Source: Bacteroidota bacterium (lineage in GTDB: Bacteria; Bacteroidota; Bacteroidia; B-17B0; Aurantibacillaceae). Taken from it: a stretch of DNA of 64,000 bases. The notes under the pieces are model-generated. The model saw only the letters and a program-made list of their open reading frames with translations, was not told where the DNA came from and did no database searches. Positions 1-64,000 of this stretch are shown piece after piece. Location: positions 1 to 64,000 of the forward strand of contig JAFDXR010000021.1 in the NCBI GenBank assembly GCA_018267825.1, in the 5' to 3' direction. Every line of letters starts with the position of its first letter. The first letter of the stretch is position 1. A program made the translations under genes and the position numbers.

Positions 1-26
1 TGAACGTCCCGTTGTTTTCGGGGTGG

Positions 27-56
27 CAAAACTACAAACTCTTTCTCATTCCACAA
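27..56 (-). promoter_or_regulatory. Predicted Bacteroidota promoter reading out of the left edge
   Basis: On the minus strand a TTG (54-56) is followed after 19 bases by TAGTTTTG (27-34), which fits the Bacteroidota primary sigma pattern TTG-N19-TAnnTTTG. Transcription would start near position 20 and leave the window, so the gene served is not visible. A second -7-like TATCTTTG on the same strand (145-152) has no good -33 partner. Confidence 0.45.
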
Positions 57-90
57 AATATTTTTACAAAAAAAATATCTTTTTTTCTTC

Positions 91-120
91 CTCTCCTCAA
101 CTCTCCTTAGCTCTCCTTAG
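91..120. repeat. Short 10-bp direct repeat in the left intergenic stretch
   Basis: The unit ctctccttag occurs twice back to back (101-120), preceded by the related ctctcctcaa (91-100). It lies in the 1-299 stretch, which has no supported gene and otherwise holds AT-rich sequence and the predicted promoter. It may be no more than local slippage. Confidence 0.4.
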
Positions 121-299
121 CAACCTTCTTCAAATAACGGGCTGCAAAGATACATGGTTTTTCCTTACTAAAAAGCTTTTAGGCCCTAATTTTTATTAAC
201 AATTCCAGTGATGCGCGGAACATATTGATAATGAGGTTTTTATTTTTTACCTGGTTTTTATTTTTTAATAGCATCCGGCTAAAAAATAATACCGGTATA

Positions 300-788
300 T
301 TATTTCATGTTTACAAACTGCAGTGGAACATCGTAATTACCGCGGCGGCACAGGGCAATCACGGCCTGGAGGTCATCAATTTTCTTGGCAGAAACCCGGA
401 TCAGCTCATCCATGATCTGCGCCGTTACTTTCAGCTTACTGTCTTTAATATCCTTCATGATTTTCTTGGAGGTTTCACGATCAATGCCCTGGCGAACGGT
501 AACATCTTTCTTTATAACCATTCCGGAAGGATAATGTTCCTTACTTTCATCGAGACAGCGCGGATCCAGTCCCTGTTTGATCATACGGCTGTGAATCGCA
601 TCAATAATAGCACGAAGACGCATATCGTTTTCTGTCGTGATATTAATAATCATATCTTTTTTATTGAGCTCTATCGTGCTTTTACTATCCCGGAAATCAA
701 AGCGGTTCAATATTTCTTTTTTGGCTACATTGATAGAGTTATCAATGGTTTGCGGATCTGCTTTGCTTGTAATGTCAAATGATGGCAT
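300..788 (-). CDS. yajQ: YajQ family cyclic di-GMP-binding protein
   Basis: This 162-residue protein has the usual YajQ length and opens with the family start MPSFDI followed by an acidic and hydrophobic first half. YajQ proteins are small cytoplasmic proteins with two ferredoxin-like folds. Members bind nucleic acid or cyclic di-GMP, and some act as co-regulators of transcription. The family hallmark stretch around residues 70-110 (KQGLDPRCLD, then VTVRQGIDRE) is present. The gene stands alone, divergent from the VanX-like gene with an 85-bp gap, and shows no sign of damage. The family assignment is firm. Cyclic di-GMP binding in this organism is only inferred from relatives. Confidence 0.93.
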   Translation of the reverse strand: MPSFDITSKADPQTIDNSINVAKKEILNRFDFRDSKSTIELNKKDMIINITTENDMRLRAIIDAIHSRMIKQGLDPRCLDESKEHYPSGMVIKKDVTVRQGIDRETSKKIMKDIKDSKLKVTAQIMDELIRVSAKKIDDLQAVIALCRRGNYDVPLQFVNMK

Positions 789-839
789 AGGTCGTTGTTT
801 AAAAATGGAAGAACGAAGATAAGGAATTGAAAGGCGATT

Positions 840-869
840 TTGAAGCCGCTTAATTTATCGCGACATTTG
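840..869 (+). promoter_or_regulatory. Predicted promoter of the VanX-like gene, nearly leaderless
   Basis: TTG at 840-842 is followed after 19 bases by GACATTTG at 862-869, one base off TAnnTTTG. The ATG at 874 lies only 4 bases downstream of the -7 box, so the transcript would have almost no 5' leader. Confidence 0.45.
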
Positions 870-873
870 ATAT

Positions 874-1623
874 ATGCGAATTGCTGTTTTTCAGCTGATA
901 TATGCCATAGCCCTGATTACGACGGGGTGCGTTGAGCATGACGAGTTTACGCAGAAACAAAGCATTGCAGGCAAACAACCTGAATCCAACACAGAAAGAC
1001 TCGAGGAATTACCGGATTCACTGGAACGGTATCTTATTACCAAAGGACTGACAGACGTTGGTTCGCTCGACAGCACCATTCATGTGGCCCTCCACTACTC
1101 TACCGAACACAATTTTCTGGGAAAACCTATGTATCAGGGTCTAAAACGCTGTTACCTGCCCTGCGAAGTAGCCATTAAACTTTGCAATGCGCAATGGTAT
1201 CTGAAACAGCAGTATCCTTATTACAGTATTGTTGTGTTTGATGCCGTGCGGCCCTTGTCGATACAAAAGAATATGTGGGATGAACTGGATATGCCGGCCT
1301 CCAAAAAAATAAATTACCTGGCACATCCCAGCGATTTGTCGCTGCATAATTACGGTGCAGCGGTCGACGTCGGAATTATCAGTAATGATGGGGTTTTGCT
1401 GAACATGGGTACAGCGTTCGACAGTTTCGACAGCCTGAGTGAACCCAAATGGGAAACGCATTTTCTGGCACTGAAAAAACTGGATACTGCAGCCTATAAA
1501 AACCGAATGGTACTTCGCCGGGTAATGCTGAAAGCGGGGTTTACAGCAATCACCAGCGAATGGTGGCACTTTAATGCAACCGATAAAAGCAGTGCTGCAT
1601 TGAAATACCTCCTTATTGAATAA
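874..1623 (+). CDS. Lipoprotein D-alanyl-D-alanine dipeptidase, VanX/DdpX family (peptidase M15D)
   Basis: The 249-residue product carries the zinc-site motifs of VanX-type dipeptidases: SLHNYGAAVD (His158 and Asp165) and EWWH (Glu229, His232), with the conserved Arg126 in DAVRP. These enzymes hydrolyse D-Ala-D-Ala. The N-terminus is a signal peptide ending in a lipobox (ITTGC, Cys19), so the enzyme probably sits on the periplasmic face of a membrane. There it would recycle peptidoglycan dipeptides rather than confer vancomycin resistance. No vanA/vanH or regulator genes are nearby, which supports a housekeeping role. The ATG at 874 gives a complete signal peptide. Confidence 0.9.
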   Translation: MRIAVFQLIYAIALITTGCVEHDEFTQKQSIAGKQPESNTERLEELPDSLERYLITKGLTDVGSLDSTIHVALHYSTEHNFLGKPMYQGLKRCYLPCEVAIKLCNAQWYLKQQYPYYSIVVFDAVRPLSIQKNMWDELDMPASKKINYLAHPSDLSLHNYGAAVDVGIISNDGVLLNMGTAFDSFDSLSEPKWETHFLALKKLDTAAYKNRMVLRRVMLKAGFTAITSEWWHFNATDKSSAALKYLLIE

Positions 1624-1743
1624 GATTCAACGGTACCGCCCCATTACCCGAATACAAAACCGTAAAACAGGAATTCTGCTGAGCGTTCGAAGTACCATGT
1701 GCAGTGCATTTCTTTCCGGGATAAGCATTTGCTGGACGACTGA

Positions 1744-3420
1744 TTAATGTTCTATAGCCAGTTTCTGGTGATGCCTAAATCCGTTAGCATTTATCTCCAC
1801 CATATATACCCCTGCCGGAATACCTGATACATCTATACTCTTCGAGCCGGAGGCCATAATACTATAATGCACGGTTCGTCCGCTTAAATCCAAAATACTT
1901 ACCGAACACCCTTCACCAGCATTTTTTAAATAGACCATTGAATATGCAGGATTCGGATACAGGGCAAATGTGTTATCCTGCTCAAAGTCCTGAATCCCAG
2001 TAGTGGCAGAGCTTCCGATCTTGGCCACAAATGCTTCTGTATTATTGCCGGTGTTCAGGTTATAACTATCGAACTGGCAATTACTGTAAATACTACCATT
2101 GATGTAAAGATAGCCCCCAAGATCCATGGCAATGGAAGCTACCTGAGCAATAGAAAACGGACCAGGGCTTGCAGTTGCTTTGGCAAATTGTTCGAGGCCT
2201 ACATTGTTTATTTTGAGAAGTACAATAACCAGTGTTGTCCCGGCTCCAAAAGGCAGATGAGGCTGAACTGTGTAGGTACCGTAAGCCGTTGTATCCGATA
2301 TCATCAGCGCCGTGTAGGTATTTCCATATTTATCGGCTACAAGCGAGTTGAAGGGGCTCAACGTTTCCTTATAGGTATTGATCCACTGTGAAGCGCCGGA
2401 AGCATTGAGTTTTTCTACAAACTGTTGTTTTACATAGGTGGATGTATTAGGTCCCTGGGTAGCGTATGATAAGCTTCCTGACATGTAGATATTATTCTGC
2501 GCATCAACGGCGATATCATAATTTTCATCGGGTCCCTGCCAGATTCCGCTGCCGAATGCCCAGATGAAGGCGCCGGTGCTACCGTTAATTTTTAGCACCA
2601 ACCGGTCGTTGAGTGAATTACCGACAGAATGCAGTACCGTATTTGTTCCAAACGTGATGTCGGTAACATACCAGCCGTTTACCACACAATTGCCGGCATA
2701 ATCAATCGCAATAGAATTGGCTCCTGCCGGAGACTGCAAGCTGGCCGGATCATTCTGGCTGAACCACAGGGCATTTCCGGCGGCATCGAGCTTCATCACA
2801 AATAAACCGCCTACCATGGTGTGTGATAAAAAAGAACCCGTATTATCGAATACATATCCCGCGATATAAGCATTTCCTGATGGATCAACCGTTACAGCGT
2901 TGCTAAGCACACTGCCGCCACCCGTACTTCCTTTGAGCCAGATGGTATTTCCATTGGCATCGAGTTTGGCGATATAAGCCACAGCATGATCCAGATCATT
3001 GGGCGTACTATTGAGAAGATACTGGTTTCCAAAGCGAATGGTATCGCTTATGGAATAGCCGGTAATGAAAATATTGCCGCTATGGTCTGTTGCAACACCA
3101 GTGGCATAGGTATCACTTACATTGTAATAAGACCGTGCCCATACCAGTGAGCCATTCGGGTTGTATTTTGCCAGGTAAGGGTTTTTAGATCCGCCATCTC
3201 CTGAGAGTTCACCGGCTCCAAAATCGATACCGCCACCGGAAAAACTCCCGAAGCTATAGATATAATCATTGACGGTATCAGCAACAATCCCGCCGGTATT
3301 GGATGCATCGGGGTTACCATTACTATTTGTCTGATGAGCCCAGGCAAACTGCGGCGACTGGGCAAAAGCCAGGATCGACAATACGCTGAATGAAACAGAA
3401 AGTAAAATTGTTTTTTTCAT
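1744..3420 (-). CDS. Secreted SBBP-repeat beta-propeller protein with T9SS type A sorting domain
   Basis: The 558-residue protein has a Sec signal peptide (about 1-20, ending in AFAQ). It then has repeated blades with phrases such as DANGNTIWLKG, DPSGNAYIAGY and DAAGNALWF, typical of SBBP/YncE-like propellers (about 30-470). It ends in a type A sorting domain (about 485-558) that starts FALYPNPA and contains GVYMVEI. It should cross the inner membrane by Sec and the outer membrane by type IX secretion, then be anchored or released at the surface. The substrate or ligand cannot be read from the sequence. It converges with the VanX-like gene (120-bp gap) and diverges from the kinase gene. Nothing about it looks transferred. 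Confidence 0.88.
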   Translation of the reverse strand: MKKTILLSVSFSVLSILAFAQSPQFAWAHQTNSNGNPDASNTGGIVADTVNDYIYSFGSFSGGGIDFGAGELSGDGGSKNPYLAKYNPNGSLVWARSYYNVSDTYATGVATDHSGNIFITGYSISDTIRFGNQYLLNSTPNDLDHAVAYIAKLDANGNTIWLKGSTGGGSVLSNAVTVDPSGNAYIAGYVFDNTGSFLSHTMVGGLFVMKLDAAGNALWFSQNDPASLQSPAGANSIAIDYAGNCVVNGWYVTDITFGTNTVLHSVGNSLNDRLVLKINGSTGAFIWAFGSGIWQGPDENYDIAVDAQNNIYMSGSLSYATQGPNTSTYVKQQFVEKLNASGASQWINTYKETLSPFNSLVADKYGNTYTALMISDTTAYGTYTVQPHLPFGAGTTLVIVLLKINNVGLEQFAKATASPGPFSIAQVASIAMDLGGYLYINGSIYSNCQFDSYNLNTGNNTEAFVAKIGSSATTGIQDFEQDNTFALYPNPAYSMVYLKNAGEGCSVSILDLSGRTVHYSIMASGSKSIDVSGIPAGVYMVEINANGFRHHQKLAIEH

Positions 3421-3567
3421 GTGAATAAGGGTTGAATATCGTTACAGGAACAAAGCTAGACCAGGCTGAAAAAACCGGCAATCCTTCGAATGGATGAATT
3501 TGATATCCTGTAAAAAGAGGATATTTTGTTTCCTTATCAGGGCTGATAGGCATAATTGCTATCTTTA

Positions 3568-5508
3568 ATGCAGGTTGTAAAAATGCACTTCCGGGTATAT
3601 ATATTCATGATGCTGGCATGCTGCGCACAGGGACTCTTAAAGGCCCAGGCAGACATGAAACAGGCATGGGTCAATAAACTGAATCAAAGCCGTGATACCA
3701 GTAAAGTGCTGAATTTCCTCGGCTATGGCCGCTGGTGGGAAGACAGCAATATGGACAGTGCGGCTGCGTATTATAAAAAAGCCGGGGCGCTTGCTCAAAA
3801 ACTAAACTATACAACAGGCATTCTGTCGTACTACGCCAATTACACCTATGTACTGAACCAGCAGGGCAAGCTGGATGAAAGTCTCAGATTGAATTTGGAA
3901 GCGCTGGATATAGCCAGAAAAAAAGGGACTCATCAGGATGTGGCCGATTGTTTATTCAACACCGGATCCTGTTACAATAATCTGGGCAATTACGATAAAG
4001 CACTTACATATTACATTGATGCTGCGCATCTGCTGGAAACACTGCACGCCCATAAAGACCTGATTACTGTGTATGATAATATCGGCGGGGTATTTACAAA
4101 CAGCGGACAATATCAGAAGGGACTTTATTATCATACGCTGGCACTTCAAAAAGCCAAACTGGATGACGACAGCATGGGCATTGCCAAAACACTCATCAAC
4201 ATCGGCAACAGCTACAACCTGTTGAACAACACTGCTGATGCGGAAAAGAACATCCGGCAAGGTCTGGCAATTGCCAGGATAAAAAACAACACCTATCTGG
4301 AAAGTATTGCATTGAATACACTGGCCGGAATATACAATGGCAAAAATCAATTCCGGGAAGCCGCCATTCAAGCGTATGAAGCCCTGAGGCTTGCCAAAAA
4401 AATTGATTCCAAGTATGCCGAAACGGAAGCCCTGAAAACAATACTGACCTCGTACCTGAGTCTGAAAGCCTACGACAGTTGCATTGTGTATGCCAATACC
4501 ATTCTGCATTCGGGCAATGGCTTCCAGAACGGCCCGGATACTTATAAAACCTACGATATGCTGGCAGAGGCATACGCCGGGCATGGCGACTTTGCAAATG
4601 CGTTTTCGTTTCTGAAGAAATCGAAACACCTGCAGGATTCCATCAATAAGATTGAGGTAGAACGAAAGATGCAGAAGCTGGAATCGGATTATGTGGTTGC
4701 TAAAAATGAACGCCAGATCCTTTCACTGGAACAGGAAAAAAAAAGACAACAGTTGTTTATTATAAGTCTTGCAGGCGCTATTGTTGTTGGTTTTCTCATT
4801 GCGCTGCTCATTTACCGCAACGTACAATCCAAGCAAAAATCGGCCGAACAGCAGGCCATGGCGCGCGAAAAGGAAATTGCCACGCTTCAGCAGGAGCAGC
4901 AATTACTGGCGGCCGGTTATATTTTAAAAGGGCAGGAAGACGAAAGGTCGCGATTGGCCAGGGATCTGCACGACGGGCTTGGCGGATTACTATCAGGTAT
5001 TAAACTAAGCCTGATGAGCCGCAATGATGCGATGAATGACAAATCGATGCTTCAGCTCGACTATGCTATTTCCGAAATGCGCCGTATAGCACACAGTATG
5101 ATGCCTGAAGCCCTGGTGCGTTTTGGGTTGCAGGATGCATTACAGGATTTCTGCACTTCGTTTGCAGGCTCGGACGCATTCCGTTTGCATTTTCAGTCGT
5201 TCGGGCTTGAAGAAAGGCTTCATCAGAATATTGAAACCGTTATTTACCGGATTGTACAGGAACTCGTTACAAATGCCATTAAACACAGCCAGGCAAAAGA
5301 TATATACATACAGTTGGTAAGAACCGAGCACGAGGTCAATCTGACTGTAGAAGATAACGGTATAGGCTTCGACAAAGATGCTCCCGAAATCAAGCACGGC
5401 ATGGGTTTCAAAAACGTTATTAACCGTGTGGAATATCTGAATGGCAGGCTCGACATACAATCTGAAAAAGGACTTGGCACAACCATTACCATTGATTTTA
5501 ACCTCTGA
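3568..5508 (+). CDS. TPR-containing sensor histidine kinase, NarL/DesK type
   Basis: This protein of about 646 residues has a signal peptide and a periplasmic TPR array (about 35-350). A coiled coil, one transmembrane segment (about 397-416), a HisKA_3 dimerisation domain with the phospho-acceptor motif LARDLHDGLGG (His about 468) and a C-terminal HATPase (ELVTNAIKHS, DNGIGFD, GMGFKNV) follow. This architecture is common in Bacteroidota. It should sense an envelope signal through the TPRs and pass phosphate to the LuxR-type regulator 3 bp downstream. The open frame extends to a TTG at 3556, but ATG at 3568 or 3583 is more plausible, and either leaves an intact signal peptide. Confidence 0.87.
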   Translation: MQVVKMHFRVYIFMMLACCAQGLLKAQADMKQAWVNKLNQSRDTSKVLNFLGYGRWWEDSNMDSAAAYYKKAGALAQKLNYTTGILSYYANYTYVLNQQGKLDESLRLNLEALDIARKKGTHQDVADCLFNTGSCYNNLGNYDKALTYYIDAAHLLETLHAHKDLITVYDNIGGVFTNSGQYQKGLYYHTLALQKAKLDDDSMGIAKTLINIGNSYNLLNNTADAEKNIRQGLAIARIKNNTYLESIALNTLAGIYNGKNQFREAAIQAYEALRLAKKIDSKYAETEALKTILTSYLSLKAYDSCIVYANTILHSGNGFQNGPDTYKTYDMLAEAYAGHGDFANAFSFLKKSKHLQDSINKIEVERKMQKLESDYVVAKNERQILSLEQEKKRQQLFIISLAGAIVVGFLIALLIYRNVQSKQKSAEQQAMAREKEIATLQQEQQLLAAGYILKGQEDERSRLARDLHDGLGGLLSGIKLSLMSRNDAMNDKSMLQLDYAISEMRRIAHSMMPEALVRFGLQDALQDFCTSFAGSDAFRLHFQSFGLEERLHQNIETVIYRIVQELVTNAIKHSQAKDIYIQLVRTEHEVNLTVEDNGIGFDKDAPEIKHGMGFKNVINRVEYLNGRLDIQSEKGLGTTITIDFNL

Positions 5509-5511
5509 CAC

Positions 5512-6126
5512 ATGCGTAAAACCCGAATATTTATTGTTGATGATCATCCCCTTGTAAGCGAGGGTTTATACAATATTCTGAACCGGGAAGATCATATCGA
5601 AGTGATCGGATCGGCTATTCATGCAAAGGAAGCCCTGGGTTTTCTGAAATCGCAGCAACCCGATATTGTGTTCCTGGATATAAACTTACCGGATATCAGC
5701 GGCATTGAATTGTGTAAAAAAATAAAGCAGGAATATCCAAACATCAAATGTATTGCGCTTTCGACCTTTAGTGAAAGCAGTTATATATCAAGGATGATCG
5801 AAAACGGTGCATCGGGCTACCTGCTTAAAAACTCCTCGAAAGAAGAGATTCTGAATGCGATTCAGCAGGTTGAGCAGGGAGGTCTTTATCTCAATGTGAG
5901 TATGGAAACCCTTTCGAAAGGACAAAACAAAATACCGTTTATTACCCGTCGCGAAAAAGAAGTACTGCAGTGTATAGCCGATGGTTTAACCAATCAGCAG
6001 ATCGGCGATAAACTTTTTGTAAGTGTCACCACCATTAACACCCACCGTAAAAATCTGTTGACAAAATTCGAGGTCAATAATACAGCAGCACTCATCAAAC
6101 TGGCAATACAACACCAGTTGATCTGA
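5512..6126 (+). CDS. LuxR/NarL-family response regulator
   Basis: The 204-residue protein has an N-terminal receiver domain with the acidic pair Asp10-Asp11, phospho-acceptor Asp56 (FLDINLPD) and the conserved Lys in YLLKNSS. It ends in a LuxR-type helix-turn-helix (about 140-200; TRREKEVLQCIADG and TTINTHRKNLL). Its ATG lies 3 bp after the kinase stop, so the two form a two-component system in one operon. It is expected to bind DNA as a phosphorylated dimer. Its targets are not evident, although the T9SS cargo gene next door is a reasonable candidate to test. Confidence 0.93.
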   Translation: MRKTRIFIVDDHPLVSEGLYNILNREDHIEVIGSAIHAKEALGFLKSQQPDIVFLDINLPDISGIELCKKIKQEYPNIKCIALSTFSESSYISRMIENGASGYLLKNSSKEEILNAIQQVEQGGLYLNVSMETLSKGQNKIPFITRREKEVLQCIADGLTNQQIGDKLFVSVTTINTHRKNLLTKFEVNNTAALIKLAIQHQLI

Positions 6127-6132
6127 GTTTTA

Positions 6133-6834
6133 TCAGGGTTTTTCGAGAGATTCTACAGCAGCATCATGCTCCTGCTTATCGGAGGCTTCATCGCCAAGAT
6201 AGCGCTTGATCAGGAAATGCCCGAGGTAAATCATGGGCGTTAAAACAATGGCCAGCACCAGTTTGGTAGTGTATCCCTTGGCGGTATATTCCATTACCTG
6301 TTCAAAGGTCATGGAACGCTGAAGTAAAAAGAAGCCCACAAAAAGTACGGTGAACGAATCCACTAATTGCGAAATAACGGTGCTACCGGTTGCGCGCAGC
6401 CAGATCATTTTTCCACCGGTGAGTTTGTGCATAAACCAGAATGACCAGATGTCGACAATCTGTGAAATCAGAAAAGCCACTATACTGCCAATGGCCACGG
6501 AGCTTGCATTGCCAAAGACTTTTTTAAACATCACGTCATTTACGGGCGAATGTTCGGTAGCAGGAATGGCAATAGCAGCGTTGGTTATAACAAACATAAG
6601 CACAATCATGCCCGCCGTTATATAGGATAATTTCTTGACAGCCTGTTTTCCGAAAAACTCGTTCATAATATCGGAGGTCAGAAACACAATTGGCCAGGGC
6701 AGGATACCGGCTATGATATCGAAAAGGCCAATGTTAATAAACTTACATGAAATGAGCTCAGCCACAATGGCACATGTAATAAAAATACCGGCCATTACGG
6801 TGAAAAGAACTTCGCGTTTGGTTTTGAGAAACAT
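6133..6834 (-). CDS. Queuosine precursor transporter, YhhQ/VUT family (DUF165)
   Basis: The 233-residue protein has about six membrane helices and the family features SCKFINIG (residues about 29-36), PWPIVFLTSDIMNEFFG and SQIVDIWSF. YhhQ-type proteins import queuosine precursors (preQ0/preQ1) for tRNA modification. It ends a minus-strand operon, with its ATG 4 bp after the bioA stop. Co-location with biotin genes may be incidental, since the two vitamin-like pathways share no step. The charged C-terminal tail is ordinary for the family. Confidence 0.87.
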   Translation of the reverse strand: MFLKTKREVLFTVMAGIFITCAIVAELISCKFINIGLFDIIAGILPWPIVFLTSDIMNEFFGKQAVKKLSYITAGMIVLMFVITNAAIAIPATEHSPVNDVMFKKVFGNASSVAIGSIVAFLISQIVDIWSFWFMHKLTGGKMIWLRATGSTVISQLVDSFTVLFVGFFLLQRSMTFEQVMEYTAKGYTTKLVLAIVLTPMIYLGHFLIKRYLGDEASDKQEHDAAVESLEKP

Positions 6835-6838
6835 GGGC

Positions 6839-8110
6839 TTACAATTGGTTTAAAAATTCGGTTATTGTTTTATATACGTGTTCAAGGTCTGCCCCGGTTG
6901 AGCAATACGGTGGAATAACATATAAAATATTTCCCAGTGGCCGCAATAAAATATGCCGTTTCACAAAATATTCGCTGATACTTTCGGCGGCCCGGTTCAG
7001 GTAATGGGTGTGCTCTGCCGTGTGCAATTCCACGGCCAGTATGGTCCCGCGGCATCGAACCTGTCTCACTCGCGGATGTGTCATTAAACTTACCTGGCAG
7101 CTGTGATGGCCGGCTTCTATTTCAGCAATTCGTTTCCAGGTCCCCTCCTCCTCCATCAGGTCAAGGCTTGCCAGAGCGGCGCTGCATGCTGTAGGATTTG
7201 CCGTATAACTATGTCCATGAAAAAAAGTACGCGTTTTATCATCGCTGATGTAGGCATTGTAAATAAACTGCGCGCAGCTTGTAACGCCCAATGGCATGTA
7301 ACCACCTGTAAGGCCTTTGGAAAGGCACATAATGTCGGGTTTGTGCTCCAGGTAATCGACTGCAAAGAAACGTCCTGTACGGCCAAAGCCCGTCATGACT
7401 TCATCGGCAATGGTTATCACATCCTGCTCACGAGCCAGTTCAATCAGCTCATCAAGATAAGAGGCTTCGTACATCAGCATTCCGGCGGCTCCCTGGACCA
7501 GGGGTTCAAAAATAAATCCGGCAACATCGTGTGTTCTGCAATATGCCGAGAATTGTTCTTTTACAGCTTCTATATTGTGTTTGTTTGGCAGGGGAATTCT
7601 CACCACATCAAACAGTAAATGGCCGAATGCCTGGTTGAACACATTGCGTTCGCCCACACTCATACCACCGAATGTATCGCCATGATAAGCATTTTCGAGA
7701 GCAATGAAGGTGTGCTTCGGTTTGTGCAGATTATGCCAGTACTGAATCACCATTTTCAAAGCCACTTCTACAGCGGTAGAGCCATTATCCGAATAAAATA
7801 TTTTTGACTGATTACCGGGTAAATGCGCCATAAGACGCTCTGCCAGCTGAACAGCCGGCTGATGTGTAAACCCGCTGAACATGGCATGTTCGAGCGTAAA
7901 TAATTGTTCCGATACTTTTTTTGAAATATATGGATGGCAATGTCCGTGCAGGTTGACCCACCATGATGAAATGCCGTCGAACAGGCGATTGCCCGTATCA
8001 TCAATAAAATAAGCCCCCTCGCCCCTGACCAGGTTCAATGGTTCTTCGGCATATTTCAAATGCGTGAACGGGTGCCAGATATATTGCTTATCCTTTTCTG
8101 CCAGGCTCAT
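6839..8110 (-). CDS. bioA: Adenosylmethionine-8-amino-7-oxononanoate aminotransferase
   Basis: The 423-residue protein is a PLP-dependent class III aminotransferase. It converts 7-keto-8-aminopelargonate to 7,8-diaminopelargonate with S-adenosylmethionine as amino donor, the step before BioD. The BioA-specific opening IWHPFTHLKY, the SSWWVNLHGH block, IADEVMTGFGRTG (Asp236 for the PLP ring) and the Schiff-base Lys265 in LSKGLTGGYMPLG are all visible. Length is normal. It follows bioD with a 25-bp gap on the same strand. bioF, bioB and the early pathway genes are not in this window. Confidence 0.96.
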   Translation of the reverse strand: MSLAEKDKQYIWHPFTHLKYAEEPLNLVRGEGAYFIDDTGNRLFDGISSWWVNLHGHCHPYISKKVSEQLFTLEHAMFSGFTHQPAVQLAERLMAHLPGNQSKIFYSDNGSTAVEVALKMVIQYWHNLHKPKHTFIALENAYHGDTFGGMSVGERNVFNQAFGHLLFDVVRIPLPNKHNIEAVKEQFSAYCRTHDVAGFIFEPLVQGAAGMLMYEASYLDELIELAREQDVITIADEVMTGFGRTGRFFAVDYLEHKPDIMCLSKGLTGGYMPLGVTSCAQFIYNAYISDDKTRTFFHGHSYTANPTACSAALASLDLMEEEGTWKRIAEIEAGHHSCQVSLMTHPRVRQVRCRGTILAVELHTAEHTHYLNRAAESISEYFVKRHILLRPLGNILYVIPPYCSTGADLEHVYKTITEFLNQL

Positions 8111-8135
8111 GATGCTGTTGTTTTAATAACAGTAG

Positions 8136-8756
8136 CTACAAAAGTACTTCCTGTAAATGTAAGGATTCTGCGTAACGTTTAACGGCTTCCTTATTTATCT
8201 CCGGCAATTCCGGAATTTCAGCAATGACAGGTACAGCAGCATGTGTACAGATGATGCGTTTTACATCGGCATCAAAATCACCGTTTAAAACAAGGCCTTT
8301 CAGCTTGTAGTGATGCTGCCGCAGATAATCGATCGATAAGAGGCTATGATTGATACAACCCAAATAGTTCCGGATCACGAGTATAACTTCTGCATCAAAG
8401 CGTTTGGCAAGGTCGATTACGAAATCCTTGTCGTTCAGTGGCACGAGAATACCACCGGCACCTTCGATAACAAGGTGTTTATCGGTAGCCGGACATTTTA
8501 CGGCATCCATATCAATAACTGTATTTTCCAGGGCAGCCGCTAAATGCGGGGAAGCCGGTTCGCGGAAGCTATAGGCTTCTTTATGAATATGTGTACGGTT
8601 ATTGCTGATAAGCGACCATACGGTCATCGCGTCTTCGGTCTGGATATTCCCACTCTGTATGGGTTTCCAGTAATCGGCCTCCAGTGCTTCGGTTAGTATG
8701 GCGGCAGCGAGGGTTTTGCCGACATCGGTTCCTATTCCGGTAACAAATAATCGCAT
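8136..8756 (-). CDS. bioD: Dethiobiotin synthase
   Basis: The 206-residue ATP-dependent carboxylase closes the ureido ring of dethiobiotin from diaminopelargonate and CO2. The P-loop GIGTDVGKT (residues 7-15), the catalytic Lys31 in YWKPIQSG and the IEGAGGILVPL switch are present. It lies between the glycosyltransferase (2-bp gap upstream) and bioA (25 bp downstream), so it is almost certainly co-transcribed with envelope-glycan genes. The protein is complete and typical in length. Confidence 0.95.
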   Translation of the reverse strand: MRLFVTGIGTDVGKTLAAAILTEALEADYWKPIQSGNIQTEDAMTVWSLISNNRTHIHKEAYSFREPASPHLAAALENTVIDMDAVKCPATDKHLVIEGAGGILVPLNDKDFVIDLAKRFDAEVILVIRNYLGCINHSLLSIDYLRQHHYKLKGLVLNGDFDADVKRIICTHAAVPVIAEIPELPEINKEAVKRYAESLHLQEVLL

Positions 8757-8758
8757 AT

Positions 8759-9901
8759 TTAACTGAATAATTTTATATAAGCCTGCCTGATGTGTTCTAT
8801 GGAAAGCTTATGTGTAATATACTGATACGTATTTTCACCTACCTGCCTGTAATCACTATCTGTCATGGAAATATAGGATTCAATGGCGTGTACAAATGCA
8901 TTTTTATCGTTAAGCGGAAGATCATAGCCTGCCTGGTGTTCATGGAGTTGCCTCCATGGTGTCTGATCCGAAATGATAACCGGCCTGCCGCAGAGCATGG
9001 CTTCTACAATGCCATGGCCGAAATTTTCATTACGTGTCGGCAGAAAAAAAACGTGATGCTCTGAAATGGCTTCTGCCACCCGGGATGGAGGAATACTCCC
9101 CATGTACTTCAGGGAGATGTTTGCCGGCGCATCCTTTGCCAGTGCCTGGCATTTTTCCCAATAGGCCGCATCTTCCACAGGACCGTATACATCGAGCTCC
9201 ACCCTGCCAGCTTTGCAGGCTATTATTGCTTCAACAGCAAATAATATATTTTTGGTTTCACAAATCCGGGCGACAGTACATAATTTCAGTTCGCCGGCTT
9301 TCTTTTCAATGGTTTGGGTCCGGGCGGGTACATTGGGCAGATTGGATGCTTCGCGGACCACGGTGTCAGGCCCGATACGTCTGATGATCTCGGCTGTTTC
9401 TACGGGCGATGTTGCCTGCCACGTAATGTTTTTAAACAGGCCAATGGCGGCTGCATAAAGCAGAAAAAGTTTTTTCTTGAATGTCTTTGTCTGAAAAGCG
9501 CCATCGCTGAGCATGCCGCGTGGAGCAAGCACAAGGGGTGAATTAATTATGCCTTTGCGTTTGAGCTGTAAGGGAATAATGGTAAAGTATTTCGAAAAGA
9601 GGCTGTTCAGGTACAGGACATCATGCGGTGTTTCGCGAATGAGTTTTTCAAGCGTTGCGGCATGCATGTTTTCGCGGCTGATGTAATATACCTCCCGGTT
9701 CTGAAAGTTGGTCCAGGTATTGCTTTTCACCTCATGGTAAGGTTTTTCTGATTTAAAATCGGTGTCGGATGTAATTATTTTAAAATTAAACTCATCGGCC
9801 AGATGGTGTGTCAATGCAGCCACAGACTGAATAGGGCCTCCGGCAAGGTATCCGGGAAGAAACCAGTCGCAAAGTACGAGTATGGTTTTCTTAGTTTTCA
9901 A
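8759..9901 (-). CDS. GT4-family glycosyltransferase
   Basis: The 380-residue protein has a GT-B fold. Its N-terminal domain contains the glycine-rich LPGYLAGGP loop, and its C-terminal nucleotide-sugar domain contains the GT4 E-x7-E motif in ENFGHGIVE, followed by AMLCGRPVI. It probably transfers a sugar from a nucleotide or lipid donor during polysaccharide or O-antigen assembly at the cytoplasmic face. Its start overlaps the end of the asparagine-synthase-like gene by 11 bp, so translation is likely coupled. Donor and acceptor cannot be told from the sequence. Confidence 0.87.
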   Translation of the reverse strand: MKTKKTILVLCDWFLPGYLAGGPIQSVAALTHHLADEFNFKIITSDTDFKSEKPYHEVKSNTWTNFQNREVYYISRENMHAATLEKLIRETPHDVLYLNSLFSKYFTIIPLQLKRKGIINSPLVLAPRGMLSDGAFQTKTFKKKLFLLYAAAIGLFKNITWQATSPVETAEIIRRIGPDTVVREASNLPNVPARTQTIEKKAGELKLCTVARICETKNILFAVEAIIACKAGRVELDVYGPVEDAAYWEKCQALAKDAPANISLKYMGSIPPSRVAEAISEHHVFFLPTRNENFGHGIVEAMLCGRPVIISDQTPWRQLHEHQAGYDLPLNDKNAFVHAIESYISMTDSDYRQVGENTYQYITHKLSIEHIRQAYIKLFS

Positions 9902-11783
9902 CCTGATTCAGTTTCATCCAGTGATTCAGCACAACAATATGCCAGAGTCGCGACCACGTTATTTTAGGATCATTGGCCAGGAAACGGTTCCAGAGATCCA
10001 GCAACACGCCACGATCAACAATACCTCGTTTCGAAAATTCGACGAGGTTATTTTCACAAAAATCGCGGAGTTCATTTTTGAGCCATTCCTTCCAGGGAAG
10101 GCTGAATCCCATTTTCGGGCGGTTAATAATTTCTGGGGGAAGTAAATCAACCAGGGCATCAACCAATAATTTTTTCGGTGTATGCGGGTATTTATATTCG
10201 TCTTTTACGCCAAGTGCAAATTCAACCAGTTTATAATCCAGGAAAGGCTCCCGTACTTCCAGTGCAACAGCCATACTCATCTGATCGGTATCGCGCAGAA
10301 GCACGTTTTGCATATAAGTCTGAATTTCGTACAATGAACAGCGGCTCAGCACGTGTTCCTTATCGGTTTGTATATGTTTCAGGCGTTCGCGCAGGTATTT
10401 CGAATCGTCGGATGATTTACCCATCAGGGCCGCATAGTCTTTCGGGTTGAATAATTTCCGGTTAACCGGGTATGCATTCAACCCATCGATATGCGGTGCC
10501 GACAAGATTTCGGCTGTTTTATCACCCTGGACACTTTTCTTACGCTGGCTGATCACAGAGCCAGCCATGGAGCGCATAAACCTTGGTGCTGCGTTGAGCC
10601 ACGATTTTTTGTCGAGCTCATAAAAGCGTTTAAAAATATCGTAGCCCGCAAATAATTCATCGCCACCCAAACCCGAGAGGGCCATTGTGATTCCAGCCTG
10701 TCGTGTTGCTTTTGAAACAATATAGGTATTGGGGCCATCGCCAGTTGGATGATCAATTGCTGCCAGTGCTTCGGGTAATTGTGCCAGGAAATCTGATGGT
10801 TTCAGACGGATTTCATGATGCTTTGTATGAAAGCGTTTTGAAATAAGACTTGCATAATGGGCTTCTGAAAACTCACGTTCATCAAAGCTTACATGAAATG
10901 TTTCTACAGGCTCCGAAGAAACCTTACTCATTAACCCAACAACAGCACTACTGTCAATACCACCTGAAAGGAAGGCTCCGAAAGGCACATCGGCCACCAA
11001 TCGCCTTTCGACAGACTCGGTGAGAAGCTGATTAACGCCTTCGCAGGTTTGCTGATACGTCAGGTCTTCTTTGCTTTTTGTGTATTGATTAATATTCCAG
11101 TATTGTGTCGCACTGAGTTTAGCTCCGCTGAATTCGAGATAATAACCCGGCATCAGCATCTTGACATCTTCCAGGATCGTGTTGGGTGCATGCACCGTTT
11201 GGTACTGAATATATTCAGCCACTGATGTAGCCGATAATTTACGGCTGATGCAACCGGAATTTAGCATGGCTCTGATTTCGGAAGCAAATATAAACTGTCC
11301 GTTAATGAAGCTATAATACAGGGGTTTTACGCCCAGGCGGTCTCTTACTACAAACAAATGCTTCTCCTGTGTATCCCATATAGCAAAGGCAAACATACCA
11401 TTGAAATAGTTGAGACATTCTTTTCCCCAGCGCATATAAGCTACCAGGATAACTTCGGTATCGGTATTGGTTTTGAAAATATAAGGTACCTGTCCACTTC
11501 CAAACTGAGCGCGTTGCAGTTCGAGTTTCAGTTCCCTGAAGTTGTAAAGTTCTCCATTATATACTATAACATAGCGGTTATCCTGCGAAAAAAAAGGCTG
11601 GTTACCTGCTTCGGAAAGATCGATGATCGAGAGGCGGCGGTGACCGAGGCAAACATCATGATCCTGCCAGATTCCTTCAGCATCAGGGCCGCGGTGGCTG
11701 ATACTGTCTGTCATGGCCTTTACGGCCGATCTTCTTTTTTCCGGGTCTGAATGAATGCCTGCAATGCCTGTAATTCCGCACAT
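9891..11783 (-). CDS. asnB: Glutamine-hydrolysing asparagine synthase (AsnB-like amidotransferase)
   Basis: The 630-residue protein has an N-terminal glutaminase domain with nucleophile Cys2 (MCGITGIAG), the RGPDAEG and NGELYNF motifs, and a synthetase domain with the pyrophosphatase loop SGGIDSS (273-278). AsnB-type enzymes make asparagine from aspartate. Close relatives in glycan clusters are thought to amidate sugars or polysaccharide intermediates. Here it lies between a nucleotide-sugar epimerase-like gene (4-bp gap) and a glycosyltransferase (11-bp overlap), which favours the glycan role, though plain asparagine synthesis is not excluded. The length is that of the polysaccharide-associated subfamily. 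Confidence 0.9.
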   Translation of the reverse strand: MCGITGIAGIHSDPEKRRSAVKAMTDSISHRGPDAEGIWQDHDVCLGHRRLSIIDLSEAGNQPFFSQDNRYVIVYNGELYNFRELKLELQRAQFGSGQVPYIFKTNTDTEVILVAYMRWGKECLNYFNGMFAFAIWDTQEKHLFVVRDRLGVKPLYYSFINGQFIFASEIRAMLNSGCISRKLSATSVAEYIQYQTVHAPNTILEDVKMLMPGYYLEFSGAKLSATQYWNINQYTKSKEDLTYQQTCEGVNQLLTESVERRLVADVPFGAFLSGGIDSSAVVGLMSKVSSEPVETFHVSFDEREFSEAHYASLISKRFHTKHHEIRLKPSDFLAQLPEALAAIDHPTGDGPNTYIVSKATRQAGITMALSGLGGDELFAGYDIFKRFYELDKKSWLNAAPRFMRSMAGSVISQRKKSVQGDKTAEILSAPHIDGLNAYPVNRKLFNPKDYAALMGKSSDDSKYLRERLKHIQTDKEHVLSRCSLYEIQTYMQNVLLRDTDQMSMAVALEVREPFLDYKLVEFALGVKDEYKYPHTPKKLLVDALVDLLPPEIINRPKMGFSLPWKEWLKNELRDFCENNLVEFSKRGIVDRGVLLDLWNRFLANDPKITWSRLWHIVVLNHWMKLNQVEN

Positions 11784-11787
11784 AATT

Positions 11788-12738
11788 TTATGCTAAACCA
11801 ATGGATTGACGGAATTTTGGACTCCGGATCATGTTACTGATCCCTTCCTCGATGGTGATGAGTTCACGACCGAGAATGCTTCTCATTTTACTGTTATCGG
11901 GCTGACGGCGGGTCATATCGCCTTCTTTAAGGGGCGGCAGGTGAATGACTTTTGATTTCGATCCGGTCATCGAAATAACCATATTGGCCAGATCAATCAC
12001 TGTCATGAGTTTATCGCTGCCGATGTTAATGACATCATTTTTCAGAAGTCCATCCCGTAGAATATTCACACAGGTATCAACGGTATCATCCACATAAGTG
12101 AAAGTACGTGTTTGCTTACCGTCTCCGTAAATGGTAATATCTTCATGCTTGAGAGCCGAAGCCAGGAAACGGGATACAACAAAGTCGGTACTCTGGTTGG
12201 GTCCGTATGTATTGAAAAAACGGAAAATGGTGTATGGTAAGCCAAACTCCTGCCAATAGCTTCTGAAAAAACATTCGCCCACATTTTTGACCACGGCATA
12301 GGGCACTCGCGAATTAAGCGGTGTACGGTATTCATGCTGTGGTAATTCAACCGGTTCGCCATAAACTTCGGAAGATGAAGAAAAATAAACGTGTTTCACC
12401 GATGAGTTCTTGGAAAGGTTCAGCACATTGCGGATACCTTCAATATCATTGAGAACACTCACAGGGTTCTCCTGTGTACGGTGTACACCTACAACAGCGG
12501 CGAAATGAAATACATAGTCGAAGTTGTATGAATGCATAACCGTGGAAATGTCATGGAATGTATTGACATCGGCCTTAATGAATTTCCAGTTTTGAAACTC
12601 AGGAGAAGGGAGCTTGGACATAAAACCGGTACTGAGATCGTCGACCACAACCACAAAATTGGACGGATCGAGGATGAGTTTTTCGACCAATGCACCACCC
12701 ACATTACCTGCACCACCTGTCACTAGAATCTTGTTCAT
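11788..12738 (-). CDS. NAD-dependent sugar epimerase/dehydratase (extended SDR)
   Basis: The 316-residue protein has the nucleotide-binding glycine motif GGAGNVG (8-14), SSSSEVYGE (about 120-128) and the catalytic pair Tyr147/Lys151 in YAVVK. These are hallmarks of the extended short-chain dehydrogenases that act on nucleotide sugars, such as UDP-glucose 4-epimerase or UDP-glucuronate decarboxylase. It is the first gene of the minus-strand run ending at 6133. The substrate cannot be assigned, but the neighbours point to a cell-surface glycan. Confidence 0.87.
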   Translation of the reverse strand: MNKILVTGGAGNVGGALVEKLILDPSNFVVVVDDLSTGFMSKLPSPEFQNWKFIKADVNTFHDISTVMHSYNFDYVFHFAAVVGVHRTQENPVSVLNDIEGIRNVLNLSKNSSVKHVYFSSSSEVYGEPVELPQHEYRTPLNSRVPYAVVKNVGECFFRSYWQEFGLPYTIFRFFNTYGPNQSTDFVVSRFLASALKHEDITIYGDGKQTRTFTYVDDTVDTCVNILRDGLLKNDVINIGSDKLMTVIDLANMVISMTGSKSKVIHLPPLKEGDMTRRQPDNSKMRSILGRELITIEEGISNMIRSPKFRQSIGLA

Positions 12739-12789
12739 ACACCTTTATTCTTGTTCTAGCGAAGATAGAAAAAAAGATGCTATGATCTG

Positions 12790-12981
12790 TTAAGAAAAAC
12801 CAGCCTGCCCGGAAATTACAATCTTTCTGACACTACCGGAAATTTTCAGGAAATAGATTCCCTGAGCCCAGGCGGAAGTATTTATATAAGGTGTGCCCGT
12901 TACAGTACAATGATAAACAACATCACCAAAAGCATTGAAGACATCCGGGGCGAAAGATCCGGGCGCTGAATTCTGTAAAGG
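12790..12981 (-). pseudogene. Remnant of a T9SS cargo gene: orphan type A sorting domain
   Basis: Read on the minus strand, 12981 to 12790 encodes about 63 residues ending in a stop. They include VFNAFGDVVYH, TSAWAQGIYFLKI and RKIVIS, which match the C-terminal part of a type A T9SS sorting domain. An in-frame stop (12982-12984) lies just upstream, no start codon fits, and the expected FxLYPNP opening and any cargo domain are missing. The most likely explanation is a secreted-protein gene that was deleted except for its tail. It occupies most of the 298-bp gap between the epimerase and LytTR genes. Confidence 0.7.
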
Positions 12982-13036
12982 TTATTGGTCTGGCGGCATG
13001 AATCTCCCTGATAAGGACCCAATAGGTTAAAGAAAA

Positions 13037-13735
13037 TCAGGTGCGGGATGAGAAAGCCAGTTGGAAATCTTTCTCATAGCTAATACCAATTGGAATCTCC
13101 ACCTGATTAATAAATATACTTTTGCGATATAATTTTTCAATTTTCTGAATAGGTACGATAAAAGACCGGTGAACCCTGATAAAATCTTTTGATGGCAGAT
13201 TGGTCAGAATATTTTTCATGGTCATACGCGCTACAATGGGTTTACGACCCTGTACATGTATTTTCAGATAATCATCGAGTCCTTCGATGTAAAGTATATC
13301 TATCAATGGCAATTTAATGAGGCTATAATCGGCACGGATGTATATTTCTTTGGGTTCTGCATTTTTCTTGTTCCGCTGAAAATCATAATACTCACAGGCC
13401 TTGTTCACGGCCTGCTCAAAACGCTCAAAGGTAAAGGGCTTCAACAGGTAATCGATAGCGTTAAGAGCAAAGCCTTCAACAGCATACTCTGTATAAGCCG
13501 TGGTAAAAATAACCATGGTCTGTTTTTTCAGAGACCGGTATAAATCCAGACCGCTTAAAGACGGCATATTGATATCCAGAAACAACAGATCAACAGGCGA
13601 TTCATCCAGAAACGCCAGAGCTTCGCTTGGTCGGTTAAACGTGCGCTTCAATTCGATCTGACTTGATTTTGCACAGAAATTCTCGATCACTTTCAGTGCC
13701 GGAATTTCATCGTCGATAGCAATGGCTGTTATCAT
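13037..13735 (-). CDS. LytTR-family response regulator
   Basis: The 232-residue protein has a receiver domain (acidic Asp8-Asp9, phospho-acceptor Asp54 in FLDINMP, KPF loop near 105) followed by a LytTR DNA-binding domain (about 130-230, with DFIRVHRSFIVPI). Its start overlaps the stop of the LytS-type kinase by 4 bp (coordinates 13732-13735). The pair therefore forms a LytS/LytR-type two-component system. In Bacteroidota such pairs control varied envelope and carbohydrate genes, and no specific target is visible here. Confidence 0.94.
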   Translation of the reverse strand: MITAIAIDDEIPALKVIENFCAKSSQIELKRTFNRPSEALAFLDESPVDLLFLDINMPSLSGLDLYRSLKKQTMVIFTTAYTEYAVEGFALNAIDYLLKPFTFERFEQAVNKACEYYDFQRNKKNAEPKEIYIRADYSLIKLPLIDILYIEGLDDYLKIHVQGRKPIVARMTMKNILTNLPSKDFIRVHRSFIVPIQKIEKLYRKSIFINQVEIPIGISYEKDFQLAFSSRT

Positions 13736-14799
13736 GATAATGTTAAGTTTAATCGCATTACATAATGCGTGTTTGTATCATCAATCAATAAGGTGTGTCG
13801 CCCGGGGTATAATAAATTCAAGCGATTCCTGACATTATTGATACCGATCCCGCTTTTTTCTTCTTCGGTGATATGTACTTTTACTTTGCGGTTACCTACA
13901 AAAAGGCTCAGATTATTTTCTTTAATATTTATTTCCACAAAAATTTCTGAATCCTCTTCGGCATTCACACCATGCTTAAATGCATTCTCCACAAAGGGAA
14001 TCAGAATCAGCGGCGGGATTCTGTAACCATCCGGCGAACCAAAAATATCGAACGAAAGTTTCACACTCCCGCCAAAGCGGAACCGCTGAAGTGCAATATA
14101 ACTCTGCAGGTAGGCTATTTCTTTCTCCAGGGGTACAAAATCCTTATTGGCCTCACTGAGCACATAACGCATCATCGCCGATAATTTCACCACGGCTTCC
14201 GGCGTATTATCAGATTTTTCAATAGCCATAGAATAAATGCTATTGAGCGTATTGAAAAGAAAATGCGGATTGATCTGTGCTTTCAGGTAAGATAATTCCA
14301 CATCTACCTTCTCCTTTTCAGCAATACGCCAACGGTCGCGAATCCGCATGAGTAATGAAAAGCTAAAAACAATGACGAATTGAGGAAAATGCTGATTTAG
14401 TTCATGAAAAAAAAACTGTCTGAATGCCGACCCTCTATACGGCACAAACATCCGCTGCTGTATCATGGATGGAAGGCCGGAAACAGGAACCGGCTCATAA
14501 TCCTGATTGATGAGGAGGTAAGGTATAAATGACACCAGCATATACCCCAGTAAGGTACATGCAATGAACCACGTAAATTTCTTATTAAAATAAAAAGAAG
14601 GAACAATCACATAATAGTTAAAGTAGAAGTATGCGACCAATAAAACATATGCCAGGAAATCTCTTTGAAACGGTGGCACCTTAAACAGGTTACTGAGCGA
14701 ACCAAAATCAGGCGAAAACAGAATGGGAATTGTCAAAAAACAAATACATCCCAATACATGAAACATAATCTGGCCTGAACGCTTATTCATCGTATACAC
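13732..14799 (-). CDS. LytS-type sensor histidine kinase
   Basis: The 355-residue protein has about four membrane helices in its first 150 residues. A short coiled coil follows, then the His_kinase motif INPHFLFNTLNSIYS with phospho-acceptor His179, and an HATPase domain with LILIPFVENAFKHG and GIGINNVRNRL. It should phosphorylate the overlapping LytTR regulator. A second Met three codons in (14790) is an equally good start. No periplasmic sensor domain is present, so sensing is presumably in or near the membrane. Confidence 0.92.
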   Translation of the reverse strand: MYTMNKRSGQIMFHVLGCICFLTIPILFSPDFGSLSNLFKVPPFQRDFLAYVLLVAYFYFNYYVIVPSFYFNKKFTWFIACTLLGYMLVSFIPYLLINQDYEPVPVSGLPSMIQQRMFVPYRGSAFRQFFFHELNQHFPQFVIVFSFSLLMRIRDRWRIAEKEKVDVELSYLKAQINPHFLFNTLNSIYSMAIEKSDNTPEAVVKLSAMMRYVLSEANKDFVPLEKEIAYLQSYIALQRFRFGGSVKLSFDIFGSPDGYRIPPLILIPFVENAFKHGVNAEEDSEIFVEINIKENNLSLFVGNRKVKVHITEEEKSGIGINNVRNRLNLLYPGRHTLLIDDTNTHYVMRLNLTLS

Positions 14800-14919
14800 A
14801 AATTTACTGAAAACTCAACGCATGTTGGGCACATCCTGTGCTTTTGAGGTGAGGTCCCTGTTTTTGCCGGTATACGGGGCCCTTCGCCATAAAAAAAAGC
14901 CTGACACCGAAAAAACGAT

Positions 14920-14927
14920 TAACTTTG
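14920..14927 (+). promoter_or_regulatory. -7 box of argS
   Basis: TAACTTTG matches TAnnTTTG and ends 6 bases before the argS ATG at 14934, implying a transcript with a very short leader. No convincing -33 TTG is seen. Confidence 0.35.
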
Positions 14928-14933
14928 TCGGGT

Positions 14934-16724
14934 ATGAACGCCGAACTTATTTTATCTGAACATATTGCCGCTATTGTAAACACATTATATGGCCTGCAAA
15001 CAGAGCCACAATCTGTGGTTCTTCAAAAGACAAAAAAAGAATTTGAGGGAGATCTCACACTGGTTGTATTTCCTTATGTAAAGGCCTCAAAAGCAGGTCC
15101 GGAACAAACCGCCCAGCAGATCGGTGAGGCGCTGAAAGCCCGCTGTGCCGATGTACATGCATTTAATGTTGTAAAAGGTTTTTTAAATATTTCGTTTACG
15201 GATGCTTTCTGGCTGCAGACCCTGAAAAATATGGCCGCCACCAAACACTTTGGCACCAAAGCAGCCGGCAGCAGTGGTAAAACCATTATGCTGGAGTACT
15301 CTTCGCCCAACACCAATAAACCCCTGCACCTGGGTCACATTCGTAATAACCTGTTGGGTTACAGTGTGTCTCAGCTATTGAAAACCCAGGGGCACCATGT
15401 GATCAAAGCCAACCTGGTGAACGATCGTGGTATTCATATCTGCAAAAGCATGCTTGCCTGGAAAAAATTCGGGAATGGCGAAACCCCAAAAAGCAGCGGT
15501 ATGAAAGGCGATCACCTGGTAGGAAAATATTATGTGGAGTTTGATAAAGCCTACAAAAGAGAAATACAGGAACTGATTGCAGCCGGACAAAGCAAAGAAG
15601 AAGCAGAAAAAAATGCCCCCATGATGAAAGAAACCCAGGATATGCTCCGCCAATGGGAAGCCGGTGATACAGCGACCATTGATCTCTGGAAAACCATGAA
15701 TGGCTGGGTGTACGAGGGTTTTACCCAGACATACAACATGTTGGGTGTTGACTTTGATAAAATGTATTATGAAAGTAATACCTACCTGCTCGGGAAAGAG
15801 CTGGTGCAGGATGGTCTGGCCAAAGGTGTGTTTTATAAAAAAGAAGACGGCAGTGTGCGGATTGACCTGAGTAAAGAAGGTCTCGACGAAAAAGTTGTGC
15901 TCCGGAGCGACGGTACATCTGTGTATATTACCCAGGATCTTGGAACCGCCATTGAGCGCTTTAAGGAGTTTCCAGAGCTCAACCAGCTTATTTATACGGT
16001 GGGCAATGAGCAGGATTATCACTTTAAGGTATTGTTCAAAATACTTGAAAAACTGGGCTATGCCTGGGCTAAGGAATGTTACCACCTGTCGTATGGTATG
16101 GTTGAACTCCCCGAAGGAAAAATGAAAAGCCGTGAGGGTACGGTTGTTGATGCCGATGACCTGATTCATGTGATGATTCAAACGGCCCGGGAAACAACTG
16201 AGCAACTTGGTAAAACAGAAGGACTGGCGGAGCACGAATTACAACACCTTTATATTACAGTTGGTTTAGGTGCGCTGAAATATTTCATTCTGAAGGTGGA
16301 CCCTAAAAAGAAAATGCTTTTTGATCCGAAGGAGAGCATAGATTTTAATGGCCACACCGGTCCGTTTATACAATACACACACGCCCGGATTTGTTCCATA
16401 CTCCGGAAAGCAGAAAGTCTGTTTTCAACATTTGAAGTGAATACCAGCTTAACGTTACATGCGAGGGAACGTGAACTGATACGCTCGTTATATGAATTCC
16501 CTGCTGTATTAAGTGAAGCTGCCAACGGCTATAATCCGGGATTGGCAGCCAATTACATATATGAGCTCACCAAGCTGTTCAACCAGTTTTATCACGATTG
16601 CCCGGTTCTGAAAGAAGAAAATGAAGCCATTCGGAAATTACGCCTGAGTCTTTCGGAAACAACCGCTAATGTGATTAAAACAGGCATGAATACACTCGGC
16701 ATTGATGTGCCGGAACGGATGTAG
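14934..16724 (+). CDS. argS: Arginyl-tRNA synthetase
   Basis: The 596-residue class I synthetase charges tRNA-Arg. It has an N-terminal Arg-tRNA additional domain, the HIGH-type motif HLGH within NKPLHLGHIRNNLLG (about residues 121-135), a KMSKS-like GKMKSREG, and the C-terminal DALR anticodon-binding domain. The open frame begins at a TTG three codons upstream, but that TTG lies within the likely -7 box. ATG at 14934 is therefore the better start. It is a complete single-copy housekeeping gene. Confidence 0.96.
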   Translation: MNAELILSEHIAAIVNTLYGLQTEPQSVVLQKTKKEFEGDLTLVVFPYVKASKAGPEQTAQQIGEALKARCADVHAFNVVKGFLNISFTDAFWLQTLKNMAATKHFGTKAAGSSGKTIMLEYSSPNTNKPLHLGHIRNNLLGYSVSQLLKTQGHHVIKANLVNDRGIHICKSMLAWKKFGNGETPKSSGMKGDHLVGKYYVEFDKAYKREIQELIAAGQSKEEAEKNAPMMKETQDMLRQWEAGDTATIDLWKTMNGWVYEGFTQTYNMLGVDFDKMYYESNTYLLGKELVQDGLAKGVFYKKEDGSVRIDLSKEGLDEKVVLRSDGTSVYITQDLGTAIERFKEFPELNQLIYTVGNEQDYHFKVLFKILEKLGYAWAKECYHLSYGMVELPEGKMKSREGTVVDADDLIHVMIQTARETTEQLGKTEGLAEHELQHLYITVGLGALKYFILKVDPKKKMLFDPKESIDFNGHTGPFIQYTHARICSILRKAESLFSTFEVNTSLTLHARERELIRSLYEFPAVLSEAANGYNPGLAANYIYELTKLFNQFYHDCPVLKEENEAIRKLRLSLSETTANVIKTGMNTLGIDVPERM

Positions 16725-16820
16725 TGAACCTATGAGTTTTATTTACGTATAACCAGACAATAACCCAAAAAATCAAGTGTCCTGAGTACCGACAAGATCA
16801 TATTTGAGGAAAAACAATAC

Positions 16821-17339
16821 ATGGGACATAACCGTCTGAGCATTATCTGGCGCACCATTCTGGCCTTGTTTTGCTTTATTGGTTATTACTGGAGTGAGAA
16901 TCCAAAGCCTGTTCAGGTTTCCATTATTCACATTGGCTCCTACCCGGCTCTCAACCTCCCGAATTCGGGTACCATGTTTTTCTTTGTGGGCGTCTTCATC
17001 ATGCTGCTATCTATTGGGCTTACGTATGTGCTGCATACCCATATCAGGGTTTACAGTGATTATATCCTGATCGATGGTTTCTGGACTGCACGCCGGATCA
17101 AGATCAACCTTCACACCATTATTCACATCCGGAAGAGCAAATACAAAAAGCACATCTTTCGCCGGGCTGTTTATAATCTGCACTCCCGGGGTATTATCCG
17201 GTTTTATACCAGCGGACGTGATTTTGTGGAAATGCGTGACGATTCCGGTTTTACCTACCGGATCGGTAGTCAGCGTTCTTCGGAATTGTATTCCCTTCTC
17301 AAAAAACAAATCCACACCCTCCATTTCAACAACAACTGA
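16821..17339 (+). CDS. Membrane protein with PH-like C-terminal domain, function unknown
   Basis: The 172-residue protein has two predicted membrane helices (about 9-25 and 50-70). After these comes a beta-rich basic domain of about 95 residues (YSDYILIDGFWTARRIKI, FVEMRDDSGFTYRIGS) that resembles bacterial PH-like domains. A purine-rich gaggaaa stretch about 10 bases upstream supports the ATG at 16821. It lies between argS and the PorE-like gene on the same strand, with gaps near 100 bp each. I do not recognise a specific family or function. Confidence 0.6.
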   Translation: MGHNRLSIIWRTILALFCFIGYYWSENPKPVQVSIIHIGSYPALNLPNSGTMFFFVGVFIMLLSIGLTYVLHTHIRVYSDYILIDGFWTARRIKINLHTIIHIRKSKYKKHIFRRAVYNLHSRGIIRFYTSGRDFVEMRDDSGFTYRIGSQRSSELYSLLKKQIHTLHFNNN

Positions 17340-17418
17340 TTTTCGTCGACAGGGTTGATTTAAATCAAAATTAATGGCTTTTTTATCCGTTATTTTATGG
17401 TTTTTATCTAAAAAATGA

Positions 17419-17426
17419 TATTTTTG
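17419..17426 (+). promoter_or_regulatory. -7 box upstream of the PorE-like gene
   Basis: TATTTTTG fits TAnnTTTG and lies 26 bases before the ATG at 17452. A matching -33 TTG is not seen at the right spacing. Confidence 0.3.
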
Positions 17427-17451
17427 CCTCTCTTGTAAAACGACCAAGATT

Positions 17452-20082
17452 ATGAAGAAAAGACTATTATTTATCCTGCCGGTGTTGCTGATTTTTAATC
17501 TCCTGAAAGCGCAGTTACCCTCAGGTTCATATTCCGATTATTTCCGTGAAGGAAGTTTTTTATTGCTGGAGGAAAACTTTGATATGGCATTGAAAAATTT
17601 CACGGAAGCCTATAATAAAGATTCTTCTTCTGCCAATATCAATTTCAATATGGGATACTGCTACCTGAATTCGTCAACCGAAAAAGGAAAAGCAGAACGC
17701 TACCTGGCCAAAGCCATTACCAATGTTTCCAAAGCCTATACACAGGACAATCCTGCAGAAAAAAGTGCTCCCCCGCTCGCTTTCTTTTACTATGCGCGCG
17801 CCTTACACATCAATTACAAATTTGATGAGGCCTTAAAACAATATACGTATTTTGAAGACACTTATGCTAAAGACAAAGCCACCCGTAAAGAAGTGGAGTA
17901 TTACAAAATGCAATGTCAGTATGCTAAAACACTGGTGTCGGCTCCGATTAACGTAGAAGTGAAAAACCTGGGCGACAGCATCAACAGTGAATATCCGGAA
18001 TACAGCCCGGCACTGAGCGCCGATGAGCGTACTATTATTTATACAACATGCCGCCCTACAACAACCGGTGGAGAAAAAGAACCGAACGGACTGTACAATG
18101 AAGATATCGTGATCGCTTACAAAGATGATAACGGCAACTGGACCAAACCTGTTTCTATTTCTCCATATATCAACTCCAGTGGCATGGAAGCTTCCATTAA
18201 CCTGACTCCGGACGGGCAGACACTCATTGTGTATAAAGATGCCGGTGAAGGTGGAGGTGGAAACATTTATTACAGTACCTGGGATGGCAAAGACTGGAGT
18301 TCATTACAGGCCTTTGGTTCCGACATCAACTCTAAATACCATGAAAGCCACGCCTGCTTAAGCGCTGATGGCAATACACTTTACTTTGTTTCTGAAAGAC
18401 CGGGTGGTTTTGGCGGACGCGATATTTACCGTTGTGTGAAATTACCAAACGGCAAATGGAGTCTTGCTCAAAATATGGGTGGTGTTATTAATACCGAGTA
18501 TGATGAAGATGGTGTATTTATTCACCCGGATGGTGTAACCATGATCTTTGCTTCACGCGGACATCAATCAATGGGCGGATTCGATATTTTCTTTTCTACC
18601 ATGGATGAGGATAAGAAATTCTCTGAACCCATGAACATGGGCTACCCGATCAACACGCCTGATGATGATATCTTCTTTGTAACATCACCGGATGGCAAAC
18701 GCGGTTACTTCTCTTCAGCCAAAGATGGTGGTTACGGTGAAAAAGATATTTATCAAATGTTTATTCCGGATGCCAAAGAAAAACCACTCGCTTTATTCAA
18801 AGGACACATCATTCCTGCTGACGGTGAAAACCTCCCGGAAGATTTAATGATTGTGGTAACGGATAAGGAAACCGGCGAAATTGTCGGAACCTATAAACCA
18901 AAACAAAACGGTACTTACAGTACTATTTTACCTCCGAACAAAAATTATAACTTCTCTTACCAGTCAAACGGGCAGGAATTCTACAATGAAGACTTATATG
19001 TAAGCAACGACATCAGCTACCAGGAGATCAAAAAAGAAATCAACCTGGAGCCTGTGAAACTGCTTGGGCACGTGGCTGTAAAAACAAAAACGGTTTCCCT
19101 GAATACCATTGTGCTTAATAACCCGAAAGACAAACAAGCCGTTCCGAATGCCAACATTACCCTCACCGAAAAAGGCGGATCTGACACGAACTATACCGTA
19201 GATGAAAAAGGCAAAAAAGAAGGAACACCTCTGGCCAATGACAAACAATACACCATTGTTGCAGAAGCTAACGGCAAAAAATCGAATGTACTTTCATTTA
19301 ATACTGTTGGTGTAAAAGGCAGCAAGGTTATCAACCAGATTCTTTATATGGAAAGCAAACCGGCAAAAACATTTGACCTGCCGCTTAACCTCACTGTTGT
19401 AAACAAACAGCGTAAACCTCTGGAGGGAGCCAAAGTAACGGTTACCGGAAATGATGGCAGCCGTTTTGAAGGCACCACAGACAGCAAAGGACGTATTACC
19501 GGTATTGATCTGCTGCCTGAAGTAAATTACGATGTGATTGCTGAAAAAGATGGTGAAACATCTGATAAACTCCTCATCACCACCCTGAATACAAAAGCCA
19601 ATAAGGCCTACAACAAAACCATTACAATTAAAGGTGGTTCGGCAGTTGTATCCAATAACCATGGCAATGGTAATGACAACAATGGTAACAATGCTCAGCA
19701 TGCAGCCTGTGGCAAACCGGTTTATTATAAATACAATTTCGCTTATGATAAAAACAGCACAGATGAAAATCAGCAAAGCTGGAATAACCTGATCGAAAGC
19801 CTTGTAACCATGACTAAATCCTGCAGCCCTACAGTTAAAATTTTATCCAGTGCGTCGCAGGTTCCAACGCATTCATTCAAAAACAACCATGAGCTCGCTG
19901 AAAGCCGTGCCGATAAAATGGAAGAAGAAATCAAAGCTGCTGTTGCTGCCAAAGGTGGCGATGCCGGTAAACTGATCTTCGAAAAACATGCAGCGGTACG
20001 TGGCCCTCAGTATATGGGCGACTGGGATACCGGGCGCGAAAAATACAAAGCGTTCCAGTACGTCAAAGTCATTGCAAAATAA
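17452..20082 (+). CDS. PorE-like TPR / PD40 propeller / OmpA-like protein
   Basis: The 876-residue protein has a signal peptide (ending LLKAQ) and TPR repeats (about 25-165). A PD40/WD40-like propeller follows (about 175-440; repeated blades such as LSADGNTLYFVSERPGGFGG and TSPDGKRGYFSSAKDGGYG). Carboxypeptidase-regulatory-like beta domains lie at about 445-725, and a degenerate OmpA-like peptidoglycan-binding domain at about 745-876 (NNHELAESRADKMEEEI). This is the domain order of PorE, a periplasmic T9SS component that contacts peptidoglycan. PorE proper is a lipoprotein, and this signal peptide lacks a lipobox, so it may be a paralogue. A related protein with a SPOR tail lies at 44753. A strong terminator follows. 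Confidence 0.82.
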   Translation: MKKRLLFILPVLLIFNLLKAQLPSGSYSDYFREGSFLLLEENFDMALKNFTEAYNKDSSSANINFNMGYCYLNSSTEKGKAERYLAKAITNVSKAYTQDNPAEKSAPPLAFFYYARALHINYKFDEALKQYTYFEDTYAKDKATRKEVEYYKMQCQYAKTLVSAPINVEVKNLGDSINSEYPEYSPALSADERTIIYTTCRPTTTGGEKEPNGLYNEDIVIAYKDDNGNWTKPVSISPYINSSGMEASINLTPDGQTLIVYKDAGEGGGGNIYYSTWDGKDWSSLQAFGSDINSKYHESHACLSADGNTLYFVSERPGGFGGRDIYRCVKLPNGKWSLAQNMGGVINTEYDEDGVFIHPDGVTMIFASRGHQSMGGFDIFFSTMDEDKKFSEPMNMGYPINTPDDDIFFVTSPDGKRGYFSSAKDGGYGEKDIYQMFIPDAKEKPLALFKGHIIPADGENLPEDLMIVVTDKETGEIVGTYKPKQNGTYSTILPPNKNYNFSYQSNGQEFYNEDLYVSNDISYQEIKKEINLEPVKLLGHVAVKTKTVSLNTIVLNNPKDKQAVPNANITLTEKGGSDTNYTVDEKGKKEGTPLANDKQYTIVAEANGKKSNVLSFNTVGVKGSKVINQILYMESKPAKTFDLPLNLTVVNKQRKPLEGAKVTVTGNDGSRFEGTTDSKGRITGIDLLPEVNYDVIAEKDGETSDKLLITTLNTKANKAYNKTITIKGGSAVVSNNHGNGNDNNGNNAQHAACGKPVYYKYNFAYDKNSTDENQQSWNNLIESLVTMTKSCSPTVKILSSASQVPTHSFKNNHELAESRADKMEEEIKAAVAAKGGDAGKLIFEKHAAVRGPQYMGDWDTGREKYKAFQYVKVIAK

Positions 20083-20090
20083 GCCAATCA

Positions 20091-20117
20091 AAAACCCCGC
20101 TTCGTGCGGGGTTTTTT
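20091..20117 (+). terminator. Rho-independent terminator
   Basis: A perfect stem aaaaccccgc (20091-20100) pairs with gcggggtttt (20106-20115) around a 5-base loop and runs into T6. It ends the PorE-like transcript and may also work for the convergent thioesterase gene. Confidence 0.9.
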
Positions 20118-20179
20118 GTTTAATGCCGGAAAAATAATGTCAGACTTTTTCAGTGTGACAAAAAATGTCGTTGAGTGAT

Positions 20180-20599
20180 TTATTTATCTTCATAGAATTT
20201 CTTCATAAAACTTTCCATGAACCAATCCGGTGGCTGACAAGGTTTATTCTTTGCTTTATCAATAAACACAAGGGTTACAAGGCCTGTATTGAGAAGTTCC
20301 CTGTGTTGATTGTAACATTCGTAATGAAACGTGATCCGCACATTCGGCACCTCGCGGATGCTTGTTACAACGGTCACTTCATCATCGTAGAAAGCTGGTT
20401 TCTTGTACTTTACCTGAAAATCGACCACCGGCAACAGAATACCGCGATCTTCCATTTCCTTATAACTAAAGCCTAAGGTTCGCATCGCCTCTACCCTGCC
20501 AACCTCGTAGTACTGGGCATATACACCGTAGTAAGCATAGCCCATGCGATCGGTTTCGCCGTAGCGAACTCTTAACATTGTTTCTGCTTTTATCATCAA
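20180..20599 (-). CDS. Acyl-CoA thioesterase, 4-hydroxybenzoyl-CoA thioesterase (hotdog) fold
   Basis: The 139-residue protein is a single hotdog domain of the YbgC/FadM type. The active-site region reads YGETDRMGYAYYGVYAQYYE, with the catalytic Asp of the ETD motif. The His usual after it in YbgC (VVYHANY) is Tyr here, as in some FadM-like members. It probably hydrolyses medium or long acyl-CoA in the cytoplasm. It stands alone, divergent from the 5'-nucleotidase pair. Either of the first two Met codons could be the start. Confidence 0.85.
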   Translation of the reverse strand: MMIKAETMLRVRYGETDRMGYAYYGVYAQYYEVGRVEAMRTLGFSYKEMEDRGILLPVVDFQVKYKKPAFYDDEVTVVTSIREVPNVRITFHYECYNQHRELLNTGLVTLVFIDKAKNKPCQPPDWFMESFMKKFYEDK

Positions 20600-20640
20600 T
20601 TTTTATCTTAAATTTATAGGTCTAACCAGGTTCTAAAAAT

Positions 20641-21396
20641 ATGTATTTCCGTTTACGATACCTCATTCTTTTTTCAGCATTTATCAGTGTTTTTGCATGC
20701 CGGCATAAACTCGTTGTATCCTCGGTATCCGAAACCCATTATAGTATTGATCAGAACGCGGTTGACTCGTCGTTATACAAAAGCATTGCACCTTATAAAC
20801 AAAGTCTTGAAAAAGAAATGAGCCAGGTACTCATTCAAAGTGAAGGTGCATTTACCAAAGGTGATGGAGAAAACAGCCTGGGAAATTTTGCTGCCGATGC
20901 GATTTTATTTGAAACCAAAAAGTGGCTTGGTAAAGATTCGGCAATGGCCGATGTTGTTATTTTAAACAAAGGCGGTTTACGAAATTCATTACCCAAGGGA
21001 AATATCACAGTGAATCACATGTTTGAGCTCATGCCTTTTGAAAATGAAGTTGTTTTGCTGAAGCTGAGTGCTGAGCAGTTCAGTGTGATGATACATAAAA
21101 TGGCGGAGAAAGGCGCAGTTCCGATGGCCGGGATACGCATGCTGGTAAATAATAACACGCCGGCAGAAACCTATGTGCATGGAGAGCCGTATAACCCAAC
21201 AAAGCCGTATTATGTAATAACTTCCGATTACCTGGCCAATGGTGGCGACAGCTATTCATTTTTCAGTAATCCGCTGGAGCGAAAAGCCACAGGTATTAAA
21301 GTACGTGATATGTTTATTAATTATTGCAAAGACCTGAATGCCGCAGGCAAAACATTAAAACCTTATCTGGATGGCCGGTTTCAAACATCAAAATAG
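20641..21396 (+). CDS. Lipoprotein carrying a 5'-nucleotidase C-terminal domain
   Basis: The 251-residue protein has a signal peptide with a lipobox-like end (SVFAC, Cys20). The rest is only the substrate-specificity domain of 5'-nucleotidases (5_nucleotid_C): GENSLGNFAADAI, the substrate-binding NKGGLRNSL and SDYLANGGDSYSFF. The catalytic half is a separate gene that overlaps its 3' end by 26 bp. Together they should rebuild one periplasmic nucleotidase that releases nucleoside and phosphate from extracellular nucleotides. The order is reversed relative to one-chain enzymes, where the metallophosphatase domain comes first. Confidence 0.85.
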   Translation: MYFRLRYLILFSAFISVFACRHKLVVSSVSETHYSIDQNAVDSSLYKSIAPYKQSLEKEMSQVLIQSEGAFTKGDGENSLGNFAADAILFETKKWLGKDSAMADVVILNKGGLRNSLPKGNITVNHMFELMPFENEVVLLKLSAEQFSVMIHKMAEKGAVPMAGIRMLVNNNTPAETYVHGEPYNPTKPYYVITSDYLANGGDSYSFFSNPLERKATGIKVRDMFINYCKDLNAAGKTLKPYLDGRFQTSK

Positions 21397-22303
21397 ACGC
21401 GATTTTTTAAAATATTTTATCGGAACATCGGCTGTATTAGCTGGTTTTCCTGCTATTTCGAGAGAAGCCTTAGCGAAAAGCGATCTCGTTAAACTCACTA
21501 TTTTATATACCAACGACACACACAGCCGGATTGAACCCTTTCCGGATAATGATCCCAAATATCCCAACAAAGGCGGTTTTGCAAGGCGTGCGGCGGTGAT
21601 CGATCAATTGCGCAAAGACAATGAACATGTTCTCCTGCTCGATGCCGGTGACATTTTTCAGGGCACGCCGTATTTCAACATGTATCATGGCGAACTGGAA
21701 TATAAACTCATGACCATGATGGGGTATGATGCGACAACCATTGGCAACCATGAGTTTGACCTGGGCATTGAAAATATAGCCACTCAAATGCCACATGCAG
21801 GCTTCGCTTTTGTGAACTGTAATTACAACTTTACCGATACCCCATTGCACGACAAAATTGTGCCTTATAAAATATTCAATAAGGGAGGTTTGAAAATCGG
21901 GGTGCTCGGTATTGGTATTGAGCTGGCAGGACTTGTTGATAAAAAAATGTATGGGAATACCCTTTACTCAGATCCGGTAAAAAGTGCCAATAATACAGCC
22001 CGTCTTTTGAAGCAGGATATGGGTTGCGATTATGTGATTTGTCTCTCGCATATCGGCTTCAAATATGAAGACAAAAAAATCAGTGATTCGACACTGGCAC
22101 CACAAACTGAAAATATTGATCTTATTATTGGTGGTCACACACACACCTTTCTTGAACACCCAGTAAAATCAAGCAATGCAAAAGGAGAAGATATTTATAT
22201 AACACAGGTTGGATGGGCTGGAATATGGCTCGGAAAAATAGACGTTCTTTTCTCACACAATAAGAAAAAAATCACACATAATTCAGATAATAGAAAAATT
22301 TAA
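21371..22303 (+). CDS. Metallophosphatase half of a split 5'-nucleotidase
   Basis: The 310-residue protein contains the dinuclear metal site of the calcineurin-like 5'-nucleotidase family: LYTNDTHSRIEP, LLLDAGDIFQGT, TIGNHEFDLG and GGHTHTF. Its N-terminus has an NRRDFLKYF twin-arginine-like signal followed by a hydrophobic stretch, suggesting export folded through Tat with metals loaded. It starts inside the end of the upstream C-domain gene, so translation is likely coupled and the two halves made together. The C-terminus stops where the family linker would begin. Confidence 0.87.
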   Translation: MAGFKHQNRRDFLKYFIGTSAVLAGFPAISREALAKSDLVKLTILYTNDTHSRIEPFPDNDPKYPNKGGFARRAAVIDQLRKDNEHVLLLDAGDIFQGTPYFNMYHGELEYKLMTMMGYDATTIGNHEFDLGIENIATQMPHAGFAFVNCNYNFTDTPLHDKIVPYKIFNKGGLKIGVLGIGIELAGLVDKKMYGNTLYSDPVKSANNTARLLKQDMGCDYVICLSHIGFKYEDKKISDSTLAPQTENIDLIIGGHTHTFLEHPVKSSNAKGEDIYITQVGWAGIWLGKIDVLFSHNKKKITHNSDNRKI

Positions 22304-22354
22304 AAAAGCAACACGGTTCCGAAAATTTTCTGAAATTTTTTATCGTTTTTTTCC

Positions 22355-22384
22355 TTGTGTAACTAAATAAAGCATCTATATTTA
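22355..22384 (+). promoter_or_regulatory. Predicted dnaA promoter
   Basis: TTG (22355-22357), a 19-base spacer and TATATTTA (22377-22384) form a good Bacteroidota promoter about 60 bases before the dnaA ATG. The surroundings are very AT-rich. Confidence 0.5.
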
Positions 22385-22396
22385 CAAACTGTTAAC

Positions 22397-22405
22397 TGTT
22401 GATAA
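22397..22405 (+). promoter_or_regulatory. Possible DnaA box in the dnaA leader
   Basis: TGTTGATAA differs in one base from TGTGGATAA, the complement of the consensus DnaA box TTATCCACA, and lies just downstream of the predicted dnaA promoter. A single site would suit autoregulation but not an origin. Confidence 0.3.
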
Positions 22406-22444
22406 CACTACCCTAATATAAACACAAAACCTATTAAGAAATTT

Positions 22445-23881
22445 ATGAAGGAAAAGACGGCAGAATCGGTGTGGAAAAGTTGCTTAAGCGTGATTCAGGA
22501 CAATGTGAGCCCGCAGAATTTTAAAACATGGTTTGAACCCATTAAAGCAATTAAAGTCCAGGATCAGGTATTAACGATTCAGGTGCCTTCTCAATTCTTT
22601 TACGAATGGCTCGAAGAACATTACATTACCATTTTAAAAAAAGTAATTCGTAAAGAGCTTGGTGCGGAAGGACGCCTGGAGTACAGCATTGTGATGGATA
22701 ACGGTACAGGTAAAACGGAAAAACCAATTACCCTGAAAGTTCCTAACATTAACACCAATTTAAAAAACCCATCTGTTTCTATGCCTGTTGACATTGGAAA
22801 CGGAGGCATCAAAAATCCATTTATCATCCCGGGTCTCAAAAAAGTTTCTGTTGAATCTCAATTGAACCCTAACTACTGCTTCGACAACTTTGTTGAAGGT
22901 GACTGTAACCGTTTGGCCCGTAGTGCCGGTTTTGCTGTATCGCAAAAACCAGGTGGAACAGCATTCAACCCCCTCCTGCTCTATGGTGGTGTTGGTTTGG
23001 GTAAAACCCACCTTGCACAGGCCATTGGTATTGAAATTAAAAAGAACTTCCCGAATAAAACCGTATTATACGTTCAGTCTGAGAAATTCATTGCTCAGTT
23101 CATCGACGCCGTAAGAAACAACAACCAGAATGATTTCGTGCACTTCTACCAGATGATTGACACGCTGATCATTGACGATATTCAGTACCTCGCAGGAAAA
23201 GAAAAAACACAGGATGTGTTCTTCCACATCTTTAACCACCTGCACCAATTGGGTAAACAAATCATCCTGACTTCTGACCGTGCTCCGGTTGAAATGCAGG
23301 GTATCGAACAGCGCCTTTTATCCCGCTTTAAATGGGGTTTAAGTGCCGACCTTCAAACGCCTGGTTTAGAGACCCGTATCGCTATCCTCGAGAAAAAAGT
23401 TTACAACGAAGGAATCCAGTTACCGAAAGAAGTATGTGAATATCTGGCATACAGCATCACATCAAACGTACGTGAACTCGAAGGCGCCCTGATCTCATTA
23501 CTGGCTCAGTCGTCGCTCAACAAGAAAACCATTACCCTGGAGCTTGCCAAACAAATGATCGATAAGTTTGTGAAAAGCACAGCCCGCGAGGTATCTATCG
23601 ATTATATCCAGAAAGTGGTATGCGACTACTTCGACCTGGCCATTGACCTGATGAAATCCAAAACACGTAAACGTGAAGTGGTTCAGGCCCGCCAGATCGC
23701 TATGTATTTTGCTAAAAACATGACCAAATCGTCGCTCGCTACCATCGGTATGCACTGCGGCGGTAAAGACCACGCTACGGTTCTTCACGCCTGCCGTACC
23801 GTTAACAACCTCATGGACACCGATAAACGCTTTAAAGCCTATATCGAAGAACTCGACAAAAAGATCAGCATCAACAACTAA
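22445..23881 (+). CDS. dnaA: Chromosomal replication initiator DnaA
   Basis: The 478-residue protein has all four DnaA domains: an N-terminal helicase-interaction domain (about 1-90), a variable linker, an AAA+ core with Walker A GGVGLGKTH (181-189) and the sensor region, and a C-terminal DNA-binding domain with the signature GGKDHATVLHACRTV (about 438-452). It binds DnaA boxes and melts the replication origin. Codons in the 3' half are strongly biased toward C-ending forms, as expected for a well-expressed core gene. dnaN and recF are not adjacent. Confidence 0.97.
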   Translation: MKEKTAESVWKSCLSVIQDNVSPQNFKTWFEPIKAIKVQDQVLTIQVPSQFFYEWLEEHYITILKKVIRKELGAEGRLEYSIVMDNGTGKTEKPITLKVPNINTNLKNPSVSMPVDIGNGGIKNPFIIPGLKKVSVESQLNPNYCFDNFVEGDCNRLARSAGFAVSQKPGGTAFNPLLLYGGVGLGKTHLAQAIGIEIKKNFPNKTVLYVQSEKFIAQFIDAVRNNNQNDFVHFYQMIDTLIIDDIQYLAGKEKTQDVFFHIFNHLHQLGKQIILTSDRAPVEMQGIEQRLLSRFKWGLSADLQTPGLETRIAILEKKVYNEGIQLPKEVCEYLAYSITSNVRELEGALISLLAQSSLNKKTITLELAKQMIDKFVKSTAREVSIDYIQKVVCDYFDLAIDLMKSKTRKREVVQARQIAMYFAKNMTKSSLATIGMHCGGKDHATVLHACRTVNNLMDTDKRFKAYIEELDKKISINN

Positions 23882-23907
23882 TCCCCCCTTATAAGAATCC
23901 ATTTGTT

Positions 23908-23940
23908 AAAAATCCCCTGTACACGAAACAGGGGATTTTT
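23908..23940 (+). terminator. Rho-independent terminator after dnaA
   Basis: aaaaatcccctgt (23908-23920) pairs perfectly with acaggggattttt (23928-23940) around a 7-base loop, and a T run follows. Confidence 0.9.
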
Positions 23941-23966
23941 TCGTTATATTCGTATCCTTCAACTCC

Positions 23967-24923
23967 GTGAAGAAAACGCTATCCATATTCTCACTCCTTC
24001 TCAGCCTCGGTCTGTATGCACAACAATATCCGTGGTGGACACAATACCGCGGACAGCAATACATGCTTAATCCGGGTTTTTGCGGCACAAAACGACTGAT
24101 TGATGTCAGGCTCAATTACCGCAACCAATGGGTTGGTTATGATGGTGCTCCGAAAACATATGCACTCTCGATCAACAGCCGCCTCTGGAAAGGACGTATC
24201 GGTGTGGGTGGATTTATGTTCCAGGATAATATCGGACCGTTCAGAAATACAGTAAGCAGCCTCACCTTTGCATACCATATTAAATTCCCGGATTCGGAAC
24301 TTTCATTTGGTGTTCAGGGAAATTACCTGAAACAAAAATTCGTTGGAACAGACGTGACACTACGTAACCAACAGGACAGAGCGATTAACCAATACATTAC
24401 CGACGCGGCAGGTACCTTCGACGGAAGTTTCGGACTTGTATATTACAACGATCGTTTTCACCTGGCAGCAGGCGCCAATAATATTATCGGAAGCGAACTG
24501 AAACATTATAAAAAAGACAGTTTAAAAAGCGGCAAATACACCAACACGGCGCATTATAACGTATCTGCAGGTTACAACTGGGCCGAGAATCCTGATTTCG
24601 TATTTGAGAACTCTGTTATGGCCGTATACACAAGCGGCATGCCTATCCTGATTGATTATACGCTTCGTCTGCATATTAAGAAACAACTCATGGCGGGGTT
24701 TGCCATTCGCTTTAAAGATGCCGTGGCCCTGCAACTGGGATATACCATCATGGATCAGTTTCAGATCGTGTACTCTTACGATTTTGTAACATCCCCATTG
24801 AGACATTATCAGAGTGGTTCACATGAAGCCAAATTCATCTGGTCGACCAACCTGGGCACCGATAAAAAAAGAAGAGGCCTGAATAGGGATTTTATCCGTC
24901 AGAAGTTTCAATACCTTTTATAA
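23967..24923 (+). CDS. PorP/SprF family type IX secretion membrane protein
   Basis: The 318-residue protein has a signal peptide (ending GLYAQ) and the PorP/SprF outer-membrane beta-barrel signature: QYMLNPGFCGT, LNYRNQWVGYDGAPKTYALS and GGFMFQDNIGPF. PorP/SprF proteins work in or with the T9SS, often next to large adhesins. The start codon is GTG at 23967, with a -7-like TATATTCG (23945-23952) shortly upstream. No adhesin or porKLMN gene is adjacent, so this is an isolated copy. Its stop overlaps the convergent phosphatase gene by 6 bp. Confidence 0.88.
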   Translation: MKKTLSIFSLLLSLGLYAQQYPWWTQYRGQQYMLNPGFCGTKRLIDVRLNYRNQWVGYDGAPKTYALSINSRLWKGRIGVGGFMFQDNIGPFRNTVSSLTFAYHIKFPDSELSFGVQGNYLKQKFVGTDVTLRNQQDRAINQYITDAAGTFDGSFGLVYYNDRFHLAAGANNIIGSELKHYKKDSLKSGKYTNTAHYNVSAGYNWAENPDFVFENSVMAVYTSGMPILIDYTLRLHIKKQLMAGFAIRFKDAVALQLGYTIMDQFQIVYSYDFVTSPLRHYQSGSHEAKFIWSTNLGTDKKRRGLNRDFIRQKFQYLL

Positions 24924-27050
24924 CCTGATTCCCATCACGAGTACATCATCTACCTGTTCCTGTTGACCTCTCCAGGCTTCGAAGCGCTGCCTGAGGATTT
25001 CTTCCTGCTTCTGCATGGATTGCGGATGTATCGATAAGATCAATTCTTCGAGCTGCCTGTATTTGAATTTTTTACCGCTTGGTCCGCCAAACTGATCGGC
25101 ATACCCATCGGTATAGAGGTAAAGCATATCTCCGGGTTTGTAAGTCACTGTAAACACCTGAAACGATCGCAGATGCTCTCCTTTGCCAACCGGCATTTTA
25201 TCATAACCCGGATATATAAGCTGTTCGCCCGATATTAATACCGGTTCATTGTTGGCTGCTGCATAGGTTATGGTCTGCGCGGCTTTGTCGATACACAATA
25301 AAATTCCGTCAAAGCCATCCTTCTGCTCTTCCCTACCAATGCTATCGGTGAGTCGTTGCCTTACATAATCAAATACTTTTTCGGGGCCGCTTATATTTTT
25401 CTCGATAATAGCTTCACTCATAAAGCCTGTATTCAAAAGGCTCATAAATGCCCCCGGAACACCATGGCCGGTACTATCGCACACTGCCAGGTAAAACCTT
25501 CCATTGGATTCGGTAGCCCAGTAAAAATCACCGCTCACAATATCCTTTGGTTTAAACAGAATGAAGTGTTCGCGCAGGTGTTGCGACAGGTATTCGGGAC
25601 TTGCAATAACAGCAGACTGAATCCGTTTGGCGTAATGAATAGAATCCAGGATTTCTTTTTGCTTTTCTTCAATCACTTCTTTCTGATGCTCCACCTCATG
25701 TTTCTGCAGGGTAATAATCCGGTTTGCTTTCTGCTTATCGCGATAGCCTTTAAAAATAAATACGGCCAGCAGCAATAGCAGCAAACAGCCAAACATAGCC
25801 GCATAGGTAAATTTCCGCTGGGTTTCCGTGCGGAGACGCTCCTGGCCCAATGCTTCTTCCTGGATCCGGGTTACCATAACCTGATCAAGCGAGTCGGCAT
25901 AGCGTTTCTTCACATATTCATATTCAAGCTCTACCTTGAACTGCGCCTTCTTATTGTCCTCGCTGTATATGGAATCGCGTATGGCTATATAGGATTTGTA
26001 ATGCGAATACGCCTCAGCAGTTTTATGCAGTTTATCATACACATTGGTGAGTACCTGGTGAGCTGATTCCTGCTGGGCCCGGCCCTGGATTTTATTAGCC
26101 AGTGTGAGTGATTTTTCACCATACACCACCGCCTTTTTATAATCACCCTGCTCTGTATAAACATCGGCCATGTTATAATACACAGTAGAAAGATCAGGGT
26201 CCATTTCCTGTTCGCTGAATATTTTTTCGGCTTTCAGGAAATTTTCAATAGCCTGTGCATATTGTTTCTTTTTATGATAGTAACTTCCCAGGTTCAGGTA
26301 ATTAAGCCCTTCTCCGGCGAGGTCTTCGATCTCTATAGCAATCTTAAGCGATTCGTCAAAGTAAACCTTGGCGCTGTCGAGCTTCCCGGTTTCATAAAAT
26401 ACACTTCCGATATTGGCTGTAATAAGTCCCTGTCCGTATAAATGACTGAGTTGACGTGCTAAAGCCAGGGCTTTTTCATAATGGATAAGGGCTTTGTCGT
26501 AATTTTTGATTTCGAAAAAAATATTGGCGAGGTTATTATTGGCCAGAGCTACATTCAACGTGTCTTTCTGAATTTCTATCTCATGCAGGGCCTTATAACT
26601 GTACTCGATGGCCGGTGTATAGTTTCCCTGCTCGGTATAGGCAAGGGCAATCGAGGAATAAGTTGTGTGAAAATAATGGCTTTCCAGTTTATGTGCTTTT
26701 GCAATTTTGAGGGCGTCGAAATGACAGGCCAGTGATTTTTCATAATCGCCCTTTTTGCGGGCCACCATTCCCAGTGTATTGTGAGCGTCGACCTGGTATG
26801 GATAGATTTTCCCGTGCTCCGAAAAGGTCAGGGAGCGATTGGCATACTTCACCACCGAATCGGGATTGATCTCCAGAAAACTCCGGGCCAGTAAATCATT
26901 CAGGTATGCCAGTTTCTTATCCTCGTGGTATGTGGGAATAAGGCGCCTGATGGAATCGATATGCCTCGAGTCCTGCGCGTTTATATGAAACATGCTGCAC
27001 AGATAAAGCAGCAGGAAAAAGATTTTTTTAGGCATATATGAATTTACCAT
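24918..27050 (-). CDS. TPR-sensor SpoIIE/PP2C-type serine phosphatase, third gene of the array
   Basis: The protein of about 710 residues has a signal peptide, seven or more periplasmic TPRs (about 50-370), one transmembrane helix (about 410-430), a coiled coil with LDSIHYAKRIQSAV, and a SpoIIE-type phosphatase domain (about 500-710). That domain carries KPKDIVSGDFYW, DSTGHGVPGAFMS and YTDGYADQFGG. It should dephosphorylate a phosphoserine partner, such as an anti-sigma antagonist, in response to a periplasmic signal. The open frame runs further upstream into the previous gene, but ATG at 27050, overlapping that gene's stop by 7 bp, or 27035, is the sensible start. No partner kinase or STAS protein is nearby. 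Confidence 0.85.
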   Translation of the reverse strand: MVNSYMPKKIFFLLLYLCSMFHINAQDSRHIDSIRRLIPTYHEDKKLAYLNDLLARSFLEINPDSVVKYANRSLTFSEHGKIYPYQVDAHNTLGMVARKKGDYEKSLACHFDALKIAKAHKLESHYFHTTYSSIALAYTEQGNYTPAIEYSYKALHEIEIQKDTLNVALANNNLANIFFEIKNYDKALIHYEKALALARQLSHLYGQGLITANIGSVFYETGKLDSAKVYFDESLKIAIEIEDLAGEGLNYLNLGSYYHKKKQYAQAIENFLKAEKIFSEQEMDPDLSTVYYNMADVYTEQGDYKKAVVYGEKSLTLANKIQGRAQQESAHQVLTNVYDKLHKTAEAYSHYKSYIAIRDSIYSEDNKKAQFKVELEYEYVKKRYADSLDQVMVTRIQEEALGQERLRTETQRKFTYAAMFGCLLLLLLAVFIFKGYRDKQKANRIITLQKHEVEHQKEVIEEKQKEILDSIHYAKRIQSAVIASPEYLSQHLREHFILFKPKDIVSGDFYWATESNGRFYLAVCDSTGHGVPGAFMSLLNTGFMSEAIIEKNISGPEKVFDYVRQRLTDSIGREEQKDGFDGILLCIDKAAQTITYAAANNEPVLISGEQLIYPGYDKMPVGKGEHLRSFQVFTVTYKPGDMLYLYTDGYADQFGGPSGKKFKYRQLEELILSIHPQSMQKQEEILRQRFEAWRGQQEQVDDVLVMGIRL

Positions 27051-28924
27051 TTTATTCCGGTTATCAAAACGTCGTCGACCTGCTCCAGGTTCCCGCGCCA
27101 CGATTCAAATCGCTGATTGAGAATTTCCTGCTGTTCGGCAAATGGTTTCCGGTGAATCTCCAGAAGCAATTCTTCCAGTTGTTTGTATTTAAATTTCTTT
27201 CCTTTGGGTCCGCCAAACTGATCGGCATAGCCATCGGTAAAAAGGTATATGCAATCGCCTTTTTTCACCGGGAATTCGTAGGTATTAAAATCCTCTGTTT
27301 TTTCGCCTTTGCCTACAGGCATCTTATCTGAAGGGAGTTTCACAAGCTCTCCGTTTGAAATCAATACAGGAGCGTTGTATGCCGAAGCGTAACTGATATT
27401 GTTTTTTAGCCTGTCCATTTTCACCAGTACACCATCCATCCCATCCTTCTGATCGTGTTGCGACATATTATCGATAAGACGGTGCCTGATCCAGTTAAAA
27501 ACCTCGTGGGGCGCCTGCATTTCCTTTTCGTTGATCGCTTCGTTCAGAAAGTTGATGTTCAGCAGACTCATAAATGCACCCGGCACGCCATGCCCGGTAC
27601 TATCGCATACTGCCAGGAATAGCGTATCGTCGCGCCGTGTAGCCCAGTAAAAATCACCGCTGACAATATCCTTTGGTTTGAACAGGATAAAATAATCATT
27701 TACCGACTCACTGATGATGTTGCGATTGGCGAGTAATGTGTCCTGGATACGCTTTGCATAATGAATGGAATCCAGTATTTCCTTTTGTTTCTCCTCAATG
27801 ATAATGCTCTTCTCCTCGATTTTATTTTTCAGGGCACGGGTTCTCACAAAAAGAAATACAATAAGCACAGTTACCGCTCCGATCATAAAAATGAAATACA
27901 AAAGCCGCTGGCTCTGCAACTTGGCTTTCTGTACATTCAGTTTTTCACCATCCAGCTCCTTTTGTTTTTCGGTGAGTGCCAATCTTTTTTCGAGTTCCGA
28001 AATGCGGTTTATCTTTTCAATATTGATGATCTTGTCTTTCAGTTCGGTTTTAATCTTCAGGTAATTATAAGCCATGGCATAATCGCCTGTTTGCTGATAC
28101 AGCTGAATGATTTCCTCATACGTTTCAACCAGCTCATGATCCAGCTTATTGGTCAGACAGACCTGCTCACTCTGAAACAGGTATTTCCTGGCATTGGTTA
28201 TATCCTGATTGAGCCTGTAGGCCTCTCCCAGTTTCATGAGAATGGTAGCTTCACTATCGATCATTTTCAGGTTCCTGGCTACATCCAGGGCATTCATGTA
28301 TTGCGTAATGGCCTTATCGGCCTTGCCTTGCGCAAGAAAAAGGCTTCCTTTGTTCTGATAAAAATAATACCGTGTACTTTCCTGCATCGACGGAAAATAC
28401 GTTTCCAGGTTATTCAGTGTTTTTTCAGCTTCATCGTATTTATTATACGTCATATCATACAACGATGCATTCAGCATAGCGGTGATCAATCCGCTGGTAT
28501 CCCTGGCTTTTTGATACAGCTCTATGGATCCCTGCATCAGGGCCATGGCCTCTTCTCCGTTATGGATCCTATTCTGGATATTGGCCTTTAAGCTGTATAT
28601 ATGAGCCTTTCCACTCAGATCATTGGTGGCATTATAAATCTCAAGTGCTGCATTGAAAATTTTGTTTGCATCGTCGAGCGATGATTTTAAAAGCATGTAA
28701 CGCCCCTGGCACAGGTAAGCTTCGGCCAGCGATGCCCTATCGCCCGATTTTAAAGCCAGGAGTTCTGCCCGTTTGCTGATGGCATAAGATGTATCCGGTT
28801 GGGATGCATAGAGTACGTTGGCCAGCTTAAGCAAGCTATCGGCCGTATGCTGAGCCACAACTCCCACGCTCATAAATAAGAGAAGTAAAAACAGATATGC
28901 TACGGGGAGTTTGCGCATCATCAA
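27044..28924 (-). CDS. TPR-sensor SpoIIE/PP2C-type serine phosphatase, second gene of the array
   Basis: The 626-residue paralogue has a signal peptide (ending GVVAQ), periplasmic TPRs (about 25-300), a transmembrane helix near 338-357, a coiled coil, and a C-terminal SpoIIE domain with KPKDIVSGDFYWATR, CDSTGHGVPGAFMSLLN and FTDGYADQFGGPKGKK. The metal-binding acidic residues are kept, so it should be active. It lies 10 bp downstream of the first phosphatase and overlaps the third, so the three are one transcript. The C-terminal halves are far more alike than the TPR halves, as expected if each senses something different but acts on similar targets. Confidence 0.85.
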   Translation of the reverse strand: MMMRKLPVAYLFLLLLFMSVGVVAQHTADSLLKLANVLYASQPDTSYAISKRAELLALKSGDRASLAEAYLCQGRYMLLKSSLDDANKIFNAALEIYNATNDLSGKAHIYSLKANIQNRIHNGEEAMALMQGSIELYQKARDTSGLITAMLNASLYDMTYNKYDEAEKTLNNLETYFPSMQESTRYYFYQNKGSLFLAQGKADKAITQYMNALDVARNLKMIDSEATILMKLGEAYRLNQDITNARKYLFQSEQVCLTNKLDHELVETYEEIIQLYQQTGDYAMAYNYLKIKTELKDKIINIEKINRISELEKRLALTEKQKELDGEKLNVQKAKLQSQRLLYFIFMIGAVTVLIVFLFVRTRALKNKIEEKSIIIEEKQKEILDSIHYAKRIQDTLLANRNIISESVNDYFILFKPKDIVSGDFYWATRRDDTLFLAVCDSTGHGVPGAFMSLLNINFLNEAINEKEMQAPHEVFNWIRHRLIDNMSQHDQKDGMDGVLVKMDRLKNNISYASAYNAPVLISNGELVKLPSDKMPVGKGEKTEDFNTYEFPVKKGDCIYLFTDGYADQFGGPKGKKFKYKQLEELLLEIHRKPFAEQQEILNQRFESWRGNLEQVDDVLITGIKW

Positions 28925-28934
28925 TTAAGCATGT

Positions 28935-31064
28935 TTATAATGCAATGCCTACAATTAATACATCATCGACCTGCTCCAGGTCTGCTTTCCAGTCCATAAA
29001 ACGGGTAGCCAGAATTTCTTTTTGTTCTTTCATAGGCAAGTGATGTATTTCAAGCAATTGTTCTTCAAGCTGACGGTATTTGAATTTTTTACCCTTCGGT
29101 CCGCCAAACTGATCAGGATATCCATCGCTGGTCATATAAATACAAGCTCCCGGGTTCAAAGCCACTTTCTGTGTATTGAACCGCTCACCGGCTCCATCAT
29201 AAACACCGATCGGGAATTTATCGGCTTTCAATTCACGGAGTTCATTATTTTCAATAATCCACAACGGGTTATTTGCTCCTGCATATTGAAGCTCACGTGT
29301 AGCAGGGTTCCAGGTGCAGAGCGCCATATCCATACCGTCTTTTTGTTCGGTAATTCCTTTTTGCTCAAAGGCTTTAATCACCTTCGCCCGAAGCGCTGTT
29401 AATATATCGCCGGGTGTCTCAATGTGTTTTTCGATCACAATTTCATTCAGGAAACTATTGCCGAGCATACTCATAAAACCACCGGGAACACCATGCCCTG
29501 TACAATCGATGGCTGCAAAAACAGCAAGGCCCTGCTCGGTAATATAAGACCAGTAAAAATCACCACTCACAATATCCTTTGGCATAAACAGGATAAAATA
29601 ATCCGCAGAGATCTTTTCCCAGATGTCGTCGCCCGTTAGCACCGCCTGTTGAATCCGCTGGGCATAATTGATACTATCGGTTACCTCTTTATTTTTCAGT
29701 TCAATTATATTTTTTTGTTCGGTGACCTGGGTGTGCTGCAGCTGGATAATTTTATTTTTTTCTTTGATAACCGTAAAGCGGTTATAGAGAAACACAAAGA
29801 ATACAATGATCAGCACAATGCCCAGGATCAGGGCATAACGAAAGGTCTTTTCCTGTTTCAGCTTGGCATCTGCCAATTGGATCTTATGAAGGTTTGCTTT
29901 CTGTTGTTCCTGGAACATAACACTATCTGCAATGATCCGCTTTTCGTATTCAAAGCGCATTTGCTTCTGTGTGATTTCTTTTTCCTTTTCCGAATTCATC
30001 AGGCTGTCTTTTAATGCCAGATGTTCCAGTAAAAACTTATAGGCCGATGGCTCATCCTGTTTTTCATGATAGGCATCCGACAACACTTTGGTAACATAGG
30101 TTAACTCTCCCAGGTCGTGAATGCGTTTACTGAGGTTGTAGGATTGCTTGCCGTAAAAAATAGCGCTATCATTTTTTTTCAGATTCAGGTAGCTCACCGA
30201 AAGGTTGCCATATATATTACTCTCTGACGACTGGTTGTTATACGTTTTATTCAATTCCCAGGCATGCATAAAATAAGTCAGGGCCTTACGATGTTCTCCT
30301 TTCACCGAAAACAGGTTCCCCAGGTTTATATCGGTTTCAATAAGACCGTACATGTTTTTTTCAGCACCAAATAAATCCAGGGCTTTATTAAAATACACGA
30401 AGGCGCTGTCGTACTGAGCCTGTTTCACCATAAGACTGGCAATGGCTGAGAGTGCAAAGGATTTCTGAGTCGGTTTTTTCTGAATACTGGCAATCAGTAA
30501 ACTCCTGCTTACGTTCTCCTTGGCTTTATCATAATCCCTGATATTGCGAAAAAGCATACCGAGGTTATAATAGACCTGAAAAAGATTTGTCGAATCCTTT
30601 AACTCTTCATACAGCTGGCGGGTGCGGATGCTGTAGTTTATGGCTTGCGAATAATCCGACATATTCAGGTAGATAACACTGAAATTATTCAGGGCACTGG
30701 CCATCCCTTTTTTGAAATTTATTTTACTGGCCAGATCATAACTCAGTTTTTCATAATAGAGCGCATTCTGATAATCGGCCTTGTTTATAAATGCAATGCC
30801 AATGCGACGATACGCAACCACGAGTCGTTTGTTGTCACCGATTCGCTTGCTGAGATCAATAGCGCGCTGGCCGTATTTTAAGGATGAGTCGAGATTGGAA
30901 AACGAATAAACCGGCCAGCATAATTCGTTATAAACATCTACCAGCACTGTATCCGGCTGAGATGTTTTTAATAAGCTGTAAAGCGAATCACGTTTAATAT
31001 CATCCTGAGCTATTGCGACTGTGCCGAATAACAGGAGTAATAATATGGTTCTGACCAATTTCAT
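28935..31064 (-). CDS. TPR-sensor SpoIIE/PP2C-type serine phosphatase, first gene of the array
   Basis: The protein of about 709 residues has a signal peptide (MKLVRTILLLLLFGTVAIAQ), periplasmic TPRs (about 25-370), a transmembrane helix (about 405-427), a long coiled coil and a SpoIIE domain with MPKDIVSGDFYWS, DCTGHGVPGGFMSM and TSDGYPDQFGGP. The open frame reaches upstream to 31175, but those residues have no signal-peptide character. ATG at 31064 gives a clean one. It is the promoter-proximal member of the three-gene array and lies 67 bp downstream of paaZ, with an inverted repeat in the gap. Confidence 0.85.
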   Translation of the reverse strand: MKLVRTILLLLLFGTVAIAQDDIKRDSLYSLLKTSQPDTVLVDVYNELCWPVYSFSNLDSSLKYGQRAIDLSKRIGDNKRLVVAYRRIGIAFINKADYQNALYYEKLSYDLASKINFKKGMASALNNFSVIYLNMSDYSQAINYSIRTRQLYEELKDSTNLFQVYYNLGMLFRNIRDYDKAKENVSRSLLIASIQKKPTQKSFALSAIASLMVKQAQYDSAFVYFNKALDLFGAEKNMYGLIETDINLGNLFSVKGEHRKALTYFMHAWELNKTYNNQSSESNIYGNLSVSYLNLKKNDSAIFYGKQSYNLSKRIHDLGELTYVTKVLSDAYHEKQDEPSAYKFLLEHLALKDSLMNSEKEKEITQKQMRFEYEKRIIADSVMFQEQQKANLHKIQLADAKLKQEKTFRYALILGIVLIIVFFVFLYNRFTVIKEKNKIIQLQHTQVTEQKNIIELKNKEVTDSINYAQRIQQAVLTGDDIWEKISADYFILFMPKDIVSGDFYWSYITEQGLAVFAAIDCTGHGVPGGFMSMLGNSFLNEIVIEKHIETPGDILTALRAKVIKAFEQKGITEQKDGMDMALCTWNPATRELQYAGANNPLWIIENNELRELKADKFPIGVYDGAGERFNTQKVALNPGACIYMTSDGYPDQFGGPKGKKFKYRQLEEQLLEIHHLPMKEQKEILATRFMDWKADLEQVDDVLIVGIAL

Positions 31065-31072
31065 GAATGATA

Positions 31073-31107
31073 GGCATCGCCTGCTTTGGGAGGATTCAGG
31101 CGATACC
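31073..31107 (-). promoter_or_regulatory. Inverted repeat upstream of the phosphatase array
   Basis: ATCGCCTG (31076-31083) and CAGGCGAT (31097-31104) form a stem around a 13-base loop, extended by two pairs after one mismatch. It ends 8 bases before the ATG at 31064 and lacks a T run. A regulator site or leader hairpin is likelier than a terminator. Confidence 0.35.
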
Positions 31108-31131
31108 TCTTGTATTGTCTGTTTCGGGCTG

Positions 31132-33183
31132 TTAATCCTGGTTTCGTTTTTTAACCATGGTAAGAATGGTTGCAATAGCTACTGTCTCACCGGTTTCGTC
31201 ATACACATCCACCAGCCATTTTACAATACCTTTTGCAATATCCTCAGCGTTCTTTTTCTCCTGGTCAATTTTTTCTTTACAGGTGAAACGCACACCAATG
31301 GTACTACCCATATACACAGGCTTTGTAAAGCGACACTCATCGATGCCGTAATTTAAAAGTACAGGTCCTTTTTTGGCGTTTACGAATAACCCGGCGGCTT
31401 TGCTCAATATATAGTAACCATGGGCCACACGGCCGGTAAATATGGTTCCTTCGAGTGATGTAACATCGGTATGCGCATAAAAATGATCACCACTGACATT
31501 CGCAAAATTGATCACATCGGCATCGGTAACGGTATGCTTCGCTGTAATTAATGTTTCCCCTACTTCAAGGTCTTCAAAGTACTGGCGGAACGGATGGATT
31601 TCTTTTTCAATTTGTTTGGCGCCCTGCTGGTATTGCCCTGTAATGGCAGTAATGGTTGTAGGAGAGCCCTGAATAGCTGTACGCTGCAGATAATGGAATA
31701 CACCGCGTTTTCCACCCATTTCTTCACCGCCACCGGCTCTGCCGGGTCCACCGTGAACCAGCATAGGCATTGGCGAACCATGCCCAGTGCTTTCTTTGGC
31801 GCACTCGCTGTTCAGCACCAGGATACGTCCGTGCATACATGCAGCACCAATGGCATACATGCGTGCAATACGGTCATCGGCTGTTACAATCGAGCTCACC
31901 AGCGACCCCTTCCCCATCTTACTTAATTCAATGGCTTCGTCGATGGTTTTATAAGGCATCAGTGTACTCACCGGCCCGAAAGCCTCTACACTATGGCAGT
32001 CGGTATTTTTGAAAGGATTTTCGTTCAGGAAAATAATCGGAGGCATGAAAGCGCCTTTCTTTTTATCGGCACCTTTTACTTCAAACTTTTCAAAATCACC
32101 GATAATAATTTTTTGTGTCTTGCTCAAAAGCTCCACCTTTTCTTTTACCTCATTTAATTGAGAAATACCGGCCAGAGAGCCCATACGTACACCTTCTACA
32201 TTAGGGTCGCCAATAACCGTTTGCGCCAGGCGTTTACCTAACGCTATCTGTACATCTTCTACCATATTCTCAGGCACAATGATGCGTCGTACAGCTGTAC
32301 ATTTCTGCCCGGCTTTGGTGGTAATTTCGCGTGTTACTTCTTTAATGAAAATTTCGAATTCTGGTTTGTCAGGTGTTACATCTGTACCAAGCACGCAACA
32401 GTTCAGCGAATCTGCTTCCATATTAAAGTGTACAGACTCTTCCAGAAGTCTTGGATGCGATTTCAGCATTTTGCCGGTTGAGGCAGATCCTGTAAAGGTT
32501 ACCACATCCTGGTTGATCACATGATCCAGTAATCCGTTTGCCGAGCCACAGATCAGCTGCAGAGCGCCTTCCGGGAGAATGTTGCTGGCAATAATTTCTT
32601 TAACAACGGCCTCGGTCAGGTAAGATGTTACGGTTGCCGGTTTTACAATAGCAGGCACACCGGCCAGCCAGTTCACGGCTACTTTTTCGAGCATGCCCCA
32701 AACCGGGAAGTTAAATGCATTGATATGAATAGCAACTCCTTCTTTAGGTACACAGATGTGATGCCCTATAAAGGTATTGTTCTTACTGAGTTTGGCCACA
32801 TCACCTTCGTAGCAGAATGTTTCGTTGGGAAACTGACGGCGCAGAGAGGCATAGGCAAACAGGTTACCGATACCACCTTCAATATCAACCCAACTGTCGA
32901 TGCGGGTGGCGCCGGTAGCCCAGCTTATTTTATAGAATTCTTCTTTTTTACTGAGCAGGTGAAGTGCCAGGGCTTTCAGCATGAGACCACGTTCCTGGAA
33001 TGTCATTTTCCGGAGTTTTGGTCCGCCAACAGTTCTTGCATAATCGCACATGCGTGCAAAATCGAGTCCCTTGCTGCTGGTTTGAGCAATCACATCGCCG
33101 GTAATGGCATTGTATAAATCCTGGCCTTTATCAGCACCGGCCACCCATTGTCCAACGGCATAATTTTTTAATTGAGTTATCAT
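31132..33183 (-). CDS. paaZ: Bifunctional aldehyde dehydrogenase / enoyl-CoA hydratase PaaZ
   Basis: The protein of about 683 residues fuses an aldehyde dehydrogenase (catalytic Cys295 in AGQKCTAVRR and Glu256 in NMEADS) to a MaoC-type hydratase domain with SGDHFYAH (Asp566 and His571). In aerobic phenylacetate degradation, PaaZ opens the oxepin-CoA ring by hydrolysis and oxidises the resulting aldehyde. No other paa genes are in the window, so the rest of the pathway must lie elsewhere or the enzyme may serve another CoA aldehyde. The open frame extends to 33219, but the ATG at 33183 (MITQLKNY) matches the family start. Confidence 0.93.
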   Translation of the reverse strand: MITQLKNYAVGQWVAGADKGQDLYNAITGDVIAQTSSKGLDFARMCDYARTVGGPKLRKMTFQERGLMLKALALHLLSKKEEFYKISWATGATRIDSWVDIEGGIGNLFAYASLRRQFPNETFCYEGDVAKLSKNNTFIGHHICVPKEGVAIHINAFNFPVWGMLEKVAVNWLAGVPAIVKPATVTSYLTEAVVKEIIASNILPEGALQLICGSANGLLDHVINQDVVTFTGSASTGKMLKSHPRLLEESVHFNMEADSLNCCVLGTDVTPDKPEFEIFIKEVTREITTKAGQKCTAVRRIIVPENMVEDVQIALGKRLAQTVIGDPNVEGVRMGSLAGISQLNEVKEKVELLSKTQKIIIGDFEKFEVKGADKKKGAFMPPIIFLNENPFKNTDCHSVEAFGPVSTLMPYKTIDEAIELSKMGKGSLVSSIVTADDRIARMYAIGAACMHGRILVLNSECAKESTGHGSPMPMLVHGGPGRAGGGEEMGGKRGVFHYLQRTAIQGSPTTITAITGQYQQGAKQIEKEIHPFRQYFEDLEVGETLITAKHTVTDADVINFANVSGDHFYAHTDVTSLEGTIFTGRVAHGYYILSKAAGLFVNAKKGPVLLNYGIDECRFTKPVYMGSTIGVRFTCKEKIDQEKKNAEDIAKGIVKWLVDVYDETGETVAIATILTMVKKRNQD

Positions 33184-33323
33184 AGTGTAGTGAAAAGTTT
33201 GGTTAAAGCATAAGCTCAATATTACTAAAAAAGTATGGAAAAACAGGATACCTTTTTCTTAATTTCTTGCTTAACTTTAGGGGATTACAACCCTATTTTA
33301 TGTATACCAGCATACACGCGACT

Positions 33324-33986
33324 ATGAAACAGTTTATTACCCTTATTTTATGCCTCACCGCTTTCGGAATCCGCGCACAGGAATGTGGCCGCGTGATCAT
33401 ACACACCAATATGAATCAGCCTTTCAGCGTGTCATTAAACGGTGTGAGAACGGTGAATAACTACGCGTTGAAAAGCACATTCGACTGCCTTGAAGATGCC
33501 AATTACAAGGTAAAAATCTGGTTGCCTAATACCCTGAATCCTGTATTATTAAACCTGAACAGCGCACCCGGCTATGAAAGCATTTATATCCTGAGCAAAG
33601 ACAATTATGGCAGCCTGGTACTGACACTTGAAAGCAAAATACTCTTAAGTGCTTCTAATACACCAACGGTTGTAAGTACTCCCACAATAAGCGGTCCGCC
33701 TGTAATCAGCGACAAGGATCACAAGGATATGGTAGCTACTTTGAAAAAAGAAAGTTTTGATGATACCCGGATGGAGATGGCCAAATCTTTTTTAAAGAAT
33801 GCCTCCGTTACTTCAGCGCAGGTAGCTGAAATTGTGAAGGTTTTCAGTTTTGAAAAAGTAAAAATGGATTATGCCAAATTTGCCTATTCCAAAACGGTAG
33901 ACAAGCAAAACTACTATAAAGTGTACAGCTCCTTTAATTTCCCTTCTTCCAAAGAAGAGCTGGCCGAGTTTATCAAAAAACAATAG
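33324..33986 (+). CDS. Secreted DUF4476-domain protein
   Basis: The protein of about 220 residues has a signal peptide (ending GIRAQ), an N-terminal beta-rich part (about 20-115), a Thr/Pro-rich linker and a helical C-terminal DUF4476 domain (about 128-220). The last domain has the family pattern ending KFAYSKTVDKQNYYKVYSS and FPSSKEELAEF. The function of DUF4476 is unknown. The frame opens upstream at 33267, but the ATG at 33324 begins a proper signal peptide. It converges with the OmpR-type regulator, 4 bp from its stop. Confidence 0.8.
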   Translation: MKQFITLILCLTAFGIRAQECGRVIIHTNMNQPFSVSLNGVRTVNNYALKSTFDCLEDANYKVKIWLPNTLNPVLLNLNSAPGYESIYILSKDNYGSLVLTLESKILLSASNTPTVVSTPTISGPPVISDKDHKDMVATLKKESFDDTRMEMAKSFLKNASVTSAQVAEIVKVFSFEKVKMDYAKFAYSKTVDKQNYYKVYSSFNFPSSKEELAEFIKKQ

Positions 33987-33990
33987 AAAA

Positions 33991-34671
33991 TTAACCGGTG
34001 AATTTGTATCCGACTCCCCGGATCGACTGAAAATAGTGGGGTTCCTTGGGATTTACCTCAAACCATTTACGAAAGTTCAGAATGTAATTATCGATCGTAC
34101 GGGCCGATGGGTTCTCATCTTTATCCCAGAGTTTTTCAATGATCTCATCGCGTGAAACAACGCGGTTGACATTATCGGTAAGCAATTTCAAAAGTGCTAT
34201 TTCCCGTTTCGAAATTGTGAGTTTACCACCATTTACAGCGATAATCTCGTAGGTAGAAAAATCTATTTTATTATCCCCGAAATAGAATACCGGATCCTTT
34301 TCAGGGCGCGGATTCCGCTTCAGGACATTCTGTATTCTGAGGAGGAGTTCTTCCAGCTCAAACGGTTTGGTAATGTAATCGTCGGCACCAAGTTTCAGTC
34401 CGGCAATTTTTTCGACGCTTCCCGATTTGGCAGTGAGAAAAATAACGGGTATTTCCGGGCGAAGTGTTTTGAATTGAGCACACAGATCAAAGCCATTGAT
34501 ACCGGGCAGCATCACATCCAGGAGCACCAGATCGGGATTTCCGAGCTTAAAGGCGTCCAGGGCTTCATCACCACGACTGGCAGCCTGCACGTCGAAACCT
34601 TCCAACTGTAAGTTCAGTTTTATCGTTTCCAAAAGGTTCAGCTCATCTTCAATCACCAGTACTTTATTCAT
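33991..34671 (-). CDS. OmpR-family response regulator
   Basis: The 226-residue protein has a receiver domain (Glu8-Asp9-Glu10, phospho-acceptor near Asp52 in LLDVMLPG, Lys in ITKPFELEEL) and a C-terminal winged-helix OmpR/PhoB DNA-binding domain (about 130-225, ending RTIDNYILNFRK and IRGVGYKF). No histidine kinase lies beside it, so its partner is elsewhere. It is read away from the secreted metalloprotease gene across a 111-bp gap, which makes that gene a candidate target. Confidence 0.93.
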   Translation of the reverse strand: MNKVLVIEDELNLLETIKLNLQLEGFDVQAASRGDEALDAFKLGNPDLVLLDVMLPGINGFDLCAQFKTLRPEIPVIFLTAKSGSVEKIAGLKLGADDYITKPFELEELLLRIQNVLKRNPRPEKDPVFYFGDNKIDFSTYEIIAVNGGKLTISKREIALLKLLTDNVNRVVSRDEIIEKLWDKDENPSARTIDNYILNFRKWFEVNPKEPHYFQSIRGVGYKFTG

Positions 34672-34727
34672 GCCTCACTGTTTACCGCGATTTTTACTCT
34701 TATTACCTCAATTTACCAGCGAAGATA

Positions 34728-34758
34728 TTGATTTTAACAAAAAAAAACCGTAAATATG
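34728..34758 (+). promoter_or_regulatory. Predicted promoter of the metalloprotease gene
   Basis: TTG (34728-34730), a 20-base spacer and TAAATATG (34751-34758, one mismatch to TAnnTTTG) lie 24 bases before the ATG at 34783. Confidence 0.4.
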
Positions 34759-34782
34759 TATGAATAAAATGTTTCCCCCATC

Positions 34783-36210
34783 ATGAAAAAATTTACGTTA
34801 CCCTTATGTTTGTTCCTTGCAGGTGCCTTTACTACCGGACTTGCGCAGAACAACGCAAACAGCAACCTGAAATCGCAGAACACTGTTCTGCAGATTAAAC
34901 AGAATGTGGATCCTGCCAAGCTGCAGACCGAAACACCAAAACGCAAATGTGCCACACCCGGCGGAATTAATGAAGCCTATGAAGCCTGGATTTCGCAACA
35001 ACTGAAAAAAGATGAAGCATTTGCCAACGTTAAAAAAACGACCACAACACTTTATACCATTCCTGTTATTTTCCACATCATTCATTCCGGGCAATCTGTG
35101 GGCAGTGGTTATAATATCAGCCAGGCCCAGATCAACTCACAGCTTACCATTCTTAACCAGGATTATTCAAAAACAAATACGGATTTCAGTACCTGGGTTA
35201 CGCAAAGCTCATTTGTAAGTGCAGGTGCCGATTGCCAGATTCAGTTTTGTATGGCTAAGGTGAGCCCAACCGGTACCGTGCTGGCAGAACCGGGTATTGA
35301 GCGTATCAGTACCGTTGCCAAAGGATGGACTGCTCCACCCTATTCTTCACCTCCTGCATCCAACTATATCGAAAACACCATTAAACCGGGTTCCAGCTGG
35401 GACCCTACAAAATACCTGAACATCTGGATTCTGGCCTTCAACGACGGAACTTTGGGTTATGCCCAATTCCCTACTGTACCAAGTACGTCTACACCAACAA
35501 TCGGTGATATGTACGGTATGGGTGGTGCAGCCAATACCGATGGTGTTGTATTTGATTATTCGGCTGTAGGTAACACCGGTGCGGCCGCGGCACCTTATAA
35601 CAAAGGCCGTACAGCCTCTCACGAAATTGGTCACTGGCTGGGTTTATACCACATCTGGGGTGATGATAACGGTGCCTGCACGGGTTCCGACAATGTAGCT
35701 GATACGCCAAACCAGGCTGATGCTTCCAGTTCGTGCCCTACTACTTCCGGAGCTGTTAAAACAGATGCCTGCAGTGCTACAAGCCCGGGATATATGTACC
35801 AGAACTATATGGACTATACCGAAGATAAATGTCTCGTAATGTTTACCAATGGCCAGAAAGCCCGTATGATGGCCTGTATGCAGAATTGCACCCGCCGTAC
35901 ATCACTGGCTACATCAACTGTTTGTGCACTGCCTACCGATGTGATCGAAAACAAAACCGATGTTCACAGCGTGAGCGTATACCCGAATCCTTCCAATGGT
36001 GAGTTTACGGTAAGCGTAGATGCTGAAAATATTTCGGACTATACCATCACAGTTGTGAATGCGCTTGGCCAGATTGTATATGACCGTAAACTCATGTATA
36101 CAGCTGATAATGCTACTAAAATTGATATGAACCGCCAGAATCCGGGGGTTTATTTTGTAAGAGTAAATACCGCTAAAGGTAATACAGTCAAACGACTTAT
36201 TATTGAGTAA
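34783..36210 (+). CDS. Secreted M43-family zinc metalloprotease with T9SS type A sorting domain
   Basis: The 475-residue protein has a signal peptide (ending GLAQN), a propeptide region, and a pappalysin-like catalytic domain (about 85-375). The extended zinc motif HEIGHWLGLYH (280-290, catalytic Glu281) and a downstream Met-turn NYMDYTED are visible. A C-terminal T9SS sorting domain (about 398-475) begins SVSVYPNPSNGEF and contains GVYFVRV. It is probably a surface or released peptidase that helps degrade protein substrates. Several Cys residues around 300-360 could form disulfides. A terminator follows, so the gene is monocistronic. Confidence 0.92.
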   Translation: MKKFTLPLCLFLAGAFTTGLAQNNANSNLKSQNTVLQIKQNVDPAKLQTETPKRKCATPGGINEAYEAWISQQLKKDEAFANVKKTTTTLYTIPVIFHIIHSGQSVGSGYNISQAQINSQLTILNQDYSKTNTDFSTWVTQSSFVSAGADCQIQFCMAKVSPTGTVLAEPGIERISTVAKGWTAPPYSSPPASNYIENTIKPGSSWDPTKYLNIWILAFNDGTLGYAQFPTVPSTSTPTIGDMYGMGGAANTDGVVFDYSAVGNTGAAAAPYNKGRTASHEIGHWLGLYHIWGDDNGACTGSDNVADTPNQADASSSCPTTSGAVKTDACSATSPGYMYQNYMDYTEDKCLVMFTNGQKARMMACMQNCTRRTSLATSTVCALPTDVIENKTDVHSVSVYPNPSNGEFTVSVDAENISDYTITVVNALGQIVYDRKLMYTADNATKIDMNRQNPGVYFVRVNTAKGNTVKRLIIE

Positions 36211-36235
36211 GTTACCCTTTTGTATACCACCTTTC

Positions 36236-36269
36236 AAAAACCCTTCTGATATTTTTTAGAAGGGTTTTT
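36236..36269 (+). terminator. Rho-independent terminator after the metalloprotease gene
   Basis: aaaaacccttct (36236-36247) pairs with agaagggttttt (36258-36269) around a 10-base loop, with further T's downstream. Confidence 0.88.
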
Positions 36270-36282
36270 CTTTTTGCTTTAG

Positions 36283-36290
36283 TACCTTTG
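36283..36290 (+). promoter_or_regulatory. -7 box of mqnE, nearly leaderless
   Basis: TACCTTTG matches TAnnTTTG and ends only 4 bases before the ATG at 36295, so the message is probably leaderless or nearly so. No -33 TTG is apparent. Confidence 0.4.
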
Positions 36291-36294
36291 CATC

Positions 36295-37431
36295 ATGATT
36301 GCTACACAAAATCTGGAAGAAATAATGGATTCGGCACATCTCAGTACCGACCTGAAACATATTGCACAAAAAGTGATGAATGCCGAGCGGATTAGCTTTG
36401 ATGAAGGCGTGCATTTATTTGAACATGGTGAACTGGGCTACCTTGGTGCACTGGCAAACCACATCCGCGAAAAGAAAAACGGGGCCTATGTTTATTTCAA
36501 CCGCAATTTTCACGTAGAGCCTACCAATATATGTGTTTATACCTGCGCCTTCTGTGCCTATTCAAGGCTCATCAAACAGCGTGAAGAAGGCTGGGAACTT
36601 TCTGTTGACCAGATTCTGGATGCCATTAAAAAATACGATGATCAACCTGTAACAGAGGTGCACATGACCGGTGGGGTTATTCCAAAACAGGACCTACAGT
36701 TTTACACAGAACTATTCAGACGCATCAAAGAACACAGACCCGGCCTGCATATCAAAGCACTTACGCCGGTGGAGTATCATTATATTTTCAAGAAGGCCAA
36801 GGTAAGCTATGAGGAAGGCATGAAACTGATGCGTGATGCCGGCCTGGATTCTATGCCCGGCGGCGGTGCTGAAATATTTGACGCTGAAATTCGCGAAAAA
36901 ATTGCCGGTGGTAAATGCAGTGCTGAAGAATGGCTGGCCATTCATGAAATATGGCACAAGATGGGCATGCAATCGAATGCAACCATGCTTTACGGGCATA
37001 TTGAAACATTTGCGCACCGCATTGATCACATGGAACGGCTGCGCCAGCTCCAGGATAAAACCGGTGGTTTTAATGCCTTCATTCCGCTTAAGTTCAGGAA
37101 TAAGAATAATCAGATGAGCCATGTAGCCGAAGTCAGTGTTATAGAAGATCTTCGTAACTACGCCATCAGCCGCATTTACCTCGATAATTTCGATCACATA
37201 AAATCATACTGGGCCATGATAGGTCGCAGCACTTCGCAATTATCCCTCAATTTCGGGGTCGATGATATTGACGGTACGATCGACGATACCACTAAAATAT
37301 ACAGCATGGCCGGTGCCGAAGAACAAACACCTAAAATGAGCACGGCCGAACTCATTGAACTGATTAAACAGGTAGGCAAAATTCCGGTGGAACGCGATAC
37401 GCTGTATCAGAAAATTGTTGAATACAATTGA
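36295..37431 (+). CDS. mqnE: Aminofutalosine synthase MqnE (radical SAM)
   Basis: The 378-residue protein has the radical SAM Fe-S motif in NICVYTCAFCAYSR (three Cys at about 80, 84 and 87). It also has HMTGGVIP, IKALTPVEYHYI and the MPGGGAEIF motif near residue 188. These fit the CofH/MqnC/MqnE group, and GGGAEIF favours MqnE. MqnE makes aminofutalosine from SAM and enolpyruvyl-benzoate in the futalosine route to menaquinone. No other mqn gene is visible. MqnC is the main alternative. Confidence 0.82.
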   Translation: MIATQNLEEIMDSAHLSTDLKHIAQKVMNAERISFDEGVHLFEHGELGYLGALANHIREKKNGAYVYFNRNFHVEPTNICVYTCAFCAYSRLIKQREEGWELSVDQILDAIKKYDDQPVTEVHMTGGVIPKQDLQFYTELFRRIKEHRPGLHIKALTPVEYHYIFKKAKVSYEEGMKLMRDAGLDSMPGGGAEIFDAEIREKIAGGKCSAEEWLAIHEIWHKMGMQSNATMLYGHIETFAHRIDHMERLRQLQDKTGGFNAFIPLKFRNKNNQMSHVAEVSVIEDLRNYAISRIYLDNFDHIKSYWAMIGRSTSQLSLNFGVDDIDGTIDDTTKIYSMAGAEEQTPKMSTAELIELIKQVGKIPVERDTLYQKIVEYN

Positions 37432-37466
37432 TTGGTTTTGTTACCAAAGCTTACCCTTTTAGTCTG

Positions 37467-37498
37467 AAAACCCGGAAACATTATGTTTTCGGGTTTTT
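37467..37498 (+). terminator. Rho-independent terminator after mqnE
   Basis: aaaacccggaaaca (37467-37480) pairs with tgttttcgggtttt (37484-37497) with one G-T wobble and a 3-base loop, and runs into T's. Confidence 0.85.
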
Positions 37499-37542
37499 GT
37501 TCTTTTTAACGTTTTTAACCCCATATTTCGGTGATTAAAACC

Positions 37543-37550
37543 TAAATTTG
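37543..37550 (+). promoter_or_regulatory. -7 box upstream of the TlpA-like gene
   Basis: TAAATTTG matches TAnnTTTG, 18 bases before the ATG at 37569. It overlaps the TTG that would begin a longer open frame, which argues against that longer start. Confidence 0.35.
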
Positions 37551-37568
37551 TTAAAATTGAAAACCCTA

Positions 37569-38678
37569 ATGACCAGACACCTCATAATTGGAGCAATGGC
37601 CCTGACTTCGGCCGTTTTTTCCCAGACGAACTTTAACTTTATTGTTTCCGGACACATCAAAAATGTGAAAGATAACCAGGCCATTTATATTCATCACAAA
37701 TGGGATGGGAAAAACTTTACTGATAGTGCTAAAGTAAAAGACGGGAATTTCACTTATAAAGGTAAAAGTGCTGAATCCAACATGTACTGGATTACAAAAG
37801 GCGATAATATTAATGCACAGCCCAACCTCATTTTCTTTGTTGACGCCGGTAAAATAACCGTAAACGCCGATGCCGACAGTCTTGCGGCCGGGAAAGTCAG
37901 TGGCGGACAAACACAAATCGACTACCTCGATTATAATGCCCTGATGGGCAGTTTTGGTGCACGCCAGCAGGCCATAACGAACGATTATAACAAAGCCCGC
38001 ATGAGCAATGATGTGAACACCATGAATATGAAAGCGGCAGAATACCAGGCCCTGGACAAGGAGGTAAAAACATCGGTTGAGAATTTCATCAAAACACATC
38101 CTAAATCAGCCGTTAGCGGCTTTGCGATTTACTACAATTACCAGAATGCCAATGTTGACATGGCTGAACTGGAGCGTGTTGTAGGTTATCTTGATAAAAG
38201 CTCGCTCAATACCAAATACGGTAAGCTGGCCCAGGAAAAACTCAATCAGCTGCGCGGCACCAGTATTGGCTACCCGGCTTTCGATTTTACCCAAAACAAT
38301 ACCGAGGACAAACCTGTGAAATTATCGGATTTCAAAGGCAAATATGTTCTTGTGGATTTCTGGGCCAGTTGGTGCGGCCCTTGCCGTGGCGAAAACCCCA
38401 ATGTGGTAGCTGCCTACAACAAATACAAAGACAAGGGGTTTACCGTGCTGGGCGTTTCTTTCGACCAGAGCAAGGATAAATGGCTGCAGGCCATCAAAGC
38501 CGATAACCTTACCTGGACGCATGTAAGCGACCTGAAAGGCTGGGGCAATGAGGTTGGAAAAATGTTTGGAATTTCAAGTATTCCACAAAACCTGCTCATT
38601 GACAAGGATGGTAAAATCATTGCCAAAAACCTGCGCGGGGCCGACCTGGATCAGAAGCTCGAAGAAATCCTGAAATAG
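37569..38678 (+). CDS. TlpA-like thiol-disulfide oxidoreductase with DUF4369 domain
   Basis: The protein of about 369 residues has a signal peptide (ending AVFSQ), an N-terminal DUF4369-type beta domain (about 20-115), a helical segment, and a C-terminal AhpC/TSA-thioredoxin domain (about 235-369). The active site WASWCGPCRGE is CxxC and the cis-Pro is in ISSIPQNLL. Such periplasmic proteins reduce disulfides, often for cytochrome c maturation or oxidative-stress repair. The ccm genes lie 13 kb away, so a link is possible but not shown. Confidence 0.88.
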   Translation: MTRHLIIGAMALTSAVFSQTNFNFIVSGHIKNVKDNQAIYIHHKWDGKNFTDSAKVKDGNFTYKGKSAESNMYWITKGDNINAQPNLIFFVDAGKITVNADADSLAAGKVSGGQTQIDYLDYNALMGSFGARQQAITNDYNKARMSNDVNTMNMKAAEYQALDKEVKTSVENFIKTHPKSAVSGFAIYYNYQNANVDMAELERVVGYLDKSSLNTKYGKLAQEKLNQLRGTSIGYPAFDFTQNNTEDKPVKLSDFKGKYVLVDFWASWCGPCRGENPNVVAAYNKYKDKGFTVLGVSFDQSKDKWLQAIKADNLTWTHVSDLKGWGNEVGKMFGISSIPQNLLIDKDGKIIAKNLRGADLDQKLEEILK

Positions 38679-38736
38679 GCGTTTTTGACCTGCTTTTTCT
38701 GTAAAAATTCACTCTTTTTTATTACACATAAATAAT

Positions 38737-38744
38737 TAAATTTG
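38737..38744 (+). promoter_or_regulatory. -7 box upstream of the first PPIase gene
   Basis: TAAATTTG matches TAnnTTTG, 25 bases before the ATG at 38770. No -33 TTG is clear. Confidence 0.35.
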
Positions 38745-38769
38745 CTTTCCAAAAATTAACAAAATCCTT

Positions 38770-40869
38770 ATGAAGAAAAGCACTTTCGGACTTTTAGCCT
38801 TCTCATGTATCGCTACTGGCCTGTTCTCTCAAAACACCGATCCGGTGATTATGACCATCAACGACAAGCCTGTGTATAAAAGCGAATTCGAAAACGTTTA
38901 CAGGAAAAACAGCGGAAAAGAAGTAAGCAAAGAGCAGAAATCGGTTAGGGATTATGTAGACCTCTTCTCTACCTTTAAAATGAAGGTGTTTGAAGCAGAG
39001 TCTCTTGGACTGGATACCATCACTGCTTTCAAAACAGAACTTGCCGGTTACCGCCGCCAGCTGGCTGCTCCTTACCTGACCGACAAAAATGTGAATGATG
39101 CACTTCTGCACGAAGCCTATGACCGCATGAAAACAGAGGTTCACGCAGCTCATATCCTGATCCGCTGCGATGAAAATGCGCTTCCGAAAGATACACTCGA
39201 AGCGTATACCCGCCTGATGATTATCCGGGATGCCATTCTCGGCAAAGCGCCATCGGCCGGAAAAATTGCCGAATACGAAGCTATTCTGAAGAAGAGCGCT
39301 AACCTGAGTAAGACCTCTACTCACCAGGACAGCGTTAATTTTAAAAATAAACTTGAATCTGTTAAAAATATCGGAGCCAAAGTGAGCAGTGGCGATAAAT
39401 TCACCATGGCTGCCAAAGCTGCTTCCGAAGATCCATCGGCTGCCGAAAACGGCGGAGATCTTGGTTATTTTACTTCCATGCAAATGGTATATCCTTTCGA
39501 AACCGCTGCTTATAAAACCAATAATGGTGAGATCAGTATGCCGGTAAGAACCCGCTACGGATACCATATTGTGAAAACTCTTGATAAACGCCCGAACCAG
39601 GGTGAAATGCTTGCCGCCCACATTATGGTGAAATTTGGCAAGGATATGAGCGACAAGGAAAAAGAAAATCTGAAAACAAAGATCGATGAGATTTATGCCA
39701 AATTAAAAGCCGGTGATAAATTTGAAGACCTGGCCCGCCAGTTTTCCGATGATAAACCAAGTGCCGAAAAAGGTGGTATGCTCCCATGGTTTGGCAGCAG
39801 CCGTATGCCTGCTGAATTTGAAAAGGCTGCATTTGCACTGAAAAACAATGGCGACTATTCAGAACCTTTCCGTACCTCTTACGGATGGCACATTGTAAAA
39901 CGTATCGATAAAAAAGAACTGGCTAAGTTCGACGATATGAAAGGCGACCTGAAAGCACGTATAAACCGCGATAGCCGTTCAGGCCAGGGCCGTGTGGTAC
40001 TGGTTGATTCTATCAAAAAACAATACAGCTACAAAGAGAATGTAAAAAACCGCCAGGAAATGCTGAAGGTTTTAGACAGTACTTTATTTGAAGGTAAATG
40101 GGATGCTAAAAAAGCGGATAAACTGGGTAACAAGGAATTATTTGTATTGGCCGGTAAAAAATACACGCAGAGCGATCTGGCCAAATATATTGAATCGCAC
40201 CAGACAAACCGTGGCAAGGTAGATTATAATTCTTTCCTGCAGCAATCCTATAAAAATTATGTGGATGATGCAGCCATTGCCTACCGTGATGAAAACCTGG
40301 AAAAAAACTTTGCCGACTTCCGTAACCTGTTGAAAGAATACCGTGACGGAATCCTGCTGTTTGATTTAACCGATCAGAAAGTATGGAGCAAAGCCGTAAA
40401 AGACACCAGTGGCTTAAAGGCTTTCTACGAGAAAAACAAAAACAACTATCTGTGGGATGAGCGTGCAGAGGTAACCATCTACAAATGTGCTGATGAGAAA
40501 ATCGCAAAAAGCGTACGCGAGCTCCTCAAGAAAAACAAAACATCGAAAGAAATTACAGAAGCCATCAATAAAACATCTCAGCTGAACCTTTCGGTAGATG
40601 ATATTACTTACCTGAAAGGCGAAAATAAAGACATTGATGCGAACTGGAAAAAAGGTGTTCTGCCAACCAATGTAAAAGATGAAAAAGAGAACAAAGTGCA
40701 GGTGATCGTGGTAAATAATGTGATTCCTAAAACACCGAAAACCATTGCCGAAGCAAAAGGTATTATTACAGCCGATTACCAGAACTACCTGGAAAAAGAA
40801 TGGTTGAATTACCTGAAAAATAAATACACTGTAAAAGTAAACGAAGACGTTTTAAGCACGATTAAATAA
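38770..40869 (+). CDS. Periplasmic peptidyl-prolyl isomerase with two PpiC (parvulin) domains
   Basis: The 699-residue protein has a signal peptide, an N-terminal SurA-like helical chaperone region (about 20-115), two parvulin domains (about 125-275 with VHAAHILIRCDE, and 282-380 with LAAHIMVKFGKD and FEDLARQFSDD), and a long C-terminal region without a recognised domain. It probably helps outer-membrane and secreted proteins fold in the periplasm. It opens a run of three such genes followed by a MoxR ATPase. Confidence 0.88.
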   Translation: MKKSTFGLLAFSCIATGLFSQNTDPVIMTINDKPVYKSEFENVYRKNSGKEVSKEQKSVRDYVDLFSTFKMKVFEAESLGLDTITAFKTELAGYRRQLAAPYLTDKNVNDALLHEAYDRMKTEVHAAHILIRCDENALPKDTLEAYTRLMIIRDAILGKAPSAGKIAEYEAILKKSANLSKTSTHQDSVNFKNKLESVKNIGAKVSSGDKFTMAAKAASEDPSAAENGGDLGYFTSMQMVYPFETAAYKTNNGEISMPVRTRYGYHIVKTLDKRPNQGEMLAAHIMVKFGKDMSDKEKENLKTKIDEIYAKLKAGDKFEDLARQFSDDKPSAEKGGMLPWFGSSRMPAEFEKAAFALKNNGDYSEPFRTSYGWHIVKRIDKKELAKFDDMKGDLKARINRDSRSGQGRVVLVDSIKKQYSYKENVKNRQEMLKVLDSTLFEGKWDAKKADKLGNKELFVLAGKKYTQSDLAKYIESHQTNRGKVDYNSFLQQSYKNYVDDAAIAYRDENLEKNFADFRNLLKEYRDGILLFDLTDQKVWSKAVKDTSGLKAFYEKNKNNYLWDERAEVTIYKCADEKIAKSVRELLKKNKTSKEITEAINKTSQLNLSVDDITYLKGENKDIDANWKKGVLPTNVKDEKENKVQVIVVNNVIPKTPKTIAEAKGIITADYQNYLEKEWLNYLKNKYTVKVNEDVLSTIK

Positions 40870-40872
40870 CAC

Positions 40873-41841
40873 TTGTTAAACATACCATTTCGCAGATCCC
40901 GATGCCTCAGCGTATCGGGATTTGCGTTAAATAAACCCGAGCCCATCCGCCAGAAACATTATACCTGCCCCTCTAAAACAAGCTTCCCAGGCAGCTTTGT
41001 TTTGCTTTTTACGATCGTATGGATCGTCATGGGCTCATGTACAAGAAACAGCAACACAAATGCAACTGAAGAAAAGCCTGTAGCTTCTGTGGGCGATAGT
41101 AAATTTTACCCGGAAGATCTGACCCGGCTCACCCCCCACGCTCTTTCGGCAAAAGACAGTGTTGCCATCCGCAAAAAAATTATTGAAAACTGGGCTGCCA
41201 ATGAACTTTTTTATAAAAAAGCACTGGAAAATCTGGATGAAGAAGCGCTGAATGTAGATAAAGAAGTGGAACAGTATCGCAAAGATCTGATTGCCTACAA
41301 GTATGAACTGAAGCTGATCAGCGAACAACTTGATACCAGCATTACCGATGCCGAAATTGAAACATATTACAATAACAACCCACAGGACTTCCTGCTGAAA
41401 AACAACATTGTGAAGGCGGTGTACGTTAAAGCACCGAAAACAATCCCGAATATTGATAAGCTCCGGAAGCTTTGCCTGTCGACCAATCCGAAAGACAGTG
41501 TACAATTCAAGAGCATGTGCATTCAGTTTGCCGACAATTACTTTATCGACAACAGTACCTGGTTATTGCTCGACGATATTAAAAAAGAAATTCCTCAGCT
41601 TCGCGAAGTTCCCGACTACGGACTGAGTGCCGGAAAGGTATTTGAATTCAATGATTCGCTGAGTTATTACTTTTTAAAAATAAAGGACATTAAAATAAAA
41701 AACAGTCTTTCGCCGTTAAACTTTGAGAAGGCCAATATCAAACATCTGCTTATGGATCAGCGCAAGCAGTATTTGATTAAAACTTATAAAAAAGACCTTC
41801 TGGAGAAGGCGAAAACCGACAAAACAATTATAAATTATTAA
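40873..41841 (+). CDS. SurA-like periplasmic chaperone lipoprotein, start uncertain
   Basis: From the lipobox-like VMGSC onward the product is a helical, Lys-rich SurA-N-like protein (VASVGDSKFYPEDL, then NELFYKKALENL) with no parvulin catalytic motif. It is best read as a folding chaperone of the second slot in the PPIase trio. The start is unclear: the frame opens at TTG 40873, and the only in-frame ATG (41029) lies inside the lipobox. A strong hairpin at 40891-40926 falls inside the extended reading. A TTG at 41002 would keep the hydrophobic stretch but leave no basic n-region. Either a rare start or a sequencing error upstream is likely. Confidence 0.7.
   Translation: MLNIPFRRSRCLSVSGFALNKPEPIRQKHYTCPSKTSFPGSFVLLFTIVWIVMGSCTRNSNTNATEEKPVASVGDSKFYPEDLTRLTPHALSAKDSVAIRKKIIENWAANELFYKKALENLDEEALNVDKEVEQYRKDLIAYKYELKLISEQLDTSITDAEIETYYNNNPQDFLLKNNIVKAVYVKAPKTIPNIDKLRKLCLSTNPKDSVQFKSMCIQFADNYFIDNSTWLLLDDIKKEIPQLREVPDYGLSAGKVFEFNDSLSYYFLKIKDIKIKNSLSPLNFEKANIKHLLMDQRKQYLIKTYKKDLLEKAKTDKTIINY
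40891..40926 (+). promoter_or_regulatory. Strong hairpin between the first two PPIase genes
   Basis: cgcagatcccgat (40891-40903) pairs with atcgggatttgcg (40914-40926) over 13 bp with one G-T wobble and a 10-base loop. No T run follows on either strand, so it is not a standard terminator. It could be an mRNA stabiliser or processing site. Confidence 0.5.
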
Positions 41842-41853
41842 TACTTTAGTAAG

Positions 41854-43200
41854 ATGAATTTCAGGCTCCTTTTTGTGTTTATTTTGATCTCCTGTGCCGG
41901 TGTAGCCCAGCCTATTCTGCTGGACAAAGTTATAGCGGTTGTGGGCAAATATCCCATGCTGCTTTCTGAAGTGGAGGCGAACTTTATACAACAGAAACAA
42001 CAGCGTACGGATCTTACGGACGAGGATAAATGCCATGTGTATGAAGACATGCTTTTTCAGAAACTTTTGCTGGCCCAGGCCGACCGCGACAGTGTGGTAG
42101 CTTCTGATAACGAAGTGGACGGCGAATTAAACCGACGCATCCAGTACTATGTGGGTATGCTGGGCAGTGAAGAAAAATTTGAAGAGTTTTATGGCAAACG
42201 TGTCAGTGCGTTTAAGGATGAATTGCGGGACGATGTCAGAAACCAGCTGGTGGCCCAGAAAATGCAGCAGAAAATTACAGGCGATACGAAGCTCACGCCT
42301 TCTGAAGTGCGTACTTTTTTTGGCACACTGAATGTTGATAGTTTACCGATTGTAAACTCAGAAGTGGAAATCGGACAGATTGTGAAACGACCGAGTGTAA
42401 CCGACCAGGCTAAAAAAGAAGCCCGTGAGCAATTGGAAATATACAGACAACGCGTAATCAATGGCGAAAGCATGAGTGTGCTGTGTGCCCTCTACAGCGA
42501 GGACCCGGGTTCGGCGAAGAATGGCGGGCGTTATGAATCCGTGATGCGCGGTCAGTTTGTACCGGAGTTTGAAGCGGTGGCATTCCGTTTAAAGGCGGGT
42601 GAAATATCCGAGATTTTTGAAAGTCCTTACGGTTATCACTTTATTGAACTGGTGGCCCGTAAAGGTGAGAGTGTGGATGTGCGTCACCTGCTTATAGCCC
42701 CTAAAATTTCGCCCGATGATGTGGTGAGGGCTAAGATAGAACTTGACAGTATTCAGCAGATGATTATCCGTGGGCAAATATCCTTTGCTGATGCCGCCCT
42801 GAAATACAGCGATGATAAAGATACCAAGCATAACGGCGGGCTGATGATAAACCCGGCCTCGAACAGTACCAAATGGGAAATTGATGAGGTGGGCCAGATG
42901 GATCAGAACATGGTATTTATGCTCGATAAAATGGAAGTGGGTGATGTGAGTACTCCTATGCAATACGCCACTCCCGATGCCAAACAGGCCTGGCGGATCA
43001 TTACCCTGAAAAGCCGTACAGAGCCACACAAGGCAAACATTAAGGACGATTATACCCGTTTGCTCAACATGGCTACCTATGTGCATCAGAAGAAAGCCAT
43101 TTCCGACTGGATCAGCAAAAAATCCAAAATAACGTATATCAAACTGGATCCAACCTTTTCGCACTGCAAACTCGAACACAACTGGACCATTAATAACTAA
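41854..43200 (+). CDS. surA: SurA-type periplasmic peptidyl-prolyl isomerase
   Basis: The 448-residue protein has a signal peptide (ending GVAQP), the SurA N-domain opening LDKVIAVVGKYPMLLSEVE, two parvulin-like domains (about 175-275 with ALYSEDPGSAKNGG, and 275-390 with VDVRHLLIAP and GLMINPA) and a helical C-terminus. SurA escorts unfolded outer-membrane proteins to the BAM complex. It starts 12 bp after the lipoprotein chaperone gene and ends 20 bp before moxR, consistent with one operon. Confidence 0.9.
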   Translation: MNFRLLFVFILISCAGVAQPILLDKVIAVVGKYPMLLSEVEANFIQQKQQRTDLTDEDKCHVYEDMLFQKLLLAQADRDSVVASDNEVDGELNRRIQYYVGMLGSEEKFEEFYGKRVSAFKDELRDDVRNQLVAQKMQQKITGDTKLTPSEVRTFFGTLNVDSLPIVNSEVEIGQIVKRPSVTDQAKKEAREQLEIYRQRVINGESMSVLCALYSEDPGSAKNGGRYESVMRGQFVPEFEAVAFRLKAGEISEIFESPYGYHFIELVARKGESVDVRHLLIAPKISPDDVVRAKIELDSIQQMIIRGQISFADAALKYSDDKDTKHNGGLMINPASNSTKWEIDEVGQMDQNMVFMLDKMEVGDVSTPMQYATPDAKQAWRIITLKSRTEPHKANIKDDYTRLLNMATYVHQKKAISDWISKKSKITYIKLDPTFSHCKLEHNWTINN

Positions 43201-43220
43201 CCGACAAGATACTGAGGAAC

Positions 43221-44183
43221 ATGAATTATAAAAATGATGTAGAGGCGATAGATGCATTTGTAGTTAAGTACAAAGAGCTGAACACTGAAATTGGTAAAGT
43301 GATTATCGGTCAGCAGGACACTGTAAAAAATGTGCTGATCTCTATTTTCTGTAAAGGACACTGTTTACTGGTGGGTGTTCCGGGGCTTGCCAAAACCCTG
43401 CTGGTGAATACCATTTCGGATGTGCTGGGTTTATCGTTCAGCCGTATTCAGTTTACACCGGATCTGATGCCCAGCGATATTGTAGGTTCTGAAATTCTGG
43501 ATGAGCATCGTAATTTCAAATTCATAAAAGGTCCTTTGTTTGCCAATATTATCCTGGCCGATGAGATTAACCGTACACCTCCCAAAACTCAGGCGGCTTT
43601 GCTGGAAGCCATGCAGGAGCGCTGTGTAACGGCTGCCGGAAAAAAATACGAACTGGGAAACCCGTTTTTTGTACTGGCTACTCAAAACCCTATTGAGCAG
43701 GAAGGTACCTATCCCCTGCCTGAGGCCCAGCTCGACCGTTTCATGTTTAATGTATGGCTCGATTACCCGAAATTCCAGGAAGAGTTGATGGTTGTAAAAA
43801 CCACTACCACCGATTATAAGGTAGAGCTTCGTAAAATTATTTCGGCCGAGGAGATTATTTATTTCCAGAACCTGATCCGGAAAATTCCTGTAGCGGATAA
43901 TGTTTTGGAATACGCCGTGAAACTGGTGCATAAAACCCGGGTTAACTCTGAATATGCGACAGATCTGACAAAGAAATACCTGTCGTGGGGTGCCGGGCCG
44001 CGTGCCTCACAATACCTTGTACTTGGCGCCAAATGCCACGCCGCCATTCATGGCAAATACAGCCCCGACATTGAGGATGTGAAAGCTGTTGCCAATGCTA
44101 TTCTGCGTCACCGTATTATCCGCAACTATAAAGCAGAAGCCGACGGTGTGAGTATAGAAAACATTATTGAACAGTTAAAATAA
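43221..44183 (+). CDS. MoxR family AAA+ ATPase
   Basis: The 320-residue protein has a Walker A VGVPGLAKT (51-59), Walker B in ILADEINRTP (about 111-120), sensor FFVLATQNPIEQEGTYPLPEAQLDRF split over about 150-175, and the AAA_lid domain with a WGAGPRAS motif. MoxR ATPases act as chaperones for assembling or activating partner proteins, usually with VWA or DUF58 proteins. Those partners are missing here; the neighbours are periplasmic foldases, an arrangement I recall from other Bacteroidota. Confidence 0.92.
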   Translation: MNYKNDVEAIDAFVVKYKELNTEIGKVIIGQQDTVKNVLISIFCKGHCLLVGVPGLAKTLLVNTISDVLGLSFSRIQFTPDLMPSDIVGSEILDEHRNFKFIKGPLFANIILADEINRTPPKTQAALLEAMQERCVTAAGKKYELGNPFFVLATQNPIEQEGTYPLPEAQLDRFMFNVWLDYPKFQEELMVVKTTTTDYKVELRKIISAEEIIYFQNLIRKIPVADNVLEYAVKLVHKTRVNSEYATDLTKKYLSWGAGPRASQYLVLGAKCHAAIHGKYSPDIEDVKAVANAILRHRIIRNYKAEADGVSIENIIEQLK

Positions 44184-44241
44184 GTACCTGCCCTTTTTCT
44201 GAAGCAGGTATAATCATTTAAAATAGAGATATTAGCAGGTC

Positions 44242-44751
44242 ATGGCAGAGAACGACGATTTTTTTGAACCCAACATTGATCCGAAACAACTTTTTGATGA
44301 CAAAAAGTTCAATACTATCATTGTAAGTAAAGACGGGCTTTCCAAAAAGGACAGTGAGATGGCCGATTTCCTGGATATTGTGATTTCTACGGAATCGACC
44401 CGCGAAGAAAAGGATGAAGCCCTGAAGGTTATTAAGGAAAAGGATGCCCGAAAACTATTGATCGACAGTATTCTGAAAGCCAAAAAGAATATTCACAAAG
44501 CGGCACTCATTGCAGCCTGCTGGGAATCGGGGCTTGATTTTTCGACACACTATCTTTTCTTTGCGGAACTGGTTACTTCGGCCGATTACGCCTGTGCCAT
44601 GGAAGCATACACGGTTATTGAGAATATGGAATCCAGCCCGGCGCCCGAAGAACTGGCAAAGGCCCTTCGTGTTCTTGAAGATGCAAAAGATAAAAATCAA
44701 CTTGTCATGGATGCGATTGACCTGACCCGTCAGAAATTAAATGCCGAATGA
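44242..44751 (+). CDS. Helical cytoplasmic protein of unknown function, HEAT-like
   Basis: The 169-residue protein is acidic, has no signal peptide or membrane segment, and is predicted to be nearly all helix with a HEAT-like pattern of paired helices (about 45-165). I do not recognise a family. Its TGA and the next ATG are almost adjacent (1-base gap), so it is coupled to the PD40/SPOR gene. It follows moxR with a 58-bp gap. It might assist either, but that is only a guess from position. Confidence 0.75.
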   Translation: MAENDDFFEPNIDPKQLFDDKKFNTIIVSKDGLSKKDSEMADFLDIVISTESTREEKDEALKVIKEKDARKLLIDSILKAKKNIHKAALIAACWESGLDFSTHYLFFAELVTSADYACAMEAYTVIENMESSPAPEELAKALRVLEDAKDKNQLVMDAIDLTRQKLNAE

Positions 44752-44752
44752 T

Positions 44753-46840
44753 ATGAAACAGAAACCACTACTCCCTTTCATTCTGCTCTGCTTCCTTTTT
44801 CAATCTGTCACTGCCCAGATTACCAATACCCGTAAATGGCGGAAAACCGAAAACGATTCGATGCAGGCCGCTTTCCTGATGTTTGATGAGCAACGCTTTG
44901 CGATGGCATTACCTATTTACCAGGACCTGTTTTTACATCATCCCAAAGAAGAATATCTTAAGTATTGCTATGGTAAATGTGCCCTGTACCGCAGCGATAA
45001 GCATGATACGGCGCTCGTATTACTATCGGAGATTTACGAGAAAAACAAAAAAGCAGAAAACATTGAATACGATCTGGCAAGGGCTATGCATTATAATTAC
45101 AAGTTTGACGAAGCTATTGCCCTGCTCGATAAGTTCATTGCCAGAAAAAAAATTGATCCTGAAATCCGTTCGGCTGCCGGACAGCTGCGGCATTACTGCC
45201 TGAGCGGGAAAGAACTCTATAGCAAGCCAACAGGGGCCAATATCACCAATATCGGGAATGTGATCAATACAGAGAATGATGAGTATGTTCCTGTTATTTC
45301 AGCCGATGAATCTGTGATGATTTTTACATATCGCGGGAAAGAAAGCACGGGTGGTTTACAGAATGATTTTATGCAACCGGATCCGCATGGCAGCTATTTT
45401 GAAGATGTATTCCAGTCGCTGAAAGAAAATGAAACGTGGACGAAACCAACAGGTATTAAATCGATCAATACCAATGAGCATGATGCTGCCATTGCCATGA
45501 GTTCAGATGGTCAGCAGTTGTTTATTTACAAAGACAATGGCGATGACCACGGCGATATTTATGTGAGCACACTTATTGGCAATGACTGGAGCGCTCCAGT
45601 GAAACTGAAAGGCCTTGTGAATTCATACTCCTGGGAAGGAAGCTGCTCTCTGACGGCCGACGGGCGTTATCTTTATTTTTCGAGTGAACGCGGGGGCGGA
45701 TATGGTGGAAAGGATATTTACCGGGCCACCTTGCTAGCCGACAGTACCTGGGGAAATATTGTGAACCTGGGCGACTCGATCAACACGCCTTTTGATGATG
45801 ATGCACCTTATATGCATCCTGACGGCATTACGCTGTTTTATTCTTCTAAAGGGAAAAACAGCATGGGCGGCTATGATATTTTCCAGGCCAAAATGAATGT
45901 TTTTGATTCTACTTTCAGTCAGCCTGTAAACCTGGGCTACCCGATCAATACACCCGATGATGATATTTATTATGTGTTGTCGGCCGATGGTAAACGCGGC
46001 TATTATGCGAGCGGGAAAAAAGGGGGATTCGGGCTTAAGGATATTTACCTGGTTGACCCGGGCTATGTGGGTAAAAAACCGGCTGCGTTTCTGGTAAAAG
46101 GAAAAATAACAGAAAACAGCAATGCTGCTGAGGCGGCAATACATGTTGAGATCACCAACAAGAACAATAAATCATTCGGCACGTATCATTCCAATGCAGG
46201 CAACGGAAATTACCTGATAAGCCTGCCTGCCGAAGGCGAATATAAAATAACGTATCAATACAAAACATACAGTACCCGCACCCTGACGGTATCAACGATA
46301 GGCTTGTCGGATTTTACGGAGAAAATTTTTAATGTTGATTTTTCAGCACAGGTCGATACAGCCAAACCTGTTGTGGTGGCGGAGCCTGTGAAAAAGGACA
46401 CGGTGGTAGCTGTTGTAAAAACACCCACACTGGCCGTTGTGAAACATACGGAACCTGTGAAAACCGAGCCGGTAAAGGAGACAACACCACGAGAGTTTGT
46501 ACCGAACAATGTGTTCCAGCAGAAGATCATGGATTATGCAAAGAAATATGGAACGATCAGTGCCGAGGGGCTTATTTTTAAGGTACAGATTGCGGCTTAT
46601 AAATATCCTAAGAATTATACGTATGCCCACCTGAAAGGCCTGGGTAATGTGGAGAACCTGCTGCTGGATGATGGTATTACAAGGATTACAATCGGTGGCA
46701 GTTTCAATACGCTGGGTGAGGCTTTTGAGCATAACAAAAAAGTGGTATGGGCCGGGCAGAAAGATGCTTTCGTGACAGCTCTGTACAAAGGCAAGCGCGT
46801 GTACCTGGAACAGCTGGAGGAAATGGGCATTTTTAAATAG
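44753..46840 (+). CDS. TPR / PD40 propeller protein with C-terminal SPOR domain
   Basis: The protein of about 695 residues has a signal peptide (ending SVTAQ), short TPRs (about 30-160), a PD40 propeller (about 170-440), a carboxypeptidase-regulatory-like domain (about 450-535), a Pro/Thr/Val-rich linker and a SPOR domain (about 610-695; FKVQIAAYKYPKNY and GRVYL-like end). SPOR binds denuded peptidoglycan. The propeller closely resembles that of the PorE-like protein at 17452, including the block GYPINTPDDDI, but the peptidoglycan anchor differs. An earlier in-frame ATG exists at 44741, but the ATG at 44753 starts the basic n-region. Confidence 0.82.
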   Translation: MKQKPLLPFILLCFLFQSVTAQITNTRKWRKTENDSMQAAFLMFDEQRFAMALPIYQDLFLHHPKEEYLKYCYGKCALYRSDKHDTALVLLSEIYEKNKKAENIEYDLARAMHYNYKFDEAIALLDKFIARKKIDPEIRSAAGQLRHYCLSGKELYSKPTGANITNIGNVINTENDEYVPVISADESVMIFTYRGKESTGGLQNDFMQPDPHGSYFEDVFQSLKENETWTKPTGIKSINTNEHDAAIAMSSDGQQLFIYKDNGDDHGDIYVSTLIGNDWSAPVKLKGLVNSYSWEGSCSLTADGRYLYFSSERGGGYGGKDIYRATLLADSTWGNIVNLGDSINTPFDDDAPYMHPDGITLFYSSKGKNSMGGYDIFQAKMNVFDSTFSQPVNLGYPINTPDDDIYYVLSADGKRGYYASGKKGGFGLKDIYLVDPGYVGKKPAAFLVKGKITENSNAAEAAIHVEITNKNNKSFGTYHSNAGNGNYLISLPAEGEYKITYQYKTYSTRTLTVSTIGLSDFTEKIFNVDFSAQVDTAKPVVVAEPVKKDTVVAVVKTPTLAVVKHTEPVKTEPVKETTPREFVPNNVFQQKIMDYAKKYGTISAEGLIFKVQIAAYKYPKNYTYAHLKGLGNVENLLLDDGITRITIGGSFNTLGEAFEHNKKVVWAGQKDAFVTALYKGKRVYLEQLEEMGIFK

Positions 46841-46861
46841 CCTTCTATTCAAAATCATTTT

Positions 46862-46889
46862 AAAAGCCGGTTGTTGACCGGCTTTTTTT
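46862..46889 (+). terminator. Rho-independent terminator after the PD40/SPOR gene
   Basis: aaaagccggt (46862-46871) pairs with accggctttt (46877-46886) around a 5-base loop, with a T run to 46889. Confidence 0.88.
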
Positions 46890-46920
46890 ATGGCATGTTG
46901 AGCCTTAGCCATAGGCTTGC

Positions 46921-47277
46921 ACAGGTTGCAAACGTTTGCACACAAGTTACAGATAGCAATACACAAGTTCACGAGAGCAGTGCACAACTTGCAAATGGTA
47001 ATACAGCAGTTGCAGATAGCAATACAGCAGTTGCAGATAGCAATACAGCAGTTGCAGATGGTAATACAGCAGTTGCAGATGGCAATACAGCAGTTGCAGA
47101 TGGCAATACAGCAGTTGCAGATGGCAATACAGCAGTTGCAGATGGTAATGCAGCAGTTGCAGATGGTAATGCAGCAGTTGCAGTTGGCAATGCAGTAGTT
47201 GCAGTTGGCAATGCAGCAGTTGCAGATGGCAATGCAGGAGTTGCAGATGGCAATGCAGCAATTGCAGATAGCAATAC
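46921..47277. repeat. 21-bp tandem repeat (minisatellite), about 17 units
   Basis: The core unit is agcagttgcagatggcaatac. About 17 consecutive 21-base units fit 46921-47277, with a degraded 18th after that. Units from about 47005 to 47172 are almost identical, while the outer ones are increasingly altered, a pattern typical of slippage or unequal exchange. Because 21 is a multiple of three, the array stays open in at least four frames (for example AVADGNT repeats on the plus strand), but no frame has a convincing start. One such frame also runs antisense into gldG. It fills most of the 480-bp convergent gap between the PD40/SPOR gene and gldG. Confidence 0.9.
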
Positions 47278-47320
47278 AGCAGTTGCGGAAGCTGTGCTGT
47301 GTTTTAAAAGGAGAAGGTAT

Positions 47321-49018
47321 TTATTTGGTATACCGGCGCTTACGGATATAAAACTGGATAAGACCGGCAATAATCACAATACCGAGTGGGTACCCGATAT
47401 TGATGATTTTCCAGGTGGAAGCCTGCTGATTTACTTTTTTCTTATCCAGCAGGCGCAGTTTCACCTCGCGTGAACGCAGCTGTAGTAAGCCTTCATCGTC
47501 GAGCAGGTAATTCATACAGTTGAGCAGGAACGATTTGTTGGCAAAGGTCTGCTTCATATAAATATCATAGCCCAAAGGATAAACCATCCCGGTGGCACGC
47601 TGGTAGTCGTTTTTTGCTATATCGCCATCAGATACCACGATCATGCGGGTGGGTTTGCTTTTTTCTTTGAAGGCAATGGCCGAATCATTCATAATTACCG
47701 ATGTCATCCGGTTTTTATACACCGATTCAAAACTTCCTTCGAGCAGGCAGGCCACATTCTGGTAGGAGTTACGGAACTGTTCTTCTTTCGGCTGAAAATT
47801 CACCATGGCCATGGCCACACGGGCCGGGGTTGGTTGTGTTTTGGTATAGCGTGAGGTGCGCAGTAAAATGGTTTTCTTTACATTGCGCGCAGAAACCGTA
47901 TCGAGGGTTCCGGCAAATTCGAGCTTGATGAGATCGAGGTTTTTTACAATGGGGTGGTTCAGGTCAGGCAGAATCAGCGGGTAATATAACCACGGGAACA
48001 TTCTGAAATTCGGCTGGCCTTTTTTAAATCCAACGTTTACAGGAACGCTGGCGCATTGCATGTCCTGCACAAGTACGGGGTTGAGCCGGACGCCGTATTT
48101 AAAAAGAATGTCGTCGAGGTTCAGTTCATTTTTAAAGCCCAGTGTATAGCCTCTCAAACGGAAGGTATCCATATTGGTGTACACGGGGTCAATGAGCCAC
48201 AGCGCTTTCCCTCCACGCATAATAAACTGGTCGATGATGAACTTATCCTTTTCATCGTACATTGAATCGGGCTGGGCAATCACAATGGCATCGGCATTTT
48301 TGAGGGCGTACAGTTTATGGTTGATGTCCACCAGTCTTACATTATAATACTCCGACAGGGAACGCATGAAATCGGCACCGTGAATGGTATCGAGTTCACC
48401 ATGTCCCTGAACAAATAATACCTCAGGCTTTTTGCGGTTTTTCAATTTACGGATGGCATTGGTAAGCGAGTACTCCATTTCCTGGATGGAGTTGTTGATG
48501 CTTTGTTCCTGGGCAAATCCTTCCTGGCGTTTATAGATCTGCCAAACGCCCTCGTTGCTTCTGTATGTAACCAGTGCGCCCGGCCATACAAGAGCTTCCG
48601 AGGTTTTCTCGGTATTACGTTCTACCACCTGCTCGGGGATGATGCCTTTGTCGTACAGTTGTTTTTCAATTTTGTTAACCTCTTCTTTATTGGGGTTATC
48701 ATTGATATTTACAAACTCATATTCAATCTGGTCGTTTGAGTAGGCTCTGAATTCATCGAGTATCTCGCGGGTTTCGTTTTCGAGGCGGGTAAAATTCGGG
48801 TTAATGTCGCCCTGGAGGTAGATTTTCAGGTAAACCACATCATCGAGTTCCTTGAGCAGTTTAATGGTTGAGGGCGATAAGGTGTAACGCTTTTCGGTTG
48901 TCAGGTCGAAGCGATTGAAATAGAAAGAACATACAAAATTCACAAGCAGGAGAATAGCCAGGAGAATCACCAGCATGGTGATGTCTTTTCGCTTTCTTAT
49001 GGATGTTGTTGTCGACAT
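47321..49018 (-). CDS. gldG: Gliding motility ABC transporter component GldG
   Basis: The protein of about 565 residues has an N-terminal membrane helix (about 15-36), a large extracytoplasmic domain (about 40-530; RYTLSPSTIKLLKELDD and PEVLFVQGHGELD) and a C-terminal helix followed by a basic tail. This matches GldG (ABC_transp_aux/DUF4350-like). GldFG, with the ATPase GldA, form a transporter needed for gliding in some flavobacteria but not all gliders. The frame opens at a TTG at 49045, but the ATG at 49018 lies 1 base after the gldF stop and is preferred. No gldA is in the window. Confidence 0.92.
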   Translation of the reverse strand: MSTTTSIRKRKDITMLVILLAILLLVNFVCSFYFNRFDLTTEKRYTLSPSTIKLLKELDDVVYLKIYLQGDINPNFTRLENETREILDEFRAYSNDQIEYEFVNINDNPNKEEVNKIEKQLYDKGIIPEQVVERNTEKTSEALVWPGALVTYRSNEGVWQIYKRQEGFAQEQSINNSIQEMEYSLTNAIRKLKNRKKPEVLFVQGHGELDTIHGADFMRSLSEYYNVRLVDINHKLYALKNADAIVIAQPDSMYDEKDKFIIDQFIMRGGKALWLIDPVYTNMDTFRLRGYTLGFKNELNLDDILFKYGVRLNPVLVQDMQCASVPVNVGFKKGQPNFRMFPWLYYPLILPDLNHPIVKNLDLIKLEFAGTLDTVSARNVKKTILLRTSRYTKTQPTPARVAMAMVNFQPKEEQFRNSYQNVACLLEGSFESVYKNRMTSVIMNDSAIAFKEKSKPTRMIVVSDGDIAKNDYQRATGMVYPLGYDIYMKQTFANKSFLLNCMNYLLDDEGLLQLRSREVKLRLLDKKKVNQQASTWKIINIGYPLGIVIIAGLIQFYIRKRRYTK

Positions 49019-49019
49019 A

Positions 49020-49760
49020 TTACCACTTACGGCTTTCAAGCACAAGCTTGCTGAGCAGGTTAAATATTACAATAAGGCTTACAAAATAAATAAGGTCGCG
49101 GGTATCAATTACTCCACGGCTCATGCTTATGTAATGGTCGTTCATGCCGAGTCCTTTTACAAAAGCATCGTATTTTCCGAAAAGGCCGGCCATGCCAATA
49201 AGATCGAAACCTACATACATGAAGAAACACAGGAGCAGGGCCATGATGAAGGCAATGACCTGGTTTTCTGAAATAGAAGAAGCAAATACACCTACCGACA
49301 CGAAACCGGCACCAAGAAATAATAAGCCGATATAGGATCCCCACATGCCTCCGGTATCGATGTTTCCTTTGGGGTAACCGAGCTGGTATACGGAATAGAA
49401 ATAAATGAGTGTGGGCAGTAATGAGATGAGTACCAGTACAAATCCTGCCAGGTATTTGGCCATCACGATCTGCCACTCGGTAAGCGGGCGGGTCAGCAAT
49501 AGTTCGATGGTTCCTGTTTTCTTTTCTTCGGAAAAGGTACGCATGGTAATGGCCGGTATAAGGAAGAGGTATACCCAGGGTGCAATGATGAACAGCGGGT
49601 CTATATTGGCGAAACCACTTTCAAGCACATTGGCACCGGAACTTTCGTTGGGCACGAGCCACATGAAAATACCGATCACCGACAGGAAAACGCCAATGGC
49701 AATATACCCGATCAGGGAGCTTAAAAAACTACGTATTTCCTTTACAAACAGTGTAAACAT
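49020..49760 (-). CDS. gldF: Gliding motility ABC transporter permease GldF
   Basis: The 246-residue membrane protein has six predicted helices and the ABC-2 permease motifs of GldF, such as MRTFSEEKKTGTIELLLTRPLTEWQIV (positions about 74-100). It should pair with GldG and an ATPase elsewhere. It is transcribed just ahead of gldG with essentially no gap. Upstream a 77-bp gap separates it from kdsC. Confidence 0.93.
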   Translation of the reverse strand: MFTLFVKEIRSFLSSLIGYIAIGVFLSVIGIFMWLVPNESSGANVLESGFANIDPLFIIAPWVYLFLIPAITMRTFSEEKKTGTIELLLTRPLTEWQIVMAKYLAGFVLVLISLLPTLIYFYSVYQLGYPKGNIDTGGMWGSYIGLLFLGAGFVSVGVFASSISENQVIAFIMALLLCFFMYVGFDLIGMAGLFGKYDAFVKGLGMNDHYISMSRGVIDTRDLIYFVSLIVIFNLLSKLVLESRKW

Positions 49761-49837
49761 GAGCGGCCTAAAAATACAAATTATTTTCGCGGCGGGAAAC
49801 CCGCATCGTACTTAAATTAATAACACAGGGCTGTGTA

Positions 49838-50359
49838 TCACCAACCTGAAATTTCCCAGTTGCCCTGGGAGCGGAGAACCTGTTCTACCACATCGCGCAC
49901 GCAGCCTTCGCCACCTTTGCGGCCGGATATGTATATACAGATGTCTTTAATTTCAGGGGCGGCATCTGCCGGGCAGCAGGCTATACCGGCGCGACTCATT
50001 ACTTCATAGTCGGGCAGGTCATCGCCCATGTATAAAACTTCGTCGTCCTGGATCTGGTGTGTGTATATGTAATCTTTGTAGCAGGCCAGCTTATCGCTCT
50101 GGCTCAGAAACACTTCGCTGGCGCCAAGTCGCAACAGGGCAGCTTTTACAGCTTCGCTGCGGCCACCTGAGATAATAACGATATTATAGCCTTTTTTGGC
50201 GGCATGCTGTAGAGCGAATCCATCCTTTGAGTTCATGTTGCGAACCACTTCGCCATTCTCCATCATAAGTACCTGGCCATTGGTAAGAACGCCATCGATG
50301 TCGAACATCAGGGTTTTAATACGGGTCAGTTTCTGTTTAAAATTTTCCATAAGAATCAT
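49838..50359 (-). CDS. kdsC: 3-deoxy-D-manno-octulosonate 8-phosphate phosphatase (HAD-IIIA)
   Basis: The 173-residue protein is a HAD phosphatase with the motif LMFDIDGVLTNGQV (nucleophile Asp20, acid Asp22), SGGRSEAVKAALLRLG and GDDLPDYEVM. Its length and motifs fit KdsC, which removes phosphate from KDO-8-phosphate before its use in lipopolysaccharide. Its ATG overlaps the stop of the DUF2520 gene as ATGA. The frame has a second Met at 50350. Closely related HAD phosphatases of other specificity are possible. Confidence 0.85.
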   Translation of the reverse strand: MILMENFKQKLTRIKTLMFDIDGVLTNGQVLMMENGEVVRNMNSKDGFALQHAAKKGYNIVIISGGRSEAVKAALLRLGASEVFLSQSDKLACYKDYIYTHQIQDDEVLYMGDDLPDYEVMSRAGIACCPADAAPEIKDICIYISGRKGGEGCVRDVVEQVLRSQGNWEISGW

Positions 50360-51144
50360 TTACGGGCCATAATCACGCGGGTGATGAGCTCATATACTTT
50401 TTTAGTCTGCGGATACTTCTTTAATAGCAACAGGTGTTTTTTAATGGTCTCCTGATCACCTCGAACTGCCGGGCCCGTCTGAGCTTTATGTGGCGGCAGA
50501 TGTTCTATTTTACGGGCAGTCTGGCGAATCAGGGGGAGTAATAATTTAGTGTGCTTCACCGATAATTCGTCCGACACGAAATCAAATGCCAGGGCATACA
50601 TGGCATTGCTGAAGTTATTGGCAATAACAGCGGCAGCATGCATTTTCAGGCGTTCGCCGGGCTTGCAGGGTGTTATTTTTGCACCGAGCAGGTTTGCAAA
50701 TTTCCAGATCGCCTGTAATGTTTTAAGCGATGCTGCTTCGGCAAGTACCGGAATTTCATTCCATTGCACATGATCACCTTCGCTAAAGGTTTGCAGTGGG
50801 TAAAACACTCCGGTGAGCGGCGAAACACCTTTCAGTAAAGCAAGTTCGGCAGTACCCGATGTATGCAGCACACAACCTTTCAGTTGTTTGGGTTTAAGTG
50901 CCCGGGCCACCTCTGCGATAGCCGTATCTTTGACACATACCAGATAGTAGTCGGCATCAGCAGGAATTTCTGCATACGAGGCTGTGAATCCGCAAGCATA
51001 TTGCCGGCTCAATGCTACAGCTTTTTTACTCCGGCGATGATTAAAGAGGGTAAGTGCAATGTTTTTATGCGGTGTTAAGGCTTCGAGCACATGCGATGCC
51101 AGACGGCCCGCGCCAATCACAACAATATGTTGTTGTTTTTGCAT
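50356..51144 (-). CDS. Rossmann-fold NAD(P)-binding protein with DUF2520 domain
   Basis: The protein of about 262 residues has an N-terminal Rossmann fold with the VIGAGRLASHV motif (about 7-17) and a helical C-terminal DUF2520 domain (LKMHAAAVIANNFSNAMYAL). The family resembles pyrroline-carboxylate and ketopantoate reductases, but its substrate is unknown. The open frame reaches back to 51231 inside ccmF, but the ATG at 51144, 2 bases after the ccmF stop, is the sensible start. It overlaps kdsC by 4 bp. Confidence 0.83.
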   Translation of the reverse strand: MQKQQHIVVIGAGRLASHVLEALTPHKNIALTLFNHRRSKKAVALSRQYACGFTASYAEIPADADYYLVCVKDTAIAEVARALKPKQLKGCVLHTSGTAELALLKGVSPLTGVFYPLQTFSEGDHVQWNEIPVLAEAASLKTLQAIWKFANLLGAKITPCKPGERLKMHAAAVIANNFSNAMYALAFDFVSDELSVKHTKLLLPLIRQTARKIEHLPPHKAQTGPAVRGDQETIKKHLLLLKKYPQTKKVYELITRVIMARK

Positions 51145-51146
51145 GA

Positions 51147-53735
51147 TTATGCCTGTGAGATTTTCCTTAAGCGGAAGCGTTCGCGGATGGCAATGACAGT
51201 ACCTATAACCATGACGATACAGCCGGCCCAAAGCACATTGATGAATGGAAACATATAGGCTTCCAGCACAATGAAATCTTTTGTATTGCCAACCTTCTCG
51301 CTGATCTGGATTTCCACACTGCCCTGCTCCGGGTTAATTTTCCAGAAAATGAATTTAAGTCCGAGCTCCGGAATAACCGCTTCCTGGGGATCAATCATGT
51401 TTTTGCGAACGATGTATTTCGGCCGTGCTTTGTAAACGTGCCCGTCGATATCGAGTGCGCGCAATACTGCTGTTATAATAAGCAGGCTGTCGTTCTGCCG
51501 GTACTCCTGCTCCGAAAGGTTTGTGAGTAGGCTATCAATAACAACCAGTGAATTATCGAGCGGAATAGTATCGTGCATGTGGCCCACAAAATTGGTAGGC
51601 TCCTTGTAGGCGTCTTTGTCAACATCGGCAGGCTCACTCAGGTCGGCATAGGTTACATGCGTATAAATATCGCGGCCCAGGAAGTGTTTGGTATCGGGAT
51701 TCGAAGCCTTGCCCATACGCGGATTGTCTTCGATCATGGGGCTCAGGTCAAATACTTTTTCGAGTTTACCCGCTTTCGATTTGGCCAGATAATCCATGTG
51801 AAAGTATACATCAATGCCTTCGCGTTTTTTACCGGTGTAGGTTACCATATACGGTCCCAAAGGCAAGGTATCGCCCAGGGTGAGTACGAGGCTTTTCTGT
51901 GCATTGAAATTTTCACCCAGGCGTTCTACCTGTTTTTTGGAAGTATTCTGCGAAATGGTCTGGCGTTTGGAGGTAGAGATGAGTGCTCCCAGTAATATCA
52001 TGGCGAAACCAATATGTGCAATAGAAGCACCGGCATGCCGTATTTTGCCTTTCAGGATGCGTACCCAATAGTCGGCATTGGCCAGAATGGCAAAAATAGC
52101 GCTGATAAACAACAGGGAATACAGGATGTAATTCACGCGGTCTTCGGTAGATGCTGTTTTATAGTCTTTCACGAAGTAAAGCGGAATGCAGCATACGAGG
52201 CCGGCCACAACCGAGATGACCATGCTCCAACGAATGTTTTTATAGAACTGCGCCGTGTCTGTGCGTTTATATTTAAAGAACTGGGTAACGGCTACCAATA
52301 GAATAATAATGATGGCAAAAGGAATCTGCCAGAGATTGTAATCAGCAATTTTTACAGGGGCACGGTTTGCGTTAAACAGTTTGTTTACAACCGGTATAGA
52401 TGTGAAATAGGTAATAACAATAGATGAAAGCAGCAGCAGCAGGGCCCCGATAAACATCCAGAATTCGCGTGAGAAAAGTTCTTCCTCGTTCTTCTCTTTC
52501 GGAAAATCCTTGATATAGGTCCAAACGGTAGCAGCCGTTGAAACAATGATCCATGTAAAGAACAATACTTTCTTGTAGCCATACAGGATTCCGAAATAAC
52601 AAAGGATGAGCGATAATACAATATACGACACCTTGAGCAGGCTATCGTGAATAAGCAGGGTTACAAACAGGAAAATAAAGGTCAGTACGTAAATAACCAG
52701 CTGCCCCTGCATGCCAAGGTCGGTAAAGGCATGCACCGAAGTGTTGCCCAGTATACCGCTGCGGGTCAGGAATGTGGAGTATAATACCAGTAGAAATGAG
52801 GATACCGACAACAGGTGTGTGGTGAACAGTGAACCGCCTTTGTTCTTATTCACGATCATGACGTGTGCAGCACCAACCACTACCAGCCAGGGCACCAGCG
52901 ATGAATTTTCGACCGGGTCCCAGGCCCAGAAACCGTTAAAGCTTAATGCTTCGTAGGCCCAGGCACCACCCATTAAGATACCTGTTCCGAGTATTGCCAC
53001 ACTGAAAAACGACCAGGGCAAAGCGGTTTTCTGCCAGCCTGTATAATCGCGTCGCCAGAGGCCCGCAATGGCAAATGCAAAAGGCACGAGTGTGGAAGAG
53101 AAACCCAGAAATAAAGTCGGCGGGTGGATTACCATCCAGTAGTTCATCAGCAGCGGATTCAGACCACGGCCATCGAGCTTGGCGAGGTAATTGGCATTTT
53201 GGACAAACGGCAGATTCGAAAATTCAGGGTTTTCGCGGAGCAGGAGAAACGGACTGCTGCCCAGTTTATAATCGCCGAAATAAATGCCCAGCAGCATGCT
53301 TGCCAGAAATACCTGTACCAGCGAAAACACCAGCATAACCGGGGCTTCCCAGCTTTGGTTATATTTCAGGCTGCGTTTCAGAATATTGCCGAGTACCACA
53401 TTCCAGAATGTCCACAAGAGGAAGCTTCCCTCCTGCCCTTCCCAGAAACAGGAAAGGATGTATTGCATGGGCATGCTGTTGTTGCTGTGCTGCCATACAT
53501 AAGAGTATTCGTAAAAATGGTTGAACAGCATGTAAAACAGGGTGCATGCAATACCCAAAACAGCCACACTATGTAAGCTGAAGAAGATATCGGCAAACCG
53601 TTTCCACGAATGTGTTAATTGTTCTTTGGAAGAAAAATAGTACCCTATGGTAGCCATAAGGGCTGCCACAAAAGAGAGTATGACGAACCCATGCCCAAGC
53701 TGGCCGGCCCATATGTGTTCACCTGTATATGTCAC
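51147..53735 (-). CDS. ccmF: Cytochrome c heme lyase subunit CcmF
   Basis: The 862-residue polytopic membrane protein has the CcmF/CcsA signature. This includes a WWD-type heme-handling motif in GFWAWDPVENSS (about residues 270-281), preceded by MGGAWAYEAL, and IHPPTLFLGF. It has a long C-terminal periplasmic domain. It should ligate heme to CxxCH sites of apocytochrome c, taking heme from CcmE. It is longer than most proteobacterial CcmF proteins (about 640-660 residues). It is the fifth gene of ccmBCDEF. Confidence 0.93.
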   Translation of the reverse strand: MTYTGEHIWAGQLGHGFVILSFVAALMATIGYYFSSKEQLTHSWKRFADIFFSLHSVAVLGIACTLFYMLFNHFYEYSYVWQHSNNSMPMQYILSCFWEGQEGSFLLWTFWNVVLGNILKRSLKYNQSWEAPVMLVFSLVQVFLASMLLGIYFGDYKLGSSPFLLLRENPEFSNLPFVQNANYLAKLDGRGLNPLLMNYWMVIHPPTLFLGFSSTLVPFAFAIAGLWRRDYTGWQKTALPWSFFSVAILGTGILMGGAWAYEALSFNGFWAWDPVENSSLVPWLVVVGAAHVMIVNKNKGGSLFTTHLLSVSSFLLVLYSTFLTRSGILGNTSVHAFTDLGMQGQLVIYVLTFIFLFVTLLIHDSLLKVSYIVLSLILCYFGILYGYKKVLFFTWIIVSTAATVWTYIKDFPKEKNEEELFSREFWMFIGALLLLLSSIVITYFTSIPVVNKLFNANRAPVKIADYNLWQIPFAIIIILLVAVTQFFKYKRTDTAQFYKNIRWSMVISVVAGLVCCIPLYFVKDYKTASTEDRVNYILYSLLFISAIFAILANADYWVRILKGKIRHAGASIAHIGFAMILLGALISTSKRQTISQNTSKKQVERLGENFNAQKSLVLTLGDTLPLGPYMVTYTGKKREGIDVYFHMDYLAKSKAGKLEKVFDLSPMIEDNPRMGKASNPDTKHFLGRDIYTHVTYADLSEPADVDKDAYKEPTNFVGHMHDTIPLDNSLVVIDSLLTNLSEQEYRQNDSLLIITAVLRALDIDGHVYKARPKYIVRKNMIDPQEAVIPELGLKFIFWKINPEQGSVEIQISEKVGNTKDFIVLEAYMFPFINVLWAGCIVMVIGTVIAIRERFRLRKISQA

Positions 53736-53746
53736 TGGAGTATCGA

Positions 53747-54130
53747 TCAGATCTGAGGTTTACCATCGTTATATTTCGAAGGGCATTTCATAAGGACATC
53801 GTTGGCATGAAACTCACCATTCTGCATTTTTCCGATCAAAACCAATTGTTCTGATTTTTGAAAATCCTGGGGAACGCTTTTGTGCAATACCACTTTTTTC
53901 TCTTCCCCGTTATTATCTTTCATATAAAATGAACACAGATCCGCATTGACTTTCGGATCGTATTCAACCGGTATAGTCTTATCGAGCTTGCCTACCACAT
54001 GGTATTCTGTTCCGGGGTTGGCCATGGCTTCCTTAAAATCGGCATAGGATGTACTGTTGCTGAGAGATGTCAGGATCACCCCGATAGCAACGGCTATAAC
54101 AATGATTCCTACAACATGTATCTTTTTCAT
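53747..54130 (-). CDS. ccmE: Cytochrome c maturation heme chaperone CcmE, Cys type
   Basis: The 127-residue protein has one N-terminal membrane anchor (about 5-22) and a periplasmic OB-like beta barrel. The heme attachment motif near the C-terminus reads CPSKY (Cys116, Tyr120). In classical CcmE a His occupies that place (HxxxY). A CxxxY form is known from archaea and some sulfate reducers. Heme would thus be carried through a Cys rather than a His bond. It lies between ccmD (1-base gap) and ccmF (11-base gap). Confidence 0.92.
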   Translation of the reverse strand: MKKIHVVGIIVIAVAIGVILTSLSNSTSYADFKEAMANPGTEYHVVGKLDKTIPVEYDPKVNADLCSFYMKDNNGEEKKVVLHKSVPQDFQKSEQLVLIGKMQNGEFHANDVLMKCPSKYNDGKPQI

Positions 54131-54131
54131 G

Positions 54132-54362
54132 TTACTGTTTGTTTTTTTGTTCTACACGTTTCAATTTGATATCAATAGAAATCAGGTAAACGATCAATGC
54201 GGTAAATACAATACTGAGTACAGAGATCACCACATAAATTTTCCCGTCTTCCCTGAAACTATCAGCCATTTGCGGACCGTTTCCCGGTTCCTGTGCTTTT
54301 ACTAAAATAGTGCTTAATGCAAAAAGCAGGGTGTATACCCATTTATTCATGTTCCGCTTCAT
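54132..54362 (-). CDS. ccmD: CcmD-family small membrane protein
   Basis: The 76-residue protein has an N-terminal hydrophobic stretch that may be a signal peptide, a short loop (EPGNGPQMADSFREDG) and a second helix (about 43-63) followed by a basic coiled tail. CcmD stabilises the CcmABC complex and helps release heme-loaded CcmE. Position between ccmC and ccmE and the length support the call, although the family is poorly conserved. Its start overlaps the ccmC stop by 20 bp. Confidence 0.8.
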   Translation of the reverse strand: MKRNMNKWVYTLLFALSTILVKAQEPGNGPQMADSFREDGKIYVVISVLSIVFTALIVYLISIDIKLKRVEQKNKQ

Positions 54363-55014
54363 AATTTAAAATAGCCAGACGTTTCTTAATATCGAGAATC
54401 CATACACTGATCAGTATCCAGCCGATCACAGCCGGATAAAACACCATGCGCATGTTATTGTTCAAATCGTATTTCCCGAAAGCAGGATTACCGCCATTAC
54501 CCGGATGCAGGCTATCTGTAAGGCGTGGAAGAATCATGATGAAAACAAACATCATGACAAAGGCAAAGATGTTGTATACGGCCGAAATACGCGCCCGCTT
54601 CTGTTCATCGGGGATGGAACTGCGCAGAATAAAATAGGCAAAGTAAATCAGCATGGCAATAGCCACACCATTGAGTTTCGGATCCTGGAAAGTCCACCAG
54701 GTTCCCCAGGTAAACTTAGCCCAGAGACAGCCGGTTAAAATACCTGGAATACTGAAAAATAAACCAACCTGGGCCGCCTGGTTACTTAAAATATCGTTTT
54801 TAGCGGTGGGGTCCAGCAGGTATTTTACCGCAAACCACAACGAAATTCCCATCTGAAACAGCATGGCAAACCAGATCGGCACGTGGTAATACACATTGCG
54901 GATGGTTTCATTCAATATATCCAGCCGGGGTACAGGTCCCAGCATGCCCCATACGAGGGTATACAATATGAGCAGGGCTCCCGTTATTTTCCACCACTTT
55001 ATCATTCTTTCCAA
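54343..55014 (-). CDS. ccmC: Heme exporter / CcmE-heme-attachment protein CcmC
   Basis: The 223-residue protein has six predicted helices and the WWD-type motif in WAKFTWGTWWTFQDPKLN (about 110-127), with two conserved His positions. CcmC presents heme to CcmE at the outer face of the inner membrane. Its start overlaps the ccmB stop by 13 bp and its end overlaps ccmD, so the genes are tightly coupled. Confidence 0.93.
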   Translation of the reverse strand: MERMIKWWKITGALLILYTLVWGMLGPVPRLDILNETIRNVYYHVPIWFAMLFQMGISLWFAVKYLLDPTAKNDILSNQAAQVGLFFSIPGILTGCLWAKFTWGTWWTFQDPKLNGVAIAMLIYFAYFILRSSIPDEQKRARISAVYNIFAFVMMFVFIMILPRLTDSLHPGNGGNPAFGKYDLNNNMRMVFYPAVIGWILISVWILDIKKRLAILNYEAEHE

Positions 55015-55658
55015 AGGTACGTAAATAATATGTTAGCCAAAACCACCACCACTACGTTGAGCATGATTAAGATCAACAAAAAATTGCTGCTCACGCTCCA
55101 GGCCAGACCATCCATGGCATTCTTGCTTACCCTTACCGATACAAGCAGTAAGGGCATTAACACCGGAAAACTCAGAATAGCCATGAGGCTGATATTGTTG
55201 TTGGCTTTGGAAGCAATAGCACTCATGAGGCTGAGTACAGCCGAAAACGCCGTGGAACTGAGCAATAAACACACCAGGAACAGGCCCATATCCTGCACCA
55301 TGCTCCCCACAAACCACGAATAGAAAAAGAACGTGAGCAGGCTCAGTACCAGCATAAGCACCATGTTATAGGCCATCTTACTGAGTATAAACTGCCGCGG
55401 CGAATAATAGATGTAGTTATAAAGCCCCCTGCCCTTGCCTTCCTGCATGAAACTCTTGGCCGACACATTAACTGCAATGAAAAGGAAAATAACCCAGAAC
55501 AGGGCATTCCATACAACGGGGTGAATGATTTTCTTAAAGCACAGCGCCGAAACAAAAACAGTGGATACTATATAAACAGCAATTCCGGCAAGGGTTGATT
55601 TTTGCCGGAATTCCAATAAAAATTCTTTTTTTATAAGCTGTTGGATCGGGCTTTGCAT
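55002..55658 (-). CDS. ccmB: Heme exporter permease CcmB
   Basis: The 218-residue protein has six predicted helices and the CcmB features FRQKSTLAGIAVY near the N-terminus and SAKSFMQEGKGRGLYNYIYYS (about 66-86). It normally pairs with the ATPase CcmA to release heme-loaded CcmE. ccmA is not beside it. It is the first gene of the ccm run, 54 bp downstream of the giant T9SS gene on the same strand. Confidence 0.92.
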   Translation of the reverse strand: MQSPIQQLIKKEFLLEFRQKSTLAGIAVYIVSTVFVSALCFKKIIHPVVWNALFWVIFLFIAVNVSAKSFMQEGKGRGLYNYIYYSPRQFILSKMAYNMVLMLVLSLLTFFFYSWFVGSMVQDMGLFLVCLLLSSTAFSAVLSLMSAIASKANNNISLMAILSFPVLMPLLLVSVRVSKNAMDGLAWSVSSNFLLILIMLNVVVVVLANILFTYLWKE

Positions 55659-55712
55659 GAGGGTGCAAATTTACTCTCCCTGACCCAATTTTTCAATTAA
55701 ATTACCCAAATA

Positions 55713-58700
55713 TTACTTGAATATCTGGAAATAACCCTCAAAATGATCTTTTGGAAGACCATTTGGAACAGTTAAAATGAAGAAATAGGTTCCGTCGCTG
55801 TATCCGCCACCATTCCAGTCATTTTTATAGTTGTCCTGTTCAAATATCTTTTTGCCCCAACGGTTATAGATAGCGATGTGGGAAGATCCGTAAAATTCAA
55901 GGTTTTTGAATTTCAGGAAATCGTTGACACCATCACCGTTTGGTGTAAATACGTTCGGAATTTCGAGTACAGCCTGTACATCATAATTCACCACAGCCGT
56001 ATCCTTACAGCCATTGCTGCTGGTTACAATGAGTATAACCGGGAAGTTGCCCACCGTACCGTATGCATAGGCCGGATTCATGACTGTGGATGTACCGATG
56101 CCATCGCCAAAGCTCCAGTCAGACGCTGTAATGCTGCCGCTCGATACGGTGGATGTATTGGTGAAATTGATTACCTGCCCCGGAACAACCGGCGACGGTG
56201 GATTTCCATAGAAACTGGCTACCGGTATCACATCAGCTCCAATATGGATGCCGTTGCTTGCTGTACATCCTTTCTGATCGGTTACAGTGACCACGTAAAT
56301 ACCTGTCTGACAAACGGACACTGTATTACTGGTGCTCGTTACAGGGCTCCAGCTATAAGTTACCGGTGTGGTGGATGATCCGTTGGCAACAATACTGGTG
56401 CATTCGCCCGGACATAATAATGTATCGGTGTTGGCAAATGAAACCACAGGCGTTATTTTATTCACTGTTACCGAAGCTGTGCCTTTGCAACCACCGGCAG
56501 TTACTGTTACCGTAACCACACCCGGAGCGTTTACTGTTGGAGTTGGCCCGGTCAACGATGCAGGAGTCCACGAATAGGTAATTGGAGTATTGGTCGTTGT
56601 TACCACCGGCGATAATAATGCCGAAGAACCATTACAAAATTCAACCGGGTTTGTTGCAAACGATACCGTTGGGTTGGCAAGCGCCTGTACCATTGTTGTG
56701 GCAGTTGCCACACAGTTCAGGGAGTTGGTAACTGTTACCTGTACAACACCAACCGATGATACTGTTACACTCGGGTTATTTCCGCCACCGTTGCTCCATC
56801 CGTAATTATAGACACCCGGTGGGTTCGTCACCGCGGTGAGTGTGGCCGTGAGCCCGTTACAGATAGCTGCCGGATTGGGCGATATACTGACTGTAGGCGC
56901 TTGCGGAAAATTGACCGTATACGACGTTGTGGCCGTACAGGTATTGACTGTAACCGTAACATTGTACACACCGGCTGTAGTAGCAACTACTGTCTGGGTT
57001 GTTTCGCCATTCGGCGACCAGGAATAGGTAGCGTTTGGTGTAGATGCCGTAAGTGTTACAGACGACACACCGCAGGCAGAGGCAGGATTCTGGGTAACGC
57101 TTACAGATGGTGCCGCCGATGAAATGGTGAATGTTTTGGAACCTTTACAACCATTGGTATCTGTTACAGTAACCGTGTAGTTGCCCGGTGAGGTAATATT
57201 ATCGGAGTATGTATGAACTGTTCCGTTGGGTGTCCAGGTGTATGTACTATAGGCGGCTCCCGACGTTGGGGTATTAACCGAAATAAGTGTACCCAGACCG
57301 TTGCAGTAGTTAAATCCCCCACTGAGGGTTGGTGTAGGGTTCGGATATACTGTTACACTGTCGGCAGCACTCTTGAAACAACCTGTTTTCTTGACGCTCA
57401 CAAAATACTGCCCGCTCTGGCTCACTACAATTGAACAACCTGTGGATCCGTTGCTCCAGTATACATTGTCGTAGTTGGCGCAATTCGTAAGGGTGAGTGT
57501 GGCACCCGGTGTGGCGCAGACCGTACCCGCGGGAGCCACCGACAGTGAAGGTTGTGGTACCGCTATATTGAGAATCTTTATATAATAATAGGCTGTTGTC
57601 GATAAGTTCGGAACACCATTATCGGTTCCGGTTACCGTTACCAGATGTGTTCCGGCCGGAGCCCCGTTGGTTGTTACCATCCAGGCATAGGTTGTTACGC
57701 CTCCTGCCGTAGATGTTACGCCCAGCGGAACAAAATTACCGCCGAGGGTCGGTGCACTTCCTACTACAGAAACCGTTTGATTATTTTCAGGTCCCAGGAA
57801 AGATGTTGTGTATACGAGTGTATCACCTAAAGCGCAAATGGAAATGGTGTCGCCGCAAACAGATGCCCCACCGCTCGCATCCTGGAGGATCGGAGGCAGG
57901 TTGTTATTGGTTCCGCAGGAATTGAAGAAATACGATTTGTAATCGAGGAACGATACCTGGTCGTTTGCACCGTAAGGGCCATCGTAATTTGTACCGGGGG
58001 CATCGAAACGACCGATCTGAATATAATTGGTTCCATCTCCTTTATTGACACCCACTGTAGAAGGTGTACCACCAAAACCACCTGTACCTGAAGAGGCATC
58101 ACCGGTAGTCCATTGCATATCGCCATAACAAAAGGCAATATTATTTCCATTCGGAATAATCGGATCAGAACCATTGGTAATGATCAGCTGAAAAGTATTG
58201 AGTTTGTCGGTATGCTGACTGTAATACCCTACGTTTTCCCATTTCACGATCATGTAGGTTGGTGTCACTTTGTAGTATACGAGTCCGCTGGCAGCTCCGC
58301 GTGTATCCACATCACCCCAGAAAGGTGCGATCATCACGAAACTCGGATCAGGGAATGAATTGGAGCTGAATGTTGAATAGGCTGAGCCGAAAGAAATGTT
58401 ACCATTCGTATTGATATAACAGCTGGTTTGATTTGTTCCGTAAAAGCAAAAGTTAAAACCCAGGTTTACCAGCGGTGAGGAGCCATCGTCATTACGATAG
58501 TCGGGAGATGTTCCGATGGTAAAAGGTACAACTGTAAAGGTAGGATCTACCGGCACCATACACTGACAGGCTCCTGTGCTGCTTGTTTTGGCAGCCAGCT
58601 GGCTGTTTGAGTTCTGAATAACTTCTTTCGATGGGCCAACATCTGCTCCGGGATGGCTCATCGGAGTCTGGGGCAATATCTGGTAATTTATTTTTTTGTC

Positions 58701-58814
58701 CAGCTTATTGCTATTCTTTAATTGTTCATAATTTTGTTCTGTCAGGAAAATTGTCTGGGCCTGTAGCATAAACCCTGCAAAACACAAAAAAGTAATACTA
58801 AGAAGTTTTTTCAT
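55713..58814 (-). CDS. Giant secreted PKD/Ig-like repeat protein with T9SS type B (CHU_C) sorting domain
   Basis: The 1033-residue protein has a signal peptide (ending MLQAQ) and a nidogen-like beta region (about 90-300; NTNGNISFGSAYSTF). At least six Ig/PKD-like repeats of 75-85 residues follow (about 330-930), each with phrases such as GVYNVTVTVNTCTA and TYSWSPNGETTQ. It ends in a gliding-motility-associated CHU_C domain (about 950-1033) with IPNVFTPNGDGVNDFL and YNRWGKKIFE. It is exported by T9SS and probably retained on the surface as an adhesin or scaffold. The protein is Thr/Ser/Asn rich with few charged residues. Confidence 0.9.
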   Translation of the reverse strand: MKKLLSITFLCFAGFMLQAQTIFLTEQNYEQLKNSNKLDKKINYQILPQTPMSHPGADVGPSKEVIQNSNSQLAAKTSSTGACQCMVPVDPTFTVVPFTIGTSPDYRNDDGSSPLVNLGFNFCFYGTNQTSCYINTNGNISFGSAYSTFSSNSFPDPSFVMIAPFWGDVDTRGAASGLVYYKVTPTYMIVKWENVGYYSQHTDKLNTFQLIITNGSDPIIPNGNNIAFCYGDMQWTTGDASSGTGGFGGTPSTVGVNKGDGTNYIQIGRFDAPGTNYDGPYGANDQVSFLDYKSYFFNSCGTNNNLPPILQDASGGASVCGDTISICALGDTLVYTTSFLGPENNQTVSVVGSAPTLGGNFVPLGVTSTAGGVTTYAWMVTTNGAPAGTHLVTVTGTDNGVPNLSTTAYYYIKILNIAVPQPSLSVAPAGTVCATPGATLTLTNCANYDNVYWSNGSTGCSIVVSQSGQYFVSVKKTGCFKSAADSVTVYPNPTPTLSGGFNYCNGLGTLISVNTPTSGAAYSTYTWTPNGTVHTYSDNITSPGNYTVTVTDTNGCKGSKTFTISSAAPSVSVTQNPASACGVSSVTLTASTPNATYSWSPNGETTQTVVATTAGVYNVTVTVNTCTATTSYTVNFPQAPTVSISPNPAAICNGLTATLTAVTNPPGVYNYGWSNGGGNNPSVTVSSVGVVQVTVTNSLNCVATATTMVQALANPTVSFATNPVEFCNGSSALLSPVVTTTNTPITYSWTPASLTGPTPTVNAPGVVTVTVTAGGCKGTASVTVNKITPVVSFANTDTLLCPGECTSIVANGSSTTPVTYSWSPVTSTSNTVSVCQTGIYVVTVTDQKGCTASNGIHIGADVIPVASFYGNPPSPVVPGQVINFTNTSTVSSGSITASDWSFGDGIGTSTVMNPAYAYGTVGNFPVILIVTSSNGCKDTAVVNYDVQAVLEIPNVFTPNGDGVNDFLKFKNLEFYGSSHIAIYNRWGKKIFEQDNYKNDWNGGGYSDGTYFFILTVPNGLPKDHFEGYFQIFK

Positions 58815-58866
58815 GGGGTACGGTTTGGGTATTTCATCAAATTTAATAAAATCTTAACGCAATACC

Positions 58867-59475
58867 ATGAGATTCAGTAAAAGATACAAACCATTTACTC
58901 ATTTCAAACCGTTGCGGTTTGTACTGCTGTCTGCTCTCATTTTTGTGGCCGTCATAAACCTTTCTTTCACCCGGAAATGGTTCATGCAGGTCAATATATA
59001 CAGCTTTCATATTCGCACGCTTTCGGGCGAAGAGCTTGATCTCAGCAAATTCAAAGGGAAACGTTTACTGATCGTTAATACAGCCAGTAAATGCGGGTTT
59101 ACCCCTCAGTATGCGCAGCTCGAAGACCTCTACAAAAAATACAAGGACAAAAATTTTGAGATAATCGGATTCCCATCCAACGACTTCGCACACCAGGAGC
59201 CGGGATCAAACTCGGAGATCCAGGAGTTCTGTCAGAAAAATTATGGTGTGAGTTTCACCATGGCCGAAAAGGTACATGTAAAAGGCGATTCTATCTGCGA
59301 TGTTTACAGATGGTTGACACATAAAGACCGTAATGGAAAAATGAGCAGTCATGTAAAATGGAATTTTCAGAAATACATGATCGACGAATCCGGCAACCTC
59401 GTGGGTGTTGTCTCCTCTTATAAATCGCCGGAGTGTAAAAAAATAATACAGTGGCTTGAAGGAAAAAAGAAGTAA
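58867..59475 (+). CDS. Membrane-anchored glutathione peroxidase-like (thioredoxin-dependent) peroxidase
   Basis: The 202-residue protein has an N-terminal membrane helix (about 18-35) and then a complete GPx domain. It has the peroxidatic Cys76 in NTASKCGFTP, Gln110 in FAHQEPG, a second Cys122 in EFCQKNYG where resolving Cys lie in Tpx-like GPx, and Trp165-Asn166 in KWNFQKY. The usual FPCNQF block reads FPSNDF here. It should reduce peroxides at or outside the inner membrane with thioredoxin-type donors. It opens the plus-strand cluster ahead of the small Cys-rich gene. Confidence 0.88.
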   Translation: MRFSKRYKPFTHFKPLRFVLLSALIFVAVINLSFTRKWFMQVNIYSFHIRTLSGEELDLSKFKGKRLLIVNTASKCGFTPQYAQLEDLYKKYKDKNFEIIGFPSNDFAHQEPGSNSEIQEFCQKNYGVSFTMAEKVHVKGDSICDVYRWLTHKDRNGKMSSHVKWNFQKYMIDESGNLVGVVSSYKSPECKKIIQWLEGKKK

Positions 59476-59522
59476 ATGTGTTTAACTGATAAATTATTAG
59501 TTACTTTGCATCGTCTTAAAAT

Positions 59523-59909
59523 ATGAAGATCAGATTTTCCCATATCTTTTTTTCATTTGCCCTGCTCCTTAGCATGGTATGGCAGTGTAGCGCCAAATCA
59601 TTGATCTACCTGCATTACGAGTTGAATAAAAAAGAAATCGCTGCAAATATTTGTGAAAACCGTATGAAACCAAAGAGTTGCTGCGAAGGGAAATGTTACC
59701 TGAATAAAGAACTCAGCAAGGAAGAAAAAAGACAAAATGATGTTCCTGCCTCACTGAAAGATAAAACAGAAAAACCTTCCCGCCAGACCACTTTTAAAGC
59801 AAACATGAATTCGCTTGGCGTATTCATTCAAACCATTCGTTTTCTCTACCCCACCCCTTCAGCATCCTTTTATTTTGCTGATATTTTCCATCCACCCGCT
59901 GTGTTGTAA
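59523..59909 (+). CDS. Small Cys-rich exported protein of unknown function
   Basis: The 128-residue protein has a signal peptide (about 1-25) and a cluster CENRMKPKSCCEGKCYLNK (44-62) with four Cys in 16 residues, followed by a Lys-rich stretch and a C-terminal hydrophobic FYFADIFHPPAVL. Similar small proteins with a GKCYL motif are common hypotheticals in Bacteroidota. Four closely spaced thiols near an MbnP-like gene hint at metal binding, but that is an inference. The gene is complete. Confidence 0.7.
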   Translation: MKIRFSHIFFSFALLLSMVWQCSAKSLIYLHYELNKKEIAANICENRMKPKSCCEGKCYLNKELSKEEKRQNDVPASLKDKTEKPSRQTTFKANMNSLGVFIQTIRFLYPTPSASFYFADIFHPPAVL

Positions 59910-59991
59910 TACAACATGCATTTATAATCTGTTCCTCTTCCTGCGATCACGTCAGGGACGGGCTTTTTAATTATTCATTTCATTCAACACC

Positions 59992-60129
59992 ATGACCATA
60001 TTATATATGGTATGTTTTGCCCTGCTCGCTGCTTGTGTGCGCGAATTTGCCGGCATACGAACATACCTGAAACGTATCGATAGCCTCGATAAACAGGCTA
60101 TTCAAAATCAAAAAGAAATCATTCAATAA
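59992..60129 (+). CDS. 45-residue small membrane protein (short ORF)
   Basis: ATG at 59992 to TAA at 60127-60129 encodes 45 residues: a hydrophobic N-terminal segment (about 1-15, MTILYMVCFALLAACV) and a charged amphipathic tail (RTYLKRIDSLDKQ). It lies between the Cys-rich gene (82-bp gap) and the MbnP-like gene (11-bp gap), on the same strand, so it fits an operon. Nothing recognisable marks its function. It may be a real small subunit or chance. Confidence 0.5.
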   Translation: MTILYMVCFALLAACVREFAGIRTYLKRIDSLDKQAIQNQKEIIQ

Positions 60130-60140
60130 ACTCTTTCATT

Positions 60141-60941
60141 ATGAAATCAATCCTTCAAATAACAACTATTCTTATCCTGGCACTGGGCATTACCCAGTGT
60201 AAAAAAAACAAGGCAGCAGAACCTGAACCAATGCCAGCAGCCAATCCGCCGGCCACTGCCGGGACATTAAAAATTCTGTTCGAACCGATGGTGGGCGACA
60301 GCAACCTGATCCTGGGGGCACAAACCTATACCAACTCTGCCGGCAATACCTATACAGTAACCATGTTCAAGTATTACATCAGCAATGTGAAGATCACCAA
60401 GCTGGATAATACCGTATGGTCTGAACCAAACAGCTACCATTTAGTGGATCACTCCGACGACAACACAACGACAATCAGCATAAACAATGTGCCGTTCAGT
60501 AATTACAAAGCCATTCAGTTCATGATCGGTGTCGACAGTGCCCGCAATGTTTCCGGTGCACAAAGCGGCGATCTCGATCCGGCAAAAGATATGTTCTGGA
60601 GCTGGAATACCGGCTACATCATGGCCAAATGCGAAGGTATTTCACCACAGTCGACTGCTACCAATCACAAACTCGAATTCCACATCGGTGGATTCAGTGG
60701 TTCAAACAACACGCTCAAAATAGCAGCCCCATCGTTTAATGGCGATACTGCCAAAGTTACCAGTGTGATCACTCCTACCATACACATGTCGGCCAACCTG
60801 AACGAATGGTTCAGTGCGCCTACTGTTGTCGATTTTTCGATACTCAGTACCGTGAATATGCCTGGCTCCAGTGCAAAAGCCATTGCCGACAACTACGCCG
60901 ACATGTTCAGTGTGGAGCACATTCATAATGATCCGCATTAA
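60141..60941 (+). CDS. MbnP-like lipoprotein
   Basis: The protein of 266 residues has a signal peptide ending GITQC (possible lipidation Cys20, although Gln before Cys is unusual). After a Pro/Ala-rich linker comes an MbnP-type domain (about 45-260; MFKYYISNVKITK, FMIGVDSARNVSGA, FWSWNTGYIMAKCEG). MbnP was first described beside methanobactin genes, where it works with a diheme protein MbnH. Relatives are widespread in Bacteroidota, often near copper or heme functions. No mbnH-like gene is here. The C-terminus has a His pair in VEHIHNDPH that could bind metal. Confidence 0.8.
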   Translation: MKSILQITTILILALGITQCKKNKAAEPEPMPAANPPATAGTLKILFEPMVGDSNLILGAQTYTNSAGNTYTVTMFKYYISNVKITKLDNTVWSEPNSYHLVDHSDDNTTTISINNVPFSNYKAIQFMIGVDSARNVSGAQSGDLDPAKDMFWSWNTGYIMAKCEGISPQSTATNHKLEFHIGGFSGSNNTLKIAAPSFNGDTAKVTSVITPTIHMSANLNEWFSAPTVVDFSILSTVNMPGSSAKAIADNYADMFSVEHIHNDPH

Positions 60942-60959
60942 TTATTATATCATCACACG

Positions 60960-60983
60960 GGGTTCTGCCACATGGCAGAACCC
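60960..60983 (+). terminator. Hairpin between the MbnP-like and outer-membrane genes
   Basis: gggttctgcc (60960-60969) pairs perfectly with ggcagaaccc (60974-60983) around acat, followed by ttattt. It looks like a terminator or attenuator. An ATG at 60972 lies inside it, which argues for the later start (61002) of the next gene. Confidence 0.65.
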
Positions 60984-61001
60984 TTATTTAAAACCAGTAC
61001 A

Positions 61002-62003
61002 ATGAATTTTATTAAACGCCTGTTCCTCATTTTGCTTATTCTGGCAGTGAACCCTTTCAGGGGTCGGGCCTGCGATATATGCGGTGGTTTTATGGGCATT
61101 ACGCCATACGACAATCAAAGCAGTATTTGCCTGATGCATCGCTACAGGATTTTTAACGGCTACAGAAATTACAACCAGAAAAGTCAGTTCTTTCCACAGG
61201 GAGCTTACTATAAGGTGGCACACGGCGGAAGTGCTGCTGCCGGCGATTCTGTGATCACCAAAACATATTCGAGCAGGGATTATGAGTCGTACAAAGTGTA
61301 TGAACTACGGGCCAAATACTTTATTCATCACCGCGTTGAACTCAATGCCTTTATTCCGCTTAACGACATCAAAAGCAAAACCAATAACATCACCACTTCA
61401 CACATCGGGCTTGGCGATCCATCGGTATTTGCAGGGTTTCATATTTTAAAACCCGGTGAAAAAACATGGAAGCAAAGGCTTATATCCGGTGTTGGTATAA
61501 AACTTCCGTTGGGGAATTATTATGCCCACGATCAGTTCAGCAACCGGATCCCCTTTCTGCTTCAACCCGGCACAGGAAGTGTCGACGGCTTTGTTTATGT
61601 CAATTACATAGTATCCTACAAAAAAACAGGATTCAGTACCAACAGTAATTTCAAAATGAACGGGCAAAACGACTACCAGGAGCGGATCGGCAATAGCTTC
61701 TCCGAATTTCTGAATGTTTTCTACCGCCATAAATTCGGCCAGGTAACTGTTATTCCTTCTGTTCAGGCTTACTTCGAATATACCAAAGGCGTTTATGTAA
61801 AGCGTCAGCTCCAGCCAGGCACTAAAATGAACAGCCTTCTGATCGGGCCTGGACTCGATTTATTTTATAAAAACATTTCCATCAACTGCAGTTTCCAGTT
61901 TTGTGCCTGGGAAAAAGTAGAGCCGGATGATCTGCAAAATGCCGGACGCATGGTTATAGGGCTTTGTTATAATTTTAACCAGACGAAATATATGTGGCAT
62001 TGA
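61002..62003 (+). CDS. Probable outer-membrane beta-barrel protein, unknown function
   Basis: The protein of about 333 residues has a signal peptide (MNFIKRLFLILLILAVNPFR), then a Cys motif ACDICGG and alternating amphipathic strands through to a terminal aromatic stretch (about 60-333). This resembles transporter-like barrels found beside MbnP genes in other Bacteroidota. Function and substrate are not known. An upstream in-frame ATG at 60972 is disfavoured because it lies in a hairpin. Confidence 0.65.
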   Translation: MNFIKRLFLILLILAVNPFRGRACDICGGFMGITPYDNQSSICLMHRYRIFNGYRNYNQKSQFFPQGAYYKVAHGGSAAAGDSVITKTYSSRDYESYKVYELRAKYFIHHRVELNAFIPLNDIKSKTNNITTSHIGLGDPSVFAGFHILKPGEKTWKQRLISGVGIKLPLGNYYAHDQFSNRIPFLLQPGTGSVDGFVYVNYIVSYKKTGFSTNSNFKMNGQNDYQERIGNSFSEFLNVFYRHKFGQVTVIPSVQAYFEYTKGVYVKRQLQPGTKMNSLLIGPGLDLFYKNISINCSFQFCAWEKVEPDDLQNAGRMVIGLCYNFNQTKYMWH

Positions 62004-62037
62004 TTTGTTTTTTTATTTTTATCGAAAACAAAAATCT

Positions 62038-62622
62038 ATGAAAAAACAATTACTCCTTCTTTTTGCTTTATGCGCTTTCTCCTTTGGGCTGCGGGCCCAA
62101 TGCAATGCTTCGTTTACCTACACCGTAACCAATGCTGATGTTTCGGTAAATGCCTTAGGTACACCCACCGGTTCATTTGTAGCCTATGCCTGGCAGTGGG
62201 GCGATGGTGGATTCAGTCAGGGACAAACCACCGCACATACCTACACCGCCTCCGGAACCTACAGCGTATGCCTGACCTATGTAGCCGTTACATTTCCGCC
62301 ATGTACAACAACCGTATGCCAGAATATAAATGTGGTGGTTGCTGCCGTTCACGAATATGAAAACAGCATCCGTAACATTAACATATCACCAAATCCGGCC
62401 AATGCATTTGTGAATTTTACCTATACCCTGCCCGTAGCATCTTCCGTTTCTGTAGACCTGATTGATGTGACCGGCAAATTGGCTGGCACCCTGGAAAGCC
62501 AGGAACACGAGGCCGGAGAACACACCATACACTATAATACGGAGTCGCTGCCCAAGGGAGTTTACTTCGTAAGATTCAAAAGCCGGCATGCTACCGAATT
62601 CAGAAAATTGATTCTGCAATAA
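62038..62622 (+). CDS. PKD-domain protein with T9SS type A sorting domain
   Basis: The protein of about 194 residues has a signal peptide (ending GLRAQ), one PKD domain (about 20-100; AYAWQWGDGGFSQG and HTYTASGTYSVCL) and a type A sorting domain (about 112-194; INISPNPANAFVNF and LPKGVYFVRF). It is a small T9SS-exported surface protein with no enzyme domain. The frame opens earlier at TTG 62005, but the ATG at 62038 starts the signal peptide. Confidence 0.88.
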   Translation: MKKQLLLLFALCAFSFGLRAQCNASFTYTVTNADVSVNALGTPTGSFVAYAWQWGDGGFSQGQTTAHTYTASGTYSVCLTYVAVTFPPCTTTVCQNINVVVAAVHEYENSIRNINISPNPANAFVNFTYTLPVASSVSVDLIDVTGKLAGTLESQEHEAGEHTIHYNTESLPKGVYFVRFKSRHATEFRKLILQ

Positions 62623-62628
62623 TTAAAC

Positions 62629-62657
62629 AAAGCCCTCCTAACACGGAGGTTTTTTTA
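62629..62657 (+). terminator. Likely terminator after the PKD/T9SS gene
   Basis: cctcc (62634-62638) pairs with ggagg (62645-62649) around a 6-base loop, followed by T7 (about 62650-62656). The stem is short, so it may be weak. Confidence 0.55.
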
Positions 62658-62661
62658 TTTA

Positions 62662-62669
62662 TACTTTTG
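62662..62669 (+). promoter_or_regulatory. -7 box of bshB1
   Basis: TACTTTTG matches TAnnTTTG, 17 bases before the ATG at 62687. No -33 TTG is clear. Confidence 0.35.
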
Positions 62670-62686
62670 TAGTTCAATTAACGACT

Positions 62687-63403
62687 ATGAAACTCGATAT
62701 ACTGGCCATTGGTGTTCATCCCGACGATGTGGAACTCTCTTGTTCGGGCACTTTACTGAAACACATTGCTGCCGGCAAAAAAGCCGGAATTCTGGATCTG
62801 ACCCGCGGTGAACTCGGTACACGGGGCAGCGCCGAATTACGAACCAAAGAAGCCATGGCTTCAGCAGCAATACTGGGCGTTCATGTCAGGGAACAACTCA
62901 ATATGCCTGATGGTTTTTTTGAAAACAATGAAACATACCAACGACAGATCATTGAAGTGATTCGTCGCTACAGGCCTGAAATTGTGCTATGCAACGCGGT
63001 TTCAGACAGGCACCCGGATCATGGGCGTGCCGCCAAACTTACAGCCGATGCCTGCTTTTATAGCGGCCTTGTAAAAATAGAAACCCTCGAACATGGCCAG
63101 AAACAGAGTGCCTGGCGCCCCAAAGCCGTTTATCATTATATTCAGGACAACTACATTAATCCTGATTTTGTAGTTGACATCAGTGCCTACATGGATAAAA
63201 AGATGGAATCGATTATGGCGTTTTCTTCCCAGTTCTATGACCCCAATTCCAAAGAACCGGAAACACCTATATCCAGCAAAAACTTTGTGGAATACGTGAA
63301 ATCAAAACATGCACTCATGGGGCGTTCCATTAATGCCATGTATGCCGAAGGGTATACGGTAACGCGTATTCCCGGTGTAGACAACCTTTTTGACCTGAAA
63401 TAA
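62687..63403 (+). CDS. bshB1: Bacillithiol biosynthesis deacetylase BshB1
   Basis: The 238-residue zinc hydrolase has the family motifs HPDDVEL (His11, Asp13/14), GELGTRGS and DRHPDHGRA. It removes the acetyl group from GlcNAc-malate to give GlcN-malate, the second step in bacillithiol synthesis. Bacillithiol serves as the main low-molecular-weight thiol in many Bacteroidota. bshA and bshC are not in the window. A close alternative is another LmbE-type N-deacetylase, but the spacing fits BshB1. Confidence 0.93.
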   Translation: MKLDILAIGVHPDDVELSCSGTLLKHIAAGKKAGILDLTRGELGTRGSAELRTKEAMASAAILGVHVREQLNMPDGFFENNETYQRQIIEVIRRYRPEIVLCNAVSDRHPDHGRAAKLTADACFYSGLVKIETLEHGQKQSAWRPKAVYHYIQDNYINPDFVVDISAYMDKKMESIMAFSSQFYDPNSKEPETPISSKNFVEYVKSKHALMGRSINAMYAEGYTVTRIPGVDNLFDLK

Positions 63404-63407
63404 AAAA

Positions 63408-64000
63408 TTAATTCACACGAAGCTTCTGCCCTACTTTCAGATAGTAGCGGCGATCGGTGCCATTGAGTACACAAAGTTCTTTCATGCTTAAGCCATAGCG
63501 TTTGGCAATTTCATACCAACTGTCGCCACGCTCTACAGTATGCAGGGTTGCATTGCTTGGATAGGCACAGACACCATATCTGGAGCGTTTAATGTTGATC
63601 GTATCTCCCAGCAGTTTATTTTCGGTAAAAGATACCAGGTTGGATGGATTGAGTGCATGCCCTTTGAAACGCATTTCGAAATGCAGGTGCGGCCCGCTGC
63701 TGCGCCCGGTGCTGCCACCAAGCCCTATCAATTGGCCGGAGGTCACGACCTGGCCCTGTTTCACTTTTATTTTGGAAAGATGCGCATACACGGTTTCCAG
63801 TCCGTTGTAATGCCTGATAATAACCACATTGCCGAAAGCGCCTTTATTTTTAGCGATACGTACCATGCCATCGAATGCCGCCACTACAGGATCGCCCTTG
63901 TGCAGGTTAATATCAATACCCTTGTGCATACGTCCATCGCGCCAGCCGAATTTCGAATTCACCGGGCCAATTCGCGGATGATTATATACTCCCAGAGAAT
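63408..64000 (-). CDS. M23-family peptidase with C-terminal LysM (5' end beyond the window)
   Basis: On the minus strand the frame enters from the right edge (64000) and ends at 63408, giving about 197 residues. It contains the LytM/M23 zinc motifs HKGIDI and HLHFE with GLETVYAHLS between them, then a LysM peptidoglycan-binding domain (VERGDSWYEIAKRYGL). Such enzymes cut peptide cross-links or activate amidases. A GTG at 63962 could be read as a start, but the frame stays open upstream with sensible residues, so the gene is truncated by the window. It converges with bshB1. Confidence 0.9.
   Translation of the reverse strand, partial: SLGVYNHPRIGPVNSKFGWRDGRMHKGIDINLHKGDPVVAAFDGMVRIAKNKGAFGNVVIIRHYNGLETVYAHLSKIKVKQGQVVTSGQLIGLGGSTGRSSGPHLHFEMRFKGHALNPSNLVSFTENKLLGDTINIKRSRYGVCAYPSNATLHTVERGDSWYEIAKRYGLSMKELCVLNGTDRRYYLKVGQKLRVN

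Follow-up and report, generated by a model that had tools for sequence, protein, structure and literature searches.

The tandem repeats described so far that come closest to the one reported here are of three kinds. Subirana and Messeguer (2019, PMC6749651) define satellites and minisatellites of prokaryotes by a unit of 10-200 bases that is repeated in tandem four times or more; the same source includes short arrays of unique sequence confined to a single locus, and repeats with a unit length divisible by three are often regarded there as coding. BrickBuilt of Porphyromonas gingivalis (PMC4596501), a minisatellite-MITE, is an intergenic tandem repeat of a Bacteroidetes host with a 23-base unit, which is dispersed 19 times and carries a leader, a tail and inverted-repeat ends. 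The VNTR loci of MLVA typing are also tandem arrays of near-identical copies.

The window, that is, the whole analysed stretch of 64,000 nucleotides from a Bacteroidota bacterium of the Aurantibacillaceae (contig JAFDXR010000021.1, positions 1 to 64,000), contains a tandem array at positions 46989-47286, for which TRF gave a period of 21 bases, 14.2 copies, 93% matches, 0% indels and a score of 463. In detail, the core of the array is formed by 14 copies of TTGCAGATGGCAATACAGCAG (46989-47282), each with 0-3 differences from this consensus. Three eroded copies precede the core in the same phase (46926-46988), those beginning at 46926, 46947 and 46968 showing 9, 4 and 10 differences, respectively. 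They very probably belong to the array, since the 21-mers of the window differ from the consensus at 15.7 positions on average and only 0.9% of them have 10 differences or fewer. The right edge is abrupt. A six-base beginning of another, broken copy is found at 47283-47288, and the 21 bases from 47283 onward match the consensus no better than background, with differences at 14 of 21 positions. An earlier sequence-only reading had described about 17 copies, near-identical in the core and decayed at both flanks, in a gap between convergent genes. The number of copies, the uniformity of the core and the convergent position are all borne out, but the decay applies to the left side only.

Core and eroded copies together occupy 363 of the 480 bases of the gap (46841-47320). 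With a 21-base unit and 14 core copies, against the four or more required, the array is a minisatellite in the sense of PMC6749651, and it is internally regular by the TRF values for matches and indels. It resembles the single-locus satellites in being short, of unique sequence and restricted to one locus, but it differs in that its multiple-of-three unit comes without a sign of coding. With BrickBuilt it shares the intergenic position, a similar unit length and the Bacteroidetes host. On the contrary, it is present in one place only, and in place of BrickBuilt-type leader, tail and inverted-repeat ends there is just an AT-rich pair of 11-base arms (91%) around the self-complementary TTTTAAAA. 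A gross assembly artefact is unlikely, judging from contig and repeat length: the array is located within a contig of 181,684 bases, and no exact repeat inside it exceeds 62 bases, a length that ordinary short reads can span.

The distribution of the unit was examined from the genome itself to the whole phylum. In the same genome, a 401-base stretch spanning the array has one matching place, a 33-mer with up to three mismatches has 11 matches, all of them inside the array, and the unit taken alone, again allowing three mismatches, is found in the 14 core copies and once more as a lone match on contig C32. Recurrence of the unit elsewhere in the genome, a check proposed with the sequence-only reading, thus produced no second array. 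A 30-mer with up to three mismatches was found in the own genome only, both among 87 genomes of the family (86 of 86 others without it) and among 395 of the phylum (394 of 394 others without it). Exact scans of the IMG/VR collection and of the GTDB contigs showed no match to the array, and neither did blastn searches against 72,556 plasmid and 50,697 phage records. Very near relatives may be missing from these collections.

The gene preceding the array encodes a TPR/PD40 outer-membrane-type protein (44741-46840, plus strand), with Pfam PD40 as its family and matches to the NCBIfam profiles PorE and CHU_0125 below their cut-offs. The convergent gene that follows is gldG (47321-49045, minus strand), which scores 617 bits with TIGR03521, the cut-off being 390, and gldF lies behind it according to the NCBIfam profile search. 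The stops of the two convergent genes, at 46840 and 47321, delimit the 480-base gap. After the upstream gene, a perfect 10-base inverted repeat followed by a T-run (46862-46891, plus strand) forms a hairpin with the appearance of an intrinsic terminator, even if the consensus terminator scan omits it.

None of the relatives examined showed these two genes joined in this way, and for this reason the gap between them is probably of recent origin in the present lineage. A gldG match was obtained in 59 genomes and loci were given for 30 of them, the own genome included; in the 29 others, all from the family, neither the PD40 gene nor a 21-base array was found within the 331 to 1,497 bases downstream of gldG. 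For the PD40 gene, 30 loci were fetched, the own included, and 20 relatives of the gene were examined; neither gldG nor a 21-base array occurred downstream in any of them. In many relatives, a further open frame of the same orientation comes after gldG. The GC skew of contig C13 in 10-kb steps is locally positive at the step of the array (0.067) among mostly negative steps; such a value alone marks neither an origin nor a terminus of replication, and both were discarded.

The copies carry a record of how the array may have grown. Among the 14 core copies, neighbours show a mean of 1.46 differences, and the mean over all pairs is 2.15 (permutation P 0.003); when all 17 copies are considered the values are 2.94 and 4.13, respectively (permutation P 0.0004). 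Identical copies adjoin each other, as in the case of 47010 and 47031, of 47073, 47094 and 47115, and of 47136 and 47157. Similarity between neighbours and adjoining identical copies are the mark of local duplication, either by slippage or by unequal exchange, and the pattern suggests this origin here, with slippage as a putative mechanism. One 21-base stretch between the PD40 gene and gldG was probably duplicated in tandem and then expanded to about 17 copies through replication slippage or unequal exchange. In the middle and on the right, the copies would have stayed similar through recent rounds of duplication, and the oldest copies, those on the left, would have eroded. The array would persist because its position is 3′ of both genes and past the terminator-like hairpin, where extra DNA is expected to do little harm.

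The array is most probably a lineage-specific, neutral and non-coding minisatellite, generated by local duplication and without a function of its own, and we infer both its neutrality and a variability in copy number. Among the three earlier suggestions, that is, a VNTR, a protein-binding or condensation site and a nascent repeat-protein gene, the VNTR-type repeat fits best, the variation in copy number being presumed. The occurrence of other tandem arrays in the genome agrees with a neutral minisatellite. A TRF survey that covered 18% of the own genome (861,684 bases) gave 8 non-overlapping arrays, the present one included, and 3 arrays came from 400,000 bases of ten relatives; the count took in arrays of at least 3 copies and a period of 7 or more and, where rows overlapped, the higher-scoring one. 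Two features speak against a neutral minisatellite. The first is that no other array among the 8 reaches as many copies, and that a location in a convergent gap was assigned to none of the remaining seven. The second feature is the 21-base period, which corresponds to about two turns of DNA and would equally suit a phased binding array. The array is notable within its own genome, yet it is of a known kind. It matters little beyond this genome, but should it vary in copy number, it could be used to tell strains apart. Short tandem arrays with 20- and 24-base units were also observed at L059 (5771-5847 and 6327-6451), where they flank one 130 aa gene.

A host DNA-binding protein could cover each 21-base unit of a helically phased array and thereby fold or silence the region. 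The period of two turns would place all copies on the same face of the DNA, and TRF found no indels between the core copies, both of which are consistent with such a role. However, the own genome has no second array, the array is absent from the 86 other genomes of the family and the 394 others of the phylum, and its eroded copies share no conserved core. The candidate binding or condensation site therefore stands without recurrence, without a conserved core and without conservation in relatives, and this role is improbable. A narrower form of it, a young and lineage-specific phased binding array that would have become fixed at the recent junction of the PD40 gene and gldG, is more doubtful still. 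Separately from this, the outermost copy of the array carries the perfect 14-base palindrome TGCAAACGTTTGCA (46927-46940), which we take to resemble the operators of the LacI family; as an operator-like candidate it was rejected, being just one among the 10 perfect 14-base palindromes of the window.

An action as RNA is very unlikely. Transcripts reading through from gldG or from the PD40 gene would gain a repeated 3′ tail, which could affect their ends or their stability. In its favor, the consensus scan listed no terminator-like site for gldG in the stretch that leads from its stop to the hairpin (46862-46891). On the other hand, the array folds no better than shuffled sequences on either strand (z of -0.99 and 0.03), and no Rfam family was matched at cut-off.

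The several open frames of the array had suggested a nascent repeat-protein gene, for instance in the TAVADGN or the QLQMAIQ frame. That at least four frames stay open is true of the 14-copy core, in which four of the six are free of stops, but only two of the six remain so across all 17 copies. Several frames are open because the length of the unit is divisible by three: when random 21-mers of the same composition are repeated, 4.29 of the six frames are open on average and 79% of them keep at least four. Open frames through the array are expected by chance and are not evidence of a gene. A 200-codon frame spans the array, but it begins within the hairpin and continues antisense into gldG, and no promoter of the form TTG-N17-23-TAnnTTTG starts within 46601-49299. 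The core copies hold 8 distinct changes from the consensus, with which an excess of synonymous changes, the trace of codon-level constraint, was absent in all six frames (P 0.11 to 0.98), a comparison of low power at this number. The QLQMAIQ frame has weak coiled-coil-like Pfam matches, all those listed being below cut-off; among the matches listed for the four translated frames no Pfam family reaches its curated cut-off, and the longest frame through the array matches no NCBIfam family at cut-off. With no synonymous excess in any frame and no Pfam family at cut-off in the four that were translated, the suggestion of a gene lacks positive evidence, and a nascent gene is hardly credible. The array is rather an example of how a unit divisible by three makes multiple frames look open without coding, and such frames can mislead gene finders into false repeat proteins.

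Equally hard to credit is a minisatellite borne by a small transposable element in the manner of BrickBuilt, for which the 9-base direct repeat TTTTAAAAG flanking the array (46858-46866 and 47302-47310) would speak, but dispersed copies are absent from the own genome, terminal inverted repeats are lacking beyond the arms around TTTTAAAA, and the direct repeat is a weak lead of little weight, since a shared repeat of this length is found in 1.6% of composition-matched pairs and its left copy overlaps the hairpin.

A dispersed family of hairpins with the core GGTGTTATCACC, of which the window has no copy, is more interesting than the 21-base array and deserves more attention. The core occurs in 61 exact copies in the own genome (G000), against 0 for a control pattern, for instance at L187 (151-689), L182, L190, L155 (8490-8960) and L066 (480-607). 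In Rfam the hairpin gave a single match, to a microRNA family and below cut-off, and a literal literature search for the core found no mention of such repeats in the matching titles and abstracts. Elsewhere, G004 has 30 copies, G020 has 11 and G026 has 8, and the remainder of the 41 family genomes searched have 0-4 each. Among 48 distinct copies that were fetched, 39 have five or more additional pairs beyond the core when G-T pairs are counted, and the arms change on both sides (CCTGTT/AACAGG, CTTGTT/AACAAG, TTGCA/TGCAA and CATGCA/TGCATG). The hairpin often follows GCCC and is often found in clusters. It is also carried by the tandem arrays of L066 (337-691) and L155 (8479-9051), the units of which are about 116 and 152 bases, respectively.
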